IMG/VR virus record: IMGVR_UViG_3300046167_000146
Coordinates: 1 to 35,313 of that record
Source of the DNA: a virus
Strand: one strand, 5' to 3'
DNA length: 35,313 nt
In this document: positions 1-35,313 of the stretch, piece after piece
Numbering within the stretch: position 1 is the first letter of the stretch
Layout: every line of letters starts with the position of its first letter
The notes under the pieces: generated by a model
The model's input: the letters and a program-made list of their open reading frames with translations, nothing else
Database searches by the model: none
What the model was told of the DNA's origin: nothing
Program-made: the position numbers and the translations under genes

Positions 1-196
1 CGTTCTCTAACACTGGAATGTCAAAGCCTATGAGGTTATGGCCTACCACTGGGAAGTCACCTTCCAAGGTTGCAGCTAGGCTGTCCTTGTCGTAGTGCTC
101 CAGTACATTATCATCCTGCATGGTCACTGCCAGCCAGATGGTGTCGGGGTCTAGGCCATTGGTTTCTATGTCTAGGAACATAGGCTTATAGCTCAT
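1..196 (-). CDS. DNA polymerase I family A, N-terminal part (wraps to 35313)
   Basis: This is the first 65 codons of the phage replicative DNA polymerase, starting at ATG 196-194, which overlaps the end of the helicase gene by 11 bases. The protein begins MSYKPMFLDIETNGL, a 3'-5' exonuclease Exo I motif (D9, E11), and continues to GHNLIGFD (H53, N54, D59), the Exo II motif. The frame runs off base 1: the next codon is made of base 1 plus bases 35313-35312. It then continues as G-D-I-T into the polymerase part at the right end of the window. Joined, the protein has about 575 residues and reads smoothly against the T7 gp5 pattern, so the window is the linear form of a circular or circularly permuted sequence. 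Frame continuity is seen directly; the enzyme role is family knowledge. Confidence 0.93.
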   Translation of the reverse strand, partial: MSYKPMFLDIETNGLDPDTIWLAVTMQDDNVLEHYDKDSLAATLEGDFPVVGHNLIGFDIPVLEN

Positions 197-1836
197 TGAC
201 TGCGTCCTCCTTTGGCTTACTTGTCTCTGACATTCTACCAGTAAAATTGTCATACTTCAAGTAACAGCAAGCACCAGTCAAACCTGAGTAACGGTTCTTG
301 AGGATACGCACCGTAGTGGTGTTCCTTTTTTCTATGTTCTCATCTTGCTGGTCACGCTCCAAGCCAATGACCATGTCGGATAGCTGTGCAATAGCCTGTG
401 AGCCTCTTAGTTCACTTAGACTTATCTGACCTCCATCCTCATGTGCTTTGCCTTGGGTGCGCTTTAGGTGAGAAACAAGAAACAAGCCTATGCCTAACTC
501 CTGCACCAGTGACCGTAGCTTGGTCATGATAGCATCAATGGCCTTACGCTCATCACCATTGTCCTGTGCTGACACAACGATGGACAGGTGGTCTAGGATG
601 ATCCACTTGCAGTCCAAAGCCTTAGCCATGTACCTGACCCTAGCTAACAGATTGTCCTCACTGGTACTGCCCCAGTGGTCAAACAAGTAGTACCTGCCTG
701 TGCCAAGGGTATCCTCCCAGTAAGGGAATGCTATCTCTGGGTCTAGGTCTTCCTCAAGGTGCAAAGGGCAGTCTGCTTCCACTGACATGATGCCCAGTGC
801 GGTGCGAGCTACGTCCTCCTCCAAGGCTAGGATGCCAATGTTGTCCTCCGTTGCCCTTAGCAGGTAGTGCTCTAGCTCCCTAACCATCTGAGACTTACCC
901 ATACCTGAGCCTGACGTTATCGTCACTAGCTCGTATGGTCTAAAGCCTTTGGTGTAGGTGTTGAGTCCCTGCCATGGGTATGGTATGGACTTGACCTTAA
1001 TCTTGTTGGTCAAGGCATCCCATGTGTCACTACCTTGGATGATGCCATCAGGCTGGTAAACCTTGGCATTCCACCATGCTGAAGTAAACTCCCGCACCTT
1101 GTTAGCCAACAACATCTCATTGGCGTCCTTCATGGGTAGCTTGGCTATCTTTAGCTTGCTTGGTGAGAACAAGTCCTTTATGTCGTCTACGGCCTGTTGT
1201 CCTGCCTTGTCTGTGTCAAAGCAGACCACTACGTTATCGTAGCCTTCCAAAAAGTCTAGGTTCTCTTTGATTTCCTTAGCTGCTGAGGATGCACCATTGC
1301 GTAAAGAGACTACGTCCCACTTACGTTCAAACATCTCAGCCTACACTAAGGGCATCTATCTCACCTTCTGTGATGGTGATGTATTTACCCTTACCTTTGC
1401 ACGTTTGCTGACCAAACAGACCTACATTAGTGGTCATGTCACCTGTCGCATGGAAGTCTTTATTCTTCACATGGCGTACCTTGGTGGCCTTTAGTTCGTC
1501 GCTGTCTGTGCTGTAGTACGGGTAGATGTGCTTGGCTATCTCACCGGCTGCATTGTACTCAACCATGACATTGTATTTTCTACAAGTCTCTTGGCTAAGT
1601 CTTCTGTCGGGTATAGCTGCTATGACGCCTGCTGCTGTCATATCTTCCAATGGCCTCCTTGGTTGGGGCTGTAGCGTTACTACGTTGCCATTTGAATGTT
1701 CGTGATGATCACATAGGTTTGAAAAGCAATGCGCTGACCCGCTGCTATAGCGAGCCAGTGCATCCTTAGAGCCACACTTGGGGCATGGCTCATGTCTTAC
1801 AAACGGATCATCCTTGCTATGCCTATAGGTCTGCAT
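186..1836 (-). CDS. T7 gp4-like primase-helicase (one frameshift)
   Basis: Bifunctional replisome enzyme that makes RNA primers and unwinds DNA ahead of the polymerase. Bases 1336-1836 encode the primase part: a Cys4 zinc-binding site (C18, C21, C37, C42) and a Toprim motif TEGEIDALS. Bases 186-1334 encode the rest of Toprim (CFDTDKAG) and a RecA-type helicase with Walker A SGSGMGKS, Walker B WIILDH, a sensor His in LVSHLK and the H4-like RGSQAIAQLSD. The frame breaks near 1340: GTAGGCTGAG on the minus strand should read GTAGCTGAG, giving SVAEMFERKW. Removing one G yields about 549 residues, close to the 566 of T7 gp4. The break lies inside the Toprim domain, so natural separate primase and helicase proteins are unlikely. 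ATG 1836 overlaps the end of the SSB gene; a GTG lies at 1845. Confidence 0.92.
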
Positions 1837-2194
1837 CAATCCCACTGCTGTCTTCCGCTACTTCTACCACCCTAATTGCATTTAGGTAGGTTGGAGTACC
1901 ATGGACTGGGTGTGGCGTACCTGTCTTGTAGCTAAGGCGTACCACTGAACCTCGTGGAATGTTACCAACAAAGGGCTGGTCGTTAGCATCAATGACCTTT
2001 ACGTTGAACTTACTAGCAAACTTGCGTTGCTTGTTACCGTCGTAGTCTCTTAGCTTTACCCCTTGCTCAGACAAGATCTGTGCATTCTCATCGTCCAAGG
2101 TTACAGTCAGTGTATACCGTCCTGTGTCCTGTCCGTTATACACCTCTGTGCTGTCCAAGTGAGCAAACGCTGCTTTACCACTTACTACTGCCAT
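1823..2194 (-). CDS. Single-stranded DNA-binding protein, probable
   Basis: A 123-residue protein beginning MAVVSGKAAFAHL, with beta-rich sequence (RYTLTVTLDDE, SKFNVKVIDAN, SVVRLSYKTG, TYLNAIRVVEV) as expected of an OB fold, and a C-terminal tail with several acidic residues ending GIDADL. The acidic tail is typical of phage SSBs such as T7 gp2.5, where it contacts polymerase and helicase. The gene sits directly upstream of, and overlaps, the primase-helicase, which fits a replisome operon. It is much shorter than T7 gp2.5 (232 residues), and recognition rests on composition, position and resemblance to short SSB-like proteins of other phages, so it is probable rather than certain. Its ATG follows AGAGGT about 7 bases upstream, after a 131-base gap that may hold a promoter or operator. 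Confidence 0.65.
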   Translation of the reverse strand: MAVVSGKAAFAHLDSTEVYNGQDTGRYTLTVTLDDENAQILSEQGVKLRDYDGNKQRKFASKFNVKVIDANDQPFVGNIPRGSVVRLSYKTGTPHPVHGTPTYLNAIRVVEVAEDSSGIDADL

Positions 2195-2242
2195 ATCAAT
2201 ACCTCTAAGGTTTAGTTAAGTTTACTAAAGTAGACTAAAGAA

Positions 2243-2268
2243 TAATCATAATGATTAACATAATGTTA
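2243..2268. promoter_or_regulatory. Pair of abutting AT-rich palindromes upstream of the SSB gene
   Basis: Two perfect odd-length palindromes lie side by side: TAATCATAATGATTA (2243-2257) and TAACATAATGTTA (2256-2268). They sit in the only sizeable gap (2195-2325) between the small early genes and the replication genes. No good sigma70 promoter is clear here: the minus strand has a TATGAT hexamer without a matching -35. They may be an operator for a dimeric protein or an mRNA hairpin. Palindromes are seen; function is inference. Confidence 0.35.
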
Positions 2269-2325
2269 TCCCTTAGCCTCTTTAGAGTACTAGTGTAACA
2301 TGAGATACACTAATCTTGTGGAGAA

Positions 2326-2520
2326 TTAACTTGAAAAATTTTCATGTTCCCTAGTTATCCTCATTATTCCTTCCACATGTTCAATAAAATCTTGTGCTTC
2401 TGTGTCCCTGACTTGCTTCTGGTCTGGAAACCTTGCCTTCAGTTCCTCTACGCTACAGGGGTGGCATAAGTCACCTTTGTCTAGGTCAGTCTGTAGCGTA
2501 TCACAGGCTTTGCAGCGCAT
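2326..2520 (-). CDS. Small zinc-ribbon protein, unknown function
   Basis: A 64-residue protein with two CxxC pairs (C3, C6, C19, C22) at the N-terminus, a typical zinc ribbon, followed by a charged helical C-terminal half. The ATG overlaps the TAA of the preceding gene (TAATG), so translation is likely coupled to the 79-residue protein upstream. It is the last of the small early genes before the SSB gene. Zinc ribbons of this size are often found in phage regulators that touch nucleic acid or host proteins, but nothing more specific can be seen. Confidence 0.6.
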   Translation of the reverse strand: MRCKACDTLQTDLDKGDLCHPCSVEELKARFPDQKQVRDTEAQDFIEHVEGIMRITREHENFSS

Positions 2521-2759
2521 TAGTGCACCTCCTGGGACTCTGGGCCTACTAACTGCGCGTATAAGGCCTCTAAATCGCCCGTAGAGCGTTTTTCTAGGTC
2601 TTCTGATAGGTAGGCACTGCTTATAGTTAACATCTCGCTAACAGCCATCACGTTGAGCCTATAGTCTACCAAGGTTTGCACTATTAGATCCCTTCTGTCC
2701 TGCTCTGGGTCTGGTTCTTGGTTACTTGTAACGTCTTCCTCGTAATATGTTGTACTCAT
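2520..2759 (-). CDS. Hypothetical small early protein (79 aa)
   Basis: Not recognised. An acidic 79-residue protein with a disordered N-terminus rich in E, D and Q, and a helical segment (RDLIVQTLVDYRLNVMAVSEML) that could form a small helix-turn-helix-like bundle: the pattern VMAVSEMLTISSAYLSEDL resembles the second and third helices of DNA-binding repeats. Its ATG shares four bases (ATGA) with the stop of the upstream 54-residue gene, and its TAA overlaps the next ATG, so it is embedded in a translationally coupled run. Coding status is well supported by this packing; function is unknown. Confidence 0.6.
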   Translation of the reverse strand: MSTTYYEEDVTSNQEPDPEQDRRDLIVQTLVDYRLNVMAVSEMLTISSAYLSEDLEKRSTGDLEALYAQLVGPESQEVH

Positions 2760-2920
2760 TTGACCACCTCAGTTAGTCCATGCCAATCGTTAATCGTTAG
2801 TTTTGCCATTCGCTTGTTATGTGCTATGTACCATGAACGCTTACCAAAGTGGTAGCCAGTAAAGCACCGGCCCAGTGTTAGGCCATAGCGCCGCTTGTGT
2901 TTTCTCAACCTGTAAATCAT
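2756..2920 (-). CDS. Hypothetical basic small protein (54 aa)
   Basis: A short gene that fills the gap between its neighbours exactly. ATG at 2920-2918, TGA at 2758-2756 overlapping the next ATG by four bases (ATGA). The product starts MIYRLRKHKRRYGLTLG and is very basic and aromatic, with YHFGKRSWYIAHNKR in the middle. The tight ATGA junction and lack of other coding in this stretch argue it is real. Family not recognised; a small nucleic-acid-binding or host-directed early protein is a guess. Confidence 0.55.
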   Translation of the reverse strand: MIYRLRKHKRRYGLTLGRCFTGYHFGKRSWYIAHNKRMAKLTINDWHGLTEVVK

Positions 2921-2931
2921 CTTCTTAGCTC

Positions 2932-3165
2932 CTAGTTCTTGTTTATCTTGAATACGTATACATCTTTTTTGCTTGGGTGCATGTACAAGCTGTAACGCCC
3001 TTTGCAGTATGCAAAAGCGGCAGATTGCACGTTAGCTTTTTTGGCCTTCTCCACTAAAAACCATTCACCTTGGCGCATCCCTTGCATCAATGGTTTCCAA
3101 GTCCCTTGGTTACGTCGGTACAATTGCTTGGGTGCTGGCGTGTTTGCTATTTTGTAAAACTTCAT
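2932..3165 (-). CDS. Hypothetical basic early protein (77 aa)
   Basis: Not recognised. A basic 77-residue protein beginning MKFYKIANTPAPKQLYRR and ending VYVFKINKN. The sequence WKPLMQGMRQGEWFLVEKAKKANVQSAAFAYCKGRYSLYMH reads like a compact alpha/beta fold; similar short phage proteins exist with a pattern of a basic loop and a conserved aromatic strand, but no named family is claimed. AAGGAACT lies just before the ATG as a ribosome-binding site. It belongs to the leftward run of small genes. Confidence 0.6.
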   Translation of the reverse strand: MKFYKIANTPAPKQLYRRNQGTWKPLMQGMRQGEWFLVEKAKKANVQSAAFAYCKGRYSLYMHPSKKDVYVFKINKN

Positions 3166-3183
3166 TTTTAGTTCCTTTTTAGT

Positions 3184-3444
3184 TTAAGATTCTATCACGT
3201 TTTCAATGTCAAAAGATACGCTACCCGGCATCTTAGCACGTTTTAGTAGGTATTCTACAAAATCCCCGGCGTCTTGTTTGTCAAAAGCCAGTAAAGATAT
3301 TGTAACGTCTACGGTATACTCCTTTAAGTCCTCGCTTGTGGCGTCCTCTTGATTCCATGGTGCGCTAGGGTCTCCAGCTTCCGTTTGTTCTCGCATTGTG
3401 TCTATGTTCCCCAGTGCTTGGCCTAATGTATTAAATAAATCCAT
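3184..3444 (-). CDS. Hypothetical acidic early protein (86 aa)
   Basis: Not recognised. An acidic 86-residue protein (MDLFNTLGQALGNIDTM at the start) with a central disordered stretch and a C-terminal part with alternating hydrophobic residues (EYTVDVTISLLAFDKQDAGDFVEYLLKRA). A GGAATG element precedes the ATG. It lies in the leftward small-gene run with an 18-base gap to the next gene. Early phage genes of this size and charge are often host-takeover factors, but there is no direct sign of that here. Confidence 0.58.
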   Translation of the reverse strand: MDLFNTLGQALGNIDTMREQTEAGDPSAPWNQEDATSEDLKEYTVDVTISLLAFDKQDAGDFVEYLLKRAKMPGSVSFDIENVIES

Positions 3445-3459
3445 TGTTTTTCATTCCTG

Positions 3460-3630
3460 TTATGCGTTGTTGATATTCTCTATCAATTCTTCTATCTCGT
3501 AAACATGGTTCCGCAATATCTGCCAATCTTGCTCATCTCGCATCACTGGCAAATCCATCACCATGCTTTTTTTGATCTTTTCTAGCTCGCCTACAAGCTG
3601 GTGTAGGCATATTCCATCTAGTGCGCTCAT
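3460..3630 (-). CDS. Hypothetical small helical protein (56 aa)
   Basis: A short frame from ATG 3630-3628 to TAA 3462-3460, product starting MSALDGICLHQLVGELEKIKK and ending ELIENINNA. It is predicted largely helical, with heptad-like hydrophobic spacing in its C-terminal half (WQILRNHVYEIEELIENI). It sits six bases after the stop of the helix-turn-helix gene and 15 bases before the next ATG, which fills an otherwise empty interval. Function unknown. Confidence 0.5.
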   Translation of the reverse strand: MSALDGICLHQLVGELEKIKKSMVMDLPVMRDEQDWQILRNHVYEIEELIENINNA

Positions 3631-3636
3631 GTTGTC

Positions 3637-3843
3637 TTACCTTCTTCCTTGTGGTGATTTTTTCCAGTGTGATCGTCTGACTATATATTTAACCTGTCCA
3701 AGTGTTATGTCAAGCTCTTTTGCTATGTTTTGTTGGTTTACACCCTGAAAATATAGCTTCCGCACCCTTGGTTCCAATGGGTTTGCTGTTGGCTGGCGGA
3801 ACACTTCAAACCTTTTATCCTGTGCCCTTATTGCTTCAATCAT
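3637..3843 (-). CDS. Helix-turn-helix DNA-binding protein, probable
   Basis: A basic 68-residue protein. The segment VRKLYFQGVNQQNIAKELDI followed by TLGQVKYIVRRSHW matches a helix-turn-helix of the sigma-region-4 or homeodomain-like type: a helix, the turn around ELDIT, and a recognition helix rich in R and K. It could regulate phage promoters or bind the control region at 5900-6200. ATG 3843 is chosen over a GTG 27 bases upstream because its ATGA overlaps the stop of the upstream membrane-protein gene, the same coupling used by its neighbours. The DNA-binding fold is read from the pattern; the regulatory role is inference. Confidence 0.6.
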   Translation of the reverse strand: MIEAIRAQDKRFEVFRQPTANPLEPRVRKLYFQGVNQQNIAKELDITLGQVKYIVRRSHWKKSPQGRR

Positions 3844-3995
3844 GAGGCCAGCCCTAGCAGGAAGGCCCACACAAGATAACCAAAGAGAACTAAAGAGACA
3901 CCTACGCTTGCTTTGTTTAAGGCGTTATACACTGCCTGCTCACGCTGTTGGTGCTCACGTTCTTCCCTACGTGACGGGGTGAAGTCTTTAATCAT
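3840..3995 (-). CDS. Small single-span membrane protein (51 aa)
   Basis: ATG 3995-3993 to TGA 3842-3840. The N-terminal half is charged (DFTPSRREEREHQQREQ) and the C-terminal half is one hydrophobic segment (VGVSLVLFGYLVWAFLLGLA) long enough to span a membrane. Both ends overlap neighbours by four bases in the ATGA style, which strongly supports translation. An early inner-membrane protein could act in superinfection exclusion or host takeover; holin is less likely because the gene lies in the early unit. Function is not shown. Confidence 0.6.
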   Translation of the reverse strand: MIKDFTPSRREEREHQQREQAVYNALNKASVGVSLVLFGYLVWAFLLGLAS

Positions 3996-4243
3996 TGTTT
4001 CAAGTCCTTTGCTGTGAAGCCATAGCGAGCTAGTGAGGTTGCCAAATGCTTTTGCAGTACTTGCTCATCTGATAGGGCTGCGTTTGTTTTCTTGTCAGCG
4101 TCAGCGTGCGATATTTGCAAGCGGTAAGGTTCATCGCCTCCCGCTTCCTCTGTATAGATCTTTACGCTGTAGAATGTTCCACCTGCTGTTGTCACTGTTC
4201 TAATGGTTGCCAAGTCGCCTAGGCTGTTGGTTGCTGTTTTCAT
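3992..4243 (-). CDS. Hypothetical early protein (83 aa)
   Basis: Not recognised. An 83-residue soluble protein: an N-terminal beta-rich part (DLATIRTVTTAGGTFYSVKIYTE) and a C-terminal helical part ending GFTAKDLKQ. ATG 4243 overlaps the TGA of the upstream gene by four bases and its own TGA overlaps the next ATG by four bases. This double ATGA linkage is good evidence of coding. Confidence 0.6.
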   Translation of the reverse strand: MKTATNSLGDLATIRTVTTAGGTFYSVKIYTEEAGGDEPYRLQISHADADKKTNAALSDEQVLQKHLATSLARYGFTAKDLKQ

Positions 4244-4419
4244 TTCTCTATGCTCCTGTTGTTATGCGTTGTCTCGAATCGTTCACCGGCTCGCGCCCTA
4301 GCCACTAGATCACGCAATGCCCTGTCGAACTGGTACTTATCTACTGCTAAGACCATTGCTTGCTTGTGCTCACTCCACGCAATTGTGGAGTCAATAAAAA
4401 TATCTATTTCGTCTCGCAT
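4240..4419 (-). CDS. Hypothetical early protein (59 aa)
   Basis: A 59-residue helical protein starting MRDEIDIFIDSTIAWSEHK. ATG 4419 is preferred because GGAG lies nine bases upstream; a TTG at 4434 in the same frame is the alternative and would overlap the upstream gene by 11 bases. The segment YQFDRALRDLVARARAGERFE is amphipathic. Family not recognised. It is coupled by ATGA to the following gene. Confidence 0.55.
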   Translation of the reverse strand: MRDEIDIFIDSTIAWSEHKQAMVLAVDKYQFDRALRDLVARARAGERFETTHNNRSIEK

Positions 4420-4423
4420 TGTC

Positions 4424-4615
4424 TCATGCTCCAAGTTGCTGTTGTATTCTGTTAATTCTTCGGTGTTGGTCTGCTATACACTTTTGGAAATATTCAACCT
4501 CTAGAGGCGAAGGGTTTACCTTGTCTGCTAGTGTTTGCTCTAGACCGTGAAGGATTGCCTGCTCAATATCTACCATGTTTTGGATATATTTTGCTTCCTG
4601 TTGTGCTGTTGTCAT
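4424..4615 (-). CDS. Hypothetical helical early protein (63 aa)
   Basis: A 63-residue protein, beginning MTTAQQEAKYIQNMVDIEQA, nearly all helix-forming with heptad-like spacing, suggesting a small coiled coil or helical hairpin. AAGGAAG precedes the start. It lies between the larger conserved 252-residue gene and the 59-residue gene. Function unknown. Confidence 0.55.
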   Translation of the reverse strand: MTTAQQEAKYIQNMVDIEQAILHGLEQTLADKVNPSPLEVEYFQKCIADQHRRINRIQQQLGA

Positions 4616-4636
4616 GCTGTTTGCTTCCTTTTGTTG

Positions 4637-5395
4637 TTAAATGTTAACTACTGGCACTAGTGAAGTGCTGAAGTTTGCTGCCCGTGTACCGTGTACCGTA
4701 ATGGCTACGGACTGTTTTTTACCATCACAAAGCCCACATTGCAAGCACGATAATCCTTGGCTATCCGATAGGCATTCAATCTCGCCATCAAGTAGGCTAT
4801 CTCCAGCCATAGCTACCCTGAAAGTCTGGTAACCTTGTTGCTGGTACTTGGTAGCTTGTCGTGGGCTATCGGCGCTGACCATACATAGGGTCGCAATGCG
4901 AGCATCAAAAGCCTTGTGTTTGGCTTGGTGTGTGTATCCAGTGTGGCCTAGGCATAGGTCGGTGATTGTCTGCCATACGGTAAACGGTGCCGCAGCTGGG
5001 TCACCATATGCGCCTAGTCTAACCTTGCGACCTGTAAACAATGAGGAATGATCTGCTAGGTTAAAGGCTGGATACTTACCGGCTTTGTATGTCCGGTATA
5101 CCGCAGCCGGAGCTTGCCCAATATTAACGTAACAAGCGCCGCCAGTGCTTTGCCGGTGAACACAATTGCCACATATAGATGAATCAGAGCCAAGCTCTAG
5201 CGCCTCCAAAGGGTGCATATCAGAGCGAATAATCCAAGTCTGGATCATGTCGCCGGTCTTGACGTTGGAGGACTTAAACGTGGCAATAACGGCTATAGGC
5301 TCGCCATCCAATACGCTTGGCCCTTCGTACAGTACAACACCATTCAGCTTTGGTGCTGATTTAACTTTGATTTTTGCGCCTAGTAGTTTAGCCAT
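4637..5395 (-). CDS. Conserved phage protein with Cys motifs (DUF7227-like)
   Basis: A 252-residue protein starting MAKLLGAKIKVKSAPKLNG. This ATG has AAGGA six bases upstream; an upstream in-frame ATG at 5440 lacks support. Cysteines cluster in CGNCVHR, GACYV, LSCLQCGLCDGK, which may bind metal. The pattern of a domain with WIIRSDMHPLEAL, then CxxC, then VYRTYKAGKYPAF, and G-x-Y-G-D-P resembles a family common in phages and plasmids that I associate with DUF7227, with no proven role. It is the largest of the small early genes and second in the leftward unit, so it is probably made soon after infection. The family link is from memory and moderately sure. Confidence 0.6.
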   Translation of the reverse strand: MAKLLGAKIKVKSAPKLNGVVLYEGPSVLDGEPIAVIATFKSSNVKTGDMIQTWIIRSDMHPLEALELGSDSSICGNCVHRQSTGGACYVNIGQAPAAVYRTYKAGKYPAFNLADHSSLFTGRKVRLGAYGDPAAAPFTVWQTITDLCLGHTGYTHQAKHKAFDARIATLCMVSADSPRQATKYQQQGYQTFRVAMAGDSLLDGEIECLSDSQGLSCLQCGLCDGKKQSVAITVHGTRAANFSTSLVPVVNI

Positions 5396-5442
5396 GATTG
5401 ATCCTTCTTTTGTTGTGTTGTGTTTGGCTAATGCTGCCACTG

Positions 5443-5470
5443 GAGCCTGCTACCGTCAAGCAACAGGCTC
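5443..5470. other. Inverted repeat between first two early genes
   Basis: GAGCCTG (5443-5449) and CAGGCTC (5464-5470) form a 7-bp stem with a 14-base loop in the gap between the first two leftward genes. No T-run follows on the minus strand, so it is not a standard terminator. It may shape or process the early mRNA. Confidence 0.3.
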
Positions 5471-5480
5471 GCATGGTGCA

Positions 5481-5825
5481 CTAGGCGGTGGCTTCGGCTA
5501 TCTTCTGTTCTTGAGTCTCTACTTGATCCTTTAGAAGCTCAAGGATTACCCGCAGCTTTCTACCGCTTACTCTTTTCTTCATGGCTAAATCACGGAGACT
5601 GTCAGTGTAGTAAGAGGACGCGCACCAGCCGTATGCAAAGCTCCATCCTGACTTAACAACACCTTCCTTTACAAGCTCGCTGATGCGGTCGTTGTTCTTA
5701 ATACGACGGCTTTCTAAGCCATTGGGGTTAAAGTAGTGAAACTGTGCTACTTGCCTGTTGTTAGCCATCCCTTTGTCGCTTGTGGCTTCGCGGCTTGCAT
5801 ACATGTAATCGTTGTAGTGGCTCAT
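5481..5825 (-). CDS. First leftward early gene, hypothetical (114 aa)
   Basis: A 114-residue protein starting MSHYNDYMYASREATSDKGM. ATG 5825 is chosen because GGAG lies nine bases upstream; the frame is open further up, but that part overlaps the predicted promoter. The middle (RRIKNNDRISELVKEGVVKSG, YTDSLRDLAMKKR) looks like a small helical DNA-binding-like fold, and the C-terminus (LELLKDQVETQEQKIAEATA) is a likely coiled coil. It resembles no family I can name with confidence. As the promoter-proximal leftward gene it should be the first phage protein made from this unit, hence a candidate host-takeover or regulatory factor. Confidence 0.6.
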   Translation of the reverse strand: MSHYNDYMYASREATSDKGMANNRQVAQFHYFNPNGLESRRIKNNDRISELVKEGVVKSGWSFAYGWCASSYYTDSLRDLAMKKRVSGRKLRVILELLKDQVETQEQKIAEATA

Positions 5826-5853
5826 CTTGTCGGTCTCCGTTGTTGTCTTGGGT

Positions 5854-5885
5854 ATTATAATTATCCAGCCAGATCTCAAAGTCAA
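5854..5885 (-). promoter_or_regulatory. Candidate leftward sigma70 promoter
   Basis: On the minus strand a perfect TATAAT lies at 5859-5854. Upstream is TTGACT at 5885-5880, but 20 bases away, longer than the usual 17. The start site would fall near 5847, just before the GGAG and ATG of the first leftward gene. The non-ideal spacing suggests a promoter that needs an activator or is weaker than P1 and P2. Confidence 0.5.
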
Positions 5886-5927
5886 TACCGATTAGGTATA
5901 AAAACCCAGGTTCTTATAACTACTTTA

Positions 5928-5983
5928 GAATGCTTGAGTGTACCTATATAGGTACTACATAGATCCACACTCTTCAGCATTCT
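5928..5983. repeat. Perfect 16-bp palindrome with flanking inverted repeat
   Basis: GTACCTATATAGGTAC at 5940-5955 is identical to its own reverse complement. It is flanked by GAATGCTTGAGTG (from 5928) and an imperfect inverted copy ending in GCATTC (to 5983), so the whole can fold into a cruciform-like structure. A dimeric repressor site or an origin element are both possible. Confidence 0.5.
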
Positions 5984-6010
5984 CAAGTCTTCTCAAGTCT
6001 ACCCAAGTCC
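5981..6010 (+). repeat. Three tandem 10-bp repeats (TCTCAAGTCT)
   Basis: TCTCAAGTCT occurs twice in a row (5981-6000), followed by a degenerate third copy ACCCAAGTCC (6001-6010). The 10-base period is close to one helical turn, so a protein could bind all copies on the same face. Confidence 0.5.
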
Positions 6011-6057
6011 ACTAATGCTGACCGTTAGACTCCGGGGTGTATACCCATAGGCCCCTT

Positions 6058-6163
6058 AGTCTAACTGTTGTAATCTATTGCGCACCTAAGTCTAACTGTT
6101 AGGCTCTTTGGTTGTCCCTTAGTCTAACTGTTGTACTCTGGGGAAAACCTTAGTCTAACTGTT
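6058..6163 (+). repeat. Four direct repeats AGTCTAACTGTT, 31-32 bp apart
   Basis: Exact copies of AGTCTAACTGTT start at 6058, 6089, 6121 and 6152, that is 31, 32 and 31 bases apart, or three helical turns. Three of the copies are preceded by CCTT or CT. An imperfect inverted copy (AGTCTAACGGT on the minus strand) lies at about 6020-6030. The intervening sequences differ, so selection acts on the 12-mers. Such spacing is typical of iterons or of operator arrays that bind a protein cooperatively. Confidence 0.7.
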
Positions 6164-6372
6164 GGGCTAAGGGTGGGCTAACGATAAGGGTACGGGGGGC
6201 CGCTGGCGTCACTGATGATTATTGTAGTAGGAGCTCCAGTACTCAAAAGTAGAAATTAGAAAACTACAGTAAAATAATAAAAAAGTAAGTATTCACTAAC
6301 TTATGTAACCTCTTGAATACACAAGAGAAATTAAAACTTTGACTCAGTCTAAAAAATAACAGTAAAAAGTAC

Positions 6373-6401
6373 TTGACAAATGCTTAAAAATATGCTATAA
6401 T
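6373..6401 (+). promoter_or_regulatory. Promoter P1, consensus sigma70 with extended -10
   Basis: TTGACA (6373-6378), a 17-base spacer, and TATAAT (6396-6401) preceded by TGC, which makes an extended -10. Every element is consensus. It faces the rightward packaging genes; AAGGT precedes the ATG at 6439. A near copy of this promoter is found at 12501, which shows it is a functional phage module. It implies use of the host RNA polymerase. Confidence 0.9.
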
Positions 6402-6438
6402 AAATAGGTATTCTTAGATAGCTTAAGGTAAATACATT

Positions 6439-6861
6439 ATGGATAATCAAGATGATCCTCCTAAGCGTAAGCGAGGTAGACCTAGGAAAGATGAGGTAGT
6501 TAAGAAGACTAGTGGCTCTAGAGGTAAGGTAGGTAGACCTAAAGGGGATGCTTCAATTATCAATGAGTATAAAGCTAGGATGTTAGCTAGTCCTAAGTCT
6601 CGTAGAGTACTAGATAGTATATTTGATGCAGCACTTAATGATGACCATAAGAATCAAGCTGCTGCTTGGAAGCTAGTAATGGATCGTATGTTACCCTTAA
6701 GCTACTTTGAGAAGGATAGTGCTGGAGGTAGATCAGCGGTATCCATAACAATCTCAGGTATAGGTGGAGGCGCTGTAGAGACAGATGTTACACCTAACCA
6801 AGAACCTCAGATGAGTGATAACTCATTTATTGAAGGAGACTATACAAACAATGACGTTTAA
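6439..6861 (+). CDS. AT-hook protein, possible small terminase subunit
   Basis: A 140-residue protein with two AT-hook-like motifs near the N-terminus (KRGRPRKDE and VGRPKGD), then a helical domain (ARMLASPKSRRVLDSIFDAAL, AAWKLVMDRMLPLSYFEK) and a low-complexity acidic C-terminus. It is the first gene after promoter P1 and lies three genes upstream of the large terminase, a position where the small terminase subunit usually sits. AT-hooks would let it bind the minor groove of AT-rich DNA such as the nearby control region. The small-terminase role is inference from place and DNA-binding motifs; a transcription factor for late genes is the main alternative. Confidence 0.5.
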   Translation: MDNQDDPPKRKRGRPRKDEVVKKTSGSRGKVGRPKGDASIINEYKARMLASPKSRRVLDSIFDAALNDDHKNQAAAWKLVMDRMLPLSYFEKDSAGGRSAVSITISGIGGGAVETDVTPNQEPQMSDNSFIEGDYTNNDV

Positions 6862-7204
6862 GTACTTCAGTAGAGATGAGTTTGCCTGTAAAGCTACAGG
6901 TGAGAATGAGATAGAAGATGAATTAATCTTTGCTTTAGATGAGCTTAGAGAACACTGTGGTTTCCCTTTTGTAATCACAAGTGGCTATAGATCCCCTGAC
7001 CATCCTATTGAGTTAGGTAAAAAACAACCCGGTACACATGCACAAGGTATAGCTGCGGATATAGCTGTATCCTCTGGTCTACAAAGGTACACTATAGTAA
7101 AGAATGCTATTAAGTTAGGCTTTACTGGTATTGGTGTAGCTGGAGGCTTTGTGCATGTAGACATTAGGGCTACTGATACACCTGTAATGTGGACGTATAG
7201 TTAG
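6851..7204 (+). CDS. M15-type peptidoglycan peptidase (endolysin)
   Basis: A 117-residue zinc peptidase that would cut the peptide bridges of the host cell wall at lysis. The M15A/VanY-like pattern is complete: SGYRSPDH, THAQGIAAD (H63, D70) and GFVHVD (H102). ATG 6851 is chosen because it begins right at the conserved start of the domain and follows GGAG; a more upstream ATG at 6815 lies deeper in the preceding gene. It overlaps the AT-hook gene by 11 bases. There is no signal peptide, so a holin is needed; the candidate lies at 21625. Such single-domain M15 endolysins are common in podoviruses of Gram-negative hosts. Confidence 0.85.
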   Translation: MTFKYFSRDEFACKATGENEIEDELIFALDELREHCGFPFVITSGYRSPDHPIELGKKQPGTHAQGIAADIAVSSGLQRYTIVKNAIKLGFTGIGVAGGFVHVDIRATDTPVMWTYS

Positions 7205-7347
7205 TGAACACTAACAGAGAATACCTAAAGACCTTAGCACAACAAGAAGATCTAAACTGGGACGGTGATCCTGAGTTAGATGTTGAGTATGAGTGTGAGG
7301 AAGAAAAAGATTTAGATGAGTATGTAGTTAAGTACTTCTATGACTGA
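7204..7347 (+). CDS. Hypothetical acidic protein (47 aa)
   Basis: GTG at 7204-7206 overlaps the TAG of the endolysin by one base, and the TGA at 7345-7347 overlaps the start of the terminase gene. The product is very acidic (DLNWDGDPELDVEYECEEEK) and ends in KYFYD. It fills the gap exactly, with coupling at both ends, so it is probably translated. Function unknown. Confidence 0.45.
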   Translation: MNTNREYLKTLAQQEDLNWDGDPELDVEYECEEEKDLDEYVVKYFYD

Positions 7348-8590
7348 ACTAAACATACAACTACTTGATTGGCAGAAGAAGGTCTGGGCTGACAGTACTA
7401 GATTTAAGATTGTAGCTGCTGGTAGACGTACAGGTAAGTCCAGACTAGCAGCATGGATGTTAATTGTAAATGCTCTACAGGCAGACAAAGGCCATGTGTT
7501 CTATGTAGCTCCAACACAGGGACAGGCCAGAGACATCATGTGGCAAACACTATTGGAGCTGGCGCACCCTATTGTAACTAACGCACATATAAACAACCTA
7601 CAGATTAAGCTGGTCAACGGTGCAACCATCAGCCTCAAAGGTGCCGACAGACCAGAGACTATGCGAGGTGTGTCACTAAAGTTCTTAGTGATGGACGAGT
7701 ACGCTGACATGAAGCCAGAGGTATTTGAGCAGATCCTTAGACCTGCCTTGGCTGACCAAAAGGGTGGTGCATTGTTTATTGGTACACCTATGGGTCGTAA
7801 CCACTTCTATGACCTGTACAAGTACGCAGAGCTAGAGGACGATGAGTCCTATGAAGCATGGCACTTTACAAGTTACGACAATGAGCTACTAGACCCAGAG
7901 GAGATTGACCTAGCTAAAAAGTCTATGTCATCCTATGCCTTCCGTCAAGAGTTTATGGCATCCTTTGAAGCTAGAGGCTCAGAGATGTTTAAAGAAGACT
8001 GGGTTAAGTTTGGTGAGACACCAGAGATAGGTGACTACTACATAAGCATTGACTTAGCTGGCTTTGAGGATGTAAGTAAGAAGAGAACTAAAAACTCTAA
8101 GCTGGATGAATCAGCTATTGCTGTTGTAAAAGTAAATGAAAATGGCTGGCACCTAGAGAACATCATACATGGTCGCTGGGACTTAGCGGAGACAGCTAGG
8201 AAGATCTTTGAGGCTGTACGGGACTACAGGCCCATCAGTGTAGGTATTGAAAGAGGTATCTCCAAACAAGCTGTTATGTCTCCCCTAATGGACTTGATGA
8301 AGCAACGGGGTAGATTCTTTGTTGTAGAAGAGCTAACTCACGGCAACAAGAAGAAGACAGATAGAATCATGTGGGCCTTACAGGGTAGATTTGAGAATGG
8401 TCAGATTACCTTGGGCAAGGGTGAATGGAACAGTAGATTCTTAGACCAGTTGTTTCAGTTTCCAGATGTACTAACACACGATGACCTTGTGGATGCCTTT
8501 GCGTACACAGACCAATTGGCTAAAGTAGCCTACTCATATGACTTTGAGATTGATGATCTTGAAGTATTAGACGTTGTAACAGGATATTAA
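7340..8590 (+). CDS. Terminase large subunit
   Basis: Packaging motor and nuclease that pumps genome DNA into the prohead through the portal. A 416-residue protein with the full set of motifs: Walker A AAGRRTGKS (about residues 26-34), Walker B FLVMDEYAD (about 115-122), coupling motif FIGTPMGRN, then a RNase H-like nuclease with SIDLAG, VGIERG and THDDLVDAFAY as acidic catalytic sites. The length is usual for compact podovirus terminases. It follows a small acidic gene with an 8-base overlap and is followed at once by basic microproteins and the portal. Confidence 0.95.
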   Translation: MTELNIQLLDWQKKVWADSTRFKIVAAGRRTGKSRLAAWMLIVNALQADKGHVFYVAPTQGQARDIMWQTLLELAHPIVTNAHINNLQIKLVNGATISLKGADRPETMRGVSLKFLVMDEYADMKPEVFEQILRPALADQKGGALFIGTPMGRNHFYDLYKYAELEDDESYEAWHFTSYDNELLDPEEIDLAKKSMSSYAFRQEFMASFEARGSEMFKEDWVKFGETPEIGDYYISIDLAGFEDVSKKRTKNSKLDESAIAVVKVNENGWHLENIIHGRWDLAETARKIFEAVRDYRPISVGIERGISKQAVMSPLMDLMKQRGRFFVVEELTHGNKKKTDRIMWALQGRFENGQITLGKGEWNSRFLDQLFQFPDVLTHDDLVDAFAYTDQLAKVAYSYDFEIDDLEVLDVVTGY

Positions 8591-8591
8591 C

Positions 8592-8780
8592 ATGCCCACT
8601 AAAGCTAAACCTAAGTCAAGAGTCAATGAAGCCGGTAACTACACCAAGCCCACTATGCGTAAGAACCTATTTAATAAAATCAAAGCAGGTACAAAAGGTG
8701 GCAAAGCTGGACAATGGTCAGCGAGAAAAGCCCAGATGTTGGCAAAGGAATACAAAGCCAAGGGTGGAGGATACAAATAA
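8592..8780 (+). CDS. Basic microprotein (62 aa)
   Basis: A very basic 62-residue protein with the C-terminal pattern GKAGQWSARKAQMLAKEYKA followed by GGGYK. I know this pattern from many marine phage genomes near the terminase, without a proven role. The strong positive charge suggests it binds DNA, perhaps packaged with the genome. Its TAA overlaps the ATG of the next gene (TAATG). Confidence 0.6.
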   Translation: MPTKAKPKSRVNEAGNYTKPTMRKNLFNKIKAGTKGGKAGQWSARKAQMLAKEYKAKGGGYK

Positions 8781-9037
8781 TGGCTCTAGCTAAGTCACAG
8801 AAGTCCTTAAAGAAGTGGACTAAGCAGAAGTGGCGTACAAAATCAGGTAAGCCTAGTACTCAAGGCTCTAAAGCTACTGGAGAACGCTACTTACCGGAAA
8901 AAGCAATCAAGTCTTTGTCCAGTAAAGAGTACGCAGCTACCACCAAGAAAAAAAGACAAGACACTAAGGCTGGCAAACAACATTCAGCACAGCCTAAGAA
9001 GATAGCAAAGAAAACTAAACGCTCACGCTCAAGGTAA
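8780..9037 (+). CDS. Basic protein, DUF5872-like (85 aa)
   Basis: An 85-residue, lysine-rich protein starting MALAKSQKSLKKWTKQKW, with GKPSTQGSKATGERYLP, EYAATTKKKRQDTKAGKQHS and a tail of KKTKRSRSR. It looks like the DUF5872 family of small basic proteins of aquatic viruses. The start overlaps the previous stop (TAATG); upstream in-frame codons lie inside the previous gene. A DNA-binding or DNA-condensing role is inferred from charge only. Confidence 0.6.
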   Translation: MALAKSQKSLKKWTKQKWRTKSGKPSTQGSKATGERYLPEKAIKSLSSKEYAATTKKKRQDTKAGKQHSAQPKKIAKKTKRSRSR

Positions 9038-9042
9038 AAATT

Positions 9043-11489
9043 ATGGATTATGGTGACAATGACGTTTTGTCAAGTGACGAACACCTAGAAAACTGGGTAA
9101 TGGCTAAGTGTGACTCATGGCGAGATCACTATGAGTCCAATTATTCAGAAAGATTTGAAGAGTTTTACCGTTTATGGCGGGGTATCTGGGCAGCAGAGGA
9201 CATGGAGCGCAAAAGTGAGCGTTCACGTATCATTTCACCTGCATTACAGCAGGCTGTAGAGTCCAGTGTAGCAGAAATTGAGGAAGCAACCTTTGGTCGT
9301 GGTAGTTATTTTGACATTACCGACGATATGGGTGACGCAGAGGCTCAAGATGTCGTTTATTTGCGACAAAAGCTGCATGAGGACTTTGAGAAGACACAGA
9401 TACGCAAGCAAGTAGGTGAATGTCTTATCAACAGTGCTGTATTTGGTACTGGTGTAGCTGAAGTAGTGCTAGAGGAAGTCAAAGAGATGGCTCCTGCTAC
9501 ACAGCCTATCATGGACGGACAGCTACAGGCAGTAGGTGTTAACGTAACAGACCGTACTGTAGTCAAACTACGCCCTGTAATGCCTCAGAACTTCCTAATT
9601 GACCCAGTAGCTACGTCCATTGAGGACGCTATAGGCGTTGCTGTAGATGAGTTTGTGCCAAGACACAAGGTACAACAGCTACAGGAAGAAGGTGTCTACA
9701 GGAACGTATACGTAGGTCAGGCGGCTAGTGACTACGACCTTGAGCCAGACCAAGACCTAACAAGTTATGACGATGACAAGGTACGCCTAACTAAGTACTA
9801 CGGTCTTGTGCCTCGCTACCTACTAGAGATTGGCGAGAAGGAAGCTCTGCTTGACGAAGACGAAGACATTGCTGATATTGAAGTAGAGGAACCAGAGAAC
9901 GATGAACAGGATGCCAGCTATTACGTGGAAGCTATTGTGGTTGTCGCTAATGGAGGCATCCTACTAAAAGCAGAAGCTAACCCATACATGATGCAGGATC
10001 GTCCTGTAGTAGCATTTCCTTGGGATGTAGTACCCGGTAGGTTCTGGGGTCGAGGTGTATGTGAGAAGGGCTACAACAGCCAGAAGGCGCTTGATACGGA
10101 GCTACGTGCACGTATTGATGCCCTAGCCCTAACAGTATACGTAGGTCAGGCAGCTAGTGACTACGACCTTGAGCCAGACCAAGACCTAACAAGCTATGAC
10201 GATGACAAGGTACGCCTAACTAAGTACTACGGTCTTGTGCCTCGCTACCTACTAGAGATTGGCGAGAAGGAAGCTCTGCTTGACGAAGATGAAGACATTG
10301 CTGATATTGAAGTAGAGGAACCAGAGAACGATGAAGACGCCAGTTATTATGTGGAAGCTATTGTGGTTGTCGCTAATGGAGGCATCCTACTAAAAGCAGA
10401 AGCTAACCCATACATGATGCAGGATCGTCCTGTAGTAGCATTTCCTTGGGATGTAGTACCCGGTAGGTTCTGGGGTCGTGGTGTATGTGAAAAGGGCTAC
10501 AACAGCCAGAAGGCGCTTGATACGGAGCTACGTGCACGTATTGATGCCCTAGCCCTAACAGTACACCCAATGATGGCTATGGACGCTACACGGCTTCCTA
10601 GAGGCTCTAGGCCAGAGGTACGCCCCGGTAAGATCATCTTGACCAATGGCGACCCTAAGACTGTACTCAATCCATTTAACTTTGGTCAGGTTAGTCAGAT
10701 TACTTTTGCACAGGCAGCAGAACTACAAAAGATGGTTCAGATGTCTACAGGTGCTATTGACTCTGCTGGTATCCCCGGTAGTATCAATGGTGACGCTACG
10801 GCTGCTGGTATCAGCATGTCCCTTGGTGCAATCATCAAGCGTCATAAGCGTACCCTGATTAACTTCCAGCAGTCATTCTTAATCCCATTTGTCAAGAAGG
10901 CTGCTTGTCGTTACATGCAGTTTGACCCAGAGAACTACCCTGTCAAGGACTACAAGTTTAACACTACGTCTACTCTAGGTATCATTGCCCGTGAGTACGA
11001 AGTAACGCAACTTGTGCAACTACTGCAAACCATGCCAGCAGAGTCTCCACTGTACAACACGTTAATCCAGTCAATCATTGACAACATGAACCTGTCTAAC
11101 CGTGAAGAACTAATGGCTAAGCTTGGCTCAGGCAGAGCAAGCCTCACAGCCTACTGAAGAACAACAGCAGATGCAACAAGCGGCTGCACAGGCACAGATG
11201 GCCTTTCCAGCAGTCACAGACAGCAGCACTTAACGGTCAGGCACAGGAGTCTACTGCTAGAGCGCAGAAGATTGCTGTAGAGACACAGCTTGCCCCACAG
11301 GAGCTACAGATTGACCAGATTAAGGCAGTCACTGCTAACCTGAAGGCAGGCGACCAAGAGGACAAGGAGTTTGAGCGTCGTATGAAGATTGCTCAGACAT
11401 TCTTGAAAGAGAAAGAGATTGACCTAAAGAATCAACCTCAGCAACAACCACAGCAACCAAGTCAACCCCTTAGACTACAACAAGGATAA
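9043..11489 (+). CDS. Portal protein (internal tandem duplication, two frameshifts at C-terminus)
   Basis: The portal forms the ring at the head vertex through which DNA enters and leaves. Recognised from its place between terminase and scaffold and from segments such as MTHPMMAMD-like VHPMMAMDATRLPRG, RPGKIILTNGDP, GAIDSAGIPGSINGDATAAG and the C-terminal helical, Q-rich tail. Codons 222-364 (9706-10134) are repeated in frame as 10135-10560. The frame stops at 11157 but an extra base near 11127 (GGCTCAGG for GGTCAGG) hides a continuation, and a second extra C near 11207 hides the rest, which runs to TAA 11489 (ending SQPLRLQQG). With both bases removed the product is about 814 residues, or about 672 without the duplication, a normal size for this type. 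Confidence 0.88.
9706..10560 (+). repeat. Tandem duplication of 429/426 bp inside the portal gene
   Basis: Copy 1 spans 9706-10134 and copy 2 spans 10135-10560. They differ at eight bases, all third codon positions and all synonymous, and by one missing codon (a Gln) in copy 2. Both copies encode the segment from VYVGQAASDYDL to RARIDALALT. The outer flanks read as a normal portal when one copy is removed. Confidence 0.95.
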
Positions 11490-11493
11490 ATTG

Positions 11494-11649
11494 ATGGTCG
11501 TAACACGTACAGAACTAACTCAGATAGTAGAGCAGGTCAACAAGAAGTTTGAAGAGCTAGAATCTAAGATTAAAGAGTTAGAGGAACTTAATGCTAAAGA
11601 TACAGCACCACCTAGAAAAACTACAAAACAAGCACAGAAGGCGGCGTAA
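11494..11649 (+). CDS. Small coiled-coil protein (51 aa)
   Basis: ATG 11494-11496 to TAA 11647-11649. The product has a clear coiled coil (VEQVNKKFEELESKIKELEE) followed by a basic tail (RKTTKQAQKAA). It begins four bases after the restored portal stop, and its TAA overlaps the ATG of the next gene (TAATG). Function unknown; a small structural or assembly factor is plausible. Confidence 0.55.
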   Translation: MVVTRTELTQIVEQVNKKFEELESKIKELEELNAKDTAPPRKTTKQAQKAA

Positions 11650-11933
11650 TGGCGAAAGAAAAAGATTCGCGTCTCCAACGTGCTGGAGTTAGCGGTTACA
11701 ACAAACCTAAACGAACCCCTAACCATCCTACTAAATCTCATGTAGTAGTAGCTAAGGAAGGTGATAAAGTAAAGACCATCAGGTATGGTCAGCAAGGAGT
11801 CAGTGGCGCAGGGAAGAACCCTAAGACAGCCTCTGAAAAAGCAAGGCGTAAGTCGTTTAAAGCACGACATGCAAAGAATATAGCCAAGGGCAAGATGTCT
11901 GCGGCATATTGGGCCAATAAATCTAAGTGGTAG
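11649..11933 (+). CDS. Basic conserved phage protein (94 aa)
   Basis: A strongly basic 94-residue protein with YNKPKRTPNHPTKSHVVVAK, VKTIRYGQQGV and a C-terminus FKARHAKNIAKGKMSAAYWA before NKSKW. I recognise this pattern as frequent in marine podovirus genomes between portal and capsid genes, without a proven function. It may bind DNA in the head. The ATG overlaps the preceding stop. Confidence 0.6.
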   Translation: MAKEKDSRLQRAGVSGYNKPKRTPNHPTKSHVVVAKEGDKVKTIRYGQQGVSGAGKNPKTASEKARRKSFKARHAKNIAKGKMSAAYWANKSKW

Positions 11934-11946
11934 TAAGGAGAATACT

Positions 11947-12045
11947 ATGCCAATGGTAGGTGGAAAGAAGTACAGCTATACCCCTAAAGGTAAAGCAGCG
12001 GCAGCTAAAGCTAAAAAACGTATGACTAAAAAGAAAAAGAAGTAA
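11947..12045 (+). CDS. Lysine-rich micropeptide (32 aa)
   Basis: ATG 11947 has AAGGAG nine bases upstream; TAA at 12043-12045. The product is MPMVGGKKYSYTPKGKAAAA followed by a run of K and R residues. Similar K/A-rich micropeptides occur in other marine phages. The strong ribosome-binding site and its exact fit between two genes support translation. It is another member of the basic set around the portal. Confidence 0.55.
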   Translation: MPMVGGKKYSYTPKGKAAAAKAKKRMTKKKKK

Positions 12046-12048
12046 CCA

Positions 12049-12504
12049 ATGATAGCAGAGATAAGTGCAATTGTTGCTGGTGTCAATGCTGCTACATCTG
12101 CTATCAAGCGGGTAGCGGAGACAACCAATGACATCTCAAGTATCTCTGGTTTCCTATCGTCCCTTGGTGGTGCAGAGGTTGAACTAGCAAGAGCGCAGAA
12201 TGAAGGTAAGCTATCTGAAGCAGATGCTGTCAAAGCTGCACTAGCCAAGAAACAAATACAAGAGACTATGAAGGAGATTAAAGATCTCTTTACAGTCAGT
12301 GGTAACGGACAGCTATACAACGAAGCTATGTCTGCTATGGCTGAAGCAAGGAAGGCTAAACAACTAGAGTTAGCTAGGAAGGCAGCAGCTAAGAAACAAT
12401 TTTGGAAGGAGGTTAAACAGTACTCAGCTATCTTTAGCGTTGTAGTTATACTACTACCTATGATACTTGCACTTTTAATTAACTTTTTATTAAAAAACAC
12501 TTGA
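12049..12504 (+). CDS. Membrane-anchored helical protein (151 aa)
   Basis: A 151-residue protein: a helical, alanine-rich body (residues 1-115) and one C-terminal membrane segment (YSAIFSVVVILLPMILALLI, about 127-147). Not recognised. Proteins of this shape in late operons can be lysis accessories or virion proteins that touch the membrane. Its TGA stop lies within the -35 TTGACA of promoter P2. Confidence 0.6.
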   Translation: MIAEISAIVAGVNAATSAIKRVAETTNDISSISGFLSSLGGAEVELARAQNEGKLSEADAVKAALAKKQIQETMKEIKDLFTVSGNGQLYNEAMSAMAEARKAKQLELARKAAAKKQFWKEVKQYSAIFSVVVILLPMILALLINFLLKNT

Positions 12505-12529
12505 CAAATACAAAAAAGTATGCTATAAT
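12501..12529 (+). promoter_or_regulatory. Promoter P2, near copy of P1
   Basis: TTGACA (12501-12506), 17-base spacer, TATAAT (12524-12529) with TGC before it. The 12 bases TATGCTATAATA and the surrounding ACTTGACAAAT and ATAGGTA are shared with P1; the leader also ends with a similar AAGGTAAA and ATG. It would give extra transcript for the scaffold/capsid and tail genes. Confidence 0.9.
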
Positions 12530-12580
12530 AGATAGGTACTTTACGTACATTCAGTATTCTTTAACAAAGGTAAAATACTT

Positions 12581-12844
12581 ATGACTCAAGAGTTAGAAAC
12601 ATATTTTAACAATTACTTCTCAATGTTTCGTTCAGAAGGCTGGAAACAGCTAATCTCTGACTTACAGGGTAATGTTGGACAAATCAACTCAGTAGAGATG
12701 ACTACGGATAACGATAACTTGAACTTCCGTAAGGGACAGTTAGCTATCCTAGCAACCATACTTAATCTTGAAACACAGATTGACAATGCTCAATCACAGG
12801 CAGAATCAGAAGACTCTGAGGAAGCTGTAGATGAGGTTGTTTGA
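12581..12844 (+). CDS. Hypothetical protein (87 aa)
   Basis: An 87-residue acidic protein (MTQELETYFNNYFSMFRSEG) with a helical C-terminal part (AILATILNLETQIDNAQSQA) and an acidic tail. First gene after promoter P2, with AAAGGT before its ATG. Small proteins with this FNNYFxMFxSEGW pattern are found just before scaffold genes in other podoviruses, as far as I recall; role unknown. Confidence 0.6.
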   Translation: MTQELETYFNNYFSMFRSEGWKQLISDLQGNVGQINSVEMTTDNDNLNFRKGQLAILATILNLETQIDNAQSQAESEDSEEAVDEVV

Positions 12845-13055
12845 TTTTAGATGCCCTTGCGGTAAACTGTTTGAAGATTTAGTTAAGTCTGATGTCACAA
12901 CTTCTAGGTGCAGTTGTGGCTTGGACGCTAAACGTGTTATCTCCCCGGTGAGATCTAATCTTGAAGGTATCAGTGGAGACTTCCCTGATGCACATGACAG
13001 ATGGGTTAAGCGTAGGGAACAACACATGGCACATGAACGAAGGCAAACCTCGTAG
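12831..13055 (+). CDS. FmdB-like zinc-ribbon protein (74 aa)
   Basis: A 74-residue protein opening MRLFDFRCPCGKLFEDLV, with CxC pairs at C8/C10 and C27/C29. This matches the FmdB/CxxC-CxxC zinc ribbon of putative regulatory proteins, here found in the structural operon of many marine phages. The start overlaps the previous gene by 14 bases. The basic C-terminal half (DRWVKRREQHMAHERR) could bind nucleic acid or the capsid. Role unproven. Confidence 0.65.
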   Translation: MRLFDFRCPCGKLFEDLVKSDVTTSRCSCGLDAKRVISPVRSNLEGISGDFPDAHDRWVKRREQHMAHERRQTS

Positions 13056-13104
13056 AGAACCTTCATAATAAAAACCTCCACAATACTAAGGTACGGAGTT
13101 AATA

Positions 13105-16100
13105 ATGGCTAAGATTATTGAACCTGAGCGTCAGGATAATCAAGAAGATAACGAACAGCAACTAGAGATGTTTGCACAACCAGAGGAACAACAGGCAACC
13201 CCTGAACCACAGGAACCTGAGATACCTGATAAGTACAAAGGCAAGACTGCTGAAGAGCTTGTACAGATGCACCAAGAAGCTGAGAAGCTATTGGGCCGAC
13301 AGAGTTCTGAAGTAGGTGAGCTACGTAAAGTTGTTGATACGTATATCCAGACACAACTCACAGAAGATACGCAACAAGCACCCCAACAAGACGAAGAAGT
13401 AGATTGGTTTACAGACCCTGATAAGGCTGTAGACAGGGCTATTCAGAACCATCCTAAGATTAAGGAAGCTGAAGCCGTAACGCAACAGTATCGTGCAAGC
13501 ACTGCACTATCAGAGCTACAACGTAGGCACCCTGATATGCAACAGATTTTGCAGGATAATAACTTTGCTGAATGGATTAAGGCATCTAATGTTAGGACTA
13601 AACTGTTTGTAGCAGCAGACCAGCAGTACGACAGTGAAGCCGCTGATGAGCTATTTAGCTTGTGGAAAGAGCGACAGAACATTGTACAGCAGACTGCCGC
13701 TGTAGAGGAGCAATCCCGTAAGCAAGCAGTTAAGGCAGCTTCTACTGGTAATAGTGGAGGCTTTGACCCTGTTGCTCTACAAAGACAAGCAGAAGAACGA
13801 GGCAGAGCAGAGCGTGAATACCAAGCTGCTGAGGCGGCTAGACTTGCTGCACTAAAAGAAGAAGTAGCTGAACGTAATAGGCTACAAGCAGAAGCAGATG
13901 CAGCTAAAGCAGCACGATTACAGCCTGCAAACATATCCTCTTACTACGATGCCCTACGTGCTGGAGAAGATCCATCAAAGTTTGCTGACATTCTTCAAGG
14001 CTCTTTATCAGACCAAGGCTATATTACATCCGGCGCTGACATGGCTGAAGCAGGTGCTTATGCTGCTCCAGTTGACGATAGGTTTATTGTCCCCGGTGGC
14101 ATAGACAAGAGTAACGTAGGTGAGTTTGCATTTGACAAGACCCTAGAAGATTTTAAGGGTTATGACTTTGACTACGGCAATATCTCTAATGAGAACCTAA
14201 AGAAGTTCCAAGAAGAACTTATGCCTGTCATGGCTCCAGAGGTGGCACAGGCACAGCTAGAAGGTCAGAGTTATCAGAATGCACTGATACAGGCTTATGA
14301 ACGCTCACCTGAAGTACAGAAGATATATGCCAAATATGACATATCTCCACAGCGCATAAGCCGTAACAACGCATCTGAGTACGTATACGATCCTTTTACT
14401 TTTGGTGAGATACAGACTGTAGACAGAAGCAAAGGCTTCATGGACTACGTAGGAGATGTTGTAGAAGCTGGACTACCTGCAATAGCTGGAGCAGGTTTGT
14501 TTGGGCCATTAGCAGGAGGTTTAGCATCTGCTGCACCCACTGCTGTTCAACCTGCCCTTACAGGAGCTTTAACTGGCGCAGCTACAGCAGGAGTCACAGG
14601 TGGCGATCCTTTAACAGCGGCTCTTACAGGTGGCTTAGGTGGCTTTGCAGATCCTCTTATTACTGGAGCAAACTTAGGTACTTTTGGTACTGCTGGTGCT
14701 GAAGGTCTTAGTGCTGCCGCTATTGCTGGTCTTACAGGCGGTGACCCACTGACAGCAGGACTGACTGCTGCTGGTACATCTCTTGCTAGTGATGCTTTAA
14801 GTAATATAGAAGAAAATCGTTTAGCAGAGTTTAGAGAAGATGTAGGAGCTATTGAAGTTCCTGAGTTACCTGAGTTTGACGTAGGTGCTGGTTCAGGAGA
14901 CTTACCTTTTGATGTTGATTTAGAGTCAGCAGTAGAAGATGCAGCCTTTAGAGCAGAAGTAGCCGGTATCACAGTACCGGAAATACCAGAGTTTGATGTT
15001 GGAGCAGGCTCAGGAGATTTACCTTTTGATGTATCTCCTTTAGCTCCTGCGTTTCCTTCTATGGAGTCAAGTCTTGACCTTGAAGCTCTACCTACTGGAA
15101 CTACAGTACCTTTAGAGCCTACTTATGTAGGTCAAGAAGGTTTTACTACTTCTACACAAAATTTACAAAGTCAAGCAGATAGTCTTCAAGCAGAAATAAA
15201 TCGTCTTGAATCAATAACTACGCCTAGGGGAGCAGCGGCTAGACGGGCTAGTATAGCTTCTTTAAGAGAAGAACTAGCTGGTGTTCAAGGTACTTTAGAT
15301 GCAGTGTTTGGTATAGACGATACAGTAACTACTGTTGATTTAACAGAGCCTACGCCTATAGCAGATGACATACTACAGGTTCCTCCTAGAGAAACAGTAC
15401 GCCCTGAGTTATCAGTAGAGCCGCCTACACCTGATGTAGACTTAACACCTCCAGAGTTTACTCCTCCTGTTATTACACAGGATCTACCAGAGTTTGTTCC
15501 GCCTACTTTAGACATAGCTCCTCCAGTTATACAGCCTGAGCCTATACGTATACCTACTCCTGTTGCAGGTGGTGGCGGTGGAGCCGCAGCAGGAGGCCCA
15601 GTTACAAGCGGATTATTGACAAGTGGTAGTGTAACTAATGCTTTACTTACAGGAAACTTTAGTGATTTAGGGGCACCAGCACCAGCACCAGCTCCTGCTC
15701 CTGCTCCTGCTCCTCAGCCTGCTCCAGAACCTGCTGCACCAGTACCAACACCAACACCGGCTCCAGCACCTACACCAGAGCCTACACCAGAGCCTATAGG
15801 TGTAGAGCCTCCTGTAGAAGTTTCAGAGCCTTCACCGGAGCCTGTAGAAGCCGCAGAGCCTACAGATATATTTACAGATACTACAGATGTTTTTGCAGAC
15901 ACTACACAGCCTGTAGACACTGTAGAGCCTGTAGACAGCACACCTTTTGGTGAAGGAGACCTTGCTACTGCTAGAGAAGAAGGTTTAGCTGAAGGTCAGG
16001 AAGGATTAGCTGAAGCAATACAAAGATCTAATGAGCTTACAGAAACTCTTGAGTCTACAAAAGCAGACTTAGCAGAGCAACGTGATGTAACTCAGGCACT

Positions 16101-16641
16101 ACAGACAGACATTGATGGTCTGAATGAAGCAGTTACTGGATTGACAGGTACTGTAAATAGTTTAGAAGGGAAACTAAGCGAGGCTCAAGAAGCTAGAGAA
16201 GCTGCTGTACAACAAGGCAATCAAAAACTTGCTGAATCTATAACTAAATATGAAGGTTTATTAGAGCAACAGATATCAAGCTCTAAAAAAATCTTAGCTG
16301 ATGCTATAGAAGCTGGAGATACTAAAGTAGATGAAGCTGTAGCTGCGGGTAAAGCTGCTGTAGATGAAGCTGTAGCAGCAGGTGAAGCTCTTGGTGAAGC
16401 TAAGTACGGTGAAGGGTTAGGCACAGGCAGAGGCCAAGGTGCAGGGGCTGGCATAGGTCTAGGCTTAGGTGTAGGTCTTCTTAGTCAAATGTTGGGTGGA
16501 GATACTACGTATACTCCTAAAGACTTTGAAGACTATAAGTTTAGAAAAACATATGAAGCACCTGAGTTACTGGAAAGAATACTTCCTTTACAAGGTTATC
16601 AAGCTCCTGTCTCCTTAAATTTATTTAGAGGATTTGTATGA
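13105..16641 (+). CDS. Scaffold N-terminus fused to large virion protein (1178 aa)
   Basis: One open frame with unlike parts. Residues 1 to about 219 look like a podovirus scaffold: acidic Q/E/P-rich start, DKYKGKTAEELVQMHQEAEK, VDWFTDPDKAVDRAI and LFSLWKERQNIVQQTA, ending around KAASTGNSGG. The usual scaffold C-terminus, a short basic helical hairpin, is missing. From about 220 follows a coiled coil, then a domain (DDRFIVPGGIDKSNVGEFAF), a Gly/Ala-rich hydrophobic stretch (about 446-515), two copies of a VPE-PEFDVGAGSGDLPFDV motif, a Pro/Ala-rich linker (about 855-910), a long coiled coil (about 980-1095) and a Gly-rich hydrophobic segment near the end. The second part resembles an internal or tail virion protein. 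A major capsid gene is expected between the two parts and is absent. The open frame is certain; the fusion reading is inference. Confidence 0.7.
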   Translation: MAKIIEPERQDNQEDNEQQLEMFAQPEEQQATPEPQEPEIPDKYKGKTAEELVQMHQEAEKLLGRQSSEVGELRKVVDTYIQTQLTEDTQQAPQQDEEVDWFTDPDKAVDRAIQNHPKIKEAEAVTQQYRASTALSELQRRHPDMQQILQDNNFAEWIKASNVRTKLFVAADQQYDSEAADELFSLWKERQNIVQQTAAVEEQSRKQAVKAASTGNSGGFDPVALQRQAEERGRAEREYQAAEAARLAALKEEVAERNRLQAEADAAKAARLQPANISSYYDALRAGEDPSKFADILQGSLSDQGYITSGADMAEAGAYAAPVDDRFIVPGGIDKSNVGEFAFDKTLEDFKGYDFDYGNISNENLKKFQEELMPVMAPEVAQAQLEGQSYQNALIQAYERSPEVQKIYAKYDISPQRISRNNASEYVYDPFTFGEIQTVDRSKGFMDYVGDVVEAGLPAIAGAGLFGPLAGGLASAAPTAVQPALTGALTGAATAGVTGGDPLTAALTGGLGGFADPLITGANLGTFGTAGAEGLSAAAIAGLTGGDPLTAGLTAAGTSLASDALSNIEENRLAEFREDVGAIEVPELPEFDVGAGSGDLPFDVDLESAVEDAAFRAEVAGITVPEIPEFDVGAGSGDLPFDVSPLAPAFPSMESSLDLEALPTGTTVPLEPTYVGQEGFTTSTQNLQSQADSLQAEINRLESITTPRGAAARRASIASLREELAGVQGTLDAVFGIDDTVTTVDLTEPTPIADDILQVPPRETVRPELSVEPPTPDVDLTPPEFTPPVITQDLPEFVPPTLDIAPPVIQPEPIRIPTPVAGGGGGAAAGGPVTSGLLTSGSVTNALLTGNFSDLGAPAPAPAPAPAPAPQPAPEPAAPVPTPTPAPAPTPEPTPEPIGVEPPVEVSEPSPEPVEAAEPTDIFTDTTDVFADTTQPVDTVEPVDSTPFGEGDLATAREEGLAEGQEGLAEAIQRSNELTETLESTKADLAEQRDVTQALQTDIDGLNEAVTGLTGTVNSLEGKLSEAQEAREAAVQQGNQKLAESITKYEGLLEQQISSSKKILADAIEAGDTKVDEAVAAGKAAVDEAVAAGEALGEAKYGEGLGTGRGQGAGAGIGLGLGVGLLSQMLGGDTTYTPKDFEDYKFRKTYEAPELLERILPLQGYQAPVSLNLFRGFV
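14827..15033 (+). repeat. Two diverged ~90-bp repeats within the virion protein gene
   Basis: 14827-14916 and 14944-15033 encode the related segments REDVGAIEVPELPEFDVGAG and RAEVAGITVPEIPEFDVGAG, each followed by SGDLPFDV. Protein identity is higher than DNA identity, which points to an old duplication under selection. Confidence 0.7.
15670..15830 (+). repeat. Pro/Ala-rich low-complexity coding tract
   Basis: Reiterated CCA/CCT GCA/GCT codons encode a run of Pro-Ala pairs that goes over into Pro-Glu-Pro and Pro-Thr-Pro. It probably forms a stiff linker between two parts of the virion protein. Confidence 0.75.
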
Positions 16642-17291
16642 GTACCACATATTTGAACATAGTCAACGAGGTACTACGTAGGCTACGAGAAGATGAAGTA
16701 GCAAGTGTAACACAAAACACTTACAGCAAGATGGTAGGTGACTTTGTTAATGATGCAAAGCAAGTAGTAGAAGACTCACACCAGTGGTCTACACTACGTA
16801 CAACTATTGTAGTACCTACTGTTGAAAATACTACAGAATATAGCTTGACAAATGCTGGAGAACGTGTTAAAATATATAGTGTCATTAACGACACATCAAA
16901 CTTCTTTATGCACTATCAAACACCTAACTGGTTTAATAATGCTTATTACATTTCTGGTGAAGTAACTGGTAGTCCTGACTCATATACCTTTAGTGGTATT
17001 GACAGTAACGATGATACTAAAGTAAGAGTATATCCTAAACCATCAGGTGTGTTTAGTTTACGTTTTGATTTAATTGCTAGGGAGCCTGAGTTATCTGGAG
17101 ATGCAGATACTACAGTCTTACCTAAGAATGCTATTGTCCACAACGCTGTAGCTTTGTTGGCTAGAGAACGTGGTGAGACAGGTGGTACTACAGCACAGGA
17201 TTACTTCTTGATTGCAGATAAACATTTGTCTGATGCCATTGCATTAGATGCTTACAAGAACCCTGAAGAATTCATTTACACGGTTCCATAA
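16638..17291 (+). CDS. Head-tail adaptor (T7 gp11-like tail tubular protein A)
   Basis: A 217-residue protein that would form the ring joining the portal to the tail. The opening TTYLNIVNEVLRRLREDEV, the middle VEDSHQWSTLRTTIVV and TEYSLT, and the late LIAREPELSGDADTTVLP with a C-terminal helix (AVALLARERGETGGTT) fit the gp11/gatekeeper-like adaptors of podoviruses. Its ATG overlaps the preceding TGA (ATGA) and it ends with TAATGG at the start of the next gene. Length is close to T7 gp11 (196). Confidence 0.75.
   Translation: MSTTYLNIVNEVLRRLREDEVASVTQNTYSKMVGDFVNDAKQVVEDSHQWSTLRTTIVVPTVENTTEYSLTNAGERVKIYSVINDTSNFFMHYQTPNWFNNAYYISGEVTGSPDSYTFSGIDSNDDTKVRVYPKPSGVFSLRFDLIAREPELSGDADTTVLPKNAIVHNAVALLARERGETGGTTAQDYFLIADKHLSDAIALDAYKNPEEFIYTVP
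16845..16873 (+). promoter_or_regulatory. Possible internal promoter in the adaptor gene
   Basis: TTGACA (16845-16850), a 17-base spacer and TAAAAT (16868-16873). The -35 and the following AATGCT match P1 exactly, but there is no TGC before the -10 and the site lies within a coding sequence, so chance is possible. Confidence 0.3.
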
Positions 17292-18823
17292 TGGCTCAAG
17301 AAAGACAAAACATTTATATTGCTGCTCCGGGTTTCAAGGGACTTAATACACAAGACTCCCCTGTTACTCAGGATGCGTCCTTTGCGTCTATTGCTGAGAA
17401 TATGGTAGTAGACAAGTATGGACGTATTGGCGCTAGGCAGGGCTTAGATAAGCTCACAAGCAGTGCTACGCCACTAGGGTCTAGCATTGGCATTGAGACT
17501 ATCTTTGAGTTTGTAGACCAAAGTGGTGACATTGTAGTATTCTCTACTGGCAACAATAAGGTCTTTAGCGGTACTACTACACTAACTGATATTACACCCG
17601 CTGCATACACTGTTAGTGCAAACAACTGGAAGATTGTAAACTTTAACAACCATGCTTTTTTCTGGCAGCGCGGACAAGAGCCACTTATCTACACTGATGA
17701 GTCTGGCAGTGGAGTATTAGAAAAGTTTAGTGACCATGGCCATGCTACAGGCACACCACCACAAGCTAATGAAGCTCTAGCAGCCTTTGGTCGCATTTGG
17801 GCTGCTGACGTTACTGGCAACAAATACACCCTGTATTGGTCTGATTTATTAGCAGGCCATGCTTGGACAGGTGGTACTTCAGGCTCACTAGACTTAACTA
17901 CTGTGTGGCCTACAGGTCACGATGAGATTGTAGCCTTAGCAGAGTTTAATGACTTGTTGGTTATCTTTGGTAAGCGTAGTATTCTATTGTACTCTGGTGC
18001 AAGCTCACCATCTACTATGGTACTGGCGGATATTATTACAAACATTGGCTGTATTGCTAGAGACAGCGTACAGTCTACAGGTACAGATTTATTCTTCCTG
18101 TCTGACACAGGTGTACGTAGCTTAGGCAGAGTTATCCAAGAGAAGTCTAACCCTATTGGTGACGTATCTAAGAATGTACGTGATGAGATGATGTTTACTG
18201 TTAACACACAGACTAACGACATTAAGTCTGTATACAGTCCAGAGCATTCTTTCTATCTGCTGTTCTTACCTACAAGCTCTATTGTTTATTGTTTTGATAC
18301 AAGAGGTAAACTAGAGGACGGAAGTAATCGTGCCACTACTTGGCCTAGCACTAAGATCTTGTGTGGTGACAGGGCAGCAGATGGTACTTTGTACTTAGGT
18401 AGTATCAAAGGAATTAATAAGTACAGTGGTTACTTAGATGACACTAGCACATACACGTTACGTTACTACACTAACCCACTGTCCTTTGGTGACGCTAGTA
18501 GACTAAAGATTTTAAAAGAAATTAACTTTACAGTTATTGGTGGTCAAGGCGCACCAGTAACAGTTAACTGGGGATATGACTACACTGAAGGATACACAAA
18601 GCAAGCTGTAACTGTAGCTAACGCTAGTATTGCTGAGTACGGCATATCTGAGTACAACGTAAGCACATCAGAATACAGTGCTACAATTATTATTGACACC
18701 GCTAAAGCTAAAGCAACTGGATCTGGCAGAGTAGCCACTATTGGCTTGGACTGTACTATTGATGAAAGATCATTGTCCATCCAAGAAGTAAACATTGAAG
18801 CACTTATAGGTAGATTAATCTAA
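17291..18823 (+). CDS. Tail nozzle / stabilization protein (gp12- or gp10-like)
   Basis: A 510-residue beta-rich protein, probably the tail tube or nozzle below the adaptor. It opens QNIYIAAPGFKGLNTQDSPV and GRIGARQGLDKL, then has repeated propeller-like strands (FGRIWAADVTGNKYTLYWSD, LLVIFGKRSILLYSGAS, DLFFLSDTGVRSLGRVIQ, YLLFLP). This pattern, N-terminal PGFKGLNTQ followed by a beta-propeller, is typical for podovirus nozzle or P22 gp10-like stabilization proteins. It is shorter than T7 gp12 (794). Starts overlap by one base with the previous gene and the TAATG end couples it to the tail fibre. Confidence 0.75.
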   Translation: MAQERQNIYIAAPGFKGLNTQDSPVTQDASFASIAENMVVDKYGRIGARQGLDKLTSSATPLGSSIGIETIFEFVDQSGDIVVFSTGNNKVFSGTTTLTDITPAAYTVSANNWKIVNFNNHAFFWQRGQEPLIYTDESGSGVLEKFSDHGHATGTPPQANEALAAFGRIWAADVTGNKYTLYWSDLLAGHAWTGGTSGSLDLTTVWPTGHDEIVALAEFNDLLVIFGKRSILLYSGASSPSTMVLADIITNIGCIARDSVQSTGTDLFFLSDTGVRSLGRVIQEKSNPIGDVSKNVRDEMMFTVNTQTNDIKSVYSPEHSFYLLFLPTSSIVYCFDTRGKLEDGSNRATTWPSTKILCGDRAADGTLYLGSIKGINKYSGYLDDTSTYTLRYYTNPLSFGDASRLKILKEINFTVIGGQGAPVTVNWGYDYTEGYTKQAVTVANASIAEYGISEYNVSTSEYSATIIIDTAKAKATGSGRVATIGLDCTIDERSLSIQEVNIEALIGRLI

Positions 18824-21295
18824 TGACGAACTATACAAAAACTACTGACTTTGCAGCAAAAGATGCTCTACCTTCAGGTAACTCTGCAAAGATTGTAAAA
18901 GGCTCTGAGATTGATACAGAGTTTAATAACATTGCAACTGCATCAGCAACTAAAGCAAATGCTAACAGTGCTGCACTTACTGGCACTACTACCTTTGAGA
19001 CTATCTCTGATGGTACTATTGCTATCACTGCATTTGTTGATGAAGACAACATGGCATCCGACAGTGCTACGTTGCTACCTACGCAACAGTCAGTCAAAGC
19101 CTATGTAGACTCACAGGTTACTGCACAGGATCTTGATGTAACTGATGGCTCCACTAGCATTGACATTGACCTAGACTCTGAGTCTTTAGGTATCTTAGGT
19201 GGCACAGGTATTGACTCCACTGCTTCAGGCACTGGTGTGACCTTAGCCATTGACTCTACTGTAGCTACGCTTACAGGCTCACAAACGCTGTCTAACAAGA
19301 CTTTGTCTGCACCTGTGGTATCAGGTAACTTGACTACTGATGGCCTCTTAGATGGCCGTGACGTAGCTGCTGATGGCACTAAGTTAGACGGTATTGAATC
19401 AGGAGCAACTGCTGACCAGACTGCTGCTGAGATTAAGACTGCTTATGAGTCTAATGCAGACACTAATGCCTTTACTGATGCTGATGAATCTAAACTAGAT
19501 GGTATTGAAGCTAGTGCAGATGTAACTGACACAGCTAATGTAACTGCTGCTGGTGCCTTGATGGACAGTGAGCTTACCAGTGAAGCCTCAGTCAAAGCAT
19601 TGAACCAAGGTGTAGCTACTACTGATAGCCCTACGTTTGCTGGGTTAACTACAACCGCTGATGTATCCTTTGGCGACAATGATAAGGCTACGTTTGGTGC
19701 TAGTGATGATTTAAGCATCTACCACGATGGGTCTAATAGTTACATACAAGACACTGGTACTGGTGGTCTTATTTTAGAAGGCACTACGTCAACACAAATC
19801 AAAGGTTCTTCATTTGTAATTCTTCGTTCCACTGATGGCGAAAACATGGCGGTGGGAAATGCAAATGGCTCATTTGACTTGTATTACAACGGCGTCAAGA
19901 AACTAGCCACAACCTCCACAGGCATAGACGTTACTGGCACAGTGACTGCTGATGGTTTGACTGTTAATTCTGGGACTTCTAATAATGTAGCTACATTTCA
20001 GTCTACAGATGCTTATGCGCTAATTAAATTTGAAGACAACGATACCACCACTGAGACTACGTTAGGTGCTCTGGATAACGACATGGTGTTTAGAGTGGGT
20101 GCGGCTGAAGCCATACGCATAGACTCATCACAACGGGTTGGTATTGGTACTAGCAGTCCAGATACACAGCTTGAAGTATCTAATGCGGCAAGCGCTGTTT
20201 TACGTTTGTCTACTAGCGACACTTCTGTAGCGGAAAACCAAGAGTTAGGTGCTTTAGAGTATTCTCAAGCAGATATTTCTGGTGCTGGCGGAGGTGTCAA
20301 AGCATCAATTAGAGCTAAAGCAGACAACAGCACAGCCGCACAAACCTACTTGGCTTTCCATACAAGCGATAGTTCCGCAAATGACGTTGAACGTATGCGC
20401 ATAGACTCAGCAGGGCAGGTTGGTATTGGCACTAGCTCGCCTAGCACTGCGTTACACGTTGTTGATACAACAGGAGACATGTTAACCCTAGAGGCAAATA
20501 GTGCCGCTGTAAGTCCCAACATTGTTTTCAAAAATAATGATGGCGAGAAGGCCCGAATAAACTCTGTAGATGCTGGTGAACTGTACTTTGGAACTGGCGC
20601 TTCTGGTACGGAACGCCTCCGCATAGATGCCAGCGGCAACTTGCTTGTGGGTAAGACTTCTGCTGGTATTAACGGTGAAGGATTTGAGGCAGCACCTTCT
20701 GGGTATATAGCGGCAGTTAGAGATGGCGGAACGGCAGGATATTTTCAGCGTAAAACATCTAACGGCGAAATTTTAAACTTCCGCAAAGACAACACCACTG
20801 TCGGTAGTATTGGTGCAGCGGTAGGAAACGCTTACTTTTCTGGAACAGCAAGAGGTTGGACGTTTGGTGGTAGCAATCTTTATCCTGCTAACCAAGTGGG
20901 AGCGAAGCAAGATAACAACACAGACTTGGGTCACGGTAGTTATAGATTTGACGACATCTACGCCACCAACGGCACAATTCAAACCTCTGACCGTAACGAA
21001 AAGCAAGACATTGAGGCACTGTCTGACGCAGAGCAACGTGTTGCCGTAGCGGCTAAAGGTCTTGCTGCGTAAGTTCCGTTGGATTAACAGCGTAGAAACT
21101 AAAGGCGACGATGCTCGTATACACTTTGGAATTATCGCACAAGACCTACAGGACGCATTTACTGCTGAAGGCTTAGACGCTGGACGCTACGCAATGTTTA
21201 TATCAAGCACATGGACTGATGAAGATGGTAACGAGCAGACACGCTTAGGTGTGCGCTACTCTGAACTACTCGCCTTCATCATCGCCGCTATTTAA
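18823..21295 (+). CDS. Tail fibre/spike with S74 intramolecular chaperone (one frameshift)
   Basis: The host-recognition protein. The N-terminal part (NYTKTTDFAAKDALPSGN) is followed by low-complexity T/S/D-rich repeats (GTKLDGIESGATADQTAAEI, QTLSNKTLSAPVV), a beta-helical middle, and three copies of a RIDS-GIGTSSP-like motif near 20115, 20397 and 20617. The C-terminus has SDRNEKQDIEAL, the Ser and Lys of the S74 self-cleavage site. The frame stops at 21072, but one extra base near 21064 hides the rest of the S74 domain (LRKFRWINSVETKGDD, FGIIAQDLQDAF), which ends at 21295. Restored length is about 823 residues. The chaperone helps the trimer fold and is then cut off. Confidence 0.88.
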
Positions 21296-21310
21296 CTAGG
21301 AGAAGCCTAA

Positions 21311-21625
21311 ATGGCTACATGGACTATTTCAACTTTAGAACGAGACTTACAGGGTGACTTAGCGGGAGGCGTTATCGTAGCTCACTGGCAGGTAACTGAA
21401 GATGAAACTGTGGGGGAGGTGGTATACGTTGCTTCGCACTATGGAACCTGTGGCTTTACCCCAGACCCTTCCTCTGAAGGATACATCGCCTATGATGACC
21501 TAACGGAAGCCGACGTGATTGGCTGGTGTCAGGGTGAGTTGGACGTTGAGGCTATTGAAGCCTCCCTGACTGCCAGTATTAATGAGCAGAAGAACCCTAC
21601 AACCGCTGATGGTGTACCTTGGTAA
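21311..21625 (+). CDS. Conserved protein downstream of tail fibre (104 aa)
   Basis: A 104-residue protein starting MATWTISTLERDLQGDLAGG, with VIVAHWQVT, YGTCGFTPDPSS and a C-terminal helix with EADVIGWCQGELDVEAIEAS. I recall this pattern from many marine phages, always next to tail fibre genes (family possibly DUF7936). A role in fibre assembly or as a fibre subunit fits the place, but is not shown. AGGAG lies upstream of its ATG and the TAATG end couples it to the next gene. Confidence 0.6.
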   Translation: MATWTISTLERDLQGDLAGGVIVAHWQVTEDETVGEVVYVASHYGTCGFTPDPSSEGYIAYDDLTEADVIGWCQGELDVEAIEASLTASINEQKNPTTADGVPW

Positions 21626-21855
21626 TGATGGAGCAAAAGCAAGTGACTCATCAAGATTTAGCTATAGAGGCTTTAGATCGCATAGCTCAACATGAGAAAG
21701 AATGTGGTGAGCGTTGGGCAGAGGCAATAGTTGAACTTAGGGAACTAAGGAAGGCTACTGATGCACATGCTATGCGTTGGGAGAAACTTGCTTGGCTTGT
21801 TGTTGCGTCTGCCGTGACAGCAGCGGTAACGATAGTAACAACAGTAATAGTTTAA
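21625..21855 (+). CDS. Putative holin, XhlA-like topology (76 aa)
   Basis: A 76-residue protein with a charged, helical N-terminus (DLAIEALDRIAQHEKECGER, EAIVELRELRKATDAHAMRW) and one C-terminal membrane span (LAWLVVASAVTAAVTIVTTV). This coiled-coil-then-membrane design is that of XhlA-like hemolysin/holin proteins. ATG 21625 overlaps the previous TAA (TAATG); a TTG at 21619 is less likely. It would release the M15 endolysin to the cell wall. The membrane span is seen; the holin role is inferred. Confidence 0.55.
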   Translation: MMEQKQVTHQDLAIEALDRIAQHEKECGERWAEAIVELRELRKATDAHAMRWEKLAWLVVASAVTAAVTIVTTVIV

Positions 21856-21867
21856 AGAGAATATATT

Positions 21868-23049
21868 ATGTTAAGGTTAGGTAGTTTACCAACAGGAGCA
21901 GTTTCAAATACTGGCTCAATAAATATAGACGAAGAATTGGGTGCTGGTTTGATGCAAGACCTAGCTCCTTTTATGCCTAATGCCCCTACAGGTACAGGCT
22001 CAGGTGTTGGAGGAGTTTTTAGTGGTTTGTTTGATACTTTAACAGGTAGCAATTTAGTACAAACTGGACTTAGTGCTGCTGCCTTACAAGACCAAATGAA
22101 CCGTCTGTCTAACATAGGCACTGGCCTTGCTACAGGTGCCCGTGAGTTAGGTGAAGAAGCTCAAGCTGGTACAGCCTTTAGACCTTTTACAGTATCCACA
22201 GGCTTTGGTGGTGTACAGGCTACTCCTACAGGAGGCTATGCTACTACACTAGATCCTTCGTTAGCAGGTCAGCAAGAGCAGCTACAAGCTCTTACAGGGG
22301 GCTTAATAGGTGGTATGGGTGGAGCAGCACCAGATGTATCAGGTATCCAACAGCAGGCGCTAGGCGGCGTAGGAGGCTTCCTAACAGGGGCTATGGCTCC
22401 TATGGCACAAAGGGAAGCTGATGTCTATGAACGCATTAGAGCTACACAGCGGCCTGAAGAACAGCGTCAACAGCTTGCACTAGAAGAACGTCTAGCTGCA
22501 CAAGGACGCACAGGTTTACGTACAGCACAGTTTGGTGGTTCTCCTGAGCAACTAGCGTTAGCACAAGCACAGGAAGAAGCTAAGGCTAGGGCATCTCTAG
22601 GTGCATTAGGACAAGCACAAGCAGAGCAGTTGCAACAGATGGGACTTGCTGAAAGTATGTTTGGTCTTGGTGGTAGAGCAGCAGGGTTGCCTCAAGCACT
22701 ACAAGCAGGACAGTTAGGCAACATTCAGGCTGCTATGGGCTTACAGTATATGCCTGAGCAACAGTTGTTAGGTACACTTACTCCTGCCCTTAGTATTGCT
22801 GATATTGCTCGCACAGGACAGCAGTTAGGTGCACAGACTATGTCAGCAGCAGGCATCAGTGGACTAGAGGACATCCTGCAAGCAGAGTCTTTACGTAGCC
22901 AGAACCTACGTGATCTTTACTCTACTATCTTAGGCGCACAAGCTAACCAACAGGCAGCTAATACAGCAGCAGCAGGTACAGCAGCTACAAACACTGGTTT
23001 GTTTAGTAGTATAGGTGGTATTGTAGATGCCTTTAAGAAAATCTTTTAA
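21868..23049 (+). CDS. Internal virion protein (393 aa)
   Basis: A 393-residue Gly/Ala/Gln-rich protein. It has a glycine-rich, partly hydrophobic N-terminal half (SGVGGVFSGLFDTLTGSNLV, GLIGGMGGAAPDVSG) and a long helical middle (QRPEEQRQQLALEERLAAQG, LALAQAQEEAKARASLGALG). Position after the holin and before two larger internal proteins parallels T7 gp14-15-16, which are ejected into the cell to form a DNA channel. I take it as the gp14-like member; no named family is certain. Confidence 0.6.
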   Translation: MLRLGSLPTGAVSNTGSINIDEELGAGLMQDLAPFMPNAPTGTGSGVGGVFSGLFDTLTGSNLVQTGLSAAALQDQMNRLSNIGTGLATGARELGEEAQAGTAFRPFTVSTGFGGVQATPTGGYATTLDPSLAGQQEQLQALTGGLIGGMGGAAPDVSGIQQQALGGVGGFLTGAMAPMAQREADVYERIRATQRPEEQRQQLALEERLAAQGRTGLRTAQFGGSPEQLALAQAQEEAKARASLGALGQAQAEQLQQMGLAESMFGLGGRAAGLPQALQAGQLGNIQAAMGLQYMPEQQLLGTLTPALSIADIARTGQQLGAQTMSAAGISGLEDILQAESLRSQNLRDLYSTILGAQANQQAANTAAAGTAATNTGLFSSIGGIVDAFKKIF

Positions 23050-23060
23050 TAGGAATACAC

Positions 23061-24551
23061 ATGGGACTTTTAGATAGAATAGGCGCATTTGAGCGTTACA
23101 AAGTATCACCTACTCAAGGTACTTCAGGGCTGATGACAGGCGCTGGTAGACCTATGAGTCCCTTTGCACAGCAAGCTGCTAGAAACATTGGTGGTGCGCT
23201 TGGGATGGACATGAGGACTGGGCAGGAGAAGCTGACTCAAGCGTTAGCTCAGGTAGACCCCAACAGCCCAGACGCTGAAGCACAGCAGTTAGCTGCTTTA
23301 GTTAAGTTTGGTTCACCTGAGCAACAAGTCAGGGCTACACAACGCTTGACGGCTCTTAGGGAGAAGAAGGAAGCTAAATCAAAAGAAGAACGACAGCTAG
23401 ACGGTTACAATTCTATTGCTACTTTAGCTAGGACAAGCAGTGCAGACCCTGAGTTTCTAAATAATGTGAGTAGGATAGCTGGTGAGTTACGTTTAGACCC
23501 TGTTAAAGTAAATGAACTTATTAAATCAAACACAAAAGGAATAAAGACAGAAACAATAGCCGACGGTCAAGATTTGGTAAGAGTAAACGAGGACGGCACC
23601 ATAACACCTCTGTACAGTAATCCAAAAGACCCTTCGTCAGCTGATGCAAAAGCGGCATTAGAAGCTAGACAAGAGGAACTGGGTGCAACGGCTCTAAAAA
23701 GCTATCTTCCTTTGTATAGGTTAACTGAAGAAGAACAAAAAGCTATTACCGCAAACATTGACGGTAGAACTATTAAAACAACCGAACAACTGTTTAAGAG
23801 TATTGGTAGATATGACACTAGAGCTTTAGAGATATCTGAAGCTACTGTCAAAGAACTGGCTAAATATCAAGAGGCGCAGGCGAAAGCTGGTGTATCTGCT
23901 GAGACCGCAGGAAGTTTAATTAACAGAGTAGAGCAGCTAGATGACCTTGGAGCAGGGGCACCTGCTACAGTAGGGGAATCATTAAGTACTATTTTTGGAA
24001 CAAGGGACGCAGTTTCTGAAGCTAGGACTGAATTCAACAGAGTAGTGAATGAAGGTTTGATTGCAGGGCTTCCTCCCGGTGTCGCTTCAGATAAAGATAT
24101 TGCGCTGCTTCAGAAAGGATTTCCGCCTGAAGGAGCAAGCAGACAAGAGATGTTAAATTATCTTACTGCTTACAAAAGAACATTAGATTCTGCTAAGACA
24201 TATAACTCTTTTAAGTCTCAGTACATATCTAATAATAATTCAATACAAAACTTAGAAAGAGATGCTGAACGATATCGTAAATCTTCTAGGGACGCATCTA
24301 CCGCTATTACCGGCATAATGGGAGGTAACGCTGGTGGCACTCCTTACAATTCCGAACAGCCTATTGAGGTTCAGCAAGCGCAGAGGATTGAAGCTCTTGT
24401 TGAAAACTTTAACAGTAAAATATCAGAAAATTTAGGTAGTGAATACACAGATGACTTTGTAACTCCTGCTATGTTAGATGCAATCAGGGGAAATCCTAAA
24501 ATAGAACAACACTATAGCCCATCATTCCGTAGAAATTATCTGAGCAATTAA
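23061..24551 (+). CDS. Internal virion protein (496 aa)
   Basis: A 496-residue mostly helical soluble protein (MGLLDRIGAFERYKVSPTQG at the start; VRATQRLTALREKKEAKSKE, LSTIFGTRDAVSEARTEFNR, LNYLTAYKRTLDSAKTYN). The middle gene of three in the putative ejection-protein set, analogous by place to T7 gp15. GGAATACAC precedes the ATG. No enzymatic motif was found. Assigned from position and composition. Confidence 0.55.
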   Translation: MGLLDRIGAFERYKVSPTQGTSGLMTGAGRPMSPFAQQAARNIGGALGMDMRTGQEKLTQALAQVDPNSPDAEAQQLAALVKFGSPEQQVRATQRLTALREKKEAKSKEERQLDGYNSIATLARTSSADPEFLNNVSRIAGELRLDPVKVNELIKSNTKGIKTETIADGQDLVRVNEDGTITPLYSNPKDPSSADAKAALEARQEELGATALKSYLPLYRLTEEEQKAITANIDGRTIKTTEQLFKSIGRYDTRALEISEATVKELAKYQEAQAKAGVSAETAGSLINRVEQLDDLGAGAPATVGESLSTIFGTRDAVSEARTEFNRVVNEGLIAGLPPGVASDKDIALLQKGFPPEGASRQEMLNYLTAYKRTLDSAKTYNSFKSQYISNNNSIQNLERDAERYRKSSRDASTAITGIMGGNAGGTPYNSEQPIEVQQAQRIEALVENFNSKISENLGSEYTDDFVTPAMLDAIRGNPKIEQHYSPSFRRNYLSN

Positions 24552-24552
24552 A

Positions 24553-26964
24553 ATGTCAAAGAATGAGTTTTTATACGAGCAGTATTTAACTGAAGACCCT
24601 ATGACTACAGTGTCTACTAGGAGTTTTCAAGATAAAGATGAAAGAGAAGAAGAAGAAGTTTTAGAAACTATGGCTCGTATTGTAGAGGATAAAGAATGGA
24701 CTGATGATCCTGCTTTAGCTGCTAAAATCTTCCTAGACGGTGTGCTTCTTGGTTTCACTGATGAGATAGCAGAGACTGTCCCTGCATACATGGAGTCTTT
24801 AGAGACAGGTAGGGATTTCTCTGAAATTTACAGTGAAAGACTAACTCTTGCTGATGCTGAAAATCAACAGTTTTATGAAGATTTCCCAGAAGCTACTGCT
24901 GGTTTAAGTATTGGAGGAGCTTTACTATCTCCCGCTACCTATCTTGGTGGGGCTGGTGTACAGGCAGCCAGAGGCGCTTTATTAGCCGGTAGGCTTGCTA
25001 ACGCAGGTAGAGGTGCCCAAATAGCTACTACAGCAGGTCTAGCTTCAGGTGCTGGTGCTTTAGAAGGTGCTTTAGCAGGGGCAGGAACTTCCGTACAGGG
25101 CCAAAGAGGAGAAGGAGCTTTAGAAGGTGCCGCTATAGGAGCAGCAGCGGGATTAGCTGGCGAAGCTATTGTTAGTGGCGTTAAAAGAATAGCTAAACGT
25201 AGAGTAGCTCAAGATTTAGGTACAGGAGAAGACTTTGTACCTCTTGTGTTTACTGAAAGTGGCGCTGCTGGATTTTACCGTGACATTGTAAGTAAAAGTT
25301 TTGGAGGTAAAGGCGCTGTAGTTCAACAAGCACAAAGGATTGTGAATAAAGTTGATGCTGCAAAAGTAAACATAGATGATGCTTTAGCTACTAACATACA
25401 AGAGGCTAAAAGGCGCGGAGCTATGGCAATATCTGTTGCTAATAAAAAGGTAAAGGAAGCAGAAGTAAATAAAAAAGACCTAGAAACAATGGCTACTATG
25501 GGTGACAAGGCTGCTGAAGTGGTTGCTAAGAACGATGTAGCTGCTGCTAAAGCTGAAGTTATACACAACTATGATGCTTCAGTGAACGCTGCTGAGTCTC
25601 TGTTTAGGCAAAAAGCAGTAGCTAGTTCAGCGCCTGCTTTAGCCACTAAAGAACAGATAGCTGAACTACAAAATGAAGGCATACGTTTAGCTAATAGAGA
25701 CCTTGATGATTTATGGTCTACGCTAGGTTTTAAGAGTGCTAAAGATAAGACAGATTTTACTTTGTCTATTGACGCTACTAAAGCAAAACTTAAATCTTTA
25801 ATCAAAGGAGACACTGAAGCATCTGTTTATTTAGCTACTAAACCTGACGGACTAACTAAATGGATTGAAACTTATTTAGATAGCACTGTAGAAAACTCAA
25901 CAATATCAGGAGCTTCTTTAGTTAACTTACGAAGCGAGATAGGTAAAGTAATTAACGCTATGCCTGACGGCGGTAATATGTCTCTTAAAAAAGTAGTTAA
26001 CGGTATGCAGGACTACTTTGATGATATCATTGAACAACAGCTTGAAGGCAACGCTTTACAGAGTTTTGTTCAAGATCGTTCAAGGTGGGCGCATAGAGCT
26101 ACTTTAGATTCTGCTATTTCAAAAGCCTCCGTTAAAAGTGGGCGTAAAGGGGAGTTTGATCCAGAAGAATGGTTACAGTCTGTAAAAGAATTTGGTAAAA
26201 AGTCTGTTGCTAGAGGTCGGGGACTGCTACAAAAAGAAGCTGACGAAGTGGGTGATTTAGTAGCTAAAAGAAACTCTTTTGTTATGGCACAGGGCGACAA
26301 AGAAGCTAGAAAGATAATGGACGCCCATGCAGCTAAACTAAGAACACAATCCGAAAGTTTTAAGAAATCTATAGCTGACGCTAACAAAGAACTGGCTAAA
26401 AGACAGAGAACTGTTAAAACTACAGAAGCTAGGGCAGCTAACAGGTTAGAGCATGGTCTTGAAGTAAGTCGTTTACGTGGTGAGAAAGAACGTATTGATA
26501 ACAGCTTGGCTAAATTAAAAGAATTAATGCCAAGAGAAAATCCCAGCATTTTTGAATCTATTGCAGCAGATGGATTACTGGGCGCTTCTTTAGCATCTAG
26601 AGGAGCAGCAGCTATTCTAACAGGGACAGGAATGGCTAAGTTATTAGGAACTGAGTCAGCCCAAAGATTTATTACAGGGCAAACAGCCTTCCAAGAAAAC
26701 CTACAGAAAGCAATAGATTACAATAGAGGAGGTGTGGCTGTATTACCCAGTGCTGTTCGTATGACATCTTTAGCTGTAGGAACTGGAGACTTAAATAAAG
26801 AGCCTTTGCTTCCTGAAGGAACTGAAGAAGTTTTGAAGAAGTCCGACACTAGAAGGAGAGCAGCAGCTTACGATAGAATACAGAAAGCAGGTAAGTTAGA
26901 CATACTTAGAGAAAACAATCCTGAAGTGTTCAATCTACTAGAGCAGGCTAAACAATCCAGATAA
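24553..26964 (+). CDS. Large internal virion (ejection) protein (803 aa)
   Basis: An 803-residue protein, the last rightward gene. It starts with an acidic region (DEREEEEVLETMARIVEDKE), then a glycine-zipper-like hydrophobic stretch at about 115-215 (EATAGLSIGGALLSPATYLG; ALEGAAIGAAAGLAGEAIVS), followed by long coiled coils (NKKVKEAEVNKKDLETMATM; RTQSESFKKSIADANKELAK). Such a membrane-inserting segment plus long helices is typical of podovirus ejection proteins in the gp16 position. No lytic transglycosylase motif is seen, unlike T7 gp16. Confidence 0.6.
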   Translation: MSKNEFLYEQYLTEDPMTTVSTRSFQDKDEREEEEVLETMARIVEDKEWTDDPALAAKIFLDGVLLGFTDEIAETVPAYMESLETGRDFSEIYSERLTLADAENQQFYEDFPEATAGLSIGGALLSPATYLGGAGVQAARGALLAGRLANAGRGAQIATTAGLASGAGALEGALAGAGTSVQGQRGEGALEGAAIGAAAGLAGEAIVSGVKRIAKRRVAQDLGTGEDFVPLVFTESGAAGFYRDIVSKSFGGKGAVVQQAQRIVNKVDAAKVNIDDALATNIQEAKRRGAMAISVANKKVKEAEVNKKDLETMATMGDKAAEVVAKNDVAAAKAEVIHNYDASVNAAESLFRQKAVASSAPALATKEQIAELQNEGIRLANRDLDDLWSTLGFKSAKDKTDFTLSIDATKAKLKSLIKGDTEASVYLATKPDGLTKWIETYLDSTVENSTISGASLVNLRSEIGKVINAMPDGGNMSLKKVVNGMQDYFDDIIEQQLEGNALQSFVQDRSRWAHRATLDSAISKASVKSGRKGEFDPEEWLQSVKEFGKKSVARGRGLLQKEADEVGDLVAKRNSFVMAQGDKEARKIMDAHAAKLRTQSESFKKSIADANKELAKRQRTVKTTEARAANRLEHGLEVSRLRGEKERIDNSLAKLKELMPRENPSIFESIAADGLLGASLASRGAAAILTGTGMAKLLGTESAQRFITGQTAFQENLQKAIDYNRGGVAVLPSAVRMTSLAVGTGDLNKEPLLPEGTEEVLKKSDTRRRAAAYDRIQKAGKLDILRENNPEVFNLLEQAKQSR

Positions 26965-26987
26965 AGAAAAGGGGGCATTGCGCCCCC
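26960..26987 (-). terminator. Intrinsic terminator of the leftward unit
   Basis: GGGGGC (26971-26976), loop ATTGC, GCCCCC (26982-26987): a 6-bp all-GC stem. Read on the minus strand it is followed by TTTTCTTTAT (26970-26961), a T-rich tail, so it ends transcription coming from nrdB. On the plus strand no T-run follows, so rightward transcripts may not stop efficiently here. Confidence 0.8.
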
Positions 26988-26995
26988 AAGTCTAC

Positions 26996-27970
26996 TCAAG
27001 CTACATTAGCAAACTTAACCTTCCCAACATCACCACGTAGTCCAGCCTTCATGTAGGTAGTTGCACGACCTTCAAAGAAGTTCTGATGCTCTACACCTAG
27101 ACACATCGTCAAGCCAGTTTAGTGGGTTGTCCTTCACCTCGTAGTTGGGCTTCAAGCCTAGCTGTAATAAGCGGCGGTCAGCAATGTACCTGATGTACTC
27201 TTGCATCTCAGACTTAGTCAGGCCCGGTATATCACCCTGCTCAAACACCAAGTCCAAGAACCTATCCTCTAGGTCAACCATCTCACGACATGCCTGATAG
27301 ATCTCAGCCTTGAAGTCATCAGTCCACAAGGTCAATGTTCTCCTGCATAAACTCCCTGAATAGCTTTGTCATTGCCTCTACGTGCATGGACTCATCACGT
27401 ATACTGTACGTAATGATCTGCCCCATGCCCTTCATCTTACCAAACCTTGGGAAGTTCAAGCAGGATGATGAAGCTGCTAAAGAGTTGTAAGCCTTCAGTA
27501 AAGCCTGAGTAGATAGCCAGTGCCTTAGCAATGCTCTTCTTGTCGCCCTTAGTGACCTTCACAGCGTTGATGTACTCATGCTTGTCAGCCATAGCTTCGT
27601 ACTCTGAAAACGCCTTATACTCCACCTCTGGCATCCCTACGGTGTCCAGTAGCAGGCTGTAGGCATGTTGGTGTATGGACTCCATGTTAGCGAAGCTAGA
27701 CATCATCATACGTGCTTCAGGCTTCTTGAAGATACGCATGTAACGATCTACGTACCCAGCACCTACGTCTACATCAGACTGTGTAAACAGACGGAAGATC
27801 TGTGTTAACAGATTCTTCTCTTCATCAGTCATTGTCTGCCAATCTTTAACGTCATTGTGCAGAGGTACATCTTCAGGGAACCAGTGCATCTGATTCTGTT
27901 GTGAGTAGTAGTCAAACATCCAAGGATGGTCAAACGGTTTGTAGTAATCTCTAGTATCTAATAAGCTCAA
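26996..27970 (-). CDS. nrdB: Ribonucleotide reductase class I beta subunit (three frameshifts)
   Basis: Small subunit that holds the di-iron centre and radical needed by NrdA. The first part (27437-27970) has NMESIHQHAY (E97, H100, radical Tyr104) and YSGFTEGLQLF; the second (27319-27459) has FPRFGKMKGMGQI and the ligand motif SIRDESMH; the third (27103-27328) has LWTDDFKAEIYQ and NPLNWLDD; the last (26996-27100) has GVEHQNFFEGRATTYM. The frame breaks near 27458, 27330 and 27103; each is repaired by removing one base. Restored length is about 323 residues, normal for phages. TTG 27970 is the start, with AAGGAG seven bases upstream. As written, the gene would not give an active protein. Confidence 0.9.
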
Positions 27971-28272
27971 GCTGCATCTCCTTCTTTGATAAAGACACCA
28001 TGTGTATTCATGTGCCCCTTCCTGTCTTTAATGTCATTGTACGCTACCTTAAGGCATTCCTCAAGGGTCGTATCATTCATAATGGCTAGGTTGTTTAGTA
28101 CCACCAAGCAGTCACCAATGTCATCAGTAACATCACGCTCCTTGGCTACATTGTCCCCTAGCTCACCTACCTCTGACACAAGTTTAGCAAACTGTGCCAA
28201 TGGTGTACTGTTGTTAATTATACCTCGCTTCATAGACCATACGCTAATCAGGTGTATAAGTTCATCGCTCAT
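27967..28272 (-). CDS. MazG-like nucleotide pyrophosphohydrolase
   Basis: A 101-residue all-alpha NTP pyrophosphohydrolase. The metal-binding pattern is seen in LVSEVGELGDNVAK (ExxE-like) and DDIGDCLVVLNNLA (ExxD-like as D-x-x-D), and the C-terminus has VAYNDIKDRKGHMNTHGVFI, a common end of phage MazG proteins. It may clear non-canonical nucleotides or lower ppGpp-like signals to keep the host active; this is known of the family in cyanophages only as hypothesis. ATG 28272 has GGAG ten bases upstream; it overlaps the 55-residue gene by 11 bases and nrdB by four. Confidence 0.8.
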   Translation of the reverse strand: MSDELIHLISVWSMKRGIINNSTPLAQFAKLVSEVGELGDNVAKERDVTDDIGDCLVVLNNLAIMNDTTLEECLKVAYNDIKDRKGHMNTHGVFIKEGDAA

Positions 28273-28429
28273 CTTTGTTGTTCTCCAAGTGTTCTTCAAG
28301 CAGTCTAGTCAAACCTATGTCAAGTAATAGCTGCACTGCTTTAGAGTCTAAGTCCAGTTCCATGTTAGCAGAGCCATCCTCATGCTCTGTTACTTGCTTA
28401 ACAACTATCTTAGGTAGATCGTCAATCAT
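28262..28429 (-). CDS. Hypothetical protein (55 aa)
   Basis: ATG 28429-28427 to TGA 28264-28262. The product, starting MIDDLPKIVVKQVTEHEDGS, is acidic, with a beta-like first half and a helical end (AVQLLLDIGLTRLLEEHLEN). It overlaps both neighbours by a few bases, and the interval has no other coding, which supports translation. Function unknown. Confidence 0.55.
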   Translation of the reverse strand: MIDDLPKIVVKQVTEHEDGSANMELDLDSKAVQLLLDIGLTRLLEEHLENNKDER

Positions 28430-28640
28430 CTATCTGGTGCCCCGCTGTAATGACTGCATGTTTGAATACCTCCAGTAGGTAGATAGTCTCACGTAAGTCC
28501 ATAGACGTTGTAGCCTTAGCTGTTAGCTGCTCCTCTGGAGTCCAGCCAATTACCAGTACATGCTCAAACTCACCCTTACAGTCCTCAAGTACCTCATCAG
28601 CGGTTGCTTGTGTGGGCATTAGGTTAATTACATTACTCAT
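28422..28640 (-). CDS. Hypothetical protein (72 aa)
   Basis: A 72-residue protein: MSNVINLMPTQATADEVLED, then FEHVLVIGWTPEEQLTAKAT and a C-terminal helix (LRETIYLLEVFKHAVITA). The pattern of a strand with HVLVIGW and a final helix resembles small phage proteins without known function. It starts at the stop of the HNH gene (TAATG) and overlaps the next gene by eight bases. Confidence 0.55.
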   Translation of the reverse strand: MSNVINLMPTQATADEVLEDCKGEFEHVLVIGWTPEEQLTAKATTSMDLRETIYLLEVFKHAVITAGHQIDD

Positions 28641-29218
28641 TATCCTACCTCATAGTTGTTGCTTTTCTTTAAGTTTTCTTCAGCGGTTATCACCTGCAAG
28701 TTATCCGCTACGTGTAGGCCACTAACTTCATTCCCCTGTAGTGGGACGATATGGTCTACGTGAAACCGTGTATTAAGACTATACTTCTCACAGAAGCTGT
28801 TAGCTCTACTGGCCCTGTTATATATCTCTTTAATCTTCTCTTGGTCAGCCCAAGCTGGAGTAGCTTGTAGCTTCGCTGCTCGTCTCTTGGCTTTGTAAGC
28901 GTTTACAGCGCCCTTATTAGCCTTAGCGTACTTAACATAATACTCTTTGACATACTCCTTGTTATCCTGCCGCCACTTAGTATTATACTCCTTGTTTTCC
29001 TGCCGCCACTTAGCGTTTAGCTCCTTCATATACTCCTTGTTTTCCTGATACCACTTAGACTTATACTCCTTGGCATGCTTCTTGTTATCCTGTAGCCACT
29101 TAGCATTATACTCATTTCGGCACACCTTACAGCTGCTTTGGTGCCCGTCCTTGCTCTGCTTACGTTTATGAAACTCAGAAAAAGCCTTAGTCTCACCACA
29201 TATATTACAAGTCTTCAC
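28640..29218 (-). CDS. HNH endonuclease with zinc finger and tandem repeats
   Basis: A 192-residue nuclease. The N-terminus has a Cys4 finger (C4, C7, C30, C33; CNICGETKAFSEFHKRK), then a lysine-rich region of four to five repeats of about 14 residues built on N-K-E-Y and K-W-x-Q-x-N-K, and finally the HNH core FHVDHIVPLQG with GLHVADNLQVI and a terminal N. GTG 29218 is chosen because GAGAGG lies seven bases upstream; ORF extension upstream overlaps the previous gene. Free-standing HNH genes of this kind within a nucleotide-metabolism operon are often homing endonucleases. Confidence 0.8.
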   Translation of the reverse strand: MKTCNICGETKAFSEFHKRKQSKDGHQSSCKVCRNEYNAKWLQDNKKHAKEYKSKWYQENKEYMKELNAKWRQENKEYNTKWRQDNKEYVKEYYVKYAKANKGAVNAYKAKRRAAKLQATPAWADQEKIKEIYNRASRANSFCEKYSLNTRFHVDHIVPLQGNEVSGLHVADNLQVITAEENLKKSNNYEVG

Positions 29219-29423
29219 CGAAGTACCTCTCCAGTATATCCAGTTTTTCCGCAGACTCAGCAATCTTAGCAACCAAGGTGTCCATAGTCTCAATCAAGTT
29301 ACCATGCTCACCTACACCCACAGGATTGTCTAGGTAGTTCTGCACCTCTGCCTTGTACACGTCTATCTCAGCGTTGTACAGGCGCTTCATGGCTTTAATC
29401 TTAGGATCTATCACTGTATCCAT
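29205..29423 (-). CDS. Hypothetical helical protein (72 aa)
   Basis: A 72-residue acidic helical protein (AMKRLYNAEIDVYKAEVQNY; ETMDTLVAKIAESAEKLDIL). Not recognised. It lies between the 84-residue gene and the HNH gene, overlapping both by a few bases. Its ATG has GGAGG about nine bases upstream, good evidence for translation. Confidence 0.55.
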   Translation of the reverse strand: MDTVIDPKIKAMKRLYNAEIDVYKAEVQNYLDNPVGVGEHGNLIETMDTLVAKIAESAEKLDILERYFGEDL

Positions 29424-29655
29424 CCTCCAGTAATTCTTTGTACTTGTTTAGGTACTCTTTGTAACTCAAAGGTGCCTCCTCTTGTTTAATCTTGTTGCTC
29501 ATGTAGCTAGACCACATCTGCATACAGTAGTTACTAAACAACATGATCTTGTCATCCTGTTCCTTATAGTATACCAGATAGTCGTGCCAATTGGTATACT
29601 TTTTTAGCTCAGGTATGTAAAACTTAGCTCTGTACGCTGGGTGGTCATCCTTCAC
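29401..29655 (-). CDS. Hypothetical protein (84 aa)
   Basis: An 84-residue protein rich in Tyr, Trp and Lys (YIPELKKYTNWHDYLVYYKE). Not recognised. It overlaps the end of nrdA by 11 bases, starting inside its last codons, and overlaps the next gene by 23 bases, so it belongs to the nrdA transcript. Confidence 0.55.
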   Translation of the reverse strand: MKDDHPAYRAKFYIPELKKYTNWHDYLVYYKEQDDKIMLFSNYCMQMWSSYMSNKIKQEEAPLSYKEYLNKYKELLEDGYSDRS

Positions 29656-31531
29656 AGCTTAGGCACTCCCCATCCTCTAGGTTGATTCTAGGTATCTTGA
29701 TGTTAACATTCTCTGTATTTCTAGCTGCTGTAGAGCGCAGGTAATACATAGATTTGAGTTTGTTAGCTCCTGTCCAATGTACGCTGTTAACATACTCCAG
29801 ATACTCATCGTGTACCTCCTGTGGTGCTGTAGCTGGCGGTGGCTCAAAGAATAAGTTTACTGACTGTGCTTGGCAGACATACTTCTGTCGCTGGTAGGCA
29901 TGTTCAATAATCCAGATCTGATTTAGTTCTGGTGCTGTCTTAAATACCTCCTTCTCTTCTTCTGTGAGTTCCTCCAAGTCTTTAACAGACCCTTCATCAG
30001 CAGCAATATCTTTCCACGTCTTCTCTGTGTTAATACCTTTGGTTTCAAGTAGTTCCTCCAAGTACTTATTCTTTACTTTGTATGACCCTGTTAGCGTCTT
30101 GTGCGTAAATACGTTAGCCCTTGTAGGCTCAATAGAAGGGCTTGTTCCACCACATATAATACTAGAACTAGCATTAGGGGCAATAGCAAGCAGATGGGAA
30201 TTACGCAGGCCACTACGAGCCATGTCAGGAGCCTCCCCACGGTCTCCAGCCAAACGCCGGGAAGCCATCGTAGCTCTGTCTTTGATTGTCTTAAACGCTC
30301 TATTGTTAAAGCTGGAGGCGTACATTCCTTCAAAAGGGATTCCATTACGTTGAAGGTAACTATGAAAACCCATCGCTCCAAGACCAACCGCACGTTCTCT
30401 ATATGCGCTATAAGCGGCTTTTGTAAACCCTGTTTTATCTGGTTCCACATTCTCTAAAAACTCCCTTCTGCTCATGCCAGTCTTGGGATAGCTATGGCTA
30501 CCACCTGTGGCGTTATCAATGAAGTGTTCAATGGTGTTATCTAACATGGTAATTAGATCATCAATAAACTGCTCATCGTCCTTCCAATCATCAAAGTACT
30601 CTAGGTTGACACTGGACAAACAACACACTGCTGTACGTGACTCACTGGTCGGTAGGGTAATCTCAGAGCATAGGTTACTCTGGCGTACCTGTAGCCCTAG
30701 CTCCTTCTGTTCCTCCGGTAGAGCCTCATTACAACGATCTAGGTTAACAATGTATGGTTCACCTGTCTCTGCTCTGGTATGCACTAGCTGCCACCACAAG
30801 TCCCTAGCTGATACAGTCTTGATGGCCTGCTTAGACTTAGGGTCAATCAAGCGCCACTGGTCATCATTTTTTACAGCCTGTAGAAACTCATCTGTTACTG
30901 TGATACCGTTGTGTAGGTTAAGACACTTACGGTTTAGATCACCACCAGTAGTTTTACGCATAGCAATGAACTCCTCCACCTCTGGGTGGCTGATGTCCAT
31001 ATACGCTGCATAAGACCCCCTACGGGTTACACCTTGGTTGAAGGCCAGCATTTGACTGTCCACTACGTGCATGAAAGGGATGCTACCAGTAGACTGACTG
31101 CCGTTAGCAGTAGAAACGCCATTACTTCTAACATCACCCCAATATCCGCCCAAGCCTCCACCTCCACTTGCCAGCCATATGTTCTCATCATAGTGATCAG
31201 ATAGGCCACGCCTTGAGTCAGGAACATAATTGAGAAAACAGCTAATAGGGAGGCCACGTGTGGTTCCCCCGTTGCTAAGTATAGGAGTGCTAAAACCGAA
31301 CCAACTCTTGCTTGCGTAGTTGTAAAGTCGCTGTGCCAGATCGTAGTCAGTAGCGCCTTGATACGTTGCACCATAGACGGACGCTCTGGCGAAGGCTTCT
31401 TGGGCATGTGTCTCATCTCCCCACAAGTATCTGTCCTTCAGTGTCTCTAGTGAGAACACATTAAGGTCTTCATCTCTGTCGTAGTCAATCTGGATACCTA
31501 GGTAATCCTGTAGTCCTGTCTTATTTATCAC
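29645..31531 (-). CDS. nrdA: Ribonucleotide reductase class I alpha subunit
   Basis: Large subunit that reduces ribonucleotides to deoxyribonucleotides for phage DNA synthesis. A 628-residue intact protein with all active-site parts: C98 in LPISCFLN, N286-C288-E290 in SNLCSEI, C303 in AVCCLSSVNL, the Tyr pair Y596-Y597 in MYYLRS and the C-terminal redox cysteines C623 and C626 in CLSCEG. It lacks an N-terminal ATP-cone of the E. coli type, as is common in phages. GTG 31531 is the start, with GGAG seven bases upstream; the gene overlaps the DUF3310 gene by 11 bases. Its partner nrdB lies five genes downstream. Confidence 0.95.
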   Translation of the reverse strand: MINKTGLQDYLGIQIDYDRDEDLNVFSLETLKDRYLWGDETHAQEAFARASVYGATYQGATDYDLAQRLYNYASKSWFGFSTPILSNGGTTRGLPISCFLNYVPDSRRGLSDHYDENIWLASGGGGLGGYWGDVRSNGVSTANGSQSTGSIPFMHVVDSQMLAFNQGVTRRGSYAAYMDISHPEVEEFIAMRKTTGGDLNRKCLNLHNGITVTDEFLQAVKNDDQWRLIDPKSKQAIKTVSARDLWWQLVHTRAETGEPYIVNLDRCNEALPEEQKELGLQVRQSNLCSEITLPTSESRTAVCCLSSVNLEYFDDWKDDEQFIDDLITMLDNTIEHFIDNATGGSHSYPKTGMSRREFLENVEPDKTGFTKAAYSAYRERAVGLGAMGFHSYLQRNGIPFEGMYASSFNNRAFKTIKDRATMASRRLAGDRGEAPDMARSGLRNSHLLAIAPNASSSIICGGTSPSIEPTRANVFTHKTLTGSYKVKNKYLEELLETKGINTEKTWKDIAADEGSVKDLEELTEEEKEVFKTAPELNQIWIIEHAYQRQKYVCQAQSVNLFFEPPPATAPQEVHDEYLEYVNSVHWTGANKLKSMYYLRSTAARNTENVNIKIPRINLEDGECLSCEG

Positions 31532-31898
31532 CCGGATGCTCCAGCAAATAGTTAATCATTCTTTCTTCGTACCACCTAGCTTTACGTAGGTCTTCAATAG
31601 GTTTGCCTTTGTATCTAAACCTCCACATGTACTTCAGGGCATTGCCACGTAGGTAGCCTATGTACTCATCATGTGTAAGCATACCTTTGATAGCATCAAT
31701 ACACTCCATACCACCGTTGTTGTAATGCTCTGGTCGGTTTACTGCGTCGTAGCTTTTAACCATAGCTTCCTCAGAAAATACTGGGTGTTCATTGGGTGCG
31801 TTGTCATCGTCATAGATACGGTTCCAAGCCTCAGCTATACTAGCTTTACTGTTGCGCAGTCTATCCCATTCCTCTGGTGTTGCATTATCAATACTCAT
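31521..31898 (-). CDS. DUF3310 protein (T7 gp1.7-related nucleotide kinase-like)
   Basis: A 125-residue protein whose second half has the DUF3310 signature: VNRPEHYNNGGMECIDAIKG, YLRGNALKYMWRFRYKGKPI and LRKARWYEERMI. T7 gp1.7 of this family has nucleotide kinase activity; whether all members do is not known. Position just before nrdA fits a role in dNTP supply. The acidic N-terminus (TPEEWDRLRNSKASIAEAWN) is variable. GAGG lies before the ATG. Confidence 0.8.
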   Translation of the reverse strand: MSIDNATPEEWDRLRNSKASIAEAWNRIYDDDNAPNEHPVFSEEAMVKSYDAVNRPEHYNNGGMECIDAIKGMLTHDEYIGYLRGNALKYMWRFRYKGKPIEDLRKARWYEERMINYLLEHPGDK

Positions 31899-32079
31899 CT
31901 TGTTCTACCTCTGCTTCATCTTCATCTACAGCTTCCTCAAAGTCCTGTAGGCGGGTAATAAATTTATCTTCAAACCTGTCCAGTAGTTCCTCAGATGTAA
32001 TGTCCAAGGCTTCCAGCAAGTCTTCAGGGTCATAGCGTTTAAGGATACGCTCTATTACTTCATCCATTGTTAGTGACAT
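31888..32079 (-). CDS. Acidic hypothetical protein (63 aa)
   Basis: A 63-residue acidic helical protein: MDEVIERILKRYDPEDLLEA, LDITSEELLDRFEDKF and a tail of D/E residues ending EQDEY. The pattern RYDPEDLLEALDITSEELLD is one I recall from many marine podoviruses, next to the endonuclease gene. The start may be ATG 32079 or ATG 32067. It overlaps the genes on both sides. Confidence 0.6.
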   Translation of the reverse strand: MSLTMDEVIERILKRYDPEDLLEALDITSEELLDRFEDKFITRLQDFEEAVDEDEAEVEQDEY

Positions 32080-32449
32080 GGTCTACATACTCATCCACTG
32101 TGTAAAATTCAAAACCTTCTTTATGGCACCACTGGCCCATAGTAATCTTAGAACCCTTCCTGACCTTCTTGTTGGGGTCTGACAGGACAAAGATTAACTT
32201 TATGGGTGCAATACTATCACGTATTGACGTATACTTCTGGGTGTCTCCTGCTCTAAAGAAACCTTTAGTTTCTATGTAGTCACCTGTCTTCTTATCTACA
32301 AAGTCTGGCTTGTACTTCCTGTGCATCACGTAGGGTACATCATATGGCTCATACAAGTACCTACGTTTAGGTGCTGACTGTGCAAATCGTTTCTCTAGCC
32401 CAGACCTGTAGATACTCTGCTTACGTGATCTCTTGGACTTTAGGCTCAT
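32060..32449 (-). CDS. Endonuclease I (T7 gp3-like Holliday junction resolvase)
   Basis: A 129-residue nuclease that cuts branched DNA and helps degrade host DNA. The T7 endonuclease I catalytic set is in place: RSGLE (E19), KYKPDF (D49) and IETKG (E60, K62), and the later IFVLSDPNKKVRKGSKITMG matches the same fold. GGAGG lies six bases before the ATG, the best ribosome-binding site in the unit. The start overlaps the exonuclease gene by 29 bases. Confidence 0.92.
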   Translation of the reverse strand: MSLKSKRSRKQSIYRSGLEKRFAQSAPKRRYLYEPYDVPYVMHRKYKPDFVDKKTGDYIETKGFFRAGDTQKYTSIRDSIAPIKLIFVLSDPNKKVRKGSKITMGQWCHKEGFEFYTVDEYVDHVTNNG

Positions 32450-33296
32450 TAACCACCTCCGTTAAGTATCTTGGCCCTGTGGAGTACAGGAATGTACGTA
32501 GCTTAGGATAGCAAGCATGTTTGAAGTGACAGTAGGAGCAGCCCATAGCCAGCTTCTTGTTACCAGACTTGCCATCAGGCACTGTATCATGACACAGGGG
32601 TGGAGGCTCTTTAGTTTCCACCATCTCCTTAACATGTTTAATGCGATCCGTTATATCTTCCTTTAGAACCTCATAGACAGGAGCCTGTGTATCCTCTAGG
32701 TCATACTTCAGATAAGTCAAGTGACCATTGGCTTTGTCCATAGCCAGCCAGCCTACCTGTGTTTCACCTTCAGACTTAGCGTATCCTTTGATTTGGTCTA
32801 TGTACCCAAAGGGGTCATCAAATGCAAGTGTAGCATCCTTGAACTTCTTGAAGCCATAGGTACTAGCAGACTTAACGTCAGTCACTATGCCATCAATTTT
32901 ACAGTCCATGCTACCTGAGATACCTTCTACGGTTGCCTGTGCCTGCTCATGTGTCACTGTATGGCCTGCTAGTCTAGCAAACAATAGCAACATCTCCTCA
33001 ATTAGATGTCCGTACATAAACTTCACAAGGGTGTGAGGCTGCATCTTCTCCTTTGGCCCTACATTGTTGTAGTGGTTCCACAGGAACCTGTCGGTCTTAC
33101 CAATGTTGGACATACGTAGCTTACGTGCATCAAAGCTACCACGCTGGGTAAACTCCTTACGCATCAGATCCTTACATGCCTCACCAAAGTCATCAATGAT
33201 CTGCTCAGCGTCCACTGACTTGTCAGGTGACTTAAACTTCACAAGATCGTAGATGTCATCTATTAGGGTGTTAACTGTTTTCATCAAAGTATCCAT
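32421..33296 (-). CDS. PD-(D/E)XK exonuclease, Cas4/RecB-like with Cys cluster
   Basis: A 291-residue nuclease probably in the place of T7 gp6. Catalytic residues are seen as E100 (GHLIEE), D131/D135 (SMDCKIDG), D140 and K142 (TDVKSAS) and Q169 (YIDQIKGY), the order of RecB-type nucleases. Four cysteines, C235 and C253-x2-C256-x5-C262, resemble the 4Fe-4S site of Cas4 and AddB. It likely degrades host DNA or trims recombination ends. ATG 33296 overlaps the GIY-YIG gene by 26 bases; ATG 33284 is the alternative start. The nuclease core is clear; the iron-sulphur cluster is inferred. Confidence 0.82.
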   Translation of the reverse strand: MDTLMKTVNTLIDDIYDLVKFKSPDKSVDAEQIIDDFGEACKDLMRKEFTQRGSFDARKLRMSNIGKTDRFLWNHYNNVGPKEKMQPHTLVKFMYGHLIEEMLLLFARLAGHTVTHEQAQATVEGISGSMDCKIDGIVTDVKSASTYGFKKFKDATLAFDDPFGYIDQIKGYAKSEGETQVGWLAMDKANGHLTYLKYDLEDTQAPVYEVLKEDITDRIKHVKEMVETKEPPPLCHDTVPDGKSGNKKLAMGCSYCHFKHACYPKLRTFLYSTGPRYLTEVVNEPKVQEIT

Positions 33297-33810
33297 CTAG
33301 TATTTCTTTAGCTACTGGTGCAGCAATTACAAACCATTCGTTCTTACTACCATGAGTTTTCCTTAGTAGCTCATGCACCTCACTTTCTGCTTTACGCCTG
33401 TCATCAGTGTCGTAGGCTTTTATCAAGATGTAGTCCCTGTATGGGCTACCTGTCTGAAACTGCTTTAGCCTGTCCTCTGCGTCTACTGCCATGCCTATCT
33501 TAACCCAGCTAGGGTAGGCTGGGCTGTACAGGATGTACACTTGTCCTTGTTTTGCAGTCTTGTAGTTATCTAAAGACTCAAATGCTGCATCGCCAAAGGA
33601 CTTGTAAGTTCCGGGTTTGTACAACGGATGATGCTGAGATATATATTTACCGTTGACGTACATTCTAGCTTTGTTCTTTTTTGTTTTACACGGAATGCAA
33701 ACGCGCCATCCCTTTTTCACATTGCTTTTGTGCCAGTTTTTCTCTGGTATTAAAGGAACACCGCAATAAATACAGTCTTTATTAGTGGGTCTCTGCCCAA
33801 CTACTTCCAA
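33271..33810 (-). CDS. GIY-YIG/T5orf172-like endonuclease with zinc finger
   Basis: About 179 residues. N-terminal Cys4 finger (C13, C16, C38, C41; CIYCG and CIPCK), then a GIY-YIG-like domain of the T5orf172/MUG113 type: QVYILYSP, WVKIGMAVDAEDRLKQFQTG, and a later Glu in ESEVHELL. TTG 33810 is preferred as start because GGAG lies nine bases upstream and overlap with the polymerase is only 29 bases; the open frame reaches to 33951 inside the polymerase. A selfish nuclease gene set right behind polymerase fits a free-standing homing endonuclease. Function as such is inference. Confidence 0.75.
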   Translation of the reverse strand: MEVVGQRPTNKDCIYCGVPLIPEKNWHKSNVKKGWRVCIPCKTKKNKARMYVNGKYISQHHPLYKPGTYKSFGDAAFESLDNYKTAKQGQVYILYSPAYPSWVKIGMAVDAEDRLKQFQTGSPYRDYILIKAYDTDDRRKAESEVHELLRKTHGSKNEWFVIAAPVAKEILDGYFDENS

Positions 33811-35313
33811 CTTGGTAGTCTCCGGTGAGCTTACAGTTGAGTCCCAATTCAATTCCTGCTGCTTCCAAGCAGGAGACTGCGAGTCTTCCGTACTTGTCTG
33901 CTTGGTCTTCTCTAACTTCTGCTTGTACTTCATCATGGATATTCCCCACAAAGTAATAGTCTAAGTTCCATAGTATAGCATACTCCTGTAGTAAACACAG
34001 AGCTTTTTTCATTACAATAGCACCTGCACTTTGAAGCAATGTGTTCAAGGCTGAATGTTCTGACCTTATGTGTAGCTTCCTACCGTCTAGTCCTTCAATG
34101 ACTCCTTGGGCTGAGTCTCTTGCAGTCTTGTCTTTAAGAGCTGCAAATGCTGGGAGATTACGCATAAATCGTTCTCTAAGTTTGCTACCAGCACCTCTGC
34201 CTCCTCCTGCCACTGTTCCAAGTTTTGCATCTCCAGCACCGTACAGCAGTGCGTAGATGAAAGTTTTAGCCTTATCTCTTGATTCAAGTCCTGCAAGGTG
34301 TTGGTTAGCTGTGTGGATGTCTCCGTTAATGACTTCATTGGTGTAGTCCTCATCGTTCATGTAGTGGGCTAACATACGTAGCTCTAGGCCACTAGCGTCA
34401 AACCCTACAAGTTTATAGCCGTCCCTAGCAATCCAGCACTGTCGGCATTCTTTGCCATACGGCGAGTAGCTTGCAGGTACTTGGGCCAAGTTAGGTTTAG
34501 AATGTGTCATACGTCCAGTAACAGCACCGTTGGTGTTAACATAACCATGTACTCTGTCTGTGTCTGGGTTAGCTTCATCTACCCATGACTGCACTTGAGC
34601 CACACGCTTTTGTAACATCAGGTACTCAGCTATCAACGCTGCCTGTGGTATGTCCTTGACAGTAGACAGTACTGCTTCATCTACTATTGGCTGACCTGTA
34701 GGGGTTAGCTTGCAAGGTTTCCATCCAAAGTCCATTAGGTACTCACCTATCTGCTGTCTTGAGCCAAGGTTAAATGGCTTCAAGGCTCTACGCATGAATG
34801 GTTCTCTGTCACCGGACTGTTGTACCTTCTGGTATTCTTCGTCAGTGAGTCCTACCTTAGACAGGCTGCCGTCCTTCTTGGTCTTTGGCACTACCTGTTT
34901 AACGTCCACCCACTTAGGTTTGAATACCTTATGTACTTCATCCTCCACAACCAGCTTGCGTTCCTTCAGGGTAGCTAACAAGTCCATAGCATGTCGTATG
35001 TCCAATAGCCAGCCATTACGTATCTGCTCTTGAGTTATCCACTGCACTTCATGTTCAAGGTCAATGGACTCTGGGCTAAAGTTACGTAGCTCTAGCTTCA
35101 TCTTGTTGTATGCCTTAGCTGTCACACGGACATCTTGGATACAATAAGCAATCATCTCAGGAGACAGGCATGTCCAGTCACTGTGGTCGCCTTTAGGGAA
35201 GCCTAGTATCTCACCCCAGTTAGACAGTCTGTGACCTCCTTCCCGCTGTGGGTTAGCTAGTCTGGACATAACCAAAGTGTCCTGTACCCTGCTCTTGTCC
35301 ACTGTGATGTCCC
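33782..35313 (-). CDS. DNA polymerase I family A, main part (continues at base 1 side)
   Basis: Carries residues 66 to 575 of the polymerase. Exo III is YCIQD (Y122, D126). The polymerase site is complete: motif A DASGLELR (D371), motif B RDKAKTFIYALLYG (K415, Y419) and motif C HDE (525-527). The C-terminus QVGSSWAETH matches the end of T7 gp5. The stretch corresponding to the thioredoxin-binding loop of T7 is shorter (about 59 against 79 residues, at about 196-255), so the processivity factor may differ. T7 gp5 has 704 residues. The N-terminal 65 residues are at 1-196. The stop overlaps the next gene. Confidence 0.95.
   Translation of the reverse strand, partial: DITVDKSRVQDTLVMSRLANPQREGGHRLSNWGEILGFPKGDHSDWTCLSPEMIAYCIQDVRVTAKAYNKMKLELRNFSPESIDLEHEVQWITQEQIRNGWLLDIRHAMDLLATLKERKLVVEDEVHKVFKPKWVDVKQVVPKTKKDGSLSKVGLTDEEYQKVQQSGDREPFMRRALKPFNLGSRQQIGEYLMDFGWKPCKLTPTGQPIVDEAVLSTVKDIPQAALIAEYLMLQKRVAQVQSWVDEANPDTDRVHGYVNTNGAVTGRMTHSKPNLAQVPASYSPYGKECRQCWIARDGYKLVGFDASGLELRMLAHYMNDEDYTNEVINGDIHTANQHLAGLESRDKAKTFIYALLYGAGDAKLGTVAGGGRGAGSKLRERFMRNLPAFAALKDKTARDSAQGVIEGLDGRKLHIRSEHSALNTLLQSAGAIVMKKALCLLQEYAILWNLDYYFVGNIHDEVQAEVREDQADKYGRLAVSCLEAAGIELGLNCKLTGDYQVGSSWAETH

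Follow-up and report, generated by a model that had tools for sequence, protein, structure and literature searches.

The window analysed here, 35,313 nucleotides of viral DNA (IMG/VR record IMGVR_UViG_3300046167_000146), carries a helically phased array of short repeats that is a genuine conserved feature, and relatives with resolved genome ends suggest that the intergenic region hosting it is the short direct terminal repeat (DTR) of a linear T7-like genome. In our estimate there is an even chance that the array is a protein-docking array within the DTR, serving end maturation and packaging. It is located in an intergenic stretch of ~0.55 kb, between leftward replication genes and a rightward operon encoding an AT-hook protein, an M15 peptidase and the large terminase. 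The components of the array and the predicted genome ends are as follows (G001, G002 and G004 are contigs of relatives; class A comprises the loci with the array type of the window):

5954..6227, no strand: predicted DTR, 274 bp, present once in the contig (from homology to the ends of G001, G002 and G004, and from motifs)
5954..5972, + strand: predicted left genome end GGT^ACTACATAGATCCACACTC (G001 and G002 left ends start with ACTATA)
6020..6031, - strand: inverted imperfect repeat copy, 2 mismatches
6058..6069, + strand: repeat copy 1, AGTCTAACTGTT, exact match
6089..6100, + strand: repeat copy 2, exact match
6121..6132, + strand: repeat copy 3, exact match
6152..6163, + strand: repeat copy 4, exact match, with its dyad centre 67 bp from the predicted right end
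6175..6182, + strand: half-site GGGCTAAC, two helical turns past copy 4
6188..6199, + strand: GC-rich block GGGTACGGGGGG near the right end, conserved in class A
6218..6231, + strand: predicted right genome end ATTATTGTAG^TAGG, cut after 6227 (from the G001 and G004 ends)

Repeat array and genome ends

The preliminary description of this DNA had listed four exact copies of a 12-mer at a step of 31-32 bases and an inverted imperfect copy upstream of them; all four were confirmed on the + strand, with steps of 31, 32 and 31, and the inverted copy was borne out as well. It was mistaken, however, in calling the sequence between the copies unrelated, since the two 53-nt double units share 83% identity and the unit consensus, derived from 152 distinct sites, has ~27 conserved bases per 31-bp period in relatives, around (C)CTAAGTCTAACTGTTGTACTCTG. 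The unit displays partial dyad symmetry, AGnCTAAC-N-GTTnnnCT, in which the six positions of AAC-N-GTT are invariant by construction, because this pattern was used to gather the 152 sites. The exact 12-mer is confined to the array, with no further match in the record. Its clustering is not due to chance: 60 Markov simulations of the window yielded no 12-mer with more than two occurrences in 150 bp, compared to four here. Both the word and its spacing, on whose conservation the preliminary description had made its case depend, turned out to be conserved. The core word is present upstream of terS homologues at 46 loci (the window counted, and a few near-duplicates among them), and in 37 IMG/VR stretches two exact 12-mer copies are closely spaced. 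In 36 distinct DTRs, including that of the window, neighbouring copies are separated by 31 bp in 79 cases, 32 bp in 17 and 29 bp in 10; the remaining 18 steps are longer (36-43 bp, one of 63) and, in the per-locus listing, mostly adjoin the first, degenerate copy.

Among the best 80 of 457 small-terminase relatives, many contigs start a few hundred bases upstream of terS. Contig G001 (37,231 bp) has a perfect 210-bp DTR running from ACTATAGAAGG through TTATTGTAG, with array copies at both ends. In G002, read in the same direction, a 45-base adapter is fused directly to ACTATATAGG, which is homologous to the left end of G001; the adapter exactly matches the PacBio one removed in PMC10936554. 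G004, which has a different array, begins at the base after GGCT, homologous to the left end of G001 and G002, and terminates at CTATAG, which corresponds by homology to the right end. The initial 222 bases of G004 recur at the opposite end, giving a repeat of at least 222 bases. Thus, identical direct repeats at both ends, as in T7-type genomes, are present in G001 and G004, and homologous fixed ends are shared across genomes (the left one by G001, G002 and G004, the right one by G001 and G004), the end positions resting on these very few contigs. In addition, the contigs of L160 and L177 stop a few bases from the right end, and contig ends are enriched within the predicted DTR (11 of 48 versus 2.7 expected; 8 of 43 versus 2.5 expected without five contigs of near-complete length). 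The T^ACTA motif of the left end is kept in nearly all class-A loci, and the right-end motif TGTAG^T is conserved among relatives. By comparison with these sequences, the DTR of the window would span 5954-6227, with the array inside and a single copy of the repeat in the contig.

The adapter of G002 is also an observation in its own right: a PacBio SMRTbell adapter was left untrimmed at one end of this IMG/VR contig (L118, 1696-1740, - strand), and such relics can mark true genome ends. A search for further adapter-tagged ends returned G002 as the sole case.

The position of the array relative to the right end is nearly constant. In the 36 distinct class-A DTRs, the centre of the last dyad lies 60-68 bp from the right end, and in 33 of them the half-site follows 20-23 bp past the last copy. 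The right end, in turn, is 210-212 bp from terS in all loci listed, with the terminase genes 0.2-1.1 kb away. The predicted DTR length varies from 179 to 278 bp in 39 class-A loci and rises with the copy number (r = 0.71). Since the distance on the right side is constant and the copy number varies leftward, the array is anchored to the right end.

Array classes and candidate array-binding proteins

Using the flanking right-end block as a probe, we found other lineages whose DTRs keep a CACACTC-like sequence near the left end, a GC-rich block resembling that of the window (GGGGACGGGGG) and the right-end motif, but differ in their interiors. The interior contains TGTCAAnnnTTGACA in class B, ATGCAAnnnnnRTGCCAA repeats in class C and the related group E, and GGTGACT/TGGTCAC elements in class D; these classes were assigned by eye and with simple patterns, D being the least well defined, and B genomes may hold C-type elements. 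Despite their unrelated arrays, the lineages have large terminases that are up to 100% identical, and that of G011, which carries a class-C array, is 100% identical to the one in the window. Several structural genes of G011 and the window are likewise 99-100% identical, whereas the primase, the single-strand binding protein (SSB) and the array differ strongly, a mosaic that probably reflects recent recombination between lineages. Recombination is also seen within a gene: the small terminase of L169 combines an N-terminal half of class B/C with a C-terminal half of class A.

The following genes of the window are relevant to the question of which protein reads the array:

1823..2194, - strand: gp2.5-like SSB, tracks the array class
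2326..2520, - strand: 64-aa CxxC protein, candidate reader, class-A-wide and class-A-only
2520..2759, - strand: 79-aa helical protein, tracks the array class with one exception
6439..6861, + strand: AT-hook protein, presumed small terminase, with two AT-hook-like motifs (from its position in the terL operon and Pfam AT_hook)
7340..8590, + strand: large terminase (PHROG and Pfam terminase matches)

We compared gene identities within and between array classes A, B and C, bearing in mind that the genomes are related and the events are not independent. No relation to the array class was observed for the large terminase (94 within versus 95 between classes), portal (96 versus 96) or the ribonucleotide reductase (RNR) large subunit (90 versus 90). 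By contrast, a relation was evident for the primase (89 versus 61), SSB (88 versus 51), the 79-aa protein (83 versus 45), the small terminase (91 versus 82) and the polymerase (90 versus 75), so that the replication module is a closer match to the array class than the terminase is. Linkage between neighbouring stretches of DNA would suffice to explain such associations. The 64-aa CxxC gene is the only gene of the window present in all class-A genomes (10 of 10, the window counted) and absent from the other classes (0 found).

Two proteins had been put forward in the preliminary description as candidate readers. The helix-turn-helix protein encoded at 3637 does not hold as a general reader, being 97% identical in one class-A relative and weakly matched in two more. 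The AT-hook protein encoded at 6439 is the presumed small terminase, and it is not the sole reader in every lineage: in a related lineage, byte-identical AT-hook proteins adjoin different arrays. Between L088 and L174 the small terminases are identical, and the primase, SSB and 79-aa proteins encoded on their contigs nearly so, yet their DTR interiors differ, which indicates that none of these proteins alone explains the difference. L087 has a class-A array beside a class-B 79-aa gene, unless the contig is chimeric. This case, together with a structure model in which the 79-aa protein forms a three-helix bundle, led to the rejection of a helix-turn-helix role for that protein. The leftward neighbour gene (5484-5828), for which only 8 relatives were found, is accessory and was rejected. 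The structure model of the small terminase was unusable (mean pLDDT 53). One may also envisage, although we hold it to be unlikely, that the array is a swappable specificity layer for a protein of the replication module other than the terminase, with one terminase processing differently marked ends; the reader of class A would then perhaps be the 64-aa CxxC protein.

Possible roles of the array

A role in end maturation and packaging is favoured by the location of the array in the DTR and by its fixed distance to the right cut. In the replicating concatemer, two genome units would be linked through a single DTR. Its three to six repeat copies would be bound along one helix face by a protein, perhaps dimeric in view of the partial dyad of the site, up to a point ~65 bp short of the right-end cut, and the complex would mark the junction for terminase. 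Cleavage at TAG^TAGG would then yield the right end, and the left end at T^ACTA would be formed after duplication of the repeat. What speaks against this role is that the large terminase is unrelated to the array class, that identical small terminases occur with different arrays, and that the array class tracks the replication module more than the terminase.

The main rival is end replication: a replication-module protein would read the array as an iteron-like origin, or as a site at which primase-helicase and SSB load, in order to duplicate or fill in the terminal repeat. We regard this as possible but rather doubtful. Iterons are typically direct repeats with helical phasing, as observed here, and the array class follows the primase, SSB, the 79-aa and (in class A only) the 64-aa proteins but not the large terminase, portal or RNR. 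The same association could nevertheless result from physical linkage, the position of the array is tied to the right cut, and the L088/L174 and L087 cases described above do not fit. Furthermore, no cognate initiator protein was recognised among the genes scanned, although the small class-specific proteins remain as candidates. The preliminary description, which spoke of an iteron or operator array for a DNA-binding protein, was right about the kind of object, a protein-binding array, but missed its location in the DTR, and the operator part of it is improbable. An operator or enhancer controlling the divergent operons would be consistent with the place of the array between them and with its near-constant distance to terS and the terS promoter. 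However, the word is confined to the DTR, the distance to the leftward operon changes with DTR length, and the array does not abut a promoter: the only 12/12 sigma-70 promoter, a perfect consensus for the rightward operon (6373..6401, + strand), begins 210 bp past the array, and the weaker 9/12 sites nearer to it occur in about the number expected by chance. All this makes regulation of the operons very improbable. It is quite unlikely, too, that the array has no protein reader and is repeat DNA that expands and contracts, forms a strand structure or provides homology for end annealing. Units are gained and lost as blocks, and the DTR strand folds better than shuffled sequences (z of -3.6 as DNA and -3.7 as RNA), but the folding score stems at least partly from dyad copies pairing with each other, and such a reading has against it a spacing kept to 29, 31 or 32 bp and the strong conservation of the AGTCTAAC half.

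Phage genomes with repeats at their ends are already known. At the concatemer junction of T7 and T3, CCTAAAG-like 7-mers form arrays next to the terminal repeat, and short repeat arrays at genome ends are a feature shared with the window group. The T7 arrays, however, flank the repeat and have a shorter unit, whereas in the window group the array is inside the repeat, has a three-turn step and differs between lineages. Lambda cosB, with its R-sites, resembles the window group in having several sites for the small terminase near the cut, but lambda has cohesive ends instead of a DTR, and the reader of the window array is only putative. SPP1 packages by a headful mechanism from pac and, unlike the window group, has no fixed DTR. 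As in the window group, the packaging-initiation region of SPP1/SF6 near the small terminase gene contains direct repeats; their boxA repeats differ, yet the small terminases are interchangeable, and their DNA-binding domain hardly prefers the pac repeats (PMC4737164). In view of this precedent, an unchanged small terminase beside different arrays is compatible with a packaging role. Similar in overall organisation are the T7-like podoviruses P-SSP7, a cyanophage with a DTR of 206 bp (PMC3350473), and the cobaviruses with DTRs of 159-173 bp (PMC6775973), which share a linear genome, a short fixed-end DTR and T7-like replication enzymes; the cobavirus DTRs also have a conserved G+C-rich part (PMC6775973). 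In the available portions of these reports, a phased 31-bp dyad array is not described for either. A limited open-access search likewise found no description of a 31-bp dyad array inside a DTR that is swapped among lineages sharing a terminase.

How terminal repeats of T7-like phages are marked and duplicated is incompletely understood, and the P-SSP7 report describes completion of the left repeat as still not fully understood (PMC3350473). The phages studied here provide a natural experiment, in which nearly identical large terminases and structural genes are combined with unrelated internal arrays and constant end signals. This contrast between lineages separates the cut signal from the array and yields a short list of proteins to test. 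The group could also help to locate the genuine termini of many uncultured phage contigs. That the spacing is kept while the word is swapped in some lineages suggests an exchangeable docking strip for end-finishing or packaging proteins.

Gene content and affiliation of the window

The T7-like primase-helicase, family A polymerase, gp2.5-like SSB and endonuclease, typical of T7-type phages, are all present in the window. The 601-bp array region and the AT-hook protein had no match in the phage collection, the AT-hook protein also had none in PHROG, and its Pfam AT_hook match is barely over the cut-off. The DNA polymerase is at best ~50% identical to those of pelagiphages, and the portal has 26-28% identity over about three quarters of the query in the phage comparison. 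With no collection match and such distant polymerase and portal relatives, we refer to the group as uncultured and only probably marine; among the phages searched, no cultured member was found. The portal gene contains an in-frame, nearly perfect tandem duplication of ~426-429 bp (9706-10566), but since the segment is single-copy in 20 of 20 relatives checked, the duplication may be an assembly artefact. At 27319-27970, 33271-35302 and 186-1845, several conserved genes (RNR small subunit, primase-helicase and the end of DNA polymerase) are seen as overlapping or abutting frames, which may be frameshift errors in the contig. Finally, a contig binned to a Crocinitomicaceae MAG (MED692; L238, 1-700) encodes a relative (63%) of the AT-hook protein, preceded by a DTR-like sequence, which is possibly either a host hint or a binning error.
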